DNA from: Pseudotabrizicola algicola
GTDB lineage: Bacteria > Pseudomonadota > Alphaproteobacteria > Rhodobacterales > Rhodobacteraceae
Direction of reading: 5' to 3'
DNA length: 64,000 bases
Assembly: GCF_010915705.1 (NCBI RefSeq)
Contig: NZ_JAAIKE010000003.1
Span: 372,001 to 436,000 of the forward strand
Shown here: positions 1 through 64,000 of the stretch, piece after piece
Layout: the number at the start of each line of letters is the position of its first letter
Position numbering within the stretch: position 1 is the first letter of the stretch
The notes under the pieces: generated by a model
The model's input: only the letters and a program-made list of their open reading frames with translations
The model's database searches: none
What the model was told of the DNA's origin: nothing
Translations under genes and position numbers: made by a program

Positions 1-207
1 AACAAACTTGTCGCCTTGGTATGCGTGATAAGCTGGTCAGGTTTCTGGGCTTTTGGCTATCTGGCCCTGTCGGCGGATATTCGGGACCAGAACCAGATTC
101 TCGTGGCCAGCCTTCTTGCCGGCATCGGCTTTCTGACGGGGGTGTTCGCCTATATCAAACTGGCGCGCGACAAGCCGCAAACCTATACGCGGGCGCGTCA
201 CGGTTAA
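1..207 (+). CDS. Membrane protein, C-terminal fragment
   Basis: The reading frame is open from base 1, so the gene starts before the window and only the last 68 residues are visible. They contain two hydrophobic stretches (roughly residues 5-25 and 35-53 of the fragment) separated by a short polar loop with a DIRDQNQ segment, and end in a basic tail (KLARDKPQTYTRARHG). This looks like a small inner-membrane protein. I do not recognise the family and assign no function. It is followed by a 60-base gap and the S49 peptidase gene in the same direction. Confidence 0.6.
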   Translation, partial: NKLVALVCVISWSGFWAFGYLALSADIRDQNQILVASLLAGIGFLTGVFAYIKLARDKPQTYTRARHG

Positions 208-267
208 AGCAGGGCGAAACGCCGCTTTGCCCTTGTTCGGGGCCGGGGTCCGACTTACCTCTGGGCC

Positions 268-1062
268 ATGAAACATCTCATCCCGTTCCTTCCCAAACCG
301 CCCATCGTGCCGGTGATCCGTTTGCAAGGCGCGATCGGCGCCGGCGGGCGCAGCCTGTCGGATCAGGCGCTGGCCCCTTTGCTGGAGCGGGCCTTTTCCC
401 GTGGCAAACCCGCCGCCGTGGCATTGGTCATCAACTCGCCCGGAGGCTCGGCCGTGCAGTCCTCGCTGATCGCGGCGCGGATTCGGCGGCTGGCCGACGA
501 AAAGCGGGTTCCGGTGCATTGCTTTGTCGAGGATGTGGCGGCCTCCGGCGGCTATTGGCTGGCCACGGCCGCCGATCGGATCTGGGTTGACCCCTCCTCG
601 CTGGTCGGGTCCATCGGGGTGATCTATGCCAGCTTCGGCCTGCACGAACTCTTGGCAAAGAACGGGGTCGAGCGGCGGGTGCATACCGCAGGGCGGTCAA
701 AATCCTTTGCCGATCCGTTCAAGCCAGAACGTCCCGAAGATGTGGCGCGCATCCATGCCATGCTTGCCCCGCTGCACGAGAATTTCATCGCACAGGTCAA
801 GGCACGGCGCGGCGCTCGGCTCAAACCCGATGCCGACCTGTTCAACGCCGATATCTGGGTGGGTCAGGCCAGCGTTGAAAACGGGCTGACCGACGGAATC
901 GGGCATCTGGTGCCGAAGATGAAGGAACTTTACGGCGACAAGGTGCGGTTTGTCCCCTATGGCCAGCGGCGCAGCCTGTTGCAGCGTTTCGGGATGACGA
1001 TGACCGATACCTTCGTCTCGAGCGTCGAGGAACGTGCCCTCTGGGCGCGCTACGGGCTCTAG
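268..1062 (+). CDS. S49 family serine peptidase (SppA/SohB-like)
   Basis: 264-residue signal-peptide-peptidase-like protein of the crotonase fold, expected to cut residual signal peptides or membrane protein fragments at the inner membrane. The short-form S49 landmarks are visible: the INSPGG segment near residues 55-60, the nucleophile Ser93 in AASGGYW, and the general base Lys145 in GRSKSFADPF. The 52-residue spacing between Ser and Lys equals that of Bacillus SppA (Ser147/Lys199, known). There is no clear N-terminal transmembrane segment, so membrane association would be peripheral or through a partner. The stop is followed directly by the ATG of the next gene, so the two are translationally coupled. 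Confidence 0.9.
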   Translation: MKHLIPFLPKPPIVPVIRLQGAIGAGGRSLSDQALAPLLERAFSRGKPAAVALVINSPGGSAVQSSLIAARIRRLADEKRVPVHCFVEDVAASGGYWLATAADRIWVDPSSLVGSIGVIYASFGLHELLAKNGVERRVHTAGRSKSFADPFKPERPEDVARIHAMLAPLHENFIAQVKARRGARLKPDADLFNADIWVGQASVENGLTDGIGHLVPKMKELYGDKVRFVPYGQRRSLLQRFGMTMTDTFVSSVEERALWARYGL

Positions 1063-1245
1063 ATGCTGGTCAAGATCATCCTCATCTTCCTGCTCGCCAT
1101 GGTGCTGGTGGGTATGATCGGAAAGGTGGTGTTCCCCACCGCGCTCGACCGCATGAAACGCAAAGCCTTGGGGCGGGGGCCTGTGTGTCGCGCCTGCGGG
1201 CGCTATGTCATCGGCAAAAGCTGTGACTGCGGAAAAAGGGGCTGA
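1063..1245 (+). CDS. Small membrane protein with four-cysteine C-terminus
   Basis: 60 residues. An N-terminal transmembrane helix (residues 3-25, IILIFLLAMVLVGMIG) is followed by a basic linker and a C-terminal cluster CRACGRYVIGKSCDC, whose CxxC and CxC pairs could bind zinc like a rubredoxin-type knuckle. The ATG directly abuts the S49 peptidase stop and its TGA abuts or nearly touches the SDR start, so it is the middle cistron of a tight three-gene unit. No function is recognised. The coupling to a membrane peptidase suggests, by inference only, that it may be an accessory subunit. Confidence 0.7.
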   Translation: MLVKIILIFLLAMVLVGMIGKVVFPTALDRMKRKALGRGPVCRACGRYVIGKSCDCGKRG

Positions 1246-1248
1246 GTG

Positions 1249-2022
1249 ATGGTGGCATTGGTAACCGGCGCGGGCAAACGGCTTGGCCGTGCGATGGCGC
1301 TGTATCTGGCGGGGCGCGGTCATGATGTGGCCGTTCACTACGCCGCCTCGGAAGCCGAGGCCGCCGCCGTGGTCGCCGAGATTGGGGCGATGGGCCGCCG
1401 AGCGGTGGCGCTGCACGCCGATCTGCTGAACGAGGCCGAGGTGGAAACGCTGGTCCCGCGTGCGGCGGCGGCGCTGGGGCCGCTGACCGTGCTGGTCAAC
1501 AACGCCTCGATCTTTGAATATGACACGGTGCAGACCGGCACGCGGTCGAGCTGGGACCGCGCGATGGAAAGCAACCTGCGCGCGCCCTTTGTGCTGACGC
1601 AAGCCTTTGCCGCGCAATGCCCGAAGGCGCTGCCGGACGAGAATGGCGAGCCTCTGGCGCAGGGGCTGGTCGTCAACATGATCGACCAGCGGGTGCATAA
1701 GCTGACGCCCGAATTTGCCAGCTATACCATTGCCAAGATGGGTCTCTGGGCGCTGACGCAGACGGCGGCGCAAGGGCTGGCGCCGCATGTGCGGGTGAAC
1801 GGGATCGGGCCGGGGCCGACCTTGCAGGGGGGGCGGCAGTCGGCAGATCACTTCGCCCGGCAACGCGCCGCCACCGTGCTGGGGCGCGGCGCGCACCCGT
1901 CAGATATCGCGGCGGCGCTGGGCTTCTTTCTCGACTCGCCTGCGGTCACAGGGCAGATGATCGCGGTCGATGGCGGGCAGCATCTGGGCTGGAAGACGCC
2001 GGATGTCCTTGGCGTCGAGTGA
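1249..2022 (+). CDS. Pteridine-reductase-like SDR oxidoreductase (FolM/PTR1 type)
   Basis: Short-chain dehydrogenase of 257 residues, predicted NADPH-dependent reductase of a pterin such as dihydromonapterin or dihydrobiopterin. The N-terminal TGAGKRLGR is the PTR1/FolM form of the glycine-rich dinucleotide motif with an Arg that favours NADPH. The NNASIFE segment replaces the usual NNAG, and the YxxxK pair is in SYTIAK. The usual catalytic Ser is replaced by Asp in NMIDQRV, as in PTR1. The ATG at 1249 is chosen; a GTG at 1246 immediately after the previous stop is also possible. It is the last gene of a three-gene unit. A generic SDR with another substrate cannot be excluded. Confidence 0.8.
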   Translation: MVALVTGAGKRLGRAMALYLAGRGHDVAVHYAASEAEAAAVVAEIGAMGRRAVALHADLLNEAEVETLVPRAAAALGPLTVLVNNASIFEYDTVQTGTRSSWDRAMESNLRAPFVLTQAFAAQCPKALPDENGEPLAQGLVVNMIDQRVHKLTPEFASYTIAKMGLWALTQTAAQGLAPHVRVNGIGPGPTLQGGRQSADHFARQRAATVLGRGAHPSDIAAALGFFLDSPAVTGQMIAVDGGQHLGWKTPDVLGVE

Positions 2023-2341
2023 GGCGGCGCGAAAGGCGGCGAAAGTTGTCCACTTTTGAGCGCCCATTCACACATCCGTTACACAACCCCCTGATTTTGA
2101 ATGAAATTACGCTAGGCAATAAAATTTATACATGTATTTCAGTTGGTTACATTTCTGCCTAAAAAATGTGCATGTTAACGAAATGGGTGGAAAACAAGGG
2201 AAATCCGGCCTCGGCCAAAGTTTTTCCGCAGGTTTATCCACAGAAACGGTGGACTTCTTCCCCCTTGCCCAAGGCGCGATATCATTGCAGCGATAGGGCA
2301 GAATCGATGACTCGGATGCAGATGTTTCAGAGGATGGCGGC
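2023..2341. other. AT-rich intergenic region with DnaA boxes (possible replication origin)
   Basis: This 319-base gap is much richer in A and T than its surroundings. It holds one exact DnaA box, TTATCCACA at 2234-2242, and several near matches: TTGTCCACT at 2046-2054, TTATACATG around 2127-2135, and a reverse-strand TTTTCCACC around 2186-2195. An AT-rich tract (AATAAAATTTATACATG) lies at about 2119-2135 and could act as an unwinding element. No gene is seen on either strand. It may be a chromosomal oriC, but it could also be only the uvrC promoter region. Confidence 0.45.
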
Positions 2342-2345
2342 GTGA
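2307..2345 (+). other. Possible 12-codon leader ORF overlapping the uvrC start
   Basis: ATG at 2307 opens a frame encoding [12 protein letters not shown]; its TGA (2343-2345) overlaps the GTG start of uvrC at 2342 in a GTGA arrangement typical of translational coupling. It is Met-rich and contains no regulatory codon run. Whether it is translated is unknown. Confidence 0.25.
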
Positions 2346-4228
2346 CCGAACTGATCCCCCCGACCGATGCGGGCCAAAGCGCCGTTGCCACCGGGCAGGC
2401 GGTGATACAGGGCTATCTCAAGACGCTCGACGCCTCGCCGGGGGTCTATCGCATGCTCAACAGCAAGGGCGAAGTGCTCTATGTGGGCAAGGCGCGCAAC
2501 CTCAAGGCGCGGGTGTCGAATTACGCGCGCGGAACCGGCCATTCGGCCCGCATCGCGCGGATGATCTTCGAAACCGCAAGCATGATGTTCCTCACCACCC
2601 GCACCGAGGTCGAGGCGCTTCTGCTCGAGCAGAACCTGATCAAGCAGTTGAAGCCGCGCTACAACGTCTTGATGCGGGATGACAAAAGTTTCCCCAATAT
2701 CCTGATCTCGAAAACCCATGCCTATCCGCAGATCAAAAAGCATCGCGGGAAAAAGACGGAAAAAGGTGCCTATTTCGGCCCCTTCGCCAGTGCGGGGGCG
2801 GTGAACCGCACGCTGAACCAGTTGCAAAAGGTGTTCCTGCTGCGCAACTGCACCGATGCGATGTTTGAATCGCGCACGCGCCCTTGCCTGCAATACCAGA
2901 TAAAGCGCTGCGCCGCGCCTTGTGTGGGCAAGGTCAGCCCCGAAGGCTATGGCCAGCTCGTCGCCGATGCCGAGCGGTTCCTGCAGGGCAAGACCACCAC
3001 GGTGCAGGCCAATCTGGCCGCCGAGATGGCAAAGGCCTCGGAAGAGATGGAGTTCGAACGCGCGGCGGCCCTGCGAGACCGTATCCGCGCGCTGACGCAG
3101 GTGCAGCAGACCCAGGGCATCAACCCGCGCGGGGTGGCCGAGGCGGATATCGTGGCGCTGCATCTGGAGGGCGGGCAGGCCTGCGTGCAGGTGTTCTTCA
3201 TCCGCGCCAACCAGTCTTGGGGCAACCGCGACTTCTACCCGCGCACCGGGGCAGGGGCAGAGGAGGCGGAGATCCTGACCGCCTTTTTGACCCAGTTCTA
3301 TGATGACAAGGAGCCGCCAAAGCTGATCCTGCTGTCGCATCCGGTCGAGGATGAAGATCTGGTGGTGCAGGCCCTGTCAGACCGGGCAGGGCGCAAGGTA
3401 GAGCTTGCGGTGCCCCTGCGCGGCGAAAAGGCGGAACTGGTCGAAAACGCCACCCGCAACGCCCGCGAAAGTCTGGCGCGCAAGATGGCCGAGGGCGCGA
3501 CGCAGAACAAACTGCTGGCCGGGCTGGCCGAGGCCTTCGATCTGGAGACACCGCCGCAGCGGATCGAGATTTACGACAACGCGCATATCCAGGGCGCGGA
3601 CCCGGTGGGCGGCATGGTGGTGGCGGGGCCAGAGGGTTTCCTCAGATCGCAATACCGCAAGTTCAACATCAAGTCGGCTGCAGGAGCCAATTCGGACGAC
3701 TTCGGCATGATGAAAGAGGTGCTGACCCGCCGTTTCGAACGGCTGCTCAAGGAAGACCCCGACCGGAACTCGGGCATGTGGCCAGATCTTCTGCTGATCG
3801 ACGGCGGCGCGGGGCAGGTCTCGGCGGTCAGCGAGATCATGGCGGAACTGGGGGTGGATGATGTGCCCTTCATCGGGGTCGCCAAGGGGATAGACCGCGA
3901 CGCCGGCAAGGAAGAATTCCACCGTCCGGGCCAGCGTCCCTTTGCACTGCAGCGCAACGATCCGGTGCTCTATTTCGTGCAGCGCCTGCGCGACGAGGCG
4001 CACCGTTGGGCCAATGGCGCGCATGTCGCCAAGCGCGCCAAGGCGGTGGGGGCGACCCCGCTCGATGATATTCCGGGGGTGGGGGCGACCCGCAAACGGG
4101 CGCTTCTGGCGCATTTCGGCAGCGCCAAGGCCGTCTCGCGTGCGGGGCTGGCCGATCTGACGGCGGTCGACGGCATATCCGAGGCGATGGCGCAGGTGAT
4201 CTACGACTATTTCAACGCGCGGGGCTAA
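2342..4228 (+). CDS. uvrC: UvrABC excinuclease subunit C
   Basis: 628 residues, full length. UvrC makes both incisions flanking a lesion in nucleotide excision repair after loading by UvrB. In order: GIY-YIG nuclease domain for the 3' cut (SPGVYRML and [13 protein letters not shown], residues ~33-60), a cysteine-containing region ([15 protein letters not shown]), the UvrB-interacting UVR domain ([15 protein letters not shown], ~residues 235-250), the RNase-H-like domain for the 5' cut ([11 protein letters not shown] and [10 protein letters not shown]), and C-terminal helix-hairpin-helix repeats ([13 protein letters not shown]). The GTG start is supported by AGAGGA upstream. Its 3' end overlaps the convergent next gene by 17 bases. 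Confidence 0.97.
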
Positions 4229-5423
4229 GGGGGCTGCGCTGCCAGTCGGCGGTGTAGTCGCAAATCGCGCAGGCGCTGAAGTCGGCCAGACGGGCCAGTT
4301 CCCTTTCCAGTTTCGCAAGCCGCGCCTTGGTCAGGCTGATACCCGGCTCGGGCCAGAAGGCGCGGATGCGCAGGGTGGCGGCGGCGCGGTCGGCGCGGGC
4401 ATCCAGCCGCCCGATCAGCCGCGTGCCTTCCAGCACGGGAAAGACGTAATAGCCATACTGGCGCTTGGGCTCGGGCACGAAAACCTCGATCCGGTAATGA
4501 AAGCCGAACAACCGCTCGATGCGCGCGCGGTCACGCAGCGCAGGATCAAACGGCGACAGGATGCGCAGGCTGGTGGGGGCATCGGGCAGGGCAGCGACAC
4601 GGCCCGCCAGATCGGGGCGGGCAAGGGCGCTGCGCCGCGTGCCATCGGCCTGCTCCACCGTGATGCGCAACAGCCGGTCCGCCGCCAGTTCGGCGCGCAC
4701 CCAGTCCTGCACTGCGGGCTTGTCGACGGCATGCCAGTAGCGGGCGATCTCTGTCTCGTCGGCAAAGCCGAGGTTGCCGAGCGCCGAGGCGCAGGCCCAG
4801 TCAAGATGCTGATCGGGCGTCGTCTCGGCACTGTAAAGCGCAGGGGGAATCACGTTCTCGGTCAGGTCATAAACCTTGCGAAAGGCATCGCGGCGCGTGA
4901 CAGAGATTTGCCCCGTCCGCCACAGCCATTCCAGCGCGGTTTTCGACGGATGCCAATCCCACCACCCGCCCTTGCTGCGCGGCTCGTCCTTGCCGACATC
5001 GCTGCTGCTGACGGGGCCATTCTGCGCGATATGGTTCAGGATGCTGTCGAACTGTGCCGTATAGCCTTCACGGAACCAGCGCTGCCAATGCGTCTGCAGG
5101 CGCAGGGCATCGCGGGCAAAGCGGTGCTTCCATTGCGGGAACAGCGCGACGGGCAGGATAGAGGCATCATGCGTCCAATGTTCGAAGAGGGCGCGATTCT
5201 GCTCCAGCAGGGGTTTGAGCGCGGCGGGGCGATAATTTTGCCGGCGCGCCCACAGGATCATGTGATGCGCCCGCTCCACCGAGGCGATGCTGTCAACCTG
5301 CACAAAGCCGATCCGGTCGATCAGCGCGGCAAGCCCGGCCCCCTTGGCTGGGCCGCCGCGCGGCTCGGTCAAGGCATGGTGATGCAGGAACAGGTGGCGG
5401 GCGGTGGCGTTGGGCAGGTGCAT
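4212..5423 (-). CDS. YcaQ/AlkX-type winged-helix DNA glycosylase
   Basis: 403-residue HTH_42-family protein. Bacterial members (AlkZ, YcaQ/AlkX) unhook DNA interstrand crosslinks and excise bulky alkylated bases. The catalytic loop reads FVQVDSI, i.e. Q-hydrophobic-D, the form found in YcaQ/AlkX rather than the QxQ of AlkZ. The family's hydrophobic-aromatic segments WWDWHPSK and the C-terminal [21 protein letters not shown] are present. The start [18 protein letters not shown] is chosen because the alternative upstream residues overlap the preceding gene and look non-coding. It faces uvrC, so two DNA-repair genes are convergent neighbours with overlapping ends. The preceding gene in the same direction ends 31 bases upstream. 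Confidence 0.85.
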
Positions 5424-5454
5424 GGCGGCAGGAAAGGCCGGACAGCAGGCGCGG

Positions 5455-5889
5455 TCAATGGGGATTTGCGTGAACACGCAACAGCCACGCGCGGGAATGG
5501 CCGGGGAAAGGCTGCCGGAACTTGCGCAGAAGGGCGGAATAGCTGTGGCCCAGTTCCGAACCTTTGCAGATGCGGTTGCCATCCGGGTGCGAGATCAACA
5601 CAAGGCCGCCCCCGGATTCGGCAAGGCGGTAGCCTTTGGCACACAGGCGGGCCTGCAGGTCTTGCCATGTGCGCGCATAGGCGAAATCCCCGGCGAGGAG
5701 CGCCCGCAAGGGAGCGACGAGCCGCTCATCCGCCCTGACGGGCGTCTTCGCTGTGGCGCGGCGGCGCAGGTCGCGCTCAATCGCCTCACGGACCAACTGG
5801 CCGGGGGTGACGTCATCCTCGGCGGCAACGCGGCGCAATGCGTCAAGCATCGCCGAGGGCAGTTTCAGGGTGATCTCTGTCATATCCAT
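5455..5889 (-). CDS. Ribbon-helix-helix protein with relaxase-like C-terminal segment
   Basis: 144 residues. The N-terminus (MDMTEITLKLPSAMLDALRR, then TPGQLVREAIERDLRRR, residues 1-45) fits an RHH/CopG DNA-binding fold: a short beta strand followed by two helices. The C-terminal part (DLQARLCAKGYRLAESGGG, LVLISHPDGNRICKGSELG, residues ~78-125) resembles a small domain I associate with mobilisation relaxases, where an alpha-beta unit ends in a LxxxG turn. No catalytic residues of a relaxase are present. It could be a DNA-binding regulator derived from mobilisation genes. Start ATG at 5889; 31 bases upstream of the YcaQ-like gene on the same strand. Confidence 0.65.
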   Translation of the reverse strand: MDMTEITLKLPSAMLDALRRVAAEDDVTPGQLVREAIERDLRRRATAKTPVRADERLVAPLRALLAGDFAYARTWQDLQARLCAKGYRLAESGGGLVLISHPDGNRICKGSELGHSYSALLRKFRQPFPGHSRAWLLRVHANPH

Positions 5890-5923
5890 GGGCCAAGCAT
5901 GGCAGCCCATGGTTAAAGCAGTG

Positions 5924-6970
5924 TTAAGCCGCCTGGGCCGCCCAGACCTGACGCCCTTCACGGAAGCTGACCAGACGGCGACCGGCCTCGTCCCACAGGT
6001 GCAGGCGCGCGCAAGACAGGCTTTCGCGCAGTGTCAGCACCTGCGCCTCGGCCAGCGCGGGATAGTCGCGCAGGATTTCCGACAGGCGATAGAAGGGGAT
6101 GCGGCTGTAAAGGTGATGCACATGATGGATGCCGATATTCGCGGTCATCCAGCGCAAGGGCTGCGGCAACTTGTAGTGCGAACTGCCCAGCAGCGCGGCA
6201 TCATGCACCTGCCATGCGGCTTCCTGATCCCAATAGGTTTCCTCGAACTGGTGCTGCACGAAGAACAGCCAGACCCCGATGGTCGCCCCTGCCACCACGG
6301 TCGGCGCAAAGACAAAGGCCAGAACCTGCCAGCCCCCCAGCAGGTACAGGCCCGCCAGCAGCGCTGCGAGAACAAGGTTGGTGCCCATCGCCGAAAGCCA
6401 GTAGCGCCAGCCGGCGGTCATCAGCCCCAAGGGCAGGCGGTATTCCAGCATGAACAGATAGGCCGGACCGATCCCGAACATCACCAGCGGGTGACGATAG
6501 GCGCGGTAAAGCAGCCGGCCAAGCCAGCTCCGCTTGTGGTATTCCTCGACGGTCAGCGTCAGCACATCGCCAATCCCGCGCCGGTCCAGATTTCCGGCAT
6601 GGGCGTGGTGAATGGAATGGGTGCGCTTCCACACTGTATAGGGTGTCAGGGTCAGAACACCGATGGCACGCCCCACCCAGTCATTCACCTCGCGGCTGGC
6701 AAAGAAGGACTGATGCCCGCAATCATGCTGGATCAGGAACAGGCGCACCAGCCAGAAGCCATTCAGAACCGCAAGCCCCACGGCAAGCCAGGGGCTGACA
6801 GAAAGCGCCGCCCAGGCCGCACCCCAAAAGGCCAGAAAGCCCGCCAGCGTCACAGCCAACTCGAACAGGGAGCGCGCGGTCGAAGGGTCGCGGTATTTGG
6901 CCAGCAAAGGCACCCATTTTCTGGCGCTTGCCTCTTGGGCTTTCGCCAGGTCGTTCTGCATCATCGTCAT
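5924..6970 (-). CDS. Membrane fatty-acid desaturase
   Basis: 348-residue integral membrane di-iron desaturase that introduces a double bond into acyl chains of membrane lipids. The three histidine boxes are intact: HDCGH at residues 82-86, HSIHHAH at 118-124 and HHVHH at 282-286. An additional QHQFEETYW segment (~239-247) is typical of the omega-6/delta-12 acyl-lipid desaturase branch. Hydrophobic helices flank the boxes (about 36-58, 60-80, 165-178, 195-235). Regiospecificity cannot be read from the sequence. Two ATGs in the first four codons (6970 and 6961) make the exact start uncertain. It is separated from the next gene upstream (rlmN) by 142 bases. Confidence 0.92.
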   Translation of the reverse strand: MTMMQNDLAKAQEASARKWVPLLAKYRDPSTARSLFELAVTLAGFLAFWGAAWAALSVSPWLAVGLAVLNGFWLVRLFLIQHDCGHQSFFASREVNDWVGRAIGVLTLTPYTVWKRTHSIHHAHAGNLDRRGIGDVLTLTVEEYHKRSWLGRLLYRAYRHPLVMFGIGPAYLFMLEYRLPLGLMTAGWRYWLSAMGTNLVLAALLAGLYLLGGWQVLAFVFAPTVVAGATIGVWLFFVQHQFEETYWDQEAAWQVHDAALLGSSHYKLPQPLRWMTANIGIHHVHHLYSRIPFYRLSEILRDYPALAEAQVLTLRESLSCARLHLWDEAGRRLVSFREGRQVWAAQAA

Positions 6971-7112
6971 TCAGGGGCCTTTTGCGGCTTTGGGCGGGGT
7001 AGGTCTGTCAGTCTGGGCCGCGCAGGCGCGGTGCCAGACTGGTATGTCGTGCAACACAAATAAGCTACAAAAAATTTTGACAGCACCCGGAACGCGGCAA
7101 TTTGCCCTTCCG

Positions 7113-8315
7113 TTACTGCCCATGCGCAAGACCTGCCTCGGCGGCAATCTCCCGCGATGATTTGCGCGCGCGCTCGGTGGCCGATTTCAGCTGGCCGCAG
7201 GCCGCCATGATATCCTCGCCGCGCGGGGTGCGGATCGGGCTGGCATAGCCTGCGTTGTGGATGATGTCGGCAAAAGTATGAATCCGGTTGCCGCTTGATC
7301 GCTTGTAGGGCGCACCGGGCCATTCGTTGAACGGGATCAGGTTCACCTTGGCCGGAATCCCGCGCAACAGTTCGACCAGACGATAGGCATCTTCCTTGGT
7401 GTCATTCACCCCGTCCAGCATCACATATTCAAAGGTGATCCGCTCGGAGTTCGACAGGCCGGGATAGGCGCGCAGCGCCTCGAGCAGGGTTGCGATGTTC
7501 CAGCGCTTGTTGATCGGCACCAGCTGGTCGCGCACCTCGTCGGTGGTGGCGTGGAACGACACCGCAAGCAGGCAGCCGATCTCGGTGGCGGTGCGGGCGA
7601 TTTCCGGCACCACACCGCTGGTCGACAGCGTGATGCGGCGGCGACCGAGTGCGATGCCTTCGTTGTCCATCACCACCTTCATGGCGTCGCGGACATTCTC
7701 GAAGTTATAGAGCGGCTCTCCCATGCCCATCAGAACGATGTTGGAGATCAGCCGCGTTTCATCCTTGGGCGCGCCCTGCACCGGCCATTCGCCCAGATCG
7801 TCGCGCGCCAGCATGACCTGACCCACAATCTCGCCCGCCGTCAGGTTGCGCACCAGCTTCTGCGTGCCGGTGTGGCAGAACGAACAGGTGAGCGTGCAGC
7901 CGACCTGCGACGAGATGCACAGCGTGCCGCGGTCGGTTTCGGGGATGTAGACCACCTCTACCTCATGCCCGCCCGCGATGCGCACCAGATACTTGCGGGT
8001 GCCGTCGCTCGAGACCTGCTTGCTGACCACCTCGGGCAGGGCAATCGTGAAATGTTCGGCCAGCAGGGCACGGTAATCCTTGGCCAGATTGGTCATCTGG
8101 GCAAAGTCGCGCACCCCCCAGTGATAGACCCACTGCCAGACCTGCCCCAGCCGCATTTTGGCCTGCTTTTCCGGCGTGCCTGCGGCGATCAGCGCCTCGC
8201 GCAACTGGTCGCGCGTCAGGCCGACGATGTTGGTCGGCCCCCCCTCTGGCAGCTTGCGCGGCAGGGTCAGCACATCCTGAGTGATGGGGGCAGTCGGGGT
8301 CATCGGTGGTTCCAT
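7113..8315 (-). CDS. rlmN: 23S rRNA (adenine2503-C2)/tRNA (adenine37-C2) methyltransferase RlmN
   Basis: About 400 residues, radical-SAM enzyme that methylates C2 of A2503 in 23S rRNA and A37 of some tRNAs. The 4Fe-4S motif CTLTCSFC gives Cys140, Cys144 and Cys147. The SAM-binding GMGEPL and the LSTSGVVP segment follow, and the C-terminal AACGQL carries the methyl-carrying cysteine. The family start region ([15 protein letters not shown]) is intact. ATG at 8315 is used; a second in-frame ATG at 8303 is equally plausible because neither has a strong ribosome-binding site. Confidence 0.95.
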
Positions 8316-8433
8316 TGGCAAGGCAAGGCTTTGCTATAAGGGATTTCGGCGCAAAACGGAACGGGTCATGACGGGCGAGCGAAAACGTTCGCGTGTGCGG
8401 CTTCGCCGCTCCGCATCGCCGGAAAACGAAAAA

Positions 8434-8454
8434 CGCCCCGGAAGCTCCGGGGCG
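8434..8454 (-). terminator. Rho-independent terminator of the IalB-like gene
   Basis: Nine-base-pair GC stem (CGCCCCGGA paired with TCCGGGGCG) with a three-base loop. Read on the minus strand it is followed by a TTTTT run, 24 bases after the stop of the gene at 8478. Confidence 0.8.
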
Positions 8455-8477
8455 CATCAGGGCGGCGGACCGCAGGC

Positions 8478-9002
8478 TTACTTGCAGCGCGCCTCGGCCT
8501 CTTGCATCGCGGCGGTAAAGCCGCGCAGGCTGAAGGTATCCTTGGTCTGCGTTCCCCGACCCGAGGCGCCGGTCAGCACGGCGGTCGCGCCACGCTTCAT
8601 CGCTGTCAGCAGGGCGGCATCGGCTTCGGCGCTGGCGGGCCAAGCCCATTCGCCATCGGCGAACAGGTCATAGGACTGGCCGTCGATCTCGACCTTCACG
8701 GTAGAGCCATTGGCAAAGGGATAGCCCCCGGTAAAGGAAATCTCGCCGCGTGCGCCCGAACCGGGGCGGAAGGTCACGAACAGCAGAATATCGCCGCGGC
8801 GCACCGAAACCGGCTGGCCGTCACGGCTGTTCACGGTTTCCTTGGGGCTGGACACGCCCCAGCATTCCTTTGGGTTTGCCTCGGTAAACACGCTCCAGTC
8901 GGTCTTGGTGGCGACGCGGTTGGTGGATTCCTGTGCCAAGGCAGGCGCAGCGGCCAAGGCCATGCCAACGCCAAGTGCGGTGCGCACGAAGATGGATGTC
9001 AT
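8478..9002 (-). CDS. Invasion-associated locus B (IalB) family protein
   Basis: 174 residues with a clear Sec signal peptide (MTSIFVRTALGVGMALAAAP, cleavage after ALA near residue 23), so it is periplasmic. The mature part has the IalB pattern: a DWSVF segment near the N-terminus, ECWGVSSPKE, the VSVRRGDILLFVTFRP strand and FADGEWAWPAS. IalB was named in Bartonella, but the family is widespread in free-living alphaproteobacteria and its biochemical role is not known. Start ATG 9002 has GGAGG about ten bases upstream. It is divergent from the asparaginase gene, so their promoters share 9003-9176. Confidence 0.85.
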   Translation of the reverse strand: MTSIFVRTALGVGMALAAAPALAQESTNRVATKTDWSVFTEANPKECWGVSSPKETVNSRDGQPVSVRRGDILLFVTFRPGSGARGEISFTGGYPFANGSTVKVEIDGQSYDLFADGEWAWPASAEADAALLTAMKRGATAVLTGASGRGTQTKDTFSLRGFTAAMQEAEARCK

Positions 9003-9176
9003 AATAGTTACAGCCTCCAAGCTGTCCTTTGCCTCCCCCCTGTCTGCCGCCGTTGTTGTCTTGCGGCTTTTATCTGGCATGGGGGCGTTCAACCCGATAT
9101 CCCTCCTTTAACGCAAAAAGGCCAATCCGCGAAAGCCCCATGGGCAACAAATCGCGCATCTGTGACGGAGGACGGG

Positions 9177-10169
9177 ATGACACACGCGCAGCCATTGGTA
9201 GAGGTCTGGCGCGGCGGCAGGCTGGAAAGTTGCCACGCGGGCCATGCGGTGATCTGGGGCGAGGGAGGCGTTGTCGAGTCCTGGGGCAACCCCGATGCGA
9301 TCATCTTCCCGCGCTCGTCCTGCAAGATGATTCAGGCCCTGCCTCTGCTGGAAAGCGGCGCGGCCGATGCGGCGGGTCTGACCGACCGTCAGCTTGCGCT
9401 GGCCTGCGCCAGCCATCAGGGCGCGGCGCTGCATGTCGAGGCGACAGGGCGCTGGCTGGCGGGCCTCGGACTGGGCGAATCCGACCTGCGCTGCGGCGCG
9501 CACGAACCCTATGACAGGGACGAACGCAACCGCCTGATCCGCGCAGACGAGGCACCCTGCCAGTTGCACAACAACTGCTCGGGCAAGCATTGCGGCTTTG
9601 TGACATGGACAAAGCACATGAAGGCCGGACCAGAATATGTAGACCCCGACCACCCGCTGCAACGCGCGATCCGGCAGGCGACGGAAGAGGTCTGCGGCGA
9701 GACGGTCGCGGGCTTCGGGATCGATGGCTGCTCGGCCCCCAACTTTGCCACATCGCTGGCCGGACTGGCGCGCGCCATGCAGGCTTTTGCCGCCGCGCAA
9801 GACAGTGGCGATGCGCGGGCGCGCGCGATGGTGCGGCTGCGTAACGCAATGGCCACCCACCCCGAGATGGTGGCCGGAGAGGGCCGCGCCTGCACCGAAC
9901 TGATGCGCGCGATGGGCGGGCGCGTGGCGATCAAGACCGGGGCCGAGGCGGTGTTCGTCGCGATGATTCCCGACCGCAAACTGGGGCTTGCCCTGAAAAT
10001 CGCCGATGGCGGCACCCGCGCTGCCGAAGCGGCGGTCGTCGCGCTGCTGGTGCGGCTTGGCGCGCTGGATGCCGCGCATCCGATGGCGCAAAAGCGGCTT
10101 CCGGCGGTGCAACGCAACTGGCGGGGTCTGGAAACCGGCGAGCTGCGTCTGGCAGCGGGCTTTGCCTGA
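9177..10169 (+). CDS. L-asparaginase II, Rhizobium etli (ReAV) type
   Basis: 330 residues. This family hydrolyses asparagine to aspartate and ammonia and is unrelated to E. coli AnsA/AnsB; it resembles penicillin-binding serine enzymes. The Ser-x-x-Lys motif appears as Ser47-Ser-Cys-Lys50. The zinc-site residues are Cys134 and Lys137 in NNCSGKHCG and Cys185 in GIDGCSAPNF, matching Cys135, Lys138 and Cys189 of the R. etli enzyme (known). ATG 9177 is preceded by GGAGG. A terminator hairpin follows directly, so it is a single-gene unit. Confidence 0.92.
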   Translation: MTHAQPLVEVWRGGRLESCHAGHAVIWGEGGVVESWGNPDAIIFPRSSCKMIQALPLLESGAADAAGLTDRQLALACASHQGAALHVEATGRWLAGLGLGESDLRCGAHEPYDRDERNRLIRADEAPCQLHNNCSGKHCGFVTWTKHMKAGPEYVDPDHPLQRAIRQATEEVCGETVAGFGIDGCSAPNFATSLAGLARAMQAFAAAQDSGDARARAMVRLRNAMATHPEMVAGEGRACTELMRAMGGRVAIKTGAEAVFVAMIPDRKLGLALKIADGGTRAAEAAVVALLVRLGALDAAHPMAQKRLPAVQRNWRGLETGELRLAAGFA

Positions 10170-10175
10170 CTAAAA

Positions 10176-10200
10176 AGCCCCCATCGCAATGATGGGGGCT
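10176..10200. terminator. Terminator hairpin after asparaginase
   Basis: Ten-base-pair stem (AGCCCCCATC / GATGGGGGCT) with a five-base loop, seven bases after the asparaginase stop. The T-run lies on the minus-strand side (TTTTTAG), so it is bidirectional or stronger for minus transcription. The rest of the gap to 10412 shows no convincing gene. Confidence 0.7.
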
Positions 10201-10412
10201 CTCTGTCGTATCGGCTCGGCCCGGAAGCCGGACATCTGGGCGGGGGCAGTCAACATCCGTCCCCCGGGCCTCACTCGCTACTGACCCTTGATATGCCTGC
10301 GGGCTGTGGCGGCATTCGGGTGCAGATGCGTCGGGGGCGGGGTGTTTTCATGGTGGAACTGCGGCAACACCAGCAGGCTTGATTTACGCCCGCTGGGCGG
10401 TAAGCTGTGGAT

Positions 10413-10760
10413 ATGACGGTTCAACCCCCGAGCCACCTGCCCTTCGCCACAACCCTGCACGAGCAGGTCTGTTTTGATCGGCGCGAATTGTCTGCAATCC
10501 TTGCGCTTTACGGGCGCATGGTGGCCCTCGGGGAATGGCGCGATTATGGCATCTCGACCCTGCGGGATCTTGCGGTCTTCGAAATCTACCGCCGGACCGC
10601 CGAAAACCCGCTCTACCGGATCGAAAAACGGCCCAAACTGCGCACGCGGCAGGGGCTCTATGCGGTGGTCGGGATGGACGGACAAATCCTGCGGCGCGGC
10701 GGCGATCTGGCGCAGGTGCTGCGCGTGCTGGAACGCAAGCTGATCCGCCCTGTCGATTAG
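10413..10760 (+). CDS. DUF2794 family protein
   Basis: 115 residues, cytosolic, no signal or membrane segment. It matches the alphaproteobacterial DUF2794 pattern: FDRRELSAILALYGRMVALG, EWRDYGIS, PLYRIEKRPKLRTRQGLYAVV and a C-terminal GGDLAQVLRVLERKL. The family function is unknown. ATG at 10413 is preferred over a GTG two codons earlier. It stands alone between the asparaginase terminator and the convergent NlpC/P60 gene. Confidence 0.85.
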   Translation: MTVQPPSHLPFATTLHEQVCFDRRELSAILALYGRMVALGEWRDYGISTLRDLAVFEIYRRTAENPLYRIEKRPKLRTRQGLYAVVGMDGQILRRGGDLAQVLRVLERKLIRPVD

Positions 10761-10810
10761 CCTGCGTAGTCGATTAACCTCCGCCCCGCATCAGGCGCGA
10801 TGGAGGCCTG

Positions 10811-11635
10811 TCAGGACATCACGAGACGCCGCCGCGCAATCACCGGGCCGCCATCCTGTGCAAGAATACGCGCGATGGCAGAAGCGATGGGTTCAAAGGT
10901 CACGCTCATCGTATGGCCATTCGCGTGCAAGATCCGGCGCTTGTCGGCGACCCAGGCCACATGGCCTTTCCAGAACAAAAGATCCCCCCGCTCCAGCGCG
11001 GCCCCGTCCGACAATGGCTGGCCAAGGGCCTGCTGCTGGTCGCTGTCGCCGGGGCAGGGCAGGCCACAGGCCAGCATCGCCGCCTGCACCAGACCCGAAC
11101 AATCCAGCCCCGCCGCCGAATTGCCGCCCCACAGGTAAGGCGCACCCAGAAATCCCTCTGCCACGCTCACCGGATCGCGCGGCCTGTCCTCCAGTTTGCG
11201 CAGATGCGCCATCGGCACATGTCCGAACGGCGTTTCGGCAAAGCTGCCCCGGCTTGCGCGGACCGTCAGCCGCGCGCCGAAAGGCAGCGCCGCCACCTCG
11301 GGCGCCTGCACCTTGGGCGCGGTGTAAAGATGGCTCGAACGCGCGCTTACCCAATGGGTCGGCTGCATCGGCGGGCCGATCGCATCTTCGGCCAGCCAGC
11401 CGCAATAGCCATCCTTGGCCGCCTGCACAAAGGCGTGGCCGTCTTGCAGGTCGATCACCGTCACCGCATCGCCTAGCAGCACCTGACGGTCCCGTGCGCC
11501 GCCCGGATGTGCCAGAAGGTCGGCAAGCGGCAGGCGGACACTGCCCGCCTTGCCCTCGGTCAGCGTCGCCTCGACCCGCCCGCGCAGCGAGGGCAGCGCA
11601 AAGCGGCCCGAAAACGGCGTGCTGCGGCGGTCCAT
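10811..11635 (-). CDS. NlpC/P60 (C40) cysteine peptidase
   Basis: 274 residues. The C-terminal NlpC/P60 domain (residues ~150-274), which usually hydrolyses gamma-D-glutamyl-diaminopimelate bonds in peptidoglycan peptides, shows the triad Cys179 in GLDCSGL, His225 in WKGHVAWV and a third polar His237 in HANGH. The N-terminal half (residues ~20-150) carries SH3b-like repeats, e.g. LGDAVTVIDLQDGHAFV. No signal peptide is seen, so it may act in the cytoplasm on recycled peptides, which suits its coupling to an aminopeptidase. Its ATG overlaps the stop of the upstream aminopeptidase gene (TGATG). Confidence 0.9.
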   Translation of the reverse strand: MDRRSTPFSGRFALPSLRGRVEATLTEGKAGSVRLPLADLLAHPGGARDRQVLLGDAVTVIDLQDGHAFVQAAKDGYCGWLAEDAIGPPMQPTHWVSARSSHLYTAPKVQAPEVAALPFGARLTVRASRGSFAETPFGHVPMAHLRKLEDRPRDPVSVAEGFLGAPYLWGGNSAAGLDCSGLVQAAMLACGLPCPGDSDQQQALGQPLSDGAALERGDLLFWKGHVAWVADKRRILHANGHTMSVTFEPIASAIARILAQDGGPVIARRRLVMS

Positions 11636-13023
11636 CACAGATCGAGCATCTGCGGCAGGGCGTAGAGCAGCGCCCGTGCGCCCTGTCCCGCCCCGCCCTT
11701 GGGCCGGGCCGGCAGATCAGCGGGAACATGGCCGTAAATGTCGAAATGCGCGTAACGCGGGCTGTCCACAAAGCGGCGCAGGAACAGCGCCGCCGTGATC
11801 GCACCGGCAAATCCGCCGCTTGGCGCATTGTCCAGATCGGCGATGCCCGGCTCTATCATCGGCTCATAGGCGTCCCACAGCGGCAAGCGCCAGACCGGAT
11901 CAAACCCCGTCGCCGCCCCTGCCGCAATCGCCGCCGCCATTTCCGCATCATCGGTGAAAAAGGGCGCAAGGTCCGGCCCCACCGCAACCCGCGCCGCTCC
12001 TGTCAGCGTCGCCATCGAAATGATGGTCGCCTCCGGTTCCTCGCTGGCATAGGCCAGTGCATCGGCCAGAATCAGGCGCCCCTCTGCGTCGGTGTTGTTC
12101 ACCTCCACCGTCAGGCCCTTGCGGCTGCGCAGGATGTCGCGCGGGCGCATGGCCGACCCCGAGACGCTGTTTTCCACCGCAGGCACCAGCACCCGCAGGC
12201 GCAGCGGCAGCGCAAGACGCATGATCATCAGCGCAAGCCCCATCACCGTGGCCGCGCCGCCCATATCCTTTTTCATCAGCAGCATGCCAGCCGAGGGCTT
12301 CAGGTCCAGCCCGCCGGTGTCAAAGCACACGCCCTTGCCCACCAGCGTCAGTTGCGGCCCCTCGCTGCCCCATCGCATCTCCAGAAGCCGCGGCGCGCGG
12401 TCCGAGGCGCGGCCCACCGCGTGGATCATCGGAAAGTTCTGCGCCAGAAGATCATCGCCCACGATCGCGCTGGCGCTGGCCCCATAGGCATCGGCCAGTG
12501 CGAAAAACGCCTCCTGCAACGCTTCTGGCCCCATGTCATTGGCGGGGGTGTTGATCAGATCGCGGGTCAGATATTCGCCTGCCGCCATCGCCAGCAAGGT
12601 CTCTCCGTCCAGCCCCTCCGGCAACTTCAGCCGGGGCGGTTCGGCGGCAGGTGTGCCGCGATAAGCGTCAAAACGATAGCTTGCCAGCAACCAGCCAAGG
12701 ACAGCCTCTTTCGCCGCCGCCTCGGTCAGCGTGCCCGACAGGTGCCAATCGCCTGTGCGCAGGGCGGCAACCGCCTTTGCAAGGCCGAAACGGCCCCGCG
12801 CGCGCTCCTTGGCAGTGCCGGTTCCAATCACAGCCCCCGCCAGCCCCTTCGGCCCGGGCAACAGGCGCACATCGCCCAACCCCGCCTCGAACCCGCTTGC
12901 CGTCAGCCATGCTGCCCATGCCCCCCCCGGTCCGCCCAACCAGTCCGGCAGGTCGTCGGGCGACAGCACATGCAGCGGCAGGGACGGGGCATCGGCAGGG
13001 GCAAAGGCGGGCAGACGGGGCAT
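11635..13023 (-). CDS. M17 leucyl aminopeptidase family protein
   Basis: 462 residues, dizinc M17 aminopeptidase. The metal and catalytic segments are intact: GKGVCFDTGGLDLKP (Lys230 and Asp235 region), KKDMGGAATVMG, and NTDAEGRL at residues 310-317 with its catalytic Arg. It likely removes N-terminal residues from cytosolic peptides. The start MPRLPAFAPADAP at 13023 is chosen for its AAAAGGAG ribosome-binding site; residues before it look non-coding. It is translationally coupled to the NlpC/P60 gene, so the pair may degrade murein peptides together (inference). Confidence 0.93.
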   Translation of the reverse strand: MPRLPAFAPADAPSLPLHVLSPDDLPDWLGGPGGAWAAWLTASGFEAGLGDVRLLPGPKGLAGAVIGTGTAKERARGRFGLAKAVAALRTGDWHLSGTLTEAAAKEAVLGWLLASYRFDAYRGTPAAEPPRLKLPEGLDGETLLAMAAGEYLTRDLINTPANDMGPEALQEAFFALADAYGASASAIVGDDLLAQNFPMIHAVGRASDRAPRLLEMRWGSEGPQLTLVGKGVCFDTGGLDLKPSAGMLLMKKDMGGAATVMGLALMIMRLALPLRLRVLVPAVENSVSGSAMRPRDILRSRKGLTVEVNNTDAEGRLILADALAYASEEPEATIISMATLTGAARVAVGPDLAPFFTDDAEMAAAIAAGAATGFDPVWRLPLWDAYEPMIEPGIADLDNAPSGGFAGAITAALFLRRFVDSPRYAHFDIYGHVPADLPARPKGGAGQGARALLYALPQMLDL

Positions 13024-13118
13024 CGGACGGCTCCTTTTGGCACGGGCAAAGCCTAGTCGTTCCGCCGCCACCCGCAAGCCCCCCGCAGCGCGCCGTCCGC
13101 GCGAAATGCGAGGCAGCC

Positions 13119-13508
13119 TCAGATCAGCGAGCGGTCCAGCAAATCCTTGTCCGGCGCAAGCGAGCGTTCTGCAATGCGCAACAGCCGCGCCCAGACCGCC
13201 GCAAAGGCCGTCGAATCGCCCACCGCCAGACAGGCGCGCACATCGGCGGCCACCAGCCCCAGTGAAATCAGCCCCAGATTTTCGGCCATCCGCTGCAAGC
13301 GCCGCAAATGCCGTGTCAGATTGGCCAGATCATGCGCCCGCACCTGACTGGCAAGGCCCGCCATCGTCAGCGCCAGTTCCCCCAAGGCCCGCGTGACGAC
13401 CTCTTCGGCCGATTGCGTTCCCAGATCCCGGTAGATTGATGCAATCGGTCCGGCGTCTTGCCGCACCCTTTCCATCGGTCGCAAGACCACCACGTTGTCA
13501 GCCTGCAT
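13119..13508 (-). CDS. Small helical protein, Hpt-like appearance
   Basis: 129 residues. The start MQADNVVVLRPMERVR and the all-helical body are clear. The helix-rich stretch ANLTRHLRRLQRMAENLGL, then LVAADVRACLAVGD and TAFAAVWARLLRIAERSL resembles a histidine-phosphotransfer bundle, but the canonical phospho-accepting HxxKG motif is not seen. It may therefore be a degenerate Hpt domain or an unrelated helical bundle. It is 96 bases upstream of the aminopeptidase in the same direction. No function is assigned. Confidence 0.65.
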   Translation of the reverse strand: MQADNVVVLRPMERVRQDAGPIASIYRDLGTQSAEEVVTRALGELALTMAGLASQVRAHDLANLTRHLRRLQRMAENLGLISLGLVAADVRACLAVGDSTAFAAVWARLLRIAERSLAPDKDLLDRSLI

Positions 13509-13651
13509 GGCCCACACCTCTTGTTTTCACACCCGTGGACAGACTGCGCCGCGCATGCTGAAGAAAAGGTTGCAGACGCAGCACAATCCCTCTCGAATTT
13601 TCCGCAATTGCTGCCTATTAGGTCTGAAAGCTTTGCGAAGGCCCGCCCGAT

Positions 13652-14296
13652 ATGGATGTTGCTCGCCCTCTTCCCGCCTATCTGGTCCAGCGGTTTCATG
13701 GCTGGCGCGCGACGACCTATCAGGACAACAAGGCATGGTTCCGCCGTCTGGCCGAAAGCGGGCAGCATCCGCGCGCGATGGTGATTTCCTGCTGTGACAG
13801 CCGCGTGCATGTCACCTCGATCTTCGGGGCCGACGAGGGCGAATTCTTCATCCACCGCAATGTGGCCAATCTGGTGCCGCCCTATTCTCCCGATGGCACC
13901 TATCACGGCACCTCGGCGGCGGTGGAATATGCGGTCACCTCGCTGGGTGTGGCGCATATCGTGGTGCTGGGCCATTCCAACTGCGGCGGGGTCAAGGGCT
14001 GCCATGACATGTGCATGGGTCATGCCCCCGCGCTCGAGGAAAAGACCTCTTTCGTCGGCCGCTGGATGGATATCCTGCGCCCCGGCTTCGAGCGGGTGAA
14101 AGACCTGCCCGATGCCGACCGCCCGCGCGCGCTGGAGAAAGAGGCTGTGCTGGTCAGCCTCGAAAACCTGATGTCCTTCCCCTTTGTGCGCGACGCGGTG
14201 CAGGGGGAGTGTCTGACGCTGCACGGGCTCTGGAATGATACCGGGGCAGGCTCTTTGGAACACTATGACCCGCTGCGCGGGTTTGTGCCAGTCTGA
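13652..14296 (+). CDS. Beta-class carbonic anhydrase
   Basis: 214 residues. Interconverts CO2 and bicarbonate. The zinc and catalytic residues are present: Cys47-x-Asp49-x-Arg51 (CCDSR) and His108-x2-Cys111 (GHSNCGG), plus the FFIHRNVANLVPP segment that shapes the active site. The length is normal for the family and there is no signal peptide, so it is cytosolic. It is 48 bases upstream of the bicarbonate transporter sbtA in the same direction, which makes a role in using or supplying imported bicarbonate likely. Confidence 0.95.
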   Translation: MDVARPLPAYLVQRFHGWRATTYQDNKAWFRRLAESGQHPRAMVISCCDSRVHVTSIFGADEGEFFIHRNVANLVPPYSPDGTYHGTSAAVEYAVTSLGVAHIVVLGHSNCGGVKGCHDMCMGHAPALEEKTSFVGRWMDILRPGFERVKDLPDADRPRALEKEAVLVSLENLMSFPFVRDAVQGECLTLHGLWNDTGAGSLEHYDPLRGFVPV

Positions 14297-14344
14297 CGGC
14301 CCTGACAGGACCATTCCCACTCGTTTCACGACCGCGGAGGCCCC

Positions 14345-15325
14345 ATGCAAGACATCCTGAGCTTGGCCGCAGACAACCTGCTCTCCCCCATGATCCTGTG
14401 CTTTGCCCTGGGTCTGTTTGCCGCGCTCGCGCGCTCGGAGCTGACGGTGCCAGAGGCAGCGGCCAAGGCGCTGTCGATCTACCTTCTGTTTGCAATCGGC
14501 TTCAAGGGCGGGGTCGCCGTGGCCGATCACGGGGTCGATGCCCGCCTGATCGCGGCGCTCGGGGCAGGGGTGGTGCTGTCTTTCGCGCTGCCCTTCGTCG
14601 CCTTCGGCCTCCTGCGCACCATGACCCGCCTTTCGGTGACCGATGCGGCGGCGGTCGCGGCGCATTACGGGTCGATCTCGATTGTCACCTTCGTGACCGG
14701 AGCCTCGGTCCTGACCGCACAAGGCATTGCGGCAGAAGGCTATATGGTGGCCGTTGCCGCCGCGATGGAGGCGCCCGCCATCATCTCGGCGCTCTGGCTG
14801 GTCAGCCGCAAGGGCAGCGGCGCGCAGCGGATGGATGCCGAACTCTGGCGCGAAATTCTGCTGAACGGGTCCATCGTGCTGCTGGTCGGCTCTTTCGTGA
14901 TCGGCATCATCACCGGACAAGAGGGCATGGCGCGGATCGAAAGCTTCATCGTCTCGCCGTTTCAGGGGGTGCTCTGCCTCTTCCTGCTTGACATGGGGCT
15001 GGTCGCCGGACGCGGCCTGCGCGCCTCGAGGGGCGTGCTCAGCCTCGGTGCCGTGGCCTTCGGCTTCCTCATGCCTGTGGTGGGGGCTGTGGCGGGGCTT
15101 GCGGCGGGGCTGGTGCTGGGGCTGTCCACGGGGGGCGTCGCGCTCATGATGGTGATGGCCGCCTCGGCCAGCTATATCGCGGTGCCGGCGGCCATGCGGG
15201 TGGCGCTGCCCGAGGCGAATCCTTCGGTCTACCTGACCCTGTCGCTCGGGGTAACCTTTCCCTTTAACCTGACGCTTGGCATTCCGGCCTATGTCGCCCT
15301 TGCCCAAGCCGTGACCGGAGGCTGA
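14345..15325 (+). CDS. sbtA: Sodium-dependent bicarbonate transporter SbtA
   Basis: 326-residue polytopic membrane protein with about ten hydrophobic helices in two inverted halves. SbtA of cyanobacteria is a high-affinity Na+/HCO3- symporter. Recognisable parts are the N-terminal SPMILCFALGLFAALARS, AIGFKGGVAVA, AAHYGSISIVTFVTGAS and FPFNLTLGIP. ATG 14345 has GGAGG about five bases upstream. It sits between carbonic anhydrase and its PII-like regulator sbtB, which strengthens the call. No other carbon-fixation genes are in the window; the host may use it for anaplerotic carboxylation or pH control. Confidence 0.9.
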   Translation: MQDILSLAADNLLSPMILCFALGLFAALARSELTVPEAAAKALSIYLLFAIGFKGGVAVADHGVDARLIAALGAGVVLSFALPFVAFGLLRTMTRLSVTDAAAVAAHYGSISIVTFVTGASVLTAQGIAAEGYMVAVAAAMEAPAIISALWLVSRKGSGAQRMDAELWREILLNGSIVLLVGSFVIGIITGQEGMARIESFIVSPFQGVLCLFLLDMGLVAGRGLRASRGVLSLGAVAFGFLMPVVGAVAGLAAGLVLGLSTGGVALMMVMAASASYIAVPAAMRVALPEANPSVYLTLSLGVTFPFNLTLGIPAYVALAQAVTGG

Positions 15326-15329
15326 TGCG

Positions 15330-15638
15330 ATGCAGACCCATGCCGCCAAACGCGTCGAAATCATCATCGAAGCGCCGATGCAGAACCGCCTGACCGATGC
15401 GCTGACCCGCGCGGGGGTGACGGGCTACACGGTCTTGCCGGTGCTGGGCGGATCGGGCCGATCCGGCGACTGGACCCGCGAAGGCCAGGTCGGGCGCGCC
15501 GGCATGGTCGCGGTTGTCTGCCTGATCCGGCCCGAGCGGCTGGAGACCTTGCTCGACGCGGCCTTTGCCGTTGTCGAGCGCCATATCGGCGTCGTCTCGG
15601 TCGTGGACTGCGAGGTTTTGCGGGCCGAACGGTTCTAG
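15330..15638 (+). CDS. sbtB: PII-like regulator SbtB
   Basis: 102 residues with the ferredoxin-like PII fold: RVEIIIEAPMQNRLTDAL at the start, a T-loop region GGSGRSGDW near residues 40-48, and the second-half AVVCLIRPERLETLLDAA. Cyanobacterial SbtB binds adenyl nucleotides such as cAMP and AMP and gates SbtA. The C-terminus ends CEVLRAERF and lacks the CGPxGC redox R-loop found in many cyanobacterial homologues, so redox control through that disulfide is not expected. The gene starts four bases after the sbtA stop and is followed by a terminator. Confidence 0.9.
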   Translation: MQTHAAKRVEIIIEAPMQNRLTDALTRAGVTGYTVLPVLGGSGRSGDWTREGQVGRAGMVAVVCLIRPERLETLLDAAFAVVERHIGVVSVVDCEVLRAERF

Positions 15639-15655
15639 GCGCGGCCCATGAAAAA

Positions 15656-15678
15656 GCCCGCCGGAAGGCGGGCCTTTT
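15656..15678. terminator. Bidirectional terminator between sbtB and asd
   Basis: Seven-base-pair stem GCCCGCC / GGCGGGC with a GGAA tetraloop, a CTTTT run on the plus side and TTTTT on the minus side. It lies between two convergent genes and can serve both. Confidence 0.85.
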
Positions 15679-15700
15679 GCATGATGTGTGGCAGGCGAGA

Positions 15701-16723
15701 TCAGCCCTTCTTCAGGCAGCGGCTGCCCAAGACCTCGGCGATCTGCACCGCGTTCAGTGCCGCGCCCTTGCGCAGGTTGTCGGAGACGACCCAGATGTTC
15801 AGGCCGTTCTCCACCGTTTCATCCTGACGGATGCGGCTGACGTAGGTGGCATATTCGCCCACGCATTCGATGGGGGTGATGTAGCCGCCGGCCTCGCGCT
15901 TGTCGACGACCAGCACGCCGGGCGCCTCGCGCAGGATATCGGTTGCCTCTTCCCAGTCGAGGTAATCCTCGAACTCGATGTTCACCGCCTCGGAATGGCC
16001 GACAAAGACCGGCACGCGCACGCAGGTCGCGGTGACCTTGATCTTGGGGTCGAGGATCTTCTTCGTCTCGACCACCATCTTCCACTCTTCCTTGGTGTCG
16101 CCGCTGTCGAGGAAGACATCGATATGCGGGATCACGTTGAAGGCGATCTGCTTGGGGTAGACGCTTGGTGCCACTTCCTGACCGGGCACATAGATGCCCT
16201 TGGTCTGGTTCCACAGCTCGTCAATCGCTTCCTTGCCGGTGCCCGACACCGATTGATAGGTCGAGACCACCACCCGCTTGATCCGCGCGCGGTCGTGCAG
16301 GGGCTTGAGCGCCACCACCATCTGCGCGGTCGAGCAGTTGGGGTTGGCGATGATGTTCTTGTTCTTGTAGCGCACCACGTCATCGGCGTTCACTTCGGGA
16401 ACGATCAGCGGGATGTCGGGGTCGTAGCGGTAGAGCGACGAGTTGTCGATCACCACGCAGCCCTGGCTTGCGGCCTTGGGCGCATAGATCTTGGTGGCAT
16501 CCGACCCGATGGCGAACAGCGCGATGTCCCAGCCGGTGAAGTCGAACGTGTCGAGGTCCTGGGTCTTGAGGGTCTTGTCACCGAAGCTGACTTCGGTGCC
16601 CAGCGACTTGCGGCTGGCAAGCGCGGTGATCTCATCCACGGGAAACTCACGCTCGGCGAGGATGTTGAGCATTTCCTTGCCCACATTCCCCGTCGCGCCC
16701 ACGACAACGACTTTATAGCCCAT
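15701..16723 (-). CDS. asd: Aspartate-semialdehyde dehydrogenase
   Basis: 340 residues. Reduces aspartyl phosphate to aspartate semialdehyde for lysine, threonine, methionine and diaminopimelate synthesis. N-terminal VVVVGATGNVGKEML is the NADP-binding loop; the nucleophilic cysteine is in NPNCSTAQMV, the substrate Gln in YQSVSGTGK, and the proton-acceptor His in VPVFVGHSEAVNIEFE. ATG 16723 is chosen over an ATG four codons earlier because GGAGGG lies at the right distance. A stem (16751-16770) and a dispersed repeat (16791-16834) separate it from the upstream MFS gene on the same strand. Confidence 0.96.
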   Translation of the reverse strand: MGYKVVVVGATGNVGKEMLNILAEREFPVDEITALASRKSLGTEVSFGDKTLKTQDLDTFDFTGWDIALFAIGSDATKIYAPKAASQGCVVIDNSSLYRYDPDIPLIVPEVNADDVVRYKNKNIIANPNCSTAQMVVALKPLHDRARIKRVVVSTYQSVSGTGKEAIDELWNQTKGIYVPGQEVAPSVYPKQIAFNVIPHIDVFLDSGDTKEEWKMVVETKKILDPKIKVTATCVRVPVFVGHSEAVNIEFEDYLDWEEATDILREAPGVLVVDKREAGGYITPIECVGEYATYVSRIRQDETVENGLNIWVVSDNLRKGAALNAVQIAEVLGSRCLKKG

Positions 16724-16750
16724 CTGGCCCTCCATGCGTCAAACGACGAG

Positions 16751-16770
16751 CCCCCTTACAGCAAAGGGGG
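16751..16770. terminator. Hairpin between MFS transporter and asd
   Basis: CCCCCTT pairs with AAGGGGG around a six-base loop. There is no long T-run. It lies downstream of the minus-strand MFS gene and just past a dispersed repeat, so it may end or stabilise that transcript. Confidence 0.4.
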
Positions 16771-16790
16771 GAGAGTGGAAAGAGCGAGAG

Positions 16791-16834
16791 CGGGGCTCTG
16801 CCCCGCACCCCGGGATATTTGGAGACAGAAAATG
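16791..16834. repeat. Dispersed intergenic repeat, copy 1
   Basis: A hairpin-forming GGGGCTCTGCCCC followed by ACCCCGGGATATTTGGAG and a purine-rich GACAGAAAATG tail, immediately after the minus-strand MFS stop. Related copies are at 21461-21555, 26151-26224, 34405-34446 and 51371-51424. This copy is closest to the one at 26151, sharing CCGGGATATTT and GACAGAAAATG. Confidence 0.65.
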
Positions 16835-18001
16835 TCAGTCGGTGCGGTCCTGCGAGAAGGCATAGATCACAAGGCCCGCCGCCAGCAGCAGGGCGATGAA
16901 GCCGAAGATGGCGGCATAGGGGGCGGAGGCGGGATCAGGCGGCGTGCTTGCGTGGATGCGGCCGGTGGCGAGTTGCAGCAGACCCACGGGCGCGATGCCG
17001 AACAGATTCAGCAGGGTCACCCCGCGCCCTGTGAGATGCGCCGGGATGAAGGCGCGGCCATGCGCGATGACCATCGGAAAGGATGCACCGGCAAAGCCGA
17101 GGCCCGCGAGCAGCGCGATGGTGAGCGCGGGGCTTTGCGGCGAGAGCCACAGGCCGATGATACAGGCAAGCGCGATGGCATTGCCGCCGAAGATCAGCCA
17201 TTTGCGGGTGCCGAGCGCGCGTTCCAGGGGGCCATAGGCAAAGCTGCCCGCCACCATCGCCAGCCCCATGATCAGGCTGACCTGCCCGATCCATGCGGCA
17301 TCGGCGCCGAAGACGTCACGGAACAGCGGCCCCACCCACAGCCCGCGGATCGAGGCGGCAGGCGCATAGCACACCGCCATCATGACCAGCATCGGCCAGA
17401 GCGCGGGCATTTTCAGCAGGTCGAGCAGATTGCCCTTCTGCCCGCCCGCCGAGCGCGGCGGATCGCGCAGCAGCAGCAGAATGGCCAGGGCGATCAGCGC
17501 GGTGACCGCGGCCAGACCCCAGAGCGAGGCCCGCCAGCCAAAGGCCTCGACCGCCATCGACAGCGGCAGCGACGAGCCGATATTGCCCAGATTGCCGATG
17601 CCCACCGTGGCCCCCGCAAGGGTGCCGAAAACCGCGGGCGCATAGCTGCGCGCGAAAATGTAATAGGACGCCATCAGCACCGACGAGCAGCCGACCCCGA
17701 TCAGCACCATTGCCAGCTTGATCGCGCCCGGTCCGCTCGCAGTGGCAAAGATCGCCGCGCCCGCCGCACCGATCCCCATCAGCGTGGCGGTGGTCAGGCG
17801 CGGGCCGACGCGGTCCAGCGCCTCGCCCACCGGAATCTGCATGAGGGCAAAGGCCAGGAACCACAGGCCGGAGGCGGCGGCCAGATCGCTCGCGCTGGCC
17901 CCCAGATCCTGCCCCAGAACCGGCGTCAGCACCGCCAGAAAGGCGCGGTAGAACTGGCTGAGCACATAGGCCCCCAGCAGGGCGGCAATTCCGGCACGCA
18001 T
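16835..18001 (-). CDS. MFS transporter
   Basis: 388 residues with 12 predicted transmembrane helices. The loop 2-3 signature appears as GEALDRVGPRLT, and RDPPRSAGGQKG is the basic central loop between halves. Substrate is unknown. ATG 18001 is preceded by AAGGGG. It is divergent from the DUF4424 gene and followed by the asd gene on the same strand, but repeat and hairpin sequences in between suggest independent transcription. Confidence 0.85.
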   Translation of the reverse strand: MRAGIAALLGAYVLSQFYRAFLAVLTPVLGQDLGASASDLAAASGLWFLAFALMQIPVGEALDRVGPRLTTATLMGIGAAGAAIFATASGPGAIKLAMVLIGVGCSSVLMASYYIFARSYAPAVFGTLAGATVGIGNLGNIGSSLPLSMAVEAFGWRASLWGLAAVTALIALAILLLLRDPPRSAGGQKGNLLDLLKMPALWPMLVMMAVCYAPAASIRGLWVGPLFRDVFGADAAWIGQVSLIMGLAMVAGSFAYGPLERALGTRKWLIFGGNAIALACIIGLWLSPQSPALTIALLAGLGFAGASFPMVIAHGRAFIPAHLTGRGVTLLNLFGIAPVGLLQLATGRIHASTPPDPASAPYAAIFGFIALLLAAGLVIYAFSQDRTD

Positions 18002-18161
18002 GGTCAGTATCCCCTTGATGATGCGTGACCATTGCAGGCCCGCAAGACAGGGTCAACGGGGGCAGTCACGGATATTGGGCGGCGGTTTGCGCCATTGCAG
18101 GCTTGTCCGCGCGCGCGCCCGCGGGCAGAGTGCGGCAGGCATCACGAACGGGGGGCGGGCG

Positions 18162-19211
18162 ATGTTTCTGCGCGGTGTGGTTTCGGTCTGGGCGCTGCTT
18201 GCCGCGCCGATGGCTCTGGCCAATGACGGCTTTGGCGGCCTGAGTGCCACCGGCCTCACCTTCGGCCAGACCGAGGCCATCGCGATGGAGGAGGAAGACC
18301 TTTTCATCAGCCGAGACGCGGTGCGGGTGGACTATGTCTTTCGCAACCTGACCGGCGCCGATGTGACGGGCGAGGTGATCTTTCCGCTGTCGCCGATCTC
18401 GCTGACCTATCTGCTCACCTCCGATTACAACCTGCCCGATGATCCCGCCCGCGCCGATCTGGTGAACTTTCGCGCCATCGTCGATGGCACCGAGGTGCCG
18501 GTCAGCATCGACCGCATCGCCGTGATCGAGCCGCCGTGGCAAGAGAACCGCGATCCGGCCGAGCAATATGATACCCCCGGCGCGGATGTGACCGCCGCGC
18601 TGCTCCGCCACGGCATGCCGCTGGTGCCCGATGTCGATGCGGTTCTTGCGGCCTTGGCGGCCCGCGATTCGGCGCAGCTCCGCGCGATGGTCGACGAAGG
18701 GCTTCTGGAAAGCTTCAGCGACGCCCCGCGCCTGACCGCCGATGATGTGATGCCCCTGTGGTCCATTGTGCTGCGCTATCACTGGACGCAGACCTTTCCC
18801 GCCGGTCAGGCGCTGCGCATTTCCCACAGCTATGACAACCGGCCGCCGGGGGGCATCTTCGTCTGGCAAGACCCGCCAGAGGCCGAATGGCTGGCAGGCC
18901 TGCAAGCGCAGTATTGCATCGACGCCCCCACCTCGCGCGCCATTGCCGCGCGGCTTGCCGGATCCGAACAAGATGGCTTTGTCACCGGCACCGCATGGTA
19001 TCTGTCCTATGTCCTGCGCACCGCCAATTCATGGGCAGGGCCGATCGGCCGCTTCCGGCTCACCATCGACAAGGGCGACACCGATCATGGCCTGTCGCTC
19101 TGTGCCGAGGGTGTCAGGAAAACCGGGCCGACGACCTTTGAGGTCGAAAAGCGCGATTTCACCCCCGATGCCGATCTGGACATCCTGATCGTCGCCCCGT
19201 TTCAAGAGTAG
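18162..19211 (+). CDS. DUF4424 family periplasmic protein
   Basis: 349 residues. A Sec signal peptide (MFLRGVVSVWALLAAPMALA) directs it to the periplasm. The mature protein is beta-rich and matches DUF4424: VRVDYVFRNLTGADVTGEVIFPLSPI near the N-terminus, a central region ADDVMPLWSIVLRYHWTQTFPAG, and a C-terminal RFRLTIDKGDTDHGLSLC. The family is common in Rhizobiales and Rhodobacterales and its function is unknown. ATG 18162 is chosen because it begins the signal peptide. It ends ten bases before the convergent MFS gene. Confidence 0.82.
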   Translation: MFLRGVVSVWALLAAPMALANDGFGGLSATGLTFGQTEAIAMEEEDLFISRDAVRVDYVFRNLTGADVTGEVIFPLSPISLTYLLTSDYNLPDDPARADLVNFRAIVDGTEVPVSIDRIAVIEPPWQENRDPAEQYDTPGADVTAALLRHGMPLVPDVDAVLAALAARDSAQLRAMVDEGLLESFSDAPRLTADDVMPLWSIVLRYHWTQTFPAGQALRISHSYDNRPPGGIFVWQDPPEAEWLAGLQAQYCIDAPTSRAIAARLAGSEQDGFVTGTAWYLSYVLRTANSWAGPIGRFRLTIDKGDTDHGLSLCAEGVRKTGPTTFEVEKRDFTPDADLDILIVAPFQE

Positions 19212-19220
19212 GCCGCCCGC

Positions 19221-20456
19221 CTAGGCAGGCAGCGCCACCAGCGGCCTTTCCCGGATCGGCAGATGGACGATGGCCGAAAACGCGCCCACGCCCACGCCGA
19301 TCCACCAGACCAGCGTATAATCGCCGGTGATGTCATACATCTTGCCGCCCAGCCAGACGCCCAGAAACCCGCCGATCTGATGCGACAGGAAAACAAAGCC
19401 GTAGAGCGTTCCCATATAGCGCAGCCCGTAGATATGCGCGACAAGGCCCGAGGTCAGCGGCACCGTCGCCAGCCAGAGCGACCCCATCACCGCCGAGAAG
19501 ATCAGCACGGATTCCGGCGTGATCGGCAGCAGGATGAAGGTGGCGGCGGCAATGGTGCGCGCCACATAAATCCCCGCCAGCAGGTATTTCTTGGTATAGC
19601 GCTTGCCCAGCCAGCCCGCCGTCAGCGTTCCGGCGATATTGGCCAGCCCGATCACCGAAATCGCCACCGCCCCCAGCGCCGAGGTGCTGGTGATCCCCAT
19701 GCCCGCCAGCATGCCTGCCGGATCGATGGGGCCGCATAACTCGGTGACAAAGGCCGGAAAATGCGCGGTGATGAAGGCAAGCTGATAGCCGCAGCTGAAA
19801 AAGCCCAGAAAGATCAGGCTGAAGGACGGGTCCTTGAAGGCGCGTGTCAGAACCGCCCCCATGCTTTCCTCCAGTTCCGCCCGCGTCGCCACATGGGGCG
19901 AGCGGATGAAGGGCAGCGCAAACAGGCTCGCAAGGATCAACGCGGCAAAGATCACGAAAACCTCTTGCCAGACGTAGGATTGCAGCAGGAATTCCGCCAG
20001 AGGCGCGCCAAAGACCTGCCCCATCGACCCCGCGGCCGTGGCAATCCCCAAGGTCATCGACCGGTGCTCGGGCGCGGCGGCACGGCCCACCACCGCCAGT
20101 ACGACGCCAAAACCTGTCCCCGCGATGCCAAAGCCCACAAGGATTTCCAGAAACTGGTGCTGCCCCGGCGTCACGGCAAAGGAGGACAGAACCAGCCCCG
20201 CAGCATAGGTCAGCGCGCCCAGCACAATCGCGCGCCGGTCACCGAATCGCTCGGCCAGGGCGCCAAAGATCGGCTGCCCGATGCCCCAGGCAAGGTTCTG
20301 GATGGCGATGGCGAGGGAAAACTCGGCCCGCGCCCATCCGAAATCCTCGGCAATCGGAATCTGGAACACCCCGAAACTGGCGCGGATGGCAAAGCCCAGC
20401 ATCAGGATCACACATCCGGCAACAAGAACGGGGGTGATGATCGGGGATCTGGTCAT
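19221..20456 (-). CDS. MFS transporter (OFA-like)
   Basis: 411 residues with 12 predicted helices. The loop motif GALAERFGDRRAI is a good MFS motif A, and the central loop contains RSPHVATRAELEES. It resembles the oxalate/formate antiporter-like branch that carries carboxylates or small anions, but no substrate can be read directly. ATG 20456 is selected for its AGGAG ribosome-binding site. It lies downstream of the aldo-keto reductase in the same direction, so it may be the uptake or export partner of the neighbouring catabolic block (inference). Confidence 0.83.
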   Translation of the reverse strand: MTRSPIITPVLVAGCVILMLGFAIRASFGVFQIPIAEDFGWARAEFSLAIAIQNLAWGIGQPIFGALAERFGDRRAIVLGALTYAAGLVLSSFAVTPGQHQFLEILVGFGIAGTGFGVVLAVVGRAAAPEHRSMTLGIATAAGSMGQVFGAPLAEFLLQSYVWQEVFVIFAALILASLFALPFIRSPHVATRAELEESMGAVLTRAFKDPSFSLIFLGFFSCGYQLAFITAHFPAFVTELCGPIDPAGMLAGMGITSTSALGAVAISVIGLANIAGTLTAGWLGKRYTKKYLLAGIYVARTIAAATFILLPITPESVLIFSAVMGSLWLATVPLTSGLVAHIYGLRYMGTLYGFVFLSHQIGGFLGVWLGGKMYDITGDYTLVWWIGVGVGAFSAIVHLPIRERPLVALPA

Positions 20457-20568
20457 GGCGCGGGCTCCTGTCACGGGCGGACGATGTGCCTGCGGCCCTG
20501 CGGCGTCAAATGCTGATTTGTGCTGCGCACAATCGCGCCCGGACAGGGCCGCGCCGCGCAGGCTGGCC

Positions 20569-21381
20569 CTAGCCGAACGCGCGCGGATCAGGTCCCGTGC
20601 GCTCGCCGCTGTCCAGCGTCGCCATCGCCGCCATCTCCTCGGCGGTCAGGCTGAAATCGCAGATGTCGCGGTTCTCGGCCAGGCGCCCGCTGTTGGTGCT
20701 GCGCGGAATCACCGAGCAGCCCAGTTGCACATGCCAGCGCAGGATCACCTGCGCCGGGCTCTTGCCCGTGCGCGCCGCCACCGCCTGCACCGGAGCTGCG
20801 TCAAAGGAGCGGCCCAGCCCCAGCGGTGTCCAGCTCTGCGTCACGATCCCCAGCCGGTCGTGCAGGGCGCGCAACTCGGCCTGTTGCAACTGCGGATGCA
20901 GCTCGATCTGGTTCAAGACCGGCGTCACCCCCGTCTCGCCGATCAGACGCTCCAGATGGTCGGCCATGAAGTTCGACACGCCGATCGACTTCACCCGCCG
21001 CTCGTCGCGCAGGCGGATCATGGCCCGCCATGTGTCCAGATACAGGCCCTTGTCCGGGCAAGGCCAGTGGATCAGCAAAAGATCGGGCGTCAGCCCCAGC
21101 CGCGCCACAGACTCGTCAAAGGCGCGCAGCGTCTCGTCATGGCCCTGCCGGTCGTTCCAGATCTTCGTCGTCACGAACACCTGCTCGCGGGCCACGCGCG
21201 CGGCCCGCAAACCCTCGCCCAGCCCCGCCTCGTTGCCATAAATGGCCGCGCCGTCGATCAGCCCATAGCCCATGCCGATCGCTTCGGCGACGATCTCTGC
21301 GGTCCTGTCCGCCGGAACCTGCCAGATGCCCAGCCCCAGCGCCGGAATCCGGTTGCCGTCATTCAGCTTCAACACCGCCAT
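20569..21381 (-). CDS. Aldo-keto reductase (2,5-diketogluconate reductase-like)
   Basis: 270 residues, NADPH-dependent aldehyde/ketone reductase of the (beta/alpha)8 fold. Catalytic tetrad residues are Asp43, Tyr48, Lys73 and His105 (LIDGAAIYGN, VTTKIWND, LLLIHWPCP). Family segments VGVSNF-like (IGVSNFMADHLERL), NQIELHPQLQQ and the C-terminal VIPRSTNSGRLAENRDI for NADPH binding are intact. ATG 21381 has GGGAG six bases upstream. It sits at the edge of the putative sulfosugar cluster but is separated from the Gfo/Idh gene by a terminator and a dispersed repeat, so co-transcription is doubtful. Confidence 0.9.
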   Translation of the reverse strand: MAVLKLNDGNRIPALGLGIWQVPADRTAEIVAEAIGMGYGLIDGAAIYGNEAGLGEGLRAARVAREQVFVTTKIWNDRQGHDETLRAFDESVARLGLTPDLLLIHWPCPDKGLYLDTWRAMIRLRDERRVKSIGVSNFMADHLERLIGETGVTPVLNQIELHPQLQQAELRALHDRLGIVTQSWTPLGLGRSFDAAPVQAVAARTGKSPAQVILRWHVQLGCSVIPRSTNSGRLAENRDICDFSLTAEEMAAMATLDSGERTGPDPRAFG

Positions 21382-21460
21382 CGCTGTCTCCCGCAAATCT
21401 GGGCGTCAGGGAACAGATTTCAGGCGGGGGATGCAAGCGCGAACTGCCCCTCGCGGCGTT

Positions 21461-21555
21461 TGCTGCTTTCAAAAATACTCCGGGGGAGCCGCGCGTCGCA
21501 GCGCAGGTGCCTGCCAAGGGCGCTGCCGCCGCGCGGCGGGGGCGGAGCCCCCCGG
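21461..21555. repeat. Dispersed intergenic repeat, copy 2
   Basis: In minus orientation this reads CCCCCGGAGTATTTTTGAAAG followed by CAGCAAA, preceded by a GGGGGGCTCCGCCCCC-type hairpin separated by extra sequence. It is related to the copies at 34405 and 51371. It fills most of the gap between two minus-strand genes. Confidence 0.6.
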
Positions 21556-21558
21556 CCA

Positions 21559-21590
21559 AAAAGCGTGCCCCCGCCCTTGGCGGGGGCGCA
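21559..21590 (-). terminator. Terminator of the Gfo/Idh/MocA gene
   Basis: Strong GC stem (CGCCCCCGCC / GGCGGGGGCA) with a three-base loop, followed on the minus strand by TTTTT. It lies directly after the stop at 21592. Confidence 0.8.
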
Positions 21591-21591
21591 G

Positions 21592-22710
21592 TCAGATCAC
21601 GCTGGCGGGCGCATAGGGCGCGCGGGTCAGGTCCACCGCCTGCCCGGTCGCGGCACTTTCCTGCGCCGCCATGCCCATGGCGACGGCCCACCAGCCATCG
21701 AGCAGGCTCACCTCGGGGGACTGCACCCCGCGCACCACGCGCGCAAAGCCCTGATGCTGGTAGAAGGTGCTGCCATTATGGTCGCCCGCCGCCAGAATCT
21801 CAGGGTCCACCGGCACGTCCAGCACCCGCGGCCCCTTGGGCTCGCGCGGGCTCACGATGACCTGCGGCACCGGCGGCTCGCCCAGATGCGCGGGCCAGAA
21901 CCGGCCCGGCCCCGGCACCAGACAGTCGATCCTGCCCTTCGGCCCCACCGCCGAGATTTCCTCCTGATAGCGCGCGCCTTCGGCAAACATGCACAGCTCC
22001 AGCATCGCGCGCAGCCCGCTTTCAAACTCGACGATCACATAGGCATTGTCCCAGATGTCGGGCGTCTGCCCGTCATAGCGCTCGTCCAGATGGTTGACCG
22101 CCTGACCCGCACTCGCCATCACCCGCACCGGATCACAGCCGGCGATCAGCCGCATCAGGTCAAAGAAATGGCAGCATTTCTCCACCAGCGTGCCGCCCGT
22201 ATTGCGGTTGAACCGGTTCCAGTCGCCCACCTTTTCCAGAAAGGGAAACCGGTGTTCGCGGATGGTCAGCATCTTGATGCCCCCCGTCGCCGCCCGTGCC
22301 TCGGCAATCAGATGCGCCACCGGCGGCATGTAGCGATATTCCATCGCCACCCAGATCGGCGCCGGATAGGCGGCGCGCAGCGCGGCCAGACGCGGCGCAT
22401 CGGCAGGGTCGGTGAACAGCGGCTTTTCGCACAGGATCGGCAGCGGGCGGATCGCCGCGATCTCCTCGAGCTGCGCCAGATGCATGTAATTGGGCGAGAC
22501 GATCAGCAGGCAATTCACCGCCGGATGCGCCACCACGTCTGCAAGGCTGTCCATCATGACCGCCTCCGGCGCCAGCTCCGCCGCAAGCGCGCGCATCCCC
22601 GCATCCGGCTCGAAGATCGCGGCCACGCTTGCATCCGCGATCAGGGCGATGTTGCGCAAATGCTCTTGCCCCATCATGCCGCAGCCGATGACGCCATATC
22701 TCAGTTCCAT
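21592..22710 (-). CDS. Gfo/Idh/MocA family protein, candidate NAD-dependent sulfoquinovosidase
   Basis: 372 residues. N-terminal Rossmann domain with GCGMMG (residues 9-14), then the family EKP motif at Glu95-Lys96-Pro97 and a downstream GGTLVEKCCHFFD with His181 in the catalytic position. Members oxidise sugars with NAD(P), and some (family GH188) are sulfoquinovosidases that use NAD as a transient cofactor. Its place next to an SsuD-type monooxygenase set makes GH188 a specific hypothesis, while a plain sugar dehydrogenase is the alternative. It starts seven bases after the GntR gene's stop, so the two are co-transcribed, and it has its own terminator. Confidence 0.85.
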   Translation of the reverse strand: MELRYGVIGCGMMGQEHLRNIALIADASVAAIFEPDAGMRALAAELAPEAVMMDSLADVVAHPAVNCLLIVSPNYMHLAQLEEIAAIRPLPILCEKPLFTDPADAPRLAALRAAYPAPIWVAMEYRYMPPVAHLIAEARAATGGIKMLTIREHRFPFLEKVGDWNRFNRNTGGTLVEKCCHFFDLMRLIAGCDPVRVMASAGQAVNHLDERYDGQTPDIWDNAYVIVEFESGLRAMLELCMFAEGARYQEEISAVGPKGRIDCLVPGPGRFWPAHLGEPPVPQVIVSPREPKGPRVLDVPVDPEILAAGDHNGSTFYQHQGFARVVRGVQSPEVSLLDGWWAVAMGMAAQESAATGQAVDLTRAPYAPASVI

Positions 22711-22717
22711 GACAGCC

Positions 22718-23419
22718 TCATTTCAGACGCGCGACATAGGCGACGCGCTCGGGGTCGTACCAGGTGAAAGAGGCTTCGACCGACTGGCCGCTCTGCCCCC
22801 AGGTGATGCGCGTGATCTTCGGCAGCGCCGTGCCGGGCGCGTGCGGAAACTGCGGCGGTGCCCAATCGGGCAGGGGGCCAAGGCCCACGCGGTCCTCGGC
22901 CCGTGCAATCCACAGCTTCAGCCGCTGACGATAGAAAAGGTAGAGCGACTCCGACAGGTCGTCGGCGGTGATTTCGGGCGCAAGCGCGCCGTCCAGCCAG
23001 ATTTCCTCGACCGCCGCCACCACACCCGACAGGAACCGCAAGCGGCGTATCCGGTGTCCTTCGGCGCTGGTGCCGAAGCCGGGCAAGGACGGGTCCTTGG
23101 CGCAGCGCTCCACCGACAGCACCCGCGCGGTGGGCAGGCCGCCCCCCGCCAGCAACTCCAGCCGGAACAGCGCATAGACCGATGCCGGATCGGGCTTGGC
23201 ACGAATGTAATTCCCCGATCCCTGCACACGCTCCACCAACCCCTTGTCGCTCAGGGCCTGCAACGCCTGCCGCAAGGTGCCGACCGCAATCCCCAGCTCT
23301 GCCGCCATCTCGCGTTCCGGCGGCAGGCGCTGGCCGTCCAGCAACCGGCCCGCCGCGATGTCGCGGATCAGAAGCTCGGTGATCTGCTGGTAGAGGGGCA
23401 GGGCGCCAGAGAGGGTCAT
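22718..23419 (-). CDS. GntR family (HutC/UTRA) transcriptional regulator
   Basis: 233 residues. The N-terminal winged helix (PLYQQITELLIRDIAAGRLL, then LPPEREMAAELGIAVGTLRQ and LVERVQGSGNYI, residues ~8-75) is followed by a UTRA-like ligand domain (~85-233). HutC-type regulators usually repress neighbouring catabolic genes until a sugar or amino-acid ligand binds. ATG 23419 is chosen because residues before it look non-coding. It is divergent from the monooxygenase operon, with an inverted repeat in between that is a plausible operator. Confidence 0.9.
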   Translation of the reverse strand: MTLSGALPLYQQITELLIRDIAAGRLLDGQRLPPEREMAAELGIAVGTLRQALQALSDKGLVERVQGSGNYIRAKPDPASVYALFRLELLAGGGLPTARVLSVERCAKDPSLPGFGTSAEGHRIRRLRFLSGVVAAVEEIWLDGALAPEITADDLSESLYLFYRQRLKLWIARAEDRVGLGPLPDWAPPQFPHAPGTALPKITRITWGQSGQSVEASFTWYDPERVAYVARLK

Positions 23420-23451
23420 CAGGGCAGGGTCACGGGGGCTGCATGAATTGA

Positions 23452-23468
23452 TATAGGATTGATCTATA
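23452..23468. promoter_or_regulatory. Possible GntR operator between the divergent genes
   Basis: TATAG-GATTGAT-CTATA is an inverted repeat of two five-base arms in an otherwise GC-rich 116-base divergent gap. HutC-type operators often contain TATA-rich dyads. It overlaps the most AT-rich sequence of the gap and therefore probably promoter elements for one or both directions. Confidence 0.45.
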
Positions 23469-23535
23469 GCAATCCGGATGCTACGCAAGGGCAAAGATGC
23501 ATCCCCGCCACGGGATTTTCACGGAGACCCATGTC

Positions 23536-24693
23536 ATGACAGTTGTGCCCGTCACTTCGGCCGATCTCGGGGCAAGCGAGGTCAGCTGGTTCGCCGCCCT
23601 CTGCTCGGATGATTACGCCTATCTCGGCGTGCCCGACCCTGCGCTGCGGTCAAGCTGGGCGCACTGTTCCGGCATCGTGAAACGGGCCGAGGCGCATGGC
23701 TTTCGCAACATCCTCTGCCCCTCGTCCTATCAGGTGGGGCAGGACACGCTGTCTTTCGTCGCGGGCTGTGCGCCGATCACCGACCGCATCAACTTTCTGG
23801 CCGCCATCCGCTGCGGCGAGATGCAGCCCGTGATGCTCGCCCGCACCGTCGCCACGCTCGACCATATGCTGCAAGGGCGGCTGACGCTGAACGTCATCAG
23901 TTCCGATTTCCCGGGTGAGGTCGCGCCAAGCGCCTATCGCTACAAGCGCAGCCACGAGGTGGTGGAGATTTTGCGGCAGGCATGGACGCAGGACCACATC
24001 GAATACTCGGGCGAGGTCTACCAGATTTCCAGGGTCAGCGCCGATCCCGCGCGGCCCTACCAGCAGAACGGCGGCCCCCTGCTCTATTTCGGGGGCTATT
24101 CCCCCGATGCGCTGGAACTGTGCGGCGCGCAATGCGACGTCTACCTGATGTGGCCCGAAACCAAGGACATGCTGGCGCAGCGCATGCGCGATGTGCATAC
24201 CCGCGCCGAGGCGCATGGCCGCACGCTCGACTATGGCCTGCGCGTCCACATGATCGTGCGCGACACCGAGGCAGAGGCGCGGGACTATGCCGAACACATC
24301 GCCAGCAAGCTGGATGACGAATACGGCAAGCTGATCCGCGACCGCGCGCATGACAGCATCTCGCTCGGCGTCGCGCATCAGGCCCGCGCGCGCGAACTGG
24401 CCGATCAATACGGCTATACCGAACCGCATCTGTGGACGGGGATCGGCCGCGCGCGGTCTGGCTGCGGGGCGGCACTGGTCGGATCGACCGATCAGGTGCT
24501 GACCCAGATCGAGGAATATCGCAAGATGGGCATCCGCGCCTTCATCTTCTCGGGCTATCCCCATATGGATGAATGTGACCATTTCGGCACCAAGGTGTTG
24601 CCGCAGTTGAAAACCTGTTCTTTGCCCCATGAATATGGCCGCGTGCCTTCCGGCACGCCCGCCACCCCCCTAGGAAACGGACCCCGCCGCTGA
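23536..24693 (+). CDS. LLM-class flavin-dependent sulfonate monooxygenase, candidate sulfoquinovose monooxygenase
   Basis: 385 residues, SsuD family. Uses FMNH2 and O2 to split a C-S bond of a sulfonate, releasing sulfite and an aldehyde. Residues equivalent to the E. coli SsuD active site are visible at a constant offset of ten: Arg236 and His238 (GLRVHMIV; SsuD Arg226 and His228), Arg307 (GRARSGCGAALVG; SsuD Arg297), Tyr341 and His343 (SGYPHMDE; SsuD Tyr331 and His333). ATG 23536 has GGAG upstream. The next gene, an aldo-keto reductase, overlaps by one base, and a flavin reductase follows. This order equals smoC-smoB-smoA of Agrobacterium. Alkanesulfonate or methanesulfonate substrates remain possible. 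Confidence 0.88.
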   Translation: MTVVPVTSADLGASEVSWFAALCSDDYAYLGVPDPALRSSWAHCSGIVKRAEAHGFRNILCPSSYQVGQDTLSFVAGCAPITDRINFLAAIRCGEMQPVMLARTVATLDHMLQGRLTLNVISSDFPGEVAPSAYRYKRSHEVVEILRQAWTQDHIEYSGEVYQISRVSADPARPYQQNGGPLLYFGGYSPDALELCGAQCDVYLMWPETKDMLAQRMRDVHTRAEAHGRTLDYGLRVHMIVRDTEAEARDYAEHIASKLDDEYGKLIRDRAHDSISLGVAHQARARELADQYGYTEPHLWTGIGRARSGCGAALVGSTDQVLTQIEEYRKMGIRAFIFSGYPHMDECDHFGTKVLPQLKTCSLPHEYGRVPSGTPATPLGNGPRR

Positions 24694-25586
24694 TGGAAAA
24701 GATTGCCCTTTCGCCCGAAGTCTCGCTCTCTCGCCTCGTCTACGGCATGTGGCGGCTGGGCGATGATGAAAACACCAGCCCCGCTCATGTGCAGGCCAAG
24801 ATAGAATCCTGCCTTGCCCAGGGCATCACCACGATGGATCAGGCCGACATCTATGGCGGCTACACCGCCGAGGCGATCCTCGGGGCGGCCCTGCGCGCGG
24901 CCCCTGCCTTGCGCGACCGGATCGAGATCGTCACCAAATGCGATATCGTGGCCCCCGCCGGCCGCCATGCCGCCGCGCGGGTGAAGTATTACGACACAGG
25001 CGCCGCACATATCAACGCCAGCGTCGAGGCGTCCTTGCGCGACATGGCGACCGACCGGATCGACCTTCTGCTCATCCACCGCCCCGACCCGCTGATGGAC
25101 CATCACGAAACCGGCGCGGCGCTGGATGCTCTGGTGGCCAGCGGCAAGGTGCGCGCGGTGGGGGTGTCGAACTTCCGGCCCTGGGATGTGGAATTGCTGC
25201 AATCGGCGATGACCGCCCCGCTGGTCACCAACCAGATCGAACTGAGCCTGAGCGCCCATGCCGGATTCACCAATGGCGATGTGGCCTATCACCAGCGCAA
25301 GGGCCAGCCGCTGATGGCGTGGAGCCCGCTTGCAGGCGGCAGCCTTCTGTCGGGGGCCGATCTGCGCCTGCGCGACGCGCTGCACCGCATCGGGGCCGAG
25401 CAGGGCACCGACTGGTCGGCGGTGGCGGTGGCATGGCTCTTGCGCCACCCCGCGCGGATCCTGCCCGTGATGGGGACCAACAGCCTCGAGCGGATCGGCA
25501 GACTTTCTGACGCCTGCCGTGTAGAAATGGATCGCCAGACGTGGTTCGAGCTCTACACCCATGCGATGGGACACGAGGTTCCGTGA
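24693..25586 (+). CDS. Aldo-keto reductase, candidate 6-oxo-glucose reductase (SmoB-like)
   Basis: 297 residues. Tetrad residues Asp49, Tyr54, Lys82 and His129 are present (TTMDQADIYGGY, VTKCDIV, LLLIHRPDP), with the E. coli YdhF-like pattern VGVSNFRPWDVELLQ and NQIELSL. In the sulfoquinovose monooxygenase pathway, SmoB reduces the 6-oxo-glucose made by the monooxygenase to glucose. That role is inferred from context, not from residues. It overlaps the monooxygenase stop (TGATG) and its own TGA overlaps or abuts the flavin reductase, showing a tightly coupled operon. Confidence 0.88.
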   Translation: MEKIALSPEVSLSRLVYGMWRLGDDENTSPAHVQAKIESCLAQGITTMDQADIYGGYTAEAILGAALRAAPALRDRIEIVTKCDIVAPAGRHAAARVKYYDTGAAHINASVEASLRDMATDRIDLLLIHRPDPLMDHHETGAALDALVASGKVRAVGVSNFRPWDVELLQSAMTAPLVTNQIELSLSAHAGFTNGDVAYHQRKGQPLMAWSPLAGGSLLSGADLRLRDALHRIGAEQGTDWSAVAVAWLLRHPARILPVMGTNSLERIGRLSDACRVEMDRQTWFELYTHAMGHEVP

Positions 25587-25600
25587 CAGCGGAGAGCGCA

Positions 25601-26116
25601 ATGGCGGATGGAGCGATGATGACCGATGTGCAGTTCACCCCCGAGGGCAACCCGCGCGCCTTCCGCGACGCGCTGGGCCGTTTTGCCACCGGAGTCACAT
25701 TGGTGACCTGCGCCACGCCGGGCGGGCCGATGGGCTTTCTGGCCAACAGCTTTGCCGCGGTGTCGCTTGACCCGCCTCTGGTGCTGTGGTCGCCCGCGAA
25801 ATCCTCCAGCCGCTTTGCCCATTTCGCCGAAGCACGCCACTATGCGATCCATGTGCTGGAGGCCGCCCATGCCGATTGGCTGCCCCGCTTTGCGCGCGGC
25901 GGCGCGGGATTTGATGGCCTGCCCCATGCGGTCGGCGCCGAGGGCGTGCCGCTGATCGACAGCGCGCTGGCCCGCTTCGACTGTGTGCAACACGCCGCGC
26001 ATGACGGCGGCGATCACCTCATCATCGTGGGCCGCGTGCTGAGCGCCGCCTACCGCGACGGCGCGCCGCTGGTGTTTTCGCAAGGCGCTTACGGGCGGTT
26101 CAGCGGCGGTCTCTAG
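25601..26116 (+). CDS. NAD(P)H:flavin oxidoreductase, candidate SmoA-like
   Basis: 171 residues, FMN-binding flavin-reductase (HpaC-type) domain. RAFRDALGRFATGVTLVTC, GFLANSFAAVSLDPPLVLW and the C-terminal PLVFSQGAYGRF are family landmarks. It would supply reduced FMN to the monooxygenase two genes upstream. ATG 25601 has GGAGA five bases before it. A GTG at 25583 overlapping the preceding stop (GTGA) and ATGs at 25616 and 25619 are alternatives. It is the last gene of the operon, followed by a dispersed repeat. Confidence 0.87.
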   Translation: MADGAMMTDVQFTPEGNPRAFRDALGRFATGVTLVTCATPGGPMGFLANSFAAVSLDPPLVLWSPAKSSSRFAHFAEARHYAIHVLEAAHADWLPRFARGGAGFDGLPHAVGAEGVPLIDSALARFDCVQHAAHDGGDHLIIVGRVLSAAYRDGAPLVFSQGAYGRFSGGL

Positions 26117-26150
26117 GCGTTGCGTATTGTGCCGATGTCGACTGGGGCTC

Positions 26151-26224
26151 CGCCCCCAGCCCATTGGTTCCTCGAACCAATGGCGAAACCAATGAGCAAC
26201 CCGGGATATTTAAGGACAGAAAAT
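26151..26224. repeat. Dispersed intergenic repeat with internal hairpin, copy 3
   Basis: TGGGGCTCCGCCCCCA hairpin, then a perfect ten-base stem (CCATTGGTTC / GAACCAATGG, 26161-26183), then CCCGGGATATTTAAGGACAG and AAAATG. Compared with copy 1 the extra hairpin looks inserted in the middle of the element. It lies between convergent genes, so it may also work as a terminator. Confidence 0.6.
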
Positions 26225-26247
26225 GAGGCGAGGGAGTCCCGCCCTTT

Positions 26248-27093
26248 TCAGACCGGAATATTGTCGATGAGGCGCACGCCGTCGAGCCAAGCGGCGGCGA
26301 GCATGCGGCGGGGGCTTGCGGGGTCATCCGAGGGCATCAGCGTGGCCGCATCGCGCAGTTCGATGTATTCCACCCGTTCAAAACCGGCGGCGCGGATCGC
26401 CTCTGCGGCTTCGCGGATCGCCATGCGGTCGGATTGTCCGGCGCGGATGTCCTCGGCGGCGGCGGTGATCGCGGCATAGAGAACACCAGCCTTGGCACGG
26501 CCCGCCTCGGTCAGTCGCAGATTGCGCGAGGACATCGCCAGCCCGTCAGCCTCGCGGATCGTCTCGCAGCCGATGATCTGCACCGGAATGTTCAGATCGC
26601 GCACCAGACGTTGCACCACCTGCAACTGCTGCCAGTCTTTCTGGCCGAAATAGCCACGGTCGGCCATGGTCATGCCGAAAAGCTTGGTCACCACCGTGGC
26701 GACCCCGTCAAAATGGCCGGGGCGCATCCGGCCTTCGAGGGGTTCGGAAACACCGCCCACCGTCACCACGGTCTTGAAACCGTCGGGATAGACCTCTTCG
26801 CGGGCGGGGGCGAAGATCAGGTCCACCGGCACCGTGGCCAGCAGGGCGGCATCTGCCTCTTCGCTGTGCGGGTATTTCAGCAGATCCTCGGGGTTGTTGA
26901 ACTGCATCGGGTTCACGAAGATCGTGGTGATCACGCGCGCGCAATCGCGGCGGGCGGCGCGCGCAAGGCTCAGGTGTCCGTCATGCAGCGCGCCCATCGT
27001 GGGGACCACGCCGATGCTCTCTCCTGCGGCGCGCCAGGCGCGGGTGTGGGCGCGCAGCGCCTCGACGGTGCGGACGATTACGGGCGTGCTCAC
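26248..27093 (-). CDS. panC: Pantothenate synthetase
   Basis: 281 residues. Condenses pantoate and beta-alanine using ATP to give pantothenate. Class I nucleotidyltransferase signatures are visible: [14 protein letters not shown] near the N-terminus, [29 protein letters not shown] and the KMSKS-like SSRNLRL. The GTG start at 27093 overlaps the panB stop as GTGA, so the two are translationally coupled. The pair gives the standard panB-panC operon of vitamin B5 synthesis. Confidence 0.96.
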
Positions 27094-27926
27094 GATCTGG
27101 CCTTCGCGGGCAGCACATCGGCAAAGGCATGTTCGGGGCCGGGGAAAGCGCGCGCGCGCACCTCGGCGGCATAGTCGGCGATGGCGGCATCGGCCAGCTT
27201 GCCCAGTTCGGCATAGCGCTTCACGAATTTGGGGCGGAAATCGGTGAACAGGCCCAGCATGTCGTCGATCACCAGCACCTGACCGTCGCAATCCACGCCG
27301 GCCCCGATGCCGATGGTGGGGATGGACAGCGCCGCGGTGATACGCCCCGTCAGGCCCTGCGGCACCTTTTCCAGCACGATGGCAAAGGCCCCCGCCGCCT
27401 CGCACGCCTTGGCATCGGCCATCACCTTGTCCGCCTCGGCATCGCGGCCCACCACCTTGTATCCGCCCAGCGTGTTCACCGCCTGCGGCGTCAGCCCGAT
27501 ATGCGCCATCACCGGCACCCCGCGCGCGGTCAGGAAGGCGATGGTTTCCGCCATGTGCTGCCCGCCCTCCAGCTTGACGCTGGGCGCGCCGGTTTCGGCC
27601 ATCAGGCGCGCGGCGTTGCGATAGGCCTGCGCCGGGCTTTCCTCATAGCTGCCGAAGGGCATGTCGATCACCGCCATCGCGCGTGACAGCCCCCGCACCA
27701 CCGCGCGGCCATGCAGGATCATCATCTCCATCGTGACCCCCACGGTGGACGGCATCCCGTGCAGCACCATGCCAAGCGAATCGCCCACCAGCGCCACGTC
27801 GCAATGCGGATCGACCAGACGCGCCATCGGGGTGGTATAGGCAGTCAGCACCACCAGCGGCTGCCCCCCCTTGCGGGCCTTGATATCAGGCGGCAGCACC
27901 GGGCGAACGGGGGAATTGGCGCTCAT
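27090..27926 (-). CDS. panB: 3-methyl-2-oxobutanoate hydroxymethyltransferase
   Basis: 278 residues. Transfers a hydroxymethyl group from methylenetetrahydrofolate to ketoisovalerate to form ketopantoate. Family parts are [63 protein letters not shown] and [23 protein letters not shown] 27926 has GGAGA upstream. First gene of the panB-panC operon. Confidence 0.96.
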
Positions 27927-28101
27927 GATCGTCTCCTGCCTGTGAAGCCCCGAAGCAGGGGCATCCATAAACTGCCCGTCATCAGTGCATCAGCCCGCGA
28001 AGATGCGCAAGAATATTGCGCCGCACTGCGGCACATCTGCCGGGCTTGACGTTGCGACGGCCATTGTGCCCCATGCCACAAGCCAGTCAACGGAGCCTGC
28101 C

Positions 28102-28443
28102 ATGACCCTGATCGAACGCGTCACCCGCGATGCTGTCACGCCCGAAGAAGAGCGGCCCGACCCTGCCAAGGTGGTGTCGGGCGATCCGGTGCACACCACA
28201 TGGAACCTTGAGGAGGCAGACGGGCTTTACTGCGGCCTGTGGCAGTCTACCCCCGGGGCGTGGCGGGTGTCCTATGCCGAATGGGAATACATCCGCATCC
28301 TGTCGGGCCATTCCATCCTGCGCGGCGAGGACGGGTCCGAAACACATCTGCGGGCAGGGGACAGCTATATCATCCGCCCCGGATTCACCGGCGTGTGGGA
28401 AGTGGTGGAAACCACGCTGAAGGATTACGTCATCCGGCTTTAG
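28102..28443 (+). CDS. Cupin domain protein (DUF861 type)
   Basis: 113 residues forming a single cupin barrel. WRVSYAEWEYIRILSGHSIL and LRAGDSYIIRPGFTGVWEV match the Cupin_3/DUF861 group, related to ureidoglycine aminohydrolase. The metal-binding histidines of typical cupins are mostly missing (no HxH), so metal binding is doubtful. Function unknown. It overlaps the convergent EamA gene by 14 bases. Confidence 0.8.
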   Translation: MTLIERVTRDAVTPEEERPDPAKVVSGDPVHTTWNLEEADGLYCGLWQSTPGAWRVSYAEWEYIRILSGHSILRGEDGSETHLRAGDSYIIRPGFTGVWEVVETTLKDYVIRL

Positions 28444-29320
28444 GTTTCGGCTTGCGGCTCACCATCGCCACCCCCGCACCCGCCAGCGCAAGTCCCGCCC
28501 ATGCCAGCGGTGGCATCGCCTCGCCCAAGAGGGGCCATGCGAACAGCGCCGACATGGCCGGCACAAGGTAGAACAGCGCCGAAACCCGGCTTACCTCGCC
28601 CGCGCGGATCATGGCCAGCAGCAGCGACATCGCCAGAAGGGAATTGCCCACCACCAGATAGGCCATCACCGCGATGAATTCCGCGTCCCAGCTGATGGCA
28701 AGGCTTTCCGTCATCAGCGCCAGCGGCAGGGTAAATCCGGCCCCCACCGCATACTGGATCATGTTCGAGGTGACGGGATGCTGGCTGATGCCAAAGCGCT
28801 TTTCATAGAGCGTGCCCGCCGTGATGCCGATCAGACCACCCACCGCAGCCAGCAGGCCCCACGGATTTTCCGCCTGTATCTGCGCGCGGGCAAGGATCAC
28901 CACCAGCGCCCCCGCCAGCCCGAGGCCCAGCCCCGCCCATGCGCGGCGGCTCACGATCTCGCCCACGAAACGCGGGGCGATCAGCGCCACCAGAATGGGT
29001 TGCAGGCAGACCACGATCGCCACCCCCGCTGCCGAAACGCCGGATTTGAACGCCAGATAGCACAGGCCGAAATAGCCCACCTGAATGAGGAAACCGACCA
29101 CCGCCACATCCACCCAAGCCCGCAGGCTGGCAGGCATCGGCGGGCGCAGGATCAGGACAAAGGGCAGCAAGACCGCCAGCACAAGGCAATAGCGCAGGGC
29201 CAGCAGGGTCATCGGTTCGGCGTGGGTCAGGCCCAGCTTGGCCACGGCAAAGCCTGCCGACCACAAGACCAGAAAAACGGCGGGGGCGGCGATCAGCCAA
29301 AGGGGGCGCTGGGATGTCAT
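28430..29320 (-). CDS. EamA/DMT family transporter
   Basis: 296 residues with ten predicted helices in two EamA repeats (about residues 8-145 and 155-290). The first contains WSAGFAVAKLGL and the second WAGLALAGAGVAM. Members export amino acids, purines and other metabolites; the substrate is unknown here. The C-terminal KPKPKAG tail is cytosolic. Confidence 0.87.
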   Translation of the reverse strand: MTSQRPLWLIAAPAVFLVLWSAGFAVAKLGLTHAEPMTLLALRYCLVLAVLLPFVLILRPPMPASLRAWVDVAVVGFLIQVGYFGLCYLAFKSGVSAAGVAIVVCLQPILVALIAPRFVGEIVSRRAWAGLGLGLAGALVVILARAQIQAENPWGLLAAVGGLIGITAGTLYEKRFGISQHPVTSNMIQYAVGAGFTLPLALMTESLAISWDAEFIAVMAYLVVGNSLLAMSLLLAMIRAGEVSRVSALFYLVPAMSALFAWPLLGEAMPPLAWAGLALAGAGVAMVSRKPKPKAG

Positions 29321-29410
29321 GGCGCGACTATTGCTGGCGCCGCGGCGAAAGGAAAGGGGGCGCGCGCGGCCTTGGCCCGAAGGGCAGCGGCCACGCGCAA
29401 GATCACAGCA

Positions 29411-30235
29411 TCACAGCGTCACGAAATCGCCGCCGGTCACCGGCGCGCCGTCGCGCGGGTCGTCGAACACCGGCGCTTGCGTGTTCGCATTCGGGCCATA
29501 GATCAGCTCGGGGTCCACGGTGCGCGAGGGCAGATCGACGCCGCGGCCAAAGTTCTCGGGGTCCACCCGCAGCGATTCCGCCTCGGTGCGCACATGCACC
29601 CGCGTGCCGATCGGCACCATGTCATACAGGTCGATGATGTCCTGGTTGAACATGCGGATACATCCCGCCGAACCGGAATTGCCGATGGACTCCACATCGC
29701 TGGTGCCGTGGATGCGGAAATAGGTGTCCCGCCCGCCACGGAACAGATACAGCGCACGCGCGCCCAGGGGGCTGCGCAGACCGCCCGGAATCCCGCGGGC
29801 AAAGGGGCCGTAAACCTCGGGCTCGCGGCGCAGCATGTTCTGCGTCGGCGTCCAGCCCGGCCATTTGCGCTTGAGCTGGATGGTGCCATTGCCCGCAAAG
29901 GCCAGACCGGCACGGCCCACGCCCACCGGATAGCGCACGGAATTCGCCCCTTCGCGGACGAAGTAGAGGAATTTGGCATAGGGATCGACATCGATGGTGC
30001 CAATCGGCTGCTCGCCCAGATACTGACCGGTGATCCGGCGGTTCACGCCTTGGGTGTATTGCGGATCGATCCCCGGCAACGCGTAACCGCTGTCAAAGAT
30101 CGGGCCATAGCCCGGCAGAAAGCCCGCAAAGGGAGAGGGTTGTTCCGGTCCGGGCGCTGCCGGAGCACAGGCCGACAATGCGGCAAATCCTGACATGGCA
30201 AGAAAGCCACGGCGGCTGATGGGAGAAAATGACAT
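29411..30235 (-). CDS. L,D-transpeptidase (YkuD domain) lipoprotein
   Basis: 274 residues. The N-terminus has both a twin-arginine-like SRRGFLA and a lipobox LSAC with Cys23, so it is a lipid-anchored periplasmic protein. The YkuD domain (~75-215) shows His176 in RIHGTS and the catalytic Cys192 in SAGCIRM. It makes 3-3 cross-links in peptidoglycan or attaches proteins to it, and the fold often provides beta-lactam tolerance. It is divergent from the GlsB-type gene. Confidence 0.92.
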   Translation of the reverse strand: MSFSPISRRGFLAMSGFAALSACAPAAPGPEQPSPFAGFLPGYGPIFDSGYALPGIDPQYTQGVNRRITGQYLGEQPIGTIDVDPYAKFLYFVREGANSVRYPVGVGRAGLAFAGNGTIQLKRKWPGWTPTQNMLRREPEVYGPFARGIPGGLRSPLGARALYLFRGGRDTYFRIHGTSDVESIGNSGSAGCIRMFNQDIIDLYDMVPIGTRVHVRTEAESLRVDPENFGRGVDLPSRTVDPELIYGPNANTQAPVFDDPRDGAPVTGGDFVTL

Positions 30236-30470
30236 TGGCAGCCTTATAATACGAGTCGAATGTTACCTACCACGCGAGACTGCCAAACGAAAAGGCCCGG
30301 CAACGGGTTCCGCTCCGGCTCCGCGATTTTGCACAAATACCGGGCGACCGGCCGCAGATCTGCATGACCGCACCCTTTGCCTGCTCGCCTCTGTGGTCTT
30401 GCGCCGCGCACCGCCGGACCCGCGCCGGACGGCGGTTTCACCCGTTTCCGCAATCGGCAGGAAGTTGCCG

Positions 30471-30496
30471 GGAACCATCAGCGCCCATCAAGAGTT
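30471..30496 (+). promoter_or_regulatory. Possible EcfG-type (general stress) promoter of the GlsB gene
   Basis: GGAAC at 30471-30475, a 17-base spacer, then AGTT at 30493-30496. The alphaproteobacterial general-stress sigma factor recognises GGAAC-N16/17-CGTT, so only the first base of the -10 element deviates. It lies 53 bases before the ATG. The remainder of 30236-30548 holds the upstream part of the divergent L,D-transpeptidase gene and a six-base-pair hairpin (CCCCGC/GCGGGG) at 30508-30526. Confidence 0.4.
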
Positions 30497-30548
30497 TGTG
30501 AGCATATCCCCGCTGCACGCGCGGGGCCTCAGAGAAAAAGGGACCATC

Positions 30549-30803
30549 ATGGCTATTGAAGCACTTCTCATCATCTTGCTGATCGGCGCAATCGCGGGCT
30601 GGCTGGCCGGACAAATCGTAAAAGGTTACGGCTTCGGCCTGCTGGGCAATATCGTTGTCGGGATCGTCGGCGCGCTGGTCGCGGGCTTCCTGTTTCCGGC
30701 CATCGGCCTCGGCTTCGGCGGCGGCATCCTCGGCTCCATCATCGCGGCGACGCTGGGCGCGGTGATCCTGCTCTTCCTCATCCGTCTGGTCAAACGCGTC
30801 TGA
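30549..30803 (+). CDS. GlsB/YeaQ/YmgE family stress membrane protein
   Basis: 84 residues with three hydrophobic segments and the transglycosylase-associated GWLAGQIVKG motif near residue 17, followed by LLGNIVVGIVGALVAGFLF. The family is linked to stress responses in several bacteria but its function is not settled. The upstream sequence contains a possible EcfG promoter, which fits. A good terminator follows. Confidence 0.9.
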   Translation: MAIEALLIILLIGAIAGWLAGQIVKGYGFGLLGNIVVGIVGALVAGFLFPAIGLGFGGGILGSIIAATLGAVILLFLIRLVKRV

Positions 30804-30828
30804 CCTCGGGCTGCGAAGACAAAAGGCA

Positions 30829-30853
30829 AGGCCGGGGCGTTTCCCCGGCCTTT
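30829..30853. terminator. Terminator after the GlsB gene
   Basis: Nine-base-pair stem AGGCCGGGG / CCCCGGCCT with a five-base loop and a TTTCT tail, 25 bases after the stop. Confidence 0.8.
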
Positions 30854-30905
30854 CTCGTTCCACCCGCCCTGCCGAGGGCAGGGGCGGGGGTCTGGCGTTC
30901 CGGCG

Positions 30906-32120
30906 TCAGCCCACCACGTTGAAGGCAGGTCCATAGGGGTAATGGGTGATATCCTCGGGCGCATCCTCGGTCACGACAAAGATGTCATGCTCGCGGTAGC
31001 CCCCCGCCCCCGGCGCGCCTTCGGGAATGGTCAGCATCGGCTCCATGCTGATGACCATGCCCGGCTCCAGCACGGTGTCGATATCCTCGCGCAATTCCAG
31101 CGCCGCCTCGCGCCCGTAGTAATGCGACAGGATGCCAAAGCTGTGGCCATAGCCGAAAGTGCGGTATTGCAGCATGTCACGCTCGGCCAGAAACGCATTG
31201 ATCTTGGCCGTGATCTCGGCGCAGGACGCCCCGGGCCGCAGCAGGGTCATGCCATATTCATGCGCGTCGATATTGTGCTGCCAGATCTTCATCGAGGCAT
31301 CGTCCACCTCGCCCACGAACAAGGTGCGCTCCAGCGCGGTGTAATAGCCCGAAATCATCGGAAAGCAGTTGAGTGACAGGATGTCGCCATGCTTCAGCTT
31401 GCGGTTGGTCACCGGGTTATGCGCGCCATCGGTGTTGATCCCCGACTGGAACCAGACCCATGTGTCGCGATATTCCGCATCGGGAAAGCGCTTGGCAATC
31501 TCGCGCTCCATCGCGTCGCGGCCTGCGATGCTGATCTCGAGTTCCGTCGCGCCCACCTTTATCGCCTCGCGGATGGCATAGCCGCCCACATCGGCCACAT
31601 TGGCCCCGTGCTTGATCAGCGCGATCTCGGCGGGTGACTTCATCATGCGCTGCTGCATCGTGGCGGGCGCAATGTCCATGCCGCGCTTGGGCTGCAGGAA
31701 GGTGTTCAGCTTCTCCGCCCGCTCCATCGTCAGATGGTCGGCCTCGCAGCCGATCGCCTTGCCGGTGCCGGTGATCCCCGCCACCACGCGCCAGAAATTG
31801 TCGCGCGTCCAGTCGGTGTAGGTGATGTTGTCGCCGATCGACCGCCGCCACGGCTGGCCCGCATCGATGCCCGCGCTGACGGTGATGCAATCGGTCTTCG
31901 TGACCACACAGGCATAGGGGCGGCCAAAGCTGCAATAGAGAAAGCCCGAGTAATAGGCGACGTTGTGCATGCTGGTCAGCACCACGGCATCCAGACTGTG
32001 CAACTCCATGATGTCGCGCAGACCGGCAAGGCGCTCGTGGTATTCGCTCTCTGCAAAGGGCAGGGCGTCTTTGCCGGCGCCGTTGTGAAAGCGGTAGTGT
32101 TCCGGGCGGATCAGATTCAT
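30906..32120 (-). CDS. Creatinase
   Basis: 404 residues. Creatinase splits creatine to sarcosine and urea. The sequence tracks the Pseudomonas creatinase closely through FLYCSFGRPYA, GQPWRRS, DTWVWFQSGINTDGAHNP and GDILSLNCFPM. The active-site residues of the P. putida enzyme, His232, Glu262 and Glu358, fall at His234, Glu264 and Glu360. It has the pita-bread (M24) fold but lacks the metal-ligand set, as in known creatinases. ATG 32120 is chosen from the family start. No creatininase, sarcosine oxidase or urease gene is nearby; only a paired palindrome separates it from the upstream YghU-like gene. Confidence 0.93.
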   Translation of the reverse strand: MNLIRPEHYRFHNGAGKDALPFAESEYHERLAGLRDIMELHSLDAVVLTSMHNVAYYSGFLYCSFGRPYACVVTKTDCITVSAGIDAGQPWRRSIGDNITYTDWTRDNFWRVVAGITGTGKAIGCEADHLTMERAEKLNTFLQPKRGMDIAPATMQQRMMKSPAEIALIKHGANVADVGGYAIREAIKVGATELEISIAGRDAMEREIAKRFPDAEYRDTWVWFQSGINTDGAHNPVTNRKLKHGDILSLNCFPMISGYYTALERTLFVGEVDDASMKIWQHNIDAHEYGMTLLRPGASCAEITAKINAFLAERDMLQYRTFGYGHSFGILSHYYGREAALELREDIDTVLEPGMVISMEPMLTIPEGAPGAGGYREHDIFVVTEDAPEDITHYPYGPAFNVVG

Positions 32121-32288
32121 GTCAGACCTCGTGAATGGGGCCGGACACCTTGCCCGGAACCCCGAAAGGTCCCGGCGTGCAGGACGAAAGCGGCAGGACC
32201 GCAAGCGGCGGGATTTATCCCTTGTGGCGACGCCATCGCCACGGCTCGCCAGCATCATGCCCGCTGCCCTTCGGCCCCGCAAGGGAAA

Positions 32289-32367
32289 GGTGCGTGCAAG
32301 CACGCACCCTACGCACAAAGTCCCGACCGGCGGGCGCCGCGTGTAGGGTGCGTGCTTGCACGCACCC
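32289..32367. repeat. REPIN-like inverted pair of palindromes, copy 1
   Basis: Two 20-22 base palindromes, GGTGCGTGC-AA-GCACGCACC at 32289-32308 and GGGTGCGTGC-TT-GCACGCACCC at 32346-32367, flank about 37 bases. They are oriented head to head with CTAC/GTAG on the inner sides. The same doublet with a nine-base inner spacer is at 63738-63795. No coding potential is seen in the gap 32121-32376. Confidence 0.85.
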
Positions 32368-32376
32368 TTCCCGGAC

Positions 32377-33219
32377 TCAGCCTGCGCTGAAATCCGCCGC
32401 CGAATGGCGTTCGGGCAACTGCTCCGACGCCTCGCCCCAGTTGCGGTTCACCTTGCGGCCCCGCACCACGGCCGGCCGCGCATCGATCTTCTCGGCCCAG
32501 GCCATCACATGCCTGTAAGAGGTCACATCCAGAAACTCGGCCGCATTATAGGCGCGCCCCAGCACCAGACCGCCATACCACGGCCAGATCGCCATGTCGG
32601 CGATGGTATAGTCGTCGCCCGCCACATAGGCACGCTCGGCCAGTTGCCGATCCAGCACATCCAGCTGCCGCTTCGTCTCCATCGCATAGCGGTTGATGGG
32701 GTATTCGTATTTCTCGGGCGCATAGGCATAGAAATGCCCGAAGCCCCCGCCGACAAAGGGGGCCGATCCCATCTGCCACATCAGCCAGTTCAGCACCTCG
32801 GTCCGCGCCGGGCCGGCGGCGGGCAGGAAGGCCCCGAACTTCTCGGCCAGATGCAGCAGGATGGACCCCGATTCGAACACCCGCAGCGGCTCTGCTCCGG
32901 AATAATCCATCAGCGCGGGGATCTTGGAATTGGGGTTCACCCCGACGAAGCCGGACCCGAACTGCTCCCCCTCGCCGATCTTGATCAGCCAGGCGTCATA
33001 TTCCGCCGCATGTCCCGCCTCCAGCAGCTCTTCGAACATCACCGTCACCTTCACCCCGTTGGGTGTGGCAAGTGAATAAAGCTGGAACGGATGCACACCG
33101 CGCGGCAGCGGCTTGTCATGCGTGGCACCCGCAATCGGGCGGTTGGTGCTGGCAAACTGCCCGCCATTCGCCTTGTCCCAGGTCCAGACCTTCGGCGGCA
33201 CATAAGGGGTATCGGTCAT
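32377..33219 (-). CDS. yghU: YghU-type glutathione transferase / disulfide-bond oxidoreductase
   Basis: 280 residues. The start MTDTPYVPPKVWTWDKANGG and the core LYSLATPNGVKVTVMFEELL, IGEGEQFGSGFV, NPNSKIPALMD, FESGSILLHLAEKFG and GDDYTIADMAIWPW match E. coli YghU almost segment by segment. YghU binds two glutathiones and reduces disulfides and organic hydroperoxides. ATG 33219 is chosen from the family start. No operon partner is evident. Confidence 0.93.
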   Translation of the reverse strand: MTDTPYVPPKVWTWDKANGGQFASTNRPIAGATHDKPLPRGVHPFQLYSLATPNGVKVTVMFEELLEAGHAAEYDAWLIKIGEGEQFGSGFVGVNPNSKIPALMDYSGAEPLRVFESGSILLHLAEKFGAFLPAAGPARTEVLNWLMWQMGSAPFVGGGFGHFYAYAPEKYEYPINRYAMETKRQLDVLDRQLAERAYVAGDDYTIADMAIWPWYGGLVLGRAYNAAEFLDVTSYRHVMAWAEKIDARPAVVRGRKVNRNWGEASEQLPERHSAADFSAG

Positions 33220-33417
33220 CTTGCATCCCATCTGACTGCTGTCCATCAGCGCAAAACCTAAGCTGCGCCCCGCCCCTCGGCAATGGGCGCAGATGGCGGG
33301 GCCTCTGTGCGCCCACGCGCCCCTGCACCCGCGCCGCGCTGCAAAACCCGGCCCCAACTCCCCCTCGCCGGGGGAAAACCCCTTGCCAAACCCTGCCATT
33401 TGCGGCCCCCTGACCGC

Positions 33418-34404
33418 ATGCGCCCCGGACCCCGAAACCTCGTCACCGATGTCTCCGGCCTGCTGGTCGGGCAGGCCCATGACGCGGCCCTGCGCTCCGG
33501 CGTCACCGTGCTCACCGCCGCACGGCCCTTCACGGCGGCGGTGCACGTCATGGGCGGCGCCCCCGGCACGCGCGAGACAGAACTGCTCGCCCCCGACCGC
33601 CTCGTGCAGGAGGTCGACGCGCTGGTGCTGTCAGGCGGCTCCGCCTTCGGCCTCGATGCCTGCTCGGGCGTGGCCGATGCGCTGCGCGGGCAGGGGCGCG
33701 GCTTCGCGGTCGGGGACCAGCGCATTCCCATCGTGCCGGGCGCGATCCTGTTCGATCTGCTCAACGGCGGTGACAAGACATGGGCGCGCAACCCCTACGC
33801 CGCCCTCGGCGCGCAGGCCCTGCACACCGCGGCGGAGCAGTTTGCGCTGGGCAGCGCAGGCGCGGGCTATGGCGCGGCAACGCTGAACTGGAAGGGTGGT
33901 CTCGGCTCGGCCTCGGCGGTGCTGCCCTCCGGCCTGACCGTGGGGGCGCTGGTCGCGGTGAACGCGCTGGGCTCGGTCACCGCGGGCGACAGCCGCCACT
34001 TCTGGGCCGCCCCGTGGGAAGAGGGGGACGAGTTCGGCGGCCTCGGCCCCGCCCCGCGCATGGCCCCGCCCGACGCCCCCCTGCCGCGCAAACGCATGGG
34101 GGAATCCACCACCATCGCCATCGTCGCCACCGATGCCGCGCTGACGCAGGCACAGGCGCAGCGCATGGCCATCGCCGCACATGACGGCATGGCCCGCGCC
34201 ATCGTGCCGTCACATACCCCGCTCGACGGCGATCTCGTCTTCGCCGCCGCCACCGGCGCCCGCGTGCTGACAGACCCGCTCACCGACAGCTTCCAGCTCG
34301 GCCACGCCGCCGCCACCTGCCTTGCCCGCGCCATCGCCCGCGCCGTGTTCAGCGCCACCGCGCGGCCGGGCGATCTGCAACCCGTCTGGTCGTCTCGCGC
34401 CTGA
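33418..34404 (+). CDS. P1 family peptidase (DmpA/NylC-like aminopeptidase)
   Basis: 328 residues. NTN-hydrolase-type enzyme that self-cleaves and then acts as an aminopeptidase or amidase. Visible family parts are VLSGGSAFGLDACSGVAD, WKGGLGSASAVLPSGLTVGAL and HTPLDGDLVFAAATGA. At the expected autocleavage site the sequence reads GESTTIAIVATDA, so Thr231 would be the nucleophile and the preceding residue is Ser230 where NylC has Asn. The start MRPGPRNLVTDVSG is selected because it begins the conserved domain. Confidence 0.88.
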   Translation: MRPGPRNLVTDVSGLLVGQAHDAALRSGVTVLTAARPFTAAVHVMGGAPGTRETELLAPDRLVQEVDALVLSGGSAFGLDACSGVADALRGQGRGFAVGDQRIPIVPGAILFDLLNGGDKTWARNPYAALGAQALHTAAEQFALGSAGAGYGAATLNWKGGLGSASAVLPSGLTVGALVAVNALGSVTAGDSRHFWAAPWEEGDEFGGLGPAPRMAPPDAPLPRKRMGESTTIAIVATDAALTQAQAQRMAIAAHDGMARAIVPSHTPLDGDLVFAAATGARVLTDPLTDSFQLGHAAATCLARAIARAVFSATARPGDLQPVWSSRA

Positions 34405-34446
34405 ATTGCTGCTTTCCAAATACTCCCGCCGGAGGCATCCGGCGGT
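34405..34446. repeat. Dispersed intergenic repeat, copy 4
   Basis: Minus orientation: CCGCCGGATGCCTCCGGCGG hairpin, then GAGTATTTGGAAAGCAGCAA, immediately after the peptidase stop and just before the convergent transglycosylase stop. The tail is the same as in copy 5 at 51371. Confidence 0.65.
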
Positions 34447-34451
34447 TGCCC

Positions 34452-35690
34452 TCAGCGCAGCGCCTCCAGAACCTCGAGACTCGCATAGCCATCCGGCACC
34501 CGCCCGTTCGCGCGCTGGAACGCCTTGACCGCCGCAATCGTGTTCGGCCCGATCCTGCCATCCACCCCCTGCGGATCGAAGCCCGCAGCCCCCAGCCTTT
34601 CCTGCAACTCCATCCGCTCTGCCAGCGTCAGCGCGCGCAATTCGCGCGGCCAAACCGCCTGTATCGCAGGCCCGCCGCGCAAACGGTCGGCCAGATGCCC
34701 CACCGCGATCACATAGGCATCGGCGGTGTTGTAGCGCTCGATCACCTGGAAGTTGGAGAAGATCAGAAACGCCGCCCCCCGCGCGCCCCCGGGCAGCAGC
34801 ACCGAGGCCAGCCCGTGATCGGGCAGCGCGCCGCCCGCCACCGGCGCCACCCCCAGCGCCGCCCACTCCGCCACCGGCTTTTTCACCCGCTCGGTGGTCT
34901 GGTCATAGTCGAACCCCTCGGGCAGACGGATCTCCAGCCCCCAGAGCGCGCCGGGTGTCCAGCCCCAATGCCGCAGATAGGCGGCGGCAGAGGCGAGCGC
35001 ATCGGCCGGATCATCCGACCAGACATCGCGCCGCCCGTCGCCGGTGAAATCCACCGCATGCGCCCACCAGCTTGTCGGCATGAACTGCGTGTGCCCCATC
35101 GCACCGGCCCAGCTGCCGCGCATCGCCTCCGGCGTCACATCGCCGCTCTCGAGGATCTTCAGCGCCGCGATCAGCTCTTTCTCGAAAAACGCCGCCCGCC
35201 GCGCATCATAGGCCAGCGTGGCCAGCGCCTCGATGGTCGGGATATCGCCGCGAAAGCTGCCATAGGCCGATTCCAGCCCCCAGATCGCCGCCACGATGTG
35301 CCGGTCGACGCCATATTCCGCTTCGATCCGCGCCAGCATCGCGCCATGCTGCGCAAGCGCGCGCTTGCCATGCGCGATACGGTCTTCGGATACGGCGGTA
35401 TCAAGGTAATCCCAGATGGTCTTGGTAAACTCGTTCTGGTTGCGGTCGCGCTCGATGATCTTCGCGTTGAACCGCGCCAAGGGCAGCGCGCGCTCCAGCA
35501 CCGCAGGCGCGATGCCCGCCTCCAGCGCGCGCGGGCGAAACCCGTCCAGCCAGTCTGCAAATCCCTGTTCGGTTCCCACCGCCACACTCTCCACCTGCGC
35601 CGCCACCGGGCCGGGCTCGCTCGTGTTGGGCGACTGCGCCACCCCCGGCGTCGCCATCGCCAACATCACAAAGATCAAGCCTGCCCGCAT
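34452..35690 (-). CDS. Lytic murein transglycosylase (MltB family) with peptidoglycan-binding domain
   Basis: 412 residues. A signal peptide (MRAGLIFVMLAMATPGVAQS) exports it. The MltB-type SLT domain (~40-330) has catalytic Glu140 in WGLESAYGSFRG, plus GAMGHTQFMPTSW, DFTGDGRRDVW and FQVIERYNTADAY. A C-terminal PG_binding_1 domain (~350-410) contains LQERLGAAGFDPQGVDGRIG. The enzyme cleaves glycan strands of murein to 1,6-anhydro-muropeptides. It is divergent from the hydantoinase gene. Confidence 0.93.
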   Translation of the reverse strand: MRAGLIFVMLAMATPGVAQSPNTSEPGPVAAQVESVAVGTEQGFADWLDGFRPRALEAGIAPAVLERALPLARFNAKIIERDRNQNEFTKTIWDYLDTAVSEDRIAHGKRALAQHGAMLARIEAEYGVDRHIVAAIWGLESAYGSFRGDIPTIEALATLAYDARRAAFFEKELIAALKILESGDVTPEAMRGSWAGAMGHTQFMPTSWWAHAVDFTGDGRRDVWSDDPADALASAAAYLRHWGWTPGALWGLEIRLPEGFDYDQTTERVKKPVAEWAALGVAPVAGGALPDHGLASVLLPGGARGAAFLIFSNFQVIERYNTADAYVIAVGHLADRLRGGPAIQAVWPRELRALTLAERMELQERLGAAGFDPQGVDGRIGPNTIAAVKAFQRANGRVPDGYASLEVLEALR

Positions 35691-35945
35691 CTGCCATGCC
35701 CCGTTTTGCCCGAGCCTAGCTGCCCCCGGCGCAAAGGGCAAACCCGCGCGTCCAAGCCCGGCGGCTCGGCGCTCCCTTGCGGGCGCTTCTCGCAGGCCCT
35801 CCATGTCGCGCCCCGCGCGCAGAGGGACGGATACGGACCGATAAGCGCCTCCTTGTCCGATCCGCGACCGCAAATGTCGCAACAGGGGCTGATCTTCGCC
35901 CCGCAATGGCCTAGCTGACAGCCATATCACAAGGAACGGCAGGCG

Positions 35946-37964
35946 ATGGGTTACTTTCTGGGCGTGGATACGGGCGGCACCTATACCGACGCGGTCATCG
36001 TGGACGAGGCCGCGACCCGCGTCATCGGCAAGGCCAAGTCGCTGACCACCCGTAACGATCTGGCCCTCGGCATCGGCGGCGCGGTCGATGCCGCGCTGGC
36101 ACAGGCGGGGGTCGTCCCGCAAGACATCTCGCTGGTGTCCCTGTCCACCACCCTTGCCACCAATGCCCTTGTCGAAGGGCAGGGCGGCCGCGTCGCCCTC
36201 GTCTTCATCGGCTTCGACGCGGGCGACGAGGCCCGCGCGGGGCTGGACGAGGCGCTCAGGGGCGACCCGATCCTGCGCATCGGCGGCGGTCATGGCCATG
36301 CGGGGCAGGAACTTGCCCCGCTGGACACCGCAACGCTGGAACAGCACCTGCGCGAGAGGGGCGATCAGGTGATGGGCTTTGCCGTCGCCGCCCGCTTTGC
36401 CACCCGCAACCCCGCGCATGAAATCGCCGCGCGCGACCTGATCCGCCGCGTCACCGGGCGGCCCGTCACCTGCAGCCACGAGCTTTCGGCCAATCTCAAC
36501 GGCCCCAAGCGCGCGCTGACGGCGGTGCTCAACGCCCGTCTGATCGGCATGATCGACCGTCTGGTCGCCGCTTGCGAGCGGCACCTGACCGCCATCGGCA
36601 TCACCGCGCCGCTCATGGTGGTGCGCGGCGATGGCGCGCTGATCTCGGCTGCGATGGTGCGCGAGCGCCCGATCGAAACCATCCTCTCCGGCCCCGCCGC
36701 CAGCATCGTCGGCGCGCGCTGGCTCACCGGCGCGTCCGATGCGCTGGTCTCCGACATCGGCGGCACCACGACCGATGTCGCGCTATTGCGCAACGGCCTG
36801 CCCGAGATCGATCCGCAGGGCGCACGCGTCGGCGGCTTCCGCACGATGGTCGAGGCGGTGGCGATGCGCACCACCGGCCTTGGCGGCGATTCCGAGGTGC
36901 ATCTGCAGACCGAGGGCCTCACCGGCGGCCTGCGCCTCGGCCCGCGCCGCCTGATTCCCGTCTCGCTGCTGGCAGATACCCACGGCGACATGGTGCATGC
37001 CGCGCTTGACCGTGCCCTGTCCACCGAGGTGTCCGGCGAATATGACGGGCGCTTCGTCATCCCGATGCAGGGGGCGCAGGGCGGGCTTTCGCCCCGCGAA
37101 GCCACGCTCCTTGCCCGTATCACCGCGCCGATGCCGCTGGCGCAGGCGCTCACCTCGCGGCTCGAGGCGGCGGCGCTCGACCGCCTCGTCGCCCGCGGTC
37201 TGGTGATGATCGCCGGCGTCACCCCCTCCGATGCCAGCCACGCCCTTGGCCGTCTGGCGGTCTGGGATGCGCAGGCCGCCGAAAAGGCGCTGCGCCTGCT
37301 CGGTCGCCGCCGCAACGGCGCGGGCGAGCGTTTCGCCGCCGATCCGCTGGCCTTGGCACAGGCCATCATCGACCAGTTGACCCGCCAGACCGTCGATTGC
37401 CTGCTCGAAGCCGCCTTCGCCGAAGACCCTGCCTTTGCCGAAGATGCGCCCGAAATCCTCGCGCGCCACAGACTCACCCGCGCGGCTCTGCAGGGGCATC
37501 GCGGCGTCGTGCAGCTTACCGCTCGCCTTGCCGTTCCGGTCATCGGCCTTGGCGCCTCGGCCCCGGCCTATTACGGCGCGGTGGGCGAGGTTCTGGGCTG
37601 CCAGATGATCCTCCCCGAACATGCCGGTGTGGCCAATGCCATCGGCGCGGTGGTGGGGCAGGTCAGCCAGCGTGCCACGGGCACACTCACCAGCCCGTCG
37701 GAAGGGCGCTTTGCAGCGCATCTGCCCGGCGGAATACAGGTCTTTGCCGATCAGGATGCCGCACTTGATGCCCTGACCGATGCGCTGACCCGAGAGGCCA
37801 CCGACCGCGCCCTGCGCGCCGGCGCGGTCGATCTGCACCTGACCACCACCCGCGACATCCGCGAGGCCGAGGTCGAAGGCCGCCGCATGTTCATCGAAGC
37901 CGTGGTCAGCGTCACCGCCGCGGGCCGCCCCCGCGTTGCCCATGCGCGCGATGTGCAAATCTGA
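35946..37964 (+). CDS. Hydantoinase/oxoprolinase family protein (HyuA-like)
   Basis: 672 residues. N-terminal FLGVDTGGTYTDAVIVDE and the later VSDIGGTTTDVALLRNG are actin-like ATP-binding loops typical of N-methylhydantoinase A and 5-oxoprolinase alpha parts. The LSTTLATNALVEGQGG loop is also typical. No hydantoinase B gene follows: the next feature is tRNA-Met. So it is either a stand-alone member or has lost its partner. The substrate is unknown. A link to creatine or creatinine breakdown is only suggested by a creatinase gene 4 kb away. Confidence 0.88.
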   Translation: MGYFLGVDTGGTYTDAVIVDEAATRVIGKAKSLTTRNDLALGIGGAVDAALAQAGVVPQDISLVSLSTTLATNALVEGQGGRVALVFIGFDAGDEARAGLDEALRGDPILRIGGGHGHAGQELAPLDTATLEQHLRERGDQVMGFAVAARFATRNPAHEIAARDLIRRVTGRPVTCSHELSANLNGPKRALTAVLNARLIGMIDRLVAACERHLTAIGITAPLMVVRGDGALISAAMVRERPIETILSGPAASIVGARWLTGASDALVSDIGGTTTDVALLRNGLPEIDPQGARVGGFRTMVEAVAMRTTGLGGDSEVHLQTEGLTGGLRLGPRRLIPVSLLADTHGDMVHAALDRALSTEVSGEYDGRFVIPMQGAQGGLSPREATLLARITAPMPLAQALTSRLEAAALDRLVARGLVMIAGVTPSDASHALGRLAVWDAQAAEKALRLLGRRRNGAGERFAADPLALAQAIIDQLTRQTVDCLLEAAFAEDPAFAEDAPEILARHRLTRAALQGHRGVVQLTARLAVPVIGLGASAPAYYGAVGEVLGCQMILPEHAGVANAIGAVVGQVSQRATGTLTSPSEGRFAAHLPGGIQVFADQDAALDALTDALTREATDRALRAGAVDLHLTTTRDIREAEVEGRRMFIEAVVSVTAAGRPRVAHARDVQI

Positions 37965-38013
37965 CGAATGGGGCTTGACGCGCGATGGCGGGCGCAATAC
38001 GACCCGCGCCAGT

Positions 38014-38090
38014 GGCTAGGTAGCTCAGCTGGTTAGAGCACGTGACTCATAATCACGGGGTCGGGGGTTCGAGTCCCCCCCTCGCCACCA
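38014..38090 (+). tRNA. tRNA-Met (CAT anticodon, elongator type)
   Basis: 77 bases with encoded CCA. D-arm GCTCAGCTGGTTAGAGC, anticodon stem-loop CGTGACTCATAATCACG with CAT, variable loop GGGTC and T-arm GGGGGTTCGAGTCCCCC are all well formed. Its D-loop and overall layout match elongator tRNA-Met of E. coli. The acceptor stem GGCTAGG pairs with CCTCGCC except for a T4-C69 mismatch. tRNA-Ile2 (lysidine type) also has CAT and cannot be fully ruled out. Confidence 0.9.
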
Positions 38091-38159
38091 CTTTTCTCCC
38101 TTTACATGCGTAACGTCCGCAGCAGCCTCGTTCAGGCGCGCGCCGCCAGCCTAGGCCGG

Positions 38160-38540
38160 TCATTCCCCTTGGGTCAGCGCAAGCGCGGCGATGCTGCCAA
38201 GATAGGCGATGTTCGCCAGAATCATCAGCCCGACCGCGAGCGATCCAAGGTCCTTGGCCTGCTTTGCCGCCTCGGACCAGCCGGGCGAGACATGGTCGGC
38301 CAGCACCTCGATGGCCGTATTCAGTGCCTCCACCGCCAGCAGCGCGCAGAACAGCACAACAAAGCCGAGCCATTGCCACAGGCCCGCCCCCAGCCATAGC
38401 AGACCCGCTGCCGCCACAAGACCGCCCGCCACCTCTTGCCGCGCCGCCGTTTCGCGCAGCAGGCGGCGCAGACCGTCGCGGGAATAGCGGGTGGCATCCA
38501 CCATGTGCCAAAGCCCCTTGCGCGGTGGTTCCACGGCCAT
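38160..38540 (-). CDS. dgkA: Diacylglycerol kinase (DgkA type)
   Basis: 126 residues with three transmembrane helices. Phosphorylates diacylglycerol to phosphatidic acid at the inner membrane. The catalytic segment EALNTAIEVLADHVSPGWSE followed by AAKQAKDLGSLAV is the DgkA signature with its conserved Glu and Asp. ATG 38540 is chosen as the start before a short basic N-terminus (MAVEPPRKGLWHM). Confidence 0.92.
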   Translation of the reverse strand: MAVEPPRKGLWHMVDATRYSRDGLRRLLRETAARQEVAGGLVAAAGLLWLGAGLWQWLGFVVLFCALLAVEALNTAIEVLADHVSPGWSEAAKQAKDLGSLAVGLMILANIAYLGSIAALALTQGE

Positions 38541-38893
38541 GCTGCCCCCGATGTCCTTGCCTGCCCTGCCGTCCCAGCCTTGCGCCCGCGCCGCCCGATG
38601 TCCATCCACATCGCACCGGCCCCCCTTCGCGCCCCCGTCGCGCGTGGGCAGGGGCCGGAACAGCCCCGAGCCCGCGCATATGCGCGGCAAAAGCGGGCAA
38701 AGCGCGCGCCCCCCCGCCCTCGGGCTTCAAAAATCAGTCAGCGCACTTTCTCTTTGTGGCGCAAGCCCTATGCTCTGGCCCGAGATGCCGCAACCTTGCC
38801 GTGTCAAAGCGCCGCCCCTTGGCGGGCACGCCGCTCTGCCGGCGCATCCGACCGCCGAAGCCATAAGGACCAAATCCGCATGAAAGAGGCCAG
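38541..38893. other. Intergenic region without a recognisable gene
   Basis: 353 bases between the divergent dgkA and RND adaptor genes. It is GC-rich near dgkA and somewhat less so around 38735-38790. I see no credible coding region, repeat or terminator. It should contain the promoters of both neighbours. Confidence 0.5.
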
Positions 38894-40054
38894 ATGAGAC
38901 TTGTGCCCCAAGTGTTCACCGCTGCGCTGATCGTGGCGCTCGCGATCCCGCTGGCCGCCCGCTTCGTTCCCGGCACCCATCCGTGGCTGCAAAGCGCGGG
39001 CATGCTGGCCCCGCTGACCGCACTCGGCGTCGTGCCCGCCAGCGCCGGGGCCGCTGCCCCCGCAGGCGGACCGCGCGGCAGCGGCGGACCGGGGGCACAG
39101 GGCGGTGGCGGCGGCATTCAGGTCATCGCCGCCGAACCCGACCGCCAGATGCAGCGCAATGTGGTCGATGCCATCGGCTCGTCCCGCGGCGCTCAGGCGG
39201 TGGACCTGTCCTTCGGCGTCACCGGACGCATCACCGCGCTGCACGTCGCCGCAGGCAGCCGCGTCGAGGCGGGCGCGGTGCTCGCAGAACTCGACGCCGC
39301 CAGCGCCCGCCTTGCCCTCGAACGCGCCCGCCTCATGCGCGCCGACGCCCAGCAAACCCTTGACCGCCTGTCGCAGCTCGCCGGATCGGGCACCACCACC
39401 AGCCTGCAACGCCAGGATGCCGACCTTGCCCTGCGTACCGCCGAACTGGGCCTGCAGGCCGCGCAGGCCGATCTCGACGATCACACCCTCACCGCCCCCA
39501 TCTCGGGCTATGTCGGGCTGATCGAGCCGCAGGTCGGTGATCTGGTCACCCCGACCACCACCATCACCCGCATCGAAGACCGCTCCAGCCTGATCGTCGA
39601 TTTCCGCGTCCCCGAACGCATCGCCGCCCGGATCGCCCCCGGCGCGCCGGTGCAGGTTAGCCCCGTCGCCACCCCCGGCCACAGCGTGACCGGCCAGATC
39701 GTCGCGGTCGACAACCGTGTGGACGAGGCAAGCCGCACCCTGCGCGTGCAGGCCAGCATCGCCAACACCGATGACAGTCTGCGCGCCGGCATGGCCTTCC
39801 GCGTCTCGATGGAGTTCACCGGAGCCGAGGTGCCAGCCGTCAGCCCGCTCGCCATCCAGTGGGGGGCGGACGGGGCCTTCATCTGGCTGATCCGCGCGGG
39901 CAAGGCCAGCCGCCTGCCCATCCGCATCCTGCAACGCAATGCCGATGCGGTGCTGATCGACGCCGCCCTCGAACCCGGCGATCTGGTCGTCACCGAAGGC
40001 GTGCAGGCCCTCCGCCCCGGTGCCGAGGTCTCGCTCGCCCCGCCACGGAGCTGA
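38894..40054 (+). CDS. RND efflux periplasmic adaptor (MFP) subunit
   Basis: 386 residues. N-terminal membrane anchor or signal (residues 5-24), then a glycine-rich linker (GGPRGSGGPGAQGGGGG), a biotinyl-lipoyl-like domain (VDLSFGVTGRITALHVAAGS), an alpha-hairpin (RARLMRADAQQTLDRLSQL), and a beta-barrel region (APISGYVGLIEPQVGDLV). It bridges an inner-membrane RND pump to an outer-membrane channel. No outer-membrane factor gene follows. The stop is six bases from the pump gene's start. Confidence 0.9.
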   Translation: MRLVPQVFTAALIVALAIPLAARFVPGTHPWLQSAGMLAPLTALGVVPASAGAAAPAGGPRGSGGPGAQGGGGGIQVIAAEPDRQMQRNVVDAIGSSRGAQAVDLSFGVTGRITALHVAAGSRVEAGAVLAELDAASARLALERARLMRADAQQTLDRLSQLAGSGTTTSLQRQDADLALRTAELGLQAAQADLDDHTLTAPISGYVGLIEPQVGDLVTPTTTITRIEDRSSLIVDFRVPERIAARIAPGAPVQVSPVATPGHSVTGQIVAVDNRVDEASRTLRVQASIANTDDSLRAGMAFRVSMEFTGAEVPAVSPLAIQWGADGAFIWLIRAGKASRLPIRILQRNADAVLIDAALEPGDLVVTEGVQALRPGAEVSLAPPRS

Positions 40055-40059
40055 CACGC

Positions 40060-43000
40060 ATGGAAAACCGCGCCAAGACCGCCGCCGCAATGGGGCAGAG
40101 CACCGCCCTTTTCGTGCGCCGCCCCATCCTCGCCTTCGTGCTCAATGCGCTCATCGTCATCGCGGGCTTTGCGGGCTTTCTCGGCGCGGATGTGCGCGAA
40201 TTGCCCGCCGTAGACCGCCCCGTCGTCTCTGTCACCACCAGCTATTCCGGCGCCGCCCCCGAAACCATCGACCGCGAGGTGACCGCCGTCATCGAAGGCG
40301 CGGCGGGCCGCGTGGCCGGGGTCAAATCCATTTCCTCCTCCTCGCGCTTCGGCTCCAGCCGCGTCACGGTGGAATTCAATGACAGCGTCGATCTCGATGT
40401 CGCCGCCACCGATCTGCGCGACGCGGTGGCGCGGCAGGCAGGCAACCTGCCTTCGGGCGCGGATGCGCCGCGCGTCGTCAAATCCGATGCCGATGCCGAA
40501 GCCATCCTGCGCGTCGCCGTCACCTCCAACCGCCGCAGCGCGGACGAGCTGACAACACTCGTCACCGATCTGGCCGAATCGCGCCTGCTGGCCGCCCCCG
40601 GTGTCGCAGATCTGCAAATCTTCGGCGCGCGCGAGCTGTCGTTCCGCGTCGATGTCGACCTGATGCAACTCGCCGCGCGCGGCCTCACCCTGGCCGATCT
40701 GCGCGGCGTTCTGGGCAACGCGGCATTTGATTCCCCGTCGGGCGCGCTCAGTTCCGAAAGCCAGAGCCTTCTGGTGCGCACCACCGCTGCCATCCGCACC
40801 GCCGAACAGATCGAGGCGCTGACCATTGCGGGCAACGTCCGGCTTGGCGATGTGGCACAGGTCACGCTCGGCCCCGATCCGGGCGCATCCATCCTGCGTG
40901 CCAACGGGCAGACGGGCATCGGCATCGGCATCATCCGGCAGGCCAACGGCAATTCGCTCGCCATCTCCGAGGCGGTCCGTCAGGTGGTGGCCGATCTGCA
41001 ACCGCTTCTGCCCGATGACGTGCAGATGTTCGTCACCTCCGACAGCGCCGATTTCATCCAGGGCGCCATCAACGAGGTGCAACTGGCCCTTGTCCTCTCC
41101 GTCCTGATCGTGACGGCGGTGATCTTCCTCTTCCTGCGCGATCCGCGCGCCACGCTCATTCCCATCATCGCCATGCCGGTGGCGCTGATCGGCACCTTGG
41201 CCGCCATCTGGATCGTGGGTTTCTCCGTCAACATCATCACGCTTCTGGCGCTGGTGCTGGCCACGGGGCTGGTGGTCGACGATGCCATCGTGGTCCTGGA
41301 AAACATCGTGCGCCGCCGCTCCGAAGGCATGGGCGCGCGCGCTGCCGCCGTCTTGGGAACCCAGCAGGTGTTCTTCGCGGTGCTGGCCACCACCACCACG
41401 CTCGCCGCCGTGTTCATCCCGCTGTCCTTCCTTCCCGGCCAGACGGGCGGGCTGTTCCGCGAATTCGGCTTCACGCTTGCGATTGCGGTGCTGTTGTCCT
41501 CGGCCACTGCGCTGACCCTCTGTCCGGTGCTGGCCGCGCGGCTTCTGCGTCCCGCCGGACCGCCCTCGGGCCTGCTCACGGCGCTGGGCGACCGGCTGGC
41601 GCGGCTTTACGGCGCGGCCCTGCGGCTCTGCCTTGCCGCGCCGCTGGTCACCGTCACCGTGGCGGTGCTGTTCGCCGCCCTTGCGGTGGCCATCTTCCCG
41701 ACCCTGCGCCAAGAACTCACCCCGCCCGAAGACCGCGCGGTGGTGCTTTTGTCGGTTCAGGCCCCGCAGGGCGTCTCGCTCGATTACACCGATGCGCGGA
41801 TGCGCGAGATCGAGGCTCTGGTCGAACCCTTGCGCGAAAGCGGCGAGGTCACCAGCCTTTTCGCCATCGCGGGCATGGGCGGGCAGGACAACCGCGGCTT
41901 CATCGTCATCACATTGGCAAGCTGGGCGGACCGCGAGCGCAGCCAGCAAGAGATTGCCGCCGAGATCAGCGGCAAGCTGCGCGGCATCATCGGGGTGCGC
42001 GCCTTTGCCATTCAGGGCAATTCGCTCGGCATCCGCGGTGCGGGGCAGGGGCTGTCCTTCGCGCTGGTGGGGGACAATTACGACGATCTGGCCGAAAGCG
42101 CCCGTGCGCTTGTCGAGCAGATGGAGGATGACCCGCGCTTCGGTCAGGTGCGTCTGGGCTACGACACCACGCAGCCGCAACTCTTTGTCGAAATCGACCG
42201 CGCCCGCGCCGAAGATCTTGGCGTCCAGATCGCGGGCATGGCCGAGGCCCTGCAAGCCGTGCTCGATGGCCGCACGGTCGGCACTCTGTTCCTCGATGAC
42301 AACAGCTTAGATATCCGCCTCGTCTCCAACGCTGATCCGGTGAATGACCCCGGCGATCTCGAACGCATCTTCGTGCCAAGTCGCGGCGGGCAGATGGTGC
42401 CGATCTCAAGCTTCGTGACGCTGACCGAACGCGCCATCGCACCGCAACTCGAACGGGAATCGCAGCAGCGTGCGGTGCCGATCACCGCAGGGCTGACGCC
42501 CGATCTGGCGCTGGGCGATGCGCTCGCGCAGGTGCAGACCCTTGCCGCCGATGTCCTGCCCGAAGGCAGCCGCGTCGTCCCCTTGGCCGAGGCCGCCACC
42601 TTGGGCGAAACCTCCTCGGGCCTCGCCATCACCTTCGGCATCGCGCTCATCGTGGTGTTTCTGGTGCTTTCGGCGCAGTTCGAAAGTTTCGTCTCCGCCA
42701 TCATCGTCATGGCCACGGTTCCCCTCGGCCTTGCCTGCGCGGTCTTTGCGCTGTTGCTGACGGGGGGCAGCCTGAATGTCTATTCGCAGATCGGGCTGGT
42801 GCTTCTGGTCGGGATCATGGCCAAGAACGGGATTCTCATCGTCGAATTCGCCGACCAGCTGCGCGAGAAAGGTGCCTCGGTCCGCGCGGCGATCGAGGGT
42901 GCCGCCACCGCCCGCCTGCGTCCGGTGATGATGACGATGGTTGCCACCGTGCTCGGCGGCCTGCCGCTCCTCCTTGCGAGCGGCGCGGGGGCCGAGGCGC

Positions 43001-43185
43001 GGGCGGTTCTGGGCGCGATCATCGTGGGTGGGCTCGGGCTTGCCACCCTCGCCACGCTCTTCATCACCCCGGTTGCCTATCTCCTGCTCGCGGGCCTGTC
43101 GCGTTCCCGCGCCGCCGAGGGCACCCTGCTCGCCGCCGAACTGGATCAGGCCACCGCCAAACCGGCCCCCCACCCCGCCGAATAG
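40060..43185 (+). CDS. RND family efflux pump permease
   Basis: 1041 residues, a complete HAE1-type resistance-nodulation-division pump. Twelve helices are expected, with large periplasmic loops after helices 1 and 7. Helix 4 carries LALVLATGLVVDDAIVVLEN with the two acidic proton-relay residues Asp-Asp. Later parts include PLSFLPGQTGGLFREFGFTLA and IGLVLLVGIMAKNGILIVEF. It exports drugs, solvents or other compounds. It is regulated perhaps by the convergent TetR gene nearby, though that regulator more likely serves its divergent neighbour. Confidence 0.94.
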   Translation: MENRAKTAAAMGQSTALFVRRPILAFVLNALIVIAGFAGFLGADVRELPAVDRPVVSVTTSYSGAAPETIDREVTAVIEGAAGRVAGVKSISSSSRFGSSRVTVEFNDSVDLDVAATDLRDAVARQAGNLPSGADAPRVVKSDADAEAILRVAVTSNRRSADELTTLVTDLAESRLLAAPGVADLQIFGARELSFRVDVDLMQLAARGLTLADLRGVLGNAAFDSPSGALSSESQSLLVRTTAAIRTAEQIEALTIAGNVRLGDVAQVTLGPDPGASILRANGQTGIGIGIIRQANGNSLAISEAVRQVVADLQPLLPDDVQMFVTSDSADFIQGAINEVQLALVLSVLIVTAVIFLFLRDPRATLIPIIAMPVALIGTLAAIWIVGFSVNIITLLALVLATGLVVDDAIVVLENIVRRRSEGMGARAAAVLGTQQVFFAVLATTTTLAAVFIPLSFLPGQTGGLFREFGFTLAIAVLLSSATALTLCPVLAARLLRPAGPPSGLLTALGDRLARLYGAALRLCLAAPLVTVTVAVLFAALAVAIFPTLRQELTPPEDRAVVLLSVQAPQGVSLDYTDARMREIEALVEPLRESGEVTSLFAIAGMGGQDNRGFIVITLASWADRERSQQEIAAEISGKLRGIIGVRAFAIQGNSLGIRGAGQGLSFALVGDNYDDLAESARALVEQMEDDPRFGQVRLGYDTTQPQLFVEIDRARAEDLGVQIAGMAEALQAVLDGRTVGTLFLDDNSLDIRLVSNADPVNDPGDLERIFVPSRGGQMVPISSFVTLTERAIAPQLERESQQRAVPITAGLTPDLALGDALAQVQTLAADVLPEGSRVVPLAEAATLGETSSGLAITFGIALIVVFLVLSAQFESFVSAIIVMATVPLGLACAVFALLLTGGSLNVYSQIGLVLLVGIMAKNGILIVEFADQLREKGASVRAAIEGAATARLRPVMMTMVATVLGGLPLLLASGAGAEARAVLGAIIVGGLGLATLATLFITPVAYLLLAGLSRSRAAEGTLLAAELDQATAKPAPHPAE

Positions 43186-43207
43186 GGGCCGGCCGCGTGG
43201 CCGGTCC
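43186..43207. terminator. Hairpin after the RND pump
   Basis: Nine-base-pair stem GGGCCGGCC / GGCCGGTCC with a GCGT loop and no T-run, directly after the pump stop and between convergent genes. Confidence 0.4.
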
Positions 43208-43279
43208 GGACCGCTCCACCCGCCACACCCAAGGGCTCAAGGCACCGCCGCGCATTGGCCAGGTGCCTGCCCCTCCGCC

Positions 43280-43882
43280 CTATCCCGCAATCGCCCGCGC
43301 AAACAGCCGCGCCAGCTGGCGCTGGCCCTGCCGATAGCCCTCCAGCGTCTGGCCCGGAAACTTCAGCCCCATCGCCGAGACCATGATCGTCCGCGCCACC
43401 GCCTCGGGCGCACCGATTCCCTCGGCCATCGGCAGTCCCGCAAGCCAGCGCGCCAGTATCGCCACCTTGCGCGCCGATGCCGCATCGGCCAGATCGCGCG
43501 TCACATTCATTCCGGCGTCCAGCAGCTCTGCCCCGTGCGGCGCGCTCAGCACCACATCCATGAACTTGCCATCCTTGGCCAGAAAAGCCGCAGCCAGCGC
43601 CTCCTCGGGGCTTTGCCCCGGCACGGCCAGCGCCGCCTCCAGTGCGGCCACCGCCTCGGAGAAATACCGCTCGGCAAGGCTGCGGAACACATCCTCCTTG
43701 TTGCGGTAGTGCAAATACAACGCCGAGCGTGACATCCCCGCCCCGCGCGCGATGTCATCCATCGTGGTGCGGCGATAGCCATAGCTCGCAAAGGCATGAA
43801 AGGCCGCGTCAAGGATCATGTCCTGACGGTCAGCCACACGGCCCGTCCCCGCAGGGGACAGCTTGTCATCCTCGATGCTCAT
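43280..43882 (-). CDS. TetR/AcrR family transcriptional regulator
   Basis: About 200 residues. N-terminal helix-turn-helix: [41 protein letters not shown] and KEDVFRSL are textbook TetR. The ligand domain is variable and gives no clue to the inducer. ATG 43882 is preferred, which leaves a 14-base palindrome (43911-43924) outside the gene as an operator; an ATG at 43924 would lie inside that palindrome. It is divergent from the molybdenum hydroxylase operon, its most probable target along with itself. Confidence 0.88.
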
Positions 43883-43910
43883 GCCCAAGCTCTGTCGAAA
43901 CCGCTCTCCG

Positions 43911-43924
43911 ATGTCAATTGACAT
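43911..43924. promoter_or_regulatory. Perfect palindrome, probable TetR operator
   Basis: ATGTCAATTGACAT is a perfect 14-base palindrome between divergent regulator and hydroxylase genes. A second looser dyad, TGACA at 43927 and TGTCA at 43946, follows. Such TGTCA-centred dyads are common TetR-family sites. Confidence 0.55.
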
Positions 43925-43970
43925 TATGACATTTCGCGCTCATTTTGTCAGAAGCCACAAGGAGGCCCCC

Positions 43971-44438
43971 ATGCCCACAACCCTCACCGTGAACGGCACC
44001 CGCGCCACCGTCGATCTGCCCGATGACACGCCGCTCCTCTGGGCGCTGCGCGACGGGCTGAACCTCACCGGCACCAAATACGGCTGCGGCGTCGCCGCCT
44101 GCGGGGCCTGCACCGTGCTGGTCGACGGCGTGGCGCAACGCTCCTGCCAGACCGCACTGGCCGATGTGGCGGGGGCAACCGTCACCACCATCGAAGGTCT
44201 TGGCACCCCCGCCGCGCTCCATGCGGTGCAGGCGGCATGGATCGACCATCAGGTCGCGCAATGCGGCTACTGCCAGTCGGGCCAGATCATGCAGGCCGCC
44301 AGCCTGCTGGCCGAAAACCCCAACCCCTCCGCGCAAGAGATCGACGACGCGATGGATGGCAACCTCTGCCGCTGCGGCACCTATCCCCGCATCCGCGCCG
44401 CCGTGCAGGATGCCGCCAGCCGCCTGAAGGAGGTGTGA
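43971..44438 (+). CDS. Molybdenum hydroxylase iron-sulfur subunit (IorA-like)
   Basis: 155 residues carrying two [2Fe-2S] clusters. The plant-ferredoxin-type cluster uses Cys39, Cys44, Cys47 and Cys59 ([14 protein letters not shown]). The second uses Cys98, Cys101, Cys133 and Cys135 (CGYCQSGQ and NLCRCGTY). It passes electrons from the molybdenum cofactor subunit. ATG 43971 has AAGGAGG at ideal distance. It is one base apart from the large subunit gene, forming the two-subunit isoquinoline-1-oxidoreductase layout that lacks a FAD subunit and usually passes electrons to a cytochrome. Confidence 0.94.
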
Positions 44439-44439
44439 C

Positions 44440-46662
44440 ATGGGCCGCCTGCGCACCATCGCCCGCCGCACCTTCCTCATCGGCTCGGCCGCCATCGTCG
44501 GCGGGGTGGCCTTCGGCACCTATGCCTATCGCAAACCCCATGCCAACCCCATCGCGGGCGCGGGCATCGGGGCCATCACGCCCTATGTGCTGATCGACCC
44601 CGAAGGCGTCACCATCATCACCCCCCGCGCCGAAATGGGGCAGGGCATCCACTCCACCCTCGCCGCGCTGGTGGCCGAGGAACTTGACCTGCCGTGGGAT
44701 CAGGTCCGCGTCATGCACGGCCCCCCCGCCGCCGCCTATTACAACGCCGCCATGCTGGAAGAGGGCGTGCCCTTCGCCCCCACCGACGAAAGCTGGCTTG
44801 CCGAAACCGCACGCGGGGCGATGGCGATTCCGGCCAAGTTCCTTGCGCTGCAAATCACCGGCGGCTCCACCTCCACGCCAGACGCCTATGAAAAGATGCG
44901 CGCGGCAGGGGCCGTGGCCCGCGCCGCGCTGGTGCAGGCCGCCGCCCGCCGCCTTGGCGTGGGGGCCGACACGCTCACCACGCAAGACGGCGCGGTGATC
45001 GCCGCCGACGGCACCCGCATCCCGTATACCGACCTCGCGGTCGAGGCTGCGGCCAGCGACCTGCCCGCCGTTCCACCGCTCAAGCCGCGCGAAAACTGGA
45101 GGCTGCTCGGCACCTCCCTGCCGCGCATCGACATGGTGGAAAAATCCACCGGCACCGCGCAATTCGCGGGCGACATCCGCTTGCCCGGCATGCGCTTTGC
45201 CACCGTGCGCATGAATCCGGCCATCGGGGCCGCAATGAACGGCTTTGACGCCACCGCCGCCCTCGCGCTGCCGGGGGTGGAGCAGGTGATCGACCTTGGC
45301 CGTGGTGTCGCCGTGGTCGCCAACACCACTTGGGCCGCGATGCAGGGCGCAAACGCCATCACCTTCGATTGGGCCGCCGCCAGCTACCCCGCCACCAGCG
45401 AAGACATGCGCGCCCAGATCGCCGCCGCCTTCGCCGCTGAAACGGTCGATGCCACCCCCCGCAATGATGGCGATGTAACGCAGGCCAAGGGCCAGACCCT
45501 GCAGGCCGAATATCACGTCCCCCCGCTCGCCCATGCCACGATGGAGCCGCAGCAGGCCACCGCCCATCTGCAAGACGGGCGGCTGGAGCTTTGGGTCGGA
45601 ACTCAGGCCCCCGGCTTTGCCCGCAAGGCCGCCGCCAAGGCGGCAGGCTTGGCCGAAGAAAACGTCACCCTGCACACCACCCTGATGGGCGGCGGCTTCG
45701 GCAGGCGCAGCGAGCTTGACGCTTCGGTCTATGCCGCGCAGGTGGCCGCCGCGATGCCGGGCACTCCGGTTCTGGTCACGTGGTCGCGCGAGGAAGACAT
45801 GGCGCAAGGCCCCTTCCGCCCGATGGCCAGCGCCCGCTTTGCGGGCAGCGTCGCCGATGGCCGGATCGAGACCTTCGATCTTGCCATCGCTGCGCCCTCG
45901 ATCATGGAAACCTTTGGCGAGCGGTTCGGCGTGCCGATGGCAGGCCCCGACAGCACCCTGTCACAGGGCGCGTGGGAACAGCCCTACACATTCCCCAACT
46001 ACCGCGTCACCGCCCACCGCGCGCCGCGCACGGTGCCCTTAGGCTTCTGGCGCTCGGTCGGGGCGTCGCACAACGGCTTCTTCCACGAAGGTGCGGTCGA
46101 TGAACTGGCGCATCTGGCGGGGGTGGACCCGCTCGAATTCCGCTTGCAGCACATCACCCACGCGCCCTCGCGCCGCGTGCTGGAAGCGGTGGCCGACATG
46201 TCGGGCTGGGGCGCACCGCGCCCGAACCGCGCGCTGGGGGTGGCGTTCGTGCTGTCCTTCGGCGTCCCCACCGCCGAGGTGATTGAGGTGGAAGACACGC
46301 CGCAAGGCATCCGCCTCACCGGCGCTTGGGCGGCGGTCGATGTCGGCACCGCGCTCGATCCGCGCAACATCGAATCGCAGGTTTCCGGCGCGATGGTCTT
46401 TGGCCTTTCTGCCGCGATCAACGGGCAGATCACCTTTGCCGGCGGGCATGTGGAACAGCAGAACTATTGGGATTACGAACCCCTGCGCCTCCACCAATGC
46501 CCCGAGATTGGGGTGCGGATACTGGAAACCGGCAGCAAGATCCGTGGCATCGGCGAGCCCGGCACCCCGCCCGCCGCGCCCGCCCTCGCCAACGCGCTCT
46601 TCGCCCTCACCGGCACCCGCGCGCGCGAACTGCCCCTGTCGAAAACCTTCAGCTTCGCCTGA
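44440..46662 (+). CDS. Molybdenum hydroxylase large subunit (IorB-like)
   Basis: 740 residues. The N-terminus RRTFLIGSAAIVGGVAFGT resembles a twin-arginine signal, so the complex is likely exported or membrane-attached. Mo-cofactor-binding parts are PRAEMGQGIHSTLAALVAEE, TQAPGFARKAAAKAAGL, TTLMGGGFGRRSELD and GFWRSVGASHNGFFHE, and the catalytic Glu region near GEPGTPPAAPALANA. It oxidises an aldehyde or N-heterocycle. The exact substrate is unknown. Confidence 0.92.
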   Translation: MGRLRTIARRTFLIGSAAIVGGVAFGTYAYRKPHANPIAGAGIGAITPYVLIDPEGVTIITPRAEMGQGIHSTLAALVAEELDLPWDQVRVMHGPPAAAYYNAAMLEEGVPFAPTDESWLAETARGAMAIPAKFLALQITGGSTSTPDAYEKMRAAGAVARAALVQAAARRLGVGADTLTTQDGAVIAADGTRIPYTDLAVEAAASDLPAVPPLKPRENWRLLGTSLPRIDMVEKSTGTAQFAGDIRLPGMRFATVRMNPAIGAAMNGFDATAALALPGVEQVIDLGRGVAVVANTTWAAMQGANAITFDWAAASYPATSEDMRAQIAAAFAAETVDATPRNDGDVTQAKGQTLQAEYHVPPLAHATMEPQQATAHLQDGRLELWVGTQAPGFARKAAAKAAGLAEENVTLHTTLMGGGFGRRSELDASVYAAQVAAAMPGTPVLVTWSREEDMAQGPFRPMASARFAGSVADGRIETFDLAIAAPSIMETFGERFGVPMAGPDSTLSQGAWEQPYTFPNYRVTAHRAPRTVPLGFWRSVGASHNGFFHEGAVDELAHLAGVDPLEFRLQHITHAPSRRVLEAVADMSGWGAPRPNRALGVAFVLSFGVPTAEVIEVEDTPQGIRLTGAWAAVDVGTALDPRNIESQVSGAMVFGLSAAINGQITFAGGHVEQQNYWDYEPLRLHQCPEIGVRILETGSKIRGIGEPGTPPAAPALANALFALTGTRARELPLSKTFSFA

Positions 46663-46670
46663 CCCTGCAT

Positions 46671-46695
46671 CCCCGCCGCCTCTCTGGTGGCGGGG
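46671..46695 (+). terminator. Hairpin after the hydroxylase operon
   Basis: Ten-base-pair stem CCCCGCCGCC / GGTGGCGGGG with one G-T pair and loop TCTCT, eight bases after the stop. There is no T-run, so it may only stabilise the 3' end. Confidence 0.5.
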
Positions 46696-46867
46696 TGAGA
46701 CGCGAGCCGCCCGCCCGTTGCCGCCCGTGCCCAAGCCTCGGGCGGGGAAATGCACTTGGCGGTAACGGCCCATCTCTGCGCCAGCTCCCCTCACGTGGCC
46801 CTGCGCGGGAAAGTCTGAACAACTCGTTAACGCGCTAACTTAACCCATTGATTTAACAGGGGCAGAG

Positions 46868-46882
46868 GCTGTGTAACACAGC
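46868..46882 (+). promoter_or_regulatory. Inverted repeat upstream of the oxoprolinase gene
   Basis: GCTGTGT-A-ACACAGC, two perfect seven-base arms, in an AT-richer stretch (46818-46882) that also has GTTAACGCGCTAAC. It is 71 bases before the ATG and is a candidate operator. No other gene is visible in 46696-46953. Confidence 0.45.
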
Positions 46883-46953
46883 GGTCCGCCAAACCCCCGT
46901 TGACAGCGCCCCCCACATGCCCCACCCAAAAGGGGGGCAAAAAGGGGGCGATC

Positions 46954-49900
46954 ATGGCGGCGGCGTGGGAATTCTGGATCGACCGGGGCGGCACCTTCAC
47001 AGACGTCGTGGCCCGCCGCCCCGACGGCAGGCTGGAGACCCGCAAGCTCCTGTCCGAGAACCCCGAACGCTACCCCGATGCCGCCGTGCAGGGCATCCGC
47101 GAGTGCCTCGGCCTGACCGCCTCCGAACCGATCCCCGAGGGGACCATCGCGGCGGTCAAGATGGGCACGACCGTGGCCACCAACGCCCTGCTGGAGCGCA
47201 AGGGAGAGCGGGTCCTCCTCCTCATCACCCAAGGCTTCGCAGACCTGCTGCGGATCGGCACGCAGGCAAGGCCCGATCTCTTCGCCCTCCACATCCGGCG
47301 GCCTGACCTCCTCCACGAACAGGTGGCCGAGGTGCCGGGGCGGCTCGATGCCGAAGGGGTGGAGATCACCCCGCTCGACGAGGCCGCCACCCGAACCGCC
47401 CTCCGCGCCGCCTACAGTCAGGGCATCCGCGCGGTCGCGGTGGCCCTGATGCACGGCTACCTCAACCCCGCGCACGAGGCCCGCGTGGGCGAGATCGCGG
47501 CCGAGGAAGGCTTCACCCAGATCAGCCTGTCCCATCAGGTCAGCCGCCTGTCCAAGCTGGTGGCGCGGGGCGCTACCACGGTGGTCGATGCCTACCTCTC
47601 GCCGATCCTGCGCCGCTACGTGGCACAGGTGGAGGGCGCGCTGGACATGGGGCGCGCGACCGGACGGCTGCTGTTCATGCAGTCCTCGGGCGGGCTGACC
47701 GAGGCACACAGGTTCATGGGCAAGGATGCGATCCTATCCGGCCCTGCCGGCGGGATCGTCGGCATGGTGCAGACGGCCAAAGCTGCGGGGTTTGACCGGC
47801 TGATCGGCTTTGACATGGGCGGCACCTCGACAGACGTGAGCCATTACGCCGGGGCCTATGAGCGCAGTTTCGAAACCGAGGTGGCGGGCGTGCGGATGCG
47901 CGCCCCCATGATGGATATCCATACCGTCGCGGCAGGGGGCGGCTCGGTCTGCACCTTCCGCGACGGGCGCTTGCAGGTGGGGCCGGAAAGCGCGGGTGCC
48001 AACCCCGGACCCGCCGCCTACGGGCGCGGCGGACCGCTGACGATCACCGATTGCAACGTGGTGCTGGGCCGCCTGTCGCCCGCGCATTTTCCGGCGGTCT
48101 TTGGCCCGGACGGCACCGCACCGCTGGACGCCGCCGCCGCCCTTGCGCGCTGTGCCGCGATCAGTGCCGAGATCGCCGCCAGCACCGGCCAGCCGCAGAT
48201 GAGCCCGCAAGACCTTGCCACGGGGTTCCTCCGGATCGCCATCGACAACATGGCCAACGCGATCAAGAAAATCTCGGTCCAGCGCGGGCATGATGTCACC
48301 GGCTACACCTTGCAGTGCTTTGGCGGGGCAGGGGGGCAGCATGCCTGCGGCGTCGCGGATGCGCTCGGGATGACGCGGGTGTTCATCCACCCCTTTGCGG
48401 GGGTGCTGTCGGCTTTTGGCATGGGGCTGGCCGAGATCCGCGCCCTGCACGAGGTGCAGTTCGACGCGCCCATCGAGGCGATGCGCGAGGCCGAGGCGAA
48501 ACTGGCCGAGATCAAGGAACAGGTGCGCGCCGAGGTGGCGGCCCAAGGCGCATCTGCGCCGCGCCTGCTCGCCCGCGCGCACCTGCGGTATGAGGGCTCG
48601 CACCAACCGCTGGAGGTGGCGTTTGCCGATGTCGACAGCATGCGCGCCGCATTCGAAGAGGCGCATCGGGCACGTTTTGGTTTTGTCTCGCCCGAACGGG
48701 CGCTGCTCTTCGAGATGCTGGCGGTGGAAGCGATCGGGGACGGCGCCGCCCTGCCGCCCGCCTTCGCTCCTGACGGGCCGGCCAGTCCCCTGACTCAGCA
48801 GGCTGTGTGGTTCGACAAATGGGCCGAGGTGCCGCTGTATGACAGGGCGCATCTGCCCAAGGATACGCGGATCGAGGGACCCGCCATTCTGCGCGAGGCG
48901 ACGGGAACGGTGGTGCTGGCGCCGGGCTGGGATGCACGGGTGGACGCGGCGGCCAATCTGGTCTTGGAGCGCAGGGTTCCGATCACCCGCGCGCCTGCGG
49001 TCGGCACCCATGCAGATCCGGTGCTGCTCGAGGTGTTCAACAACCTGTTCATGTCGGTGGCCGATCAGATGGGGGCCACGCTTGCCAATACGGCATGGTC
49101 TGTCAACATCAAGGAGCGTCTCGATTTTTCCTGTGCCATCTTCGACGCGCAGGGTGATCTGGTGGCCAATGCGCCGCATGTTCCGGTGCATCTGGGCAGC
49201 ATGTCGCATGCGGTGAAAACCGTGATCGCCGCCACCAAGGGCCACGCGCGGGACGGGGATGGCTGGATGCTCAACAGTCCCTACAACGGCGGTACCCATC
49301 TGCCCGATGTGACCGTGATTACGCCGGTCTTTGTCGATGGCACCCCTGCGTTCTGGCTGGGATCACGCGGGCACCATGCCGATATCGGCGGGCGCACGCC
49401 TGGATCATCGCCGCCGGACAGTCGCCATATCGACGAGGAAGGCGTTCTGATCGATCTGTTTCCGCTGGTGGATCAGGGACGGCTACGCGAGGCGGAGACG
49501 CGCGTGCTTCTGTCCTCGGCGCGCTATCCTGCGCGGTCGGTGGAACAGAACATGGCCGACCTGAAGGCGCAGATTGCCGCCAATGAAACCGGACGACGCG
49601 AGTTGTTGCGGGTGGTTGCGGCTTATGGGGCCGAGGTGGTTTCGGCCTATATGGGCCATGTGCAGAACAATGCCGAGGAATCTGTGCGCGCGGTCATCGC
49701 GGGGCTGGAGGACGGCACCTTTGCCTATCCGATGGATATCGGCACCACGATCAAGGTTATGGTGCGGGTGGACCGCGCCAAGCGCGAGGCGGTGGTGGAT
49801 TTCACCGGCACCAGCGCCCAGCATGCCGGGAATTACAACGCTCCGGCAGCGGTGGCGCGGGCCGTTGTGCTCTATGTCTTCCGCACCCTTGTGGGCAAGG

Positions 49901-50535
49901 CCATTCCGCTGAACGAGGGCTGCCTGCGGCCGCTGACGATTGTGCTGCCGGAAGGGACGATGCTGAACCCGCGTCCCCCTGCGGCGGTGATTGCCGGCAA
50001 TACAGAGGTGTCGCAGGCGGCCTGCAACGCACTTTACGGTGCCTTGGGGGTCATGGCCTGTTCGCAGGGCACCATGAACAATTTTGTCTGGGGCAACGCG
50101 CAGTTCCAGAATTACGAAACCATCGCCGGTGGCACCGGGGCCGGGCCGGATTTCAACGGCTGCGCTGCGGTGCAGAGCCATATGACCAACACGCGGATGA
50201 CCGATCCGGAAATCCTTGAAAAGCGCTTTCCGGTGCGGCTGGAGTCCTTTGGCATCCGGTACGGATCGGGCGGCGGGGGAGAATGGGCCGGAGGCGATGG
50301 CGCGGTCCGCCGTCTGAGGTTTCTGGAGCCTGTCACAGTGACCACGCTTTGCGGCAGCCGCGAGGTTGCGCCCTTTGGCATGGCGGGCGGCAGGGCGGGT
50401 GCCTTGGGCCGCAACCGCGTGATCTGGCCGGATGGACGGCAAGAGGATTTGGGCGGCAATGCGGAATGCAGCCTGCCCGCCGATGCGGTGTTCGAAATGC
50501 TGACTCCGGGGGGCGGCGGCTGGGGCCCCGCGTGA
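46954..50535 (+). CDS. Fused 5-oxoprolinase / hydantoinase A-B protein
   Basis: 1193 residues. The N-terminal HyuA half (~1-680) starts [18 protein letters not shown] and has [14 protein letters not shown], the ATP-binding loops. The C-terminal HyuB half (~690-1193) has [44 protein letters not shown] and [15 protein letters not shown]. The single-chain layout matches eukaryotic and bacterial OPLAH, which opens 5-oxoproline to glutamate with ATP. ATG 46954 follows GGGGGC. A single-gene unit. Confidence 0.92.
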
Positions 50536-50620
50536 AGGGGCGCAAATCGGCGTGGCCGGGCGTTGCGAAACCACCAGGCTGACCCCATCTGAAACCCGAT
50601 GTGGGTCTTACAGGAGTGTC

Positions 50621-51337
50621 ATGATGTTCAACGCCAAGTCTTTGCTCGATTCCGTGATCGGTCAGCTCTCGCAGGCCGGCGGCGGCCAGCCGGGGGCGAA
50701 AGGCGCCGGTGATCTGGGCCAGAAGGCGAAAGAGATCTGGGGCAATCAGTCGACGCTTGGCAAAGGCGCGATTGCGGGCGGGTTGCTGGGCATTCTGATG
50801 ACCAAGGGCGGGCGCAAGATGCTTGGCTCGGGGGCCAAGGTGGGCGGGGCGGCGCTGATTGGCGGCCTTGCCTACAAGGCCTATCAGGACTGGCAGGCGG
50901 GCAAGGCGGTGACGGCGGAACCCGGTCCGGTCGCCCTGCCTGCGCCCGAGGGAACCCGGTTCTTGCCCACGGATCCGGCGCAGGCCAATGACCTGTCGGC
51001 GCGCCTGTTGCAGGCGATGGTGGCCGCAGCAAAGGCCGATGGTCATGTGACCCCGGAAGAGCGCGCGCGGATTGACGCACAACTCGCGGCGCTGGGGCTG
51101 GAGGCAGAGGCGGCGGCGCTGGTCGCGGCAGAACTCGATGCTCCGTTGGACGCGGGGCGCATCGCGGCGCTGGCGCGCAACGAAGAGGAAGCGGCGGAAA
51201 TCTATGCCGCGTCGCTTTTGACGGTGGACAGCACGGGCGCGGCAGAGCGCGGCTATCTCGCTCTCCTTGCCGCACGCCTCAATCTGGACCCGGGGCTGGT
51301 GGCGCATCTGCATGCCAAGGCGGAGGCGTTGTCGTAA
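50621..51337 (+). CDS. DUF533 / TerB-like protein
   Basis: 238 residues. N-terminal basic helix MMFNAKSLLDSVIGQL, a glycine-rich hydrophobic part (LGKGAIAGGLLGILMTKGGRKMLG, shown only in part) probably a membrane segment at ~43-62, and a C-terminal all-helical domain (~125-238) with RLLQAMVAAAKADGHVTPEE, where the acidic DGH motif is typical of TerB-like folds. ATG 50621 has AGGAG. Function unknown; the family is annotated as tellurite-resistance-like without proof. Confidence 0.85.
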   Translation: MMFNAKSLLDSVIGQLSQAGGGQPGAKGAGDLGQKAKEIWGNQSTLGKGAIAGGLLGILMTKGGRKMLGSGAKVGGAALIGGLAYKAYQDWQAGKAVTAEPGPVALPAPEGTRFLPTDPAQANDLSARLLQAMVAAAKADGHVTPEERARIDAQLAALGLEAEAAALVAAELDAPLDAGRIAALARNEEEAAEIYAASLLTVDSTGAAERGYLALLAARLNLDPGLVAHLHAKAEALS

Positions 51338-51370
51338 GGCGCGCCCGGTCGGGAGGCGGCCCCTTGGCCC

Positions 51371-51424
51371 GGTCCCCGGGGGCGCTGCCCCCGGACCCCC
51401 GGAGTATTTGGAAAAGCAGCAAGC
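51371..51424. repeat. Dispersed intergenic repeat, copy 5
   Basis: GGGGGCGCTGCCCCCGG hairpin, then ACCCCCGGAGTATTTGGAAA and AGCAGCAAGC. It is the most complete copy and lies between the DUF533 stop and the convergent P450 stop. Confidence 0.7.
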
Positions 51425-51444
51425 CTAAGGTGGGAAGGGCCAGA

Positions 51445-52824
51445 TCAGGCGGGCGTGACGCCGAGCCAGACCCCGCCTTGCGGGCGCAGGGTCAGGATCA
51501 TCACCGGCTGTGGAAGCTTGCCCGGCACAAGATCGAAACGGAAGCGGGCAAGCAGGGTGGCAAGGATGATCACCGCCTCTTGCAGCGCGAAATTGGCACC
51601 GATGCAGATGCGCGGGCCATCGCCAAAGGGCAGATAGGCATAGCGGTCGGCCGGACGGGAGTCGAGGAAGCGGTCGGGATCGAAGCTGTCGGGCCGGTCC
51701 CAGAGGACGTGGTGCCTGTGCAGGGCATAGATCGGCAAGATCACCGTATCGCCCGGCTGCACTTCCCGCCCGCAGAGCCGGTCTGCCGCTTGGGCTGTGC
51801 GCGACAGGAAAGCCGCCGGAGGATAGAGGCGGAGGGTTTCGTCGACGATCCGGCGGATCAGCGGCAAGGCCGCGACATCCCCCGCCGTCGCGGCACGATC
51901 CCCCAGCACCGCTTGCGCCTCGGCGCGGGCGGCAGACTGGACCTCTGGCGCAAAGGCGCAAAGATAGAGCGCCCATGACAGGGTGAGCGCCGTCGTTTCA
52001 TGGCCGGCAACGATGAAGGTGAGCAGGTTGTCGCGCAACTCCGGTGTGGTCATCTTGCGTCCGGTCTTGGGGTCTTCCCCGGCGAGCAGAAGATCGAGCA
52101 GATCGGGCACGCCCGGATTGCCTTCGCTGCGGCGACGCTGGATGGAGCCATCGGCGACGCGCTTCATCTGCCGCATGGCCGCGCCCGACAGCAGGCGGCC
52201 CGGACGCGGCACCCAGGCGGGGGCGCCTATGATGTCGAGCAGAGAGACGCGGGCGGTCTGCGCCATGTAATCCTCGATGGCGCGATGGACCGAGGCACGG
52301 TCAAACCCCTCGCCATCCGAGAAGGTCACATCCGAGATGACCTCGAAGGTTGCGGTCACCATTTCGTCATAACAGTTGACCGCCCGGCCCGCGCCCTTGG
52401 CAATGCGCGAGGCGGCCCGTTCCGCCGCCGCTGTCATCACAGGGGCGAGCGCCGCCACATTCCGATGGCTGAACACCGGCGCGGCGGTGCGACGCTGCCA
52501 AAGCCAGTCCTGACCTTCGGCGACAAACAGGCTGTCGCCGATCGCGGGTTCCAGTATCAGTTTGGTTACCACGGATTTGGGGTAGTTTGTTACGTTATCC
52601 CGCAAGATATGGCGCAAAGCCTCTGGCTCCATCACCATATGCCAGCGTTTTCCCGTTCGCCCGGACAGGATCGGGGCGTGGGTGGCGATCTCGGGAATCA
52701 GTTCGAGGATGTTGCGGCGGCCCGCAGAGAGCGAGCCGAAAACCCCCAGAGGGCGCGTTGCCAGCGGGACTTTCACCGGTTCGGCTTGCGGTGTTTCGCG
52801 GGTTATGGGGCGTTGTTCGGTCAT
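51445..52824 (-). CDS. Cytochrome P450
   Basis: 459 residues. Oxygen-activating AGHETT in helix I, the ExxR pair in DETLRLYPP, and the heme loop FGDGPRICIGANF with the thiolate Cys407 are all present. A soluble bacterial P450 with no membrane anchor. Substrate not recognisable. ATG 52824 is chosen for its GGAGAAG ribosome-binding site. No ferredoxin or ferredoxin reductase gene is adjacent, so electron supply comes from elsewhere. Confidence 0.94.
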   Translation of the reverse strand: MTEQRPITRETPQAEPVKVPLATRPLGVFGSLSAGRRNILELIPEIATHAPILSGRTGKRWHMVMEPEALRHILRDNVTNYPKSVVTKLILEPAIGDSLFVAEGQDWLWQRRTAAPVFSHRNVAALAPVMTAAAERAASRIAKGAGRAVNCYDEMVTATFEVISDVTFSDGEGFDRASVHRAIEDYMAQTARVSLLDIIGAPAWVPRPGRLLSGAAMRQMKRVADGSIQRRRSEGNPGVPDLLDLLLAGEDPKTGRKMTTPELRDNLLTFIVAGHETTALTLSWALYLCAFAPEVQSAARAEAQAVLGDRAATAGDVAALPLIRRIVDETLRLYPPAAFLSRTAQAADRLCGREVQPGDTVILPIYALHRHHVLWDRPDSFDPDRFLDSRPADRYAYLPFGDGPRICIGANFALQEAVIILATLLARFRFDLVPGKLPQPVMILTLRPQGGVWLGVTPA

Positions 52825-52946
52825 GATCTTCTCCGCCTGCTGCACAGGATATAGGCGGATTTGCGCCTCTGTCATCCATAGCCCCCCGCTTGCGCGACCT
52901 TGCGCCACGGGCTATCCCGAGACTGACCCCTGCAAGGAAACCGATC

Positions 52947-53549
52947 ATGACCCGTTCGCGCCTGTTCAGCCCGCCTCTGCTTGGCCTTGGCCTGTGCCTC
53001 TCGTTATTGCTGGGATGCGCGAAGAATGACCTTGCCGATCCGCCGGTGCCGCTGGGGGATTTCGCGCTTGGGCTGAACATCGTGGTGACCGACAAGACGC
53101 AGAAGGTGCCAATCTCGCGCGAGGCATCGGGCGAGGAATGGGAAGCCGCGATGAAGAAGGCGGTCGATGACCGCTTTGGCCGTTACGAGGGAACCAAGCT
53201 GTATAACATCGGCATTTCGGTCGATGGCTATGCGCTTGCGCCTCCGGGCATTCCGGTGGTGGCGGCCCCGAAGTCCATTCTGGTGATCACCGCGAATGTC
53301 TGGGATGATGCTGCGCAGAAAAAGCTGAATGAAGAGGGTAAGCAGATTACTGTCTTTGAAAGCTTGTCGGGCGATACGGTGATCGGGACCGGGATCACCA
53401 GGACAAAGCAGCAGCAGATGGATGCCTTGGCCTTCAATGCGGTGAAGCGGGTCGAGGAGTGGTTTTTGCAAAACCCCGAATGGTTTGGCCTGCCGCCGCG
53501 TACGGGGCCTAGCCCTGCGGATGAGCCGACGCTCGTCTCGGCACCCTGA
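52947..53549 (+). CDS. Lipoprotein of unknown function
   Basis: 200 residues. The signal MTRSRLFSPPLLGLGLCLSL ends in a lipobox LLGC, so it is a lipid-anchored envelope protein. The mature part is mixed alpha/beta (LNIVVTDKTQKVPISREA, KAVDDRFGRYEGTKLYNIGI, SILVITANVWDDAAQKKLNE) and has no domain I recognise. ATG 52947 has AAGGA. It sits between the P450 and tuf. Confidence 0.75.
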   Translation: MTRSRLFSPPLLGLGLCLSLLLGCAKNDLADPPVPLGDFALGLNIVVTDKTQKVPISREASGEEWEAAMKKAVDDRFGRYEGTKLYNIGISVDGYALAPPGIPVVAAPKSILVITANVWDDAAQKKLNEEGKQITVFESLSGDTVIGTGITRTKQQQMDALAFNAVKRVEEWFLQNPEWFGLPPRTGPSPADEPTLVSAP

Positions 53550-53669
53550 GCGGGCGGTTATGGCAAGTCAGGCTTGATTTCCCCCCGTTTACAGCTTACT
53601 TCGCCGCCCGTGTAGCATGGAGCTTGCGCCGGATCGGTGCAGGCCCCCCGAATCCAAAGGCGCTGGCGA

Positions 53670-54845
53670 ATGGCAAAGGCAAAGTTTGAACGGACCAAAC
53701 CGCACGTCAACATTGGCACGATTGGCCACGTTGACCACGGCAAGACGACGCTGACGGCGGCGATCACGAAGTACTACGGCGAATTCCGCGCCTATGACCA
53801 GATCGACGGTGCGCCGGAAGAGCGCGCCCGCGGGATCACGATCTCGACCGCACACGTGGAATACGAGACCGCGAACCGCCACTACGCCCACGTCGACTGC
53901 CCCGGCCACGCTGACTATGTGAAGAACATGATCACCGGCGCCGCGCAGATGGACGGCGCGATCCTGGTGTGCGCCGCGTCGGACGGCCCGATGCCGCAGA
54001 CGCGCGAGCACATCCTGCTCGGCCGTCAGGTCGGCATTCCCTACATGGTCTGCTACATGAACAAGGTTGACCTTGTTGATGACGAAGAGCTGATCGAACT
54101 GGTGGAAATGGAAATCCGCGAGCTGTTCTCGTCCTACGAATACCCGGGCGATGACATTCCGATCGTCAAGGGCTCGGCCCACCAGGCGATGATCGGCGAG
54201 CGCAAGGACATCGGCGAAGATTCGATCCACGCCCTGATGAAGGCCGTCGACGAATACATCCCGACCCCGGCACGCGCTGTTGACCAGCCGTTCCTGATGC
54301 CGATCGAAGACGTGTTCTCGATCTCGGGCCGCGGCACCGTTGTCACGGGGCGTGTGGAGCGTGGCGTGATCAACGTCGGCGACGAAGTCGAGATCGTCGG
54401 CATCCGCGACACCAAGAAGTCGGTCTGCACCGGCGTCGAGATGTTCCGCAAGCTGCTGGACCGTGGTGAGGCTGGCGACAACGTCGGCGTGCTGCTGCGC
54501 GGCATCGACCGTGAAGGCGTGGAGCGTGGTCAGGTGCTGTCGAAGCCGAAGTCGGTGACGCCGCACACCAAGTTCGAAGCTGAAGCCTACATCCTGACCA
54601 AGGAAGAAGGCGGCCGTCACACGCCGTTCTTTGCGAACTACCGTCCGCAATTCTACTTCCGCACCACCGACGTGACCGGGATGGTCCAGCTGCCGGAAGG
54701 CACCGAGATGGTGATGCCGGGCGACAACCTGAAGTTCAACGTCGAACTGATCGCCCCGATCGCGATGGAAGAAAAACTGCGCTTCGCCATCCGCGAAGGC
54801 GGCCGCACCGTCGGCGCAGGCGTGGTGTCGAAAATCATCGCCTGA
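53670..54845 (+). CDS. tuf: Translation elongation factor Tu
   Basis: 391 residues, complete EF-Tu delivering aminoacyl-tRNA to the ribosome. GTP-binding G1 GHVDHGKT, G2 RGITI, G3 DCPGHADY and G4 NKVD are intact, followed by the two beta-barrel domains ending [13 protein letters not shown]. It is alone here with a strong terminator, upstream of tRNA-Trp and secE; a second tuf in the str operon is usual in this group (known). Confidence 0.98.
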
Positions 54846-54867
54846 GCCACTTTAGGCTTAGTGATCG

Positions 54868-54898
54868 AAGGGCGCGCGGGGTTCTGCGCGCCCTTTTT
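54868..54898 (+). terminator. Terminator of tuf
   Basis: Ten-base-pair stem AAGGGCGCGC / GCGCGCCCTT with an eight-base loop and a TTTTT run, 22 bases after the stop. Confidence 0.9.
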
Positions 54899-55041
54899 CT
54901 TTGGTGGCTGCGGGGGGCGAAGGCGCTGCCTGCCTGCCGGCACAGCCTGCGGGGCGCTGCCTTGCGCGTGGACGGGCCAAAGCGGCCTTGGGGCGGCGGC
55001 TTGTCGGCGCGGTCCCGTTGCGCTACCCTGCCGGAAAGCCA

Positions 55042-55071
55042 ATGGAGGATGACATGGACCTGACTGCCTGA
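55042..55071 (+). other. Possible nine-codon leader peptide before the acetyltransferase
   Basis: ATG at 55042 opens MEDDMDLTA and a stop, with a second ATG at 55054 after GGAGGATGAC. It ends 36 bases before the acetyltransferase ATG. Short leaders control some antibiotic acetyltransferase genes by attenuation, so this may be one, but translation is not shown. Confidence 0.3.
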
Positions 55072-55107
55072 GCCGTTCTTTCGACGTTCAGACCGACAGG
55101 AGAATTC

Positions 55108-55758
55108 ATGCCATTTCTTGACCCGAGCGCGCGGCATCCGCTGGTGTTTCCCGATGGGCGCGCACACCGCCAGATGGTGCATCTGAACCGGGTGATCGAT
55201 CACCCGAACATGGTCATCGGCGATCACAGCTATGCCAATGACTTTGACCCGCCGCAGGACTGGGCAGCGCATCTGGCCCCCTATCTCTATCCCGGCGCCC
55301 CCGAGCGGCTGGTCATCGGGCGGTTCTGCCAGATCGCGCATGGTGTGCGGTTCATAACGGCCTCCGCCAATCACGCCATGGACGGCTTCACCACCTATCC
55401 GTTCGGTGTCTTTGATCCCGGGACGCTGGCGGCTTATCGCGGCAGCTTCGCCGGTTTGCCGGACACTGTCATCGGTCATGATGTCTGGATCGGGCATGGC
55501 GCGCTGATTCTGCCGGGGGTGACCTTGGGCAATGGTGTGATCGTCGGGGCAGGGGCGGTGGTGGCGCGCGATGTGCCCGATTACGCCATTGTGGCCGGAA
55601 ATCCTGCCCGCGTGCTTCGCCTGCGCTTTGCGCCCGAGGTGATCGCGCGCCTTCTGGCACTGTCGTGGTGGGACAAGCCGCTGGCGCTGATCGAGGCGGC
55701 GCTCCCTGCGCTTGTCGGGGCCGATATCGACGCGCTGGAATTGGCGTTTGCCCCTTGA
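55108..55758 (+). CDS. Hexapeptide-repeat acetyltransferase (Vat/CatB-like)
   Basis: 216 residues, left-handed beta-helix fold. VIGDHSYANDFDP, LVIGRFCQIAHGVRFITASA, the catalytic-His loop NHAMDGFTTYPF, and the coils TVIGHDVWIGHGALILPGVT and GNGVIVGAGAVVARDVPDYA are typical of xenobiotic acetyltransferases (virginiamycin or chloramphenicol type). It would transfer acetyl from acetyl-CoA to a hydroxyl. Chromosomal members may have other roles. ATG 55108 is preceded by AGGAG. Confidence 0.9.
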   Translation: MPFLDPSARHPLVFPDGRAHRQMVHLNRVIDHPNMVIGDHSYANDFDPPQDWAAHLAPYLYPGAPERLVIGRFCQIAHGVRFITASANHAMDGFTTYPFGVFDPGTLAAYRGSFAGLPDTVIGHDVWIGHGALILPGVTLGNGVIVGAGAVVARDVPDYAIVAGNPARVLRLRFAPEVIARLLALSWWDKPLALIEAALPALVGADIDALELAFAP

Positions 55759-55796
55759 CGGGCGCACTGTCCTGCCGTAACCCACCGCCCAAGGAT

Positions 55797-55872
55797 AGGG
55801 GTATAGCTCAGTTGGTAGAGCGACGGTCTCCAAAACCGTAGGTCGCGGGTTCAAGCCCTGCTGCCCCTGCCA
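55797..55872 (+). tRNA. tRNA-Trp (CCA anticodon)
   Basis: 76 bases ending in encoded CCA. Acceptor AGGGGTA pairs with TGCCCCT (one T-G pair); D-arm, anticodon loop TCTCCAAAA with CCA anticodon and T-arm GCGGGTTCAAGCCCTGC (with mismatches near the ends) are present. It directly precedes secE, as in many bacteria. Confidence 0.93.
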
Positions 55873-55924
55873 TCCTCCCGCACAATGCGTTTGTCTTCTG
55901 CCGGTGCCGTGATGCGGTTCCGGC

Positions 55925-55953
55925 TTGAATTCGCCGGTGCAAGCGCGTATCTG
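55925..55953 (+). promoter_or_regulatory. Probable promoter of secE
   Basis: TTGAAT at 55925-55930, a 17-base spacer, then TATCTG at 55948-55953, in housekeeping sigma spacing, 32 bases upstream of secE. Confidence 0.5.
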
Positions 55954-55984
55954 ACCCCGTGAAATCAGGATGACCGGACAGCTC

Positions 55985-56179
55985 ATGGCAAAGACCAACC
56001 CCCTTCAGTTTGTTCAGCAGGTGCGCGGCGAAGTGGCCAAGGTGGTCTGGCCGACCCGGCGTGAGGTGGTGCTGACCACGATCATGGTGTTCATCATGGC
56101 CGCCCTGACCGCGACCTTCTTCAGCCTTGTCGATCTGGGCATCCGCACGGCACTCTCGGCGGTGCTGACCGCATTCTGA
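55985..56179 (+). CDS. secE: Preprotein translocase subunit SecE
   Basis: 64 residues with one transmembrane helix (LTTIMVFIMAALTATFFSLV). NPLQFVQQVRGEVAKVVWPTRREV is the conserved amphipathic segment that clamps SecY. ATG 55985 (MAKTNPLQ) is chosen; an upstream ATG at 55970 gives five more residues but is poorly placed relative to a ribosome-binding site. Confidence 0.95.
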   Translation: MAKTNPLQFVQQVRGEVAKVVWPTRREVVLTTIMVFIMAALTATFFSLVDLGIRTALSAVLTAF

Positions 56180-56197
56180 TCGGCGCTTCACGCGTTA

Positions 56198-56287
56198 GCC
56201 CTTGAATTCCAAGGCCGGCGGGGGTATTCCGCCCCCTGTTCAAGGGCGATCCGGCGCGCAATGATTCGTGTTGCGCGCTGTTTTTTG
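56198..56287 (+). terminator. Two hairpins with T-run between secE and nusG
   Basis: First stem CCCTTGAA (56198) with TTCAAGGG (56239-56246) enclosing an inner GGGGG/CCCCC stem. Second stem GCGCGCAA / TTGCGCGC with a nine-base loop (56254-56278), then TGTTTTTTG. The second is a good intrinsic-terminator shape inside what is usually one operon. Confidence 0.7.
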
Positions 56288-56378
56288 TTCCTTCGAGACG
56301 ATAAGCGGTTTTCGTAAGTCGTTGGAAATACATGAATTTCGGGCGTCGCGGCGTTCGGGCAGACAGGGTGAAGCAGGC

Positions 56379-56912
56379 ATGGCCAAGCGTTGGTATTCGG
56401 TGAGCGTTCTCTCGAATTTCGAGAAGAAAGTTGCCGAACAAATCAGGACGGCCGTGGCAGAGGCCAATCTGGGCGAAGAAATCGACGAGGTTCTGGTCCC
56501 CACCGAAGAGGTGATCGAGGTTCGTCGCGGCAAGAAGGTGACGTCAGAACGCCGCTTCATGCCCGGCTATGTGCTGGTGCGGATGGAGATGACGAACCGG
56601 GGCTATCACCTGATTTCGTCGATCAACCGCGTCACCGGGTTTCTTGGCCCGCAGGGCAAGCCGATGCCGATGCGGGATTCGGAAGTGAACCAGATCCTGA
56701 ACCGTGTCGAAGAGGGTGAAGCCGCGCCGCGCAACCTGATCCGCTTCGACGTGGGCGAAAAGGTCAAGGTGACCGACGGGCCGTTCGAAGGCTTTGACGG
56801 GATGGTCGAGGATGTCGATGAAGAGCACAGCCGCCTGAAGGTGTCGGTGTCGATCTTCGGCCGCGCCACCCCGGTTGAACTGGAATTCACTCAGGTCACC
56901 AAAGGGGTCTGA
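56379..56912 (+). CDS. nusG: Transcription termination/antitermination factor NusG
   Basis: 177 residues. The NGN domain (RWYSVSVLSNFEKKVAEQIR to RRFMPGYVLVRMEM and VTGFLGPQGKP) is followed by a KOW domain (GEKVKVTDGPFEGFDGMVEDVD). It binds RNA polymerase and couples to Rho or ribosomal S10. ATG 56379 begins the conserved MAKRWYSVSV. A terminator-like hairpin upstream may mean it also has its own promoter. Confidence 0.97.
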   Translation: MAKRWYSVSVLSNFEKKVAEQIRTAVAEANLGEEIDEVLVPTEEVIEVRRGKKVTSERRFMPGYVLVRMEMTNRGYHLISSINRVTGFLGPQGKPMPMRDSEVNQILNRVEEGEAAPRNLIRFDVGEKVKVTDGPFEGFDGMVEDVDEEHSRLKVSVSIFGRATPVELEFTQVTKGV

Positions 56913-57007
56913 GTGCAGCGTGTGGGAGGCGAGCGCCGCGTGCTAGCGCGGTGACGGACCGGACCACTAAACCGCATCTTAGGATGCAGTGACAAAGGAG
57001 AGGCCAG

Positions 57008-57460
57008 ATGGCCAAGAAGATTATCGGCAGCCTCAAGCTGCAAGTCAAAGCGGGCCAAGCAAACCCGTCCCCGCCGGTCGGTCCGGCACTGGGTCAGCGC
57101 GGCCTGAACATCATGGCGTTCGTGAAGGAATTCAACGCCAAGACCGCGGACATCCAGCCCGGCACCCCGACGCCGGTCATCATCACCTACTACCAGGACA
57201 AGTCGTTCAGCCTCGAGCTGAAGACGGCTCCAGCATCCTTCCTGCTCAAGCAGGCTGCCGGTCTGCCTCCGGTTGGCAAGCGTAACCGCGCCAAGGGTTC
57301 GGTCAAGCCGGGCCATCAGGTGGCTGGCAAGGTGACCGTGGCGCAGATCCGCCAGATCGCCGAAACCAAGATGAAAGACCTGAACGCCAATTCGATCGAA
57401 GCGGCAATGCAGATCATCCTTGGCTCTGCCAAGTCCTGCGGCATCGAAGTGAAGGGCTGA
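57008..57460 (+). CDS. rplK: 50S ribosomal protein L11
   Basis: 150 residues. [20 protein letters not shown] and [18 protein letters not shown] are the L11 N-terminal domain; [20 protein letters not shown] is in the RNA-binding C-terminal domain. AAAGGAGAGG precedes the ATG. In E. coli L1 represses this pair by binding the leader. A GC hairpin (CCGCG/CGCGG near 56938) lies in the leader. Confidence 0.98.
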
Positions 57461-57465
57461 TCATC

Positions 57466-58161
57466 ATGGCAAAAGTTGCAAAACGCACCGCTGCTGCGCG
57501 CGCCCTTTTCGACGGCAAAAACATGGTTTCCGTCGAGGATGCCGTTGCGCTGATCAAGAAGGCCGCTTCGGCCAAGTTTGACGAGACGCTGGAAATCGCG
57601 ATGAACCTCGGCGTTGACCCGCGCCACGCCGACCAGATGGTCCGCGGTGTGGTCCAGCTGCCGAACGGCACTGGCAAGACCGTGCGCGTCGCCGTGTTCG
57701 CCCGTGGCGCCAAGGCTGACGAAGCCAAGGCCGCCGGTGCAGACATCGTTGGCGCCGAAGACCTGATGGAAACCATCCAGCAGGGCAAGATCGAGTTCGA
57801 CCGTTGCATCGCGACGCCGGACATGATGCCGATCGTTGGCCGTCTGGGCAAGATCCTTGGCCCGCGCAACCTGATGCCGAACCCGAAGGTCGGCACGGTG
57901 ACGATGGACGTGAAAACCGCTGTCGAAGCTGCCAAGGGCGGCGAAGTGCAGTTCAAGGTCGAAAAGGCCGGCGTGATCCATGCCGGAATCGGCAAGATCT
58001 CGTTCGACGATGCAAAGCTGGCTGAAAACGTCCGCGCTTTCGTCGATGCCGTGACCAAGGCCCGCCCGACTGGCGCAAAGGGCACCTATGTGAAGAAAGT
58101 GTCGCTTTCTTCGACGATGGGTCCGGGCGTTGCGGTCGACCTGACCTCGGCTTCGGCCTGA
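57466..58161 (+). CDS. rplA: 50S ribosomal protein L1
   Basis: 231 residues. [20 protein letters not shown] and [14 protein letters not shown], then [19 protein letters not shown] and the C-terminal [20 protein letters not shown] match L1. It starts five bases after rplK. The shorter leader to rplJ follows. Confidence 0.98.
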
Positions 58162-58169
58162 GGTTTTTG

Positions 58170-58391
58170 AATTCCCGACCCTTCGGGGAAGGGATGGCCG
58201 GGCGCACGCCGCCCGGTCCTGTCCGAGACGGTGGGTGGCCATCCGGCCTTAATTTCCTGCCTGAGATGGGGAACGAGACGATTTTCACCTTCGGGTGATC
58301 TTGGCCTACGGAACCCTTCGCGGACCCGAATGCCCCAGACCATCGGGGCCAACTTGAGCCGGGGGGAGACCCCCATACTTGGAGTGAAACT
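58170..58391 (+). promoter_or_regulatory. L10 ribosomal-protein leader region before rplJ
   Basis: 222 bases with no gene. It contains several GC stems, e.g. CCGGGCGCACGCCGCCCGG and GGGGGAGACCCCC, and ends at the GTG of rplJ. In bacteria this place holds the L10(L12)4 autoregulatory leader; the position and structured character fit, but I could not match a covariance model. Confidence 0.55.
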
Positions 58392-58907
58392 GTGGATAGA
58401 GCCCAGAAAGAGAAAGTGGTCGAGGAACTCGGCCAAATCTTCGAAAGCTCTGGCGTTGTGGTGATTGCTCACTACGCGGGAATGACGGTTGCACAGATGC
58501 AGGACCTGCGCGCGAAAATGCGCGAAGTAGGTGGGTCCGTTCGCGTTGCCAAGAACAAGCTCGCCAAGATCGCCCTTGAAGGCAAACCCGGCGCTAAAAT
58601 GGGTGACCTTCTGACGGGCATGACTGTGTTTGCCTATTCGGAAGATCCTGTCGCTGCTGCGAAGGTGACCGAAGCCTATGCCAAGGGGAACGACAAGTTC
58701 GTGATCCTCGGCGGCGCAATGGGTGACACGGTTCTGGACCAGGCTGGTGTCAAAGCTGTTGCCTCCATGCCGTCGCGTGAAGAGCTTATCGCTCAGATCG
58801 TGTCGTGCATCGGTGCTCCTGCTTCGAACATCGCTGGTGCGATTGGCGCGCCTGCTTCGAACATCGCAAGCATCCTGTCGACCATCGAGGAAAAGGCTGC
58901 GGCCTGA
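58392..58907 (+). CDS. rplJ: 50S ribosomal protein L10
   Basis: 171 residues. [40 protein letters not shown] and [15 protein letters not shown] form the rRNA-binding domain; the C-terminal helix binds L7/L12 dimers. The GTG start has GGAG seven bases upstream. The C-terminus has a duplicated GAPASNIA segment (residues ~139-160). Confidence 0.97.
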
Positions 58908-58973
58908 TCTTCGCGTCTCGCGTGGGTTGATCTCACGTCGTTGGAACCCCATCTTTATTAACGGAATGAAAAA

Positions 58974-59351
58974 ATGGCTGATCTGAACAAACTCGCCGAA
59001 GACATCGTTGGCCTGACCCTGCTGCAGGCTCAGGAATTGAAAACCATCCTGAAAGACAAGTATGGCATCGAGCCCGCAGCTGGCGGCGCTGTCATGGTTG
59101 CTGGCCCGGCAGCTGGTGCTGCTGCTGCCCCGGCAGAAGAGCAGACCGAATTCGACGTCGTTCTGACCGACGCTGGCGCAAACAAGATCAACGTGATCAA
59201 GGAAGTGCGCGCGATCACCGGTCTGGGCCTGAAAGAAGCCAAGGATCTGGTCGAAGCTGGCGGCAAGGTGAAAGAGCAAGTCTCGAAAGCCGACGCAGAA
59301 GGCTTCAAGAAGAAGCTCGAAGAGGCTGGCGCCAAGGTCGAGCTGAAGTAA
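58974..59351 (+). CDS. rplL: 50S ribosomal protein L7/L12
   Basis: 125 residues. N-terminal dimerisation helix ([20 protein letters not shown]), Ala-rich hinge ([15 protein letters not shown]) and the conserved C-terminal factor-binding domain ([38 protein letters not shown]). Confidence 0.98.
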
Positions 59352-59386
59352 TCGCGTTTGCGGAGCAATTCGCAACGATGACTTCC

Positions 59387-59416
59387 GGCTGGGGATGGAG
59401 GAATCCGTCCCCAGCC
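59387..59416 (+). terminator. Attenuator or processing hairpin between rplL and rpoB
   Basis: Twelve-base-pair stem GGCTGGGGATGG / CCGTCCCCAGCC with a six-base loop and one T-G pair. There is no T-run. In E. coli this gap carries an attenuator and an RNase III site, so a similar role is likely. The rest of 59352-59590 has no gene. Confidence 0.6.
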
Positions 59417-59590
59417 AAACGCGTCTTGAAAGGTGTTTCCGCGGAAACCCCTCTCCAGGTGCGGCGAGGCTCGGGAGCGGTCCTGCGGGACGGATCGCAT
59501 GAATAGAGCCAACCCTCCTTCGCCAGCGGCGACTGAACGTGGCCCGACGTTCAATCGCCCGCGACACGACAGACAAAGGTGACGACGAGC

Positions 59591-63724
<4,134 letters not shown>

Positions 63725-63737
63725 CGTCGTTTCAGGA

Positions 63738-64000
<263 letters not shown>

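Follow-up and report, generated by a model that had tools for sequence, protein, structure and literature searches.

A predicted sulfo-SMO gene block with its own GH188-type gateway glycosidase in Pseudotabrizicola algicola

Known sulfo-SMO systems and the layout of the locus

Sulfoquinovose is the sugar of plant sulfolipids and represents a large pool of organic sulfur. The sulfo-SMO system of Agrobacterium tumefaciens contains a GntR regulator, and its sulfoquinovosidase is a GH31 enzyme. This system, also termed sulfo-ASMO, is described as having an SQ monooxygenase, a flavin reductase and an aldo-keto reductase (PMC9594981, PMC12890257), along with an ABC importer and a sulfoquinovosidase (PMC9594981). 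The presence of SmoB and SmoC, with SmoB within 10 ORFs, has served as a criterion for sulfo-SMO (PMC13372026). Kaur et al. 2023 (PMC10755693) described the founding GH188 sulfoquinovosidases, ArSqgA (8QC3/5/6) and FlSqgA (8QC2/8), proposed a C3-oxidation mechanism for GH188, and reported the family to be near-universal in the sulfo-SMO clusters of Roseobacter-clade bacteria.

The window analysed here is a stretch of 64,000 nucleotides from Pseudotabrizicola algicola. We are highly confident that a sulfo-SMO core and a gateway glycosidase of its own are encoded here; what the enzymes do, how they are regulated and by which effector is predicted from the named families. The block shares its monooxygenase, flavin reductase and aldo-keto reductase set with the A. 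tumefaciens system (PMC9594981, PMC12890257), whereas it has a GH188 enzyme and no transporter in the locus where that system is described with an ABC importer and its own sulfoquinovosidase (PMC9594981). Like the Roseobacter-clade clusters (PMC10755693), it has SqgA in the cluster and no GH31, and Ruegeria TM1040 shows the same five-gene order. Given the reported near-universality of GH188 in those clusters, the arrangement itself is already known; the locus provides one more Rhodobacteraceae genome with a predicted route from sulfoquinovose to glucose and sulfite and with its own glycosidase. In the open-access literature we found no paper on sulfoquinovose and Pseudotabrizicola, one on sulfoquinovose and monooxygenases in Rhodobacteraceae, and one on sulfoquinovose and TRAP transporters, which concerns a gut taurine degrader.

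According to Pfam and the ORF list, a minus-strand GntR/UTRA regulator and a Gfo/Idh/MocA gene face away from a plus-strand trio of a luciferase-like monooxygenase, an aldo-keto reductase and a flavin reductase, in that order, giving two divergent units, sqgA-smoD and smoC-smoB-smoA. The original prediction had described this block; its genes lie where they were placed and Pfam confirmed their families, but the left end of its range, 20569, falls inside a second aldo-keto reductase that it had not mentioned, a DkgA-like gene left of sqgA (20569-21396, minus strand). On the minus strand, sqgA occupies 21592..22710 and encodes 372 aa, and smoD occupies 22718..23419, with Pfam GntR and UTRA matches above cut-off. 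Directly 3' of sqgA and ahead of the DkgA-like gene is a terminator-like hairpin (21567..21587, minus strand) of 9 GC pairs followed by a T run; support for it is weak, with 7 such sites in the scan against 4.3 expected and a fold z of -0.14 against shuffles. On the plus strand are smoC (23536..24693, 385 aa), smoB (24693..25586) and smoA (25601..26116); smoC and smoB overlap by one base, and smoB and smoA are 14 bases apart. The predicted start of smoC is most likely the ATG at 23536 rather than 23497, because the alignments to 7OLF and 7OH2 begin there, and that of smoD is most likely the internal ATG at 23419 rather than the TTG at 23494, because a frame from the latter would cross the conserved intergenic element. 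For smoA, the ATG at 25601 is the most likely start. The genes right of smoA are presumably panC and panB, with panC directly after smoA, and an MFS gene (19221-20474) lies left of the DkgA-like gene.

Glycosidase and enzymes of the predicted pathway

The Gfo/Idh/MocA gene had been noted earlier as co-directional with the regulator, which it is, and had been left without a role. We identified its product as a predicted GH188-type NAD+-dependent sulfoquinovosidase of Gfo/Idh/MocA fold, SqgA, on the strength of its matches to 8ZN9 (557 bits), 8QC3 (ArSqgA, 371 bits) and 8QC2 (FlSqgA, 363 bits) and of its contact residues. Residues were mapped on 8QC3 (49% identity), and eight of the nine published contacts could be placed on one offset. 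All eight are identical: the sulfonate contacts R154, L158 and K160 of SqgA correspond to Arg166, Leu170 and Lys172 of ArSqgA, and the sugar contacts K96, Y125, E177, H181 and H311 to Lys107, Tyr136, Glu189, His193 and His321. The remaining contact, published as ArSqgA Glu163, reads Val in 8QC3 and Arg in SqgA, with a Glu one residue later in both. The three sulfonate contacts are described as 96 to 98% conserved across GH188 (PMC11465081). Moreover, the GH31 catalytic domain had no match anywhere in the genome, a gap that is reportedly filled by GH188 (PMC10755693). The control search for this domain was positive in 6 of 14 genomes.

SmoC, the predicted flavin-dependent sulfoquinovose monooxygenase, is 84.4% identical to 7OLF (762 bits) and 82.3% to 7OH2 (743 bits), both of which we take to be SmoC structures, as against 32.5 and 33.3% to SsuD and MsuD (185 to 194 bits). 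A tree of 26 rows was built, including 16 of the best 80 loci (of 494 smoC relatives) and 5 of 19 plasmid hits; three distantly related proteins encoded by this genome were left out, as they had produced very long branches. The window row fell with L001 and L004 (Pseudorhodobacter, Pseudotabrizicola), within a 21-row group (98/97) containing both 7OLF and 7OH2, and SsuD and MsuD were set apart by a 100/100 branch. The monooxygenase phylogeny agrees with the identities in placing the protein in the SmoC group, apart from SsuD and MsuD, so the grouping with alkanesulfonate or methanesulfonate enzymes that would have counted against the original prediction is not seen. SmoB, an aldo-keto reductase and predicted 6-dehydroglucose reductase, scored 477 bits to 7BBY/7BBZ, presumably SmoB structures, and 217 bits to the next best sequence. 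Its gene is the one next to smoC, well inside the 10 ORFs of the published criterion (PMC13372026), and the structure matches, the trees and this pairing of SmoB with SmoC bear out the earlier claim of a sulfo-SMO locus. SmoA, the predicted supplier of reduced flavin for SmoC, matched Pfam Flavin_Reduct; its best NCBIfam model, FerA, scored 215 bits, below the cut-off of 260, and no fitting curated equivalog was found among the NCBIfam models. A flavin reductase is reported to be absent from some known sulfo-SMO clusters (PMC9594981).

In the route proposed from these family assignments, SqgA would cleave sulfoquinovosyl glycerol via a transient NAD+-dependent oxidation at C3 and release free sulfoquinovose. 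SmoA would reduce flavin using NAD(P)H, and SmoC, with the reduced flavin and O2, would cut the C-S bond to give sulfite and 6-dehydroglucose, which SmoB would then reduce to glucose.

Conservation, regulation and transport

From 494 smoC relatives on genome contigs we took the best 80 and, adding the window, compared 81 loci; this selection biases the set to close relatives. Across these 81 loci, clustering found SqgA in 75 and direct matching found it in 76; SmoB was present in 74 and SmoA in 71. Six contigs stop within 3 kb downstream of smoC, and five loci (L048, L053, L063, L064 and L066) genuinely have no smoB and smoA beside smoC. A survey of 198 genomes of the family identified smoC (E 1e-150) in 88, sqgA (E 1e-100) in 103 and both in 85, and in 80 of these 85 sqgA lay within 10 kb of smoC. 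The dN/dS of the five block genes ranged from 0.06 to 0.31 (8 close relatives; longest ORFs), indicating purifying selection on all five; since the neighbouring MFS and DkgA-like genes are likewise constrained (0.05 to 0.20), these values show retention of the block and not its function.

The intergenic element at 23446..23489, AATTGATA(n4)ATTGATyTA ... TGyTACGCAAG, is likely the SmoD operator and the smoC promoter. SmoD adjoins smoC in 80 of the 81 loci (window and best 80 of 494), and the core ATTGAT(n5)ATTGWT lies within 115 bases upstream of smoC in 80 of the 81 as well; the sole locus without the core, L062, also has no smoD match. The 80 elements comprise 71 distinct sequences, and TASGCAA follows the core in 72 of them. 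Base shuffles gave an expectation of 0.002 for the core, which is not a strict test because the loci are related. A sigma-70 scan did not call the conserved element as a promoter. Through this element, SmoD would govern sqgA-smoD as well as smoC-smoB-smoA. When up to 3 mismatches were allowed, the copy before smoC was the only one in the window and also the only one genome-wide, where a reversed-pattern control likewise gave one match, so the scan yielded no regulon member indicating an importer. The conserved element could aid the search for further loci of this kind.

No importer was found within the locus. The earlier statement that the block has no ABC transporter holds for the locus. What its relatives commonly have as a partner is a TRAP system, whose genes are found downstream of smoC in 49 of the 81 loci (window and best 80 of 494). 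In the family survey, a TRAP binding protein was detected in 72 of 198 genomes, namely 53 of the 88 with smoC and 19 of the 110 without it, and in 49 of those 53 it lay within 10 kb of smoC. Ruegeria TM1040 and these 49 of the 88 smoC genomes have TRAP beside smoC, in contrast to the window and the group of 39 of 88 without a linked TRAP; some of the 39 perhaps reflect fragmented assemblies, and at this number the absence is not rare. No TRAP genes stand beside the window block, and neither the window genome nor its genus mate had a TRAP binding protein match, the closest sequences in the window genome being 33-34% identical. TRAP lies between smoA and panC in L018 and after smoA in L005, whereas in L001-L004, L006 and L007 panC is close to smoA and TRAP is absent. 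This pattern points to loss of the TRAP importer in this lineage, the alternative being repeated gain elsewhere. We tentatively propose, as a possibility less likely than not, that the locus of the Pseudotabrizicola group lost its TRAP importer and that a different, unlinked importer took over while the enzymes stayed under purifying selection. If so, the replacement importer would be a new carrier class for sulfoquinovose or its glyceride. An ABC transporter encoded at another place in the genome (L089, L091) matches one beside smoC in some rhizobia (binding protein 65%, permease 71%); it was rejected as the importer on a weak ground, its kduI-like neighbour, kduI being the name we assume for the adjoining gene.

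The MFS gene had been suggested in the original prediction as the transporter. Six of the seven nearest loci (L001-L003, L005-L007), as well as L011, have it two genes away from sqgA, and some sulfosugar systems do include an MFS carrier, such as YihP, an exporter (PMC12890257). However, the gene is found family-wide and independently of smoC, in 72 of 88 genomes with smoC and 89 of 110 without it (odds ratio 1.06; 161 of 198 overall), and it was within 10 kb of smoC in 2 of the 69 genomes with a listed position, three further positions being unlisted. Moreover, it is not beside the block in L004, it co-occurs with TRAP in L005, and the smoC-type element has no second copy in the window. We consider it improbable that this gene is the importer of the sulfo-SMO system. 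The comparison thus linked a TRAP transporter genomically with smoC and sqgA, and removed a wrong transporter candidate.

The DkgA-like gene was also rejected as a part of the pathway, being present in 9 of 88 genomes with smoC and 5 of 110 without it (p = 0.16). It lies within 10 kb of smoC in two of the nine, both of the window's genus, and adjoins the block in L001-L007, L011 and L018. Its product scored 307 bits against the NCBIfam DkgA-type model, below the cut-off of 425. In one genome without a smoC match (G191), about 5 kb separate the DkgA-like gene and the MFS gene.

Substrate class of the monooxygenase

Monooxygenases about 51% identical to SmoC are found among different neighbours, one in Emticicia being next to a GH95 gene, and the position of such roughly 50%-identity proteins in the tree is unsure because of long branches. 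These proteins raise the question of whether the substrate of the block is a related sulfosugar or a sulfonated glycoside rather than sulfoquinovose. The high identity to 7OLF, 7OH2 and 7BBY argues against this, as do the eight SqgA contacts that could be placed, all kept and three of them to the sulfonate, and we regard such a substrate as very unlikely.

We also compared SmoC with six positions that we take to be the active-site residues of SsuD. The claim that all of them are present at a constant offset stood for five, Trp196, Arg226, His228, Arg297 and Tyr331, each at +10, and failed for Cys54, which aligns with Gly68 of SmoC. An operon for sulfur scavenging with an alkanesulfonate or methanesulfonate monooxygenase of SsuD or MsuD type would share the Pfam family and these five residues with the SsuD/SsuE and MsuD systems, but it is hardly credible given 33% identity where 7OLF and 7OH2 reach 84 and 82%, the 100/100 branch between the groups, the SmoB and SqgA partners, and a score of 233.8 bits against the NCBIfam SsuD equivalog TIGR03565, whose cut-off is 518.2.

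The genome has one close copy of smoC; three further luciferase-like proteins encoded there are 23 to 27% identical to it. We found no paper for the PDB codes 7OLF, 7OH2, 7BBY and 7BBZ in the open-access literature. A point against the assignment is that the PDB matches of SmoC and SmoB are deposited under the names 'Methanesulfonate sulfonatase', 'Alkanesulfonate monooxygenase' and 'Aryl-alcohol dehydrogenase'.

Conserved element upstream of smoC

A conserved intergenic element lies before smoC (window 23446-23489), and its core was found in 80 of 81 loci, namely the window and the best 80 of the 494 smoC relatives. We propose that this element is likely the SmoD operator and promoter. The original prediction had not included it.

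Transporter genes at the sulfo-SMO loci of relatives

Among the same 81 loci, 49 carry the TRAP transporter genes dctQMP downstream of smoA, as exemplified by the relatives' loci L018 (6139-9232), L005 (12588-15346) and L010 (12590-15574). Moreover, 53 genomes of the family have both the TRAP genes and smoC, and in 49 of these the two lie no more than 10 kb apart. The TRAP transporter is a candidate sulfoquinovose importer in those relatives.

Five loci (L048, L053, L063, L064 and L066) contain sqgA, smoD and smoC, with an ABC transporter occupying the usual place of smoB and smoA after smoC. L063 also encodes a protein of about 826 aa (15877-18357), which gave no match in a Pfam search at an E-value of 0.001. 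This protein is also encoded in the window's own genome (G000:C1, about 883000-886000; locus L091), where the adjoining gene is presumably kduI. An ABC sugar transporter adjoins the gene in all nine loci of the protein's cluster.

Plasmid locus and DkgA-like neighbour

An Emticicia plasmid (L095) encodes a SmoC-like monooxygenase (51% identity) beside sodium/solute symporter and GH95 genes; neither smoA nor smoB is among the genes listed in its incomplete gene table.

The gene for a DkgA-like aldo-keto reductase (window 20569-21396) adjoins the sulfo-SMO block in loci L001-L007, L011 and L018. G191, a family genome with no smoC match, also has this gene, at a distance of about 5 kb from its copy of the window's MFS gene.
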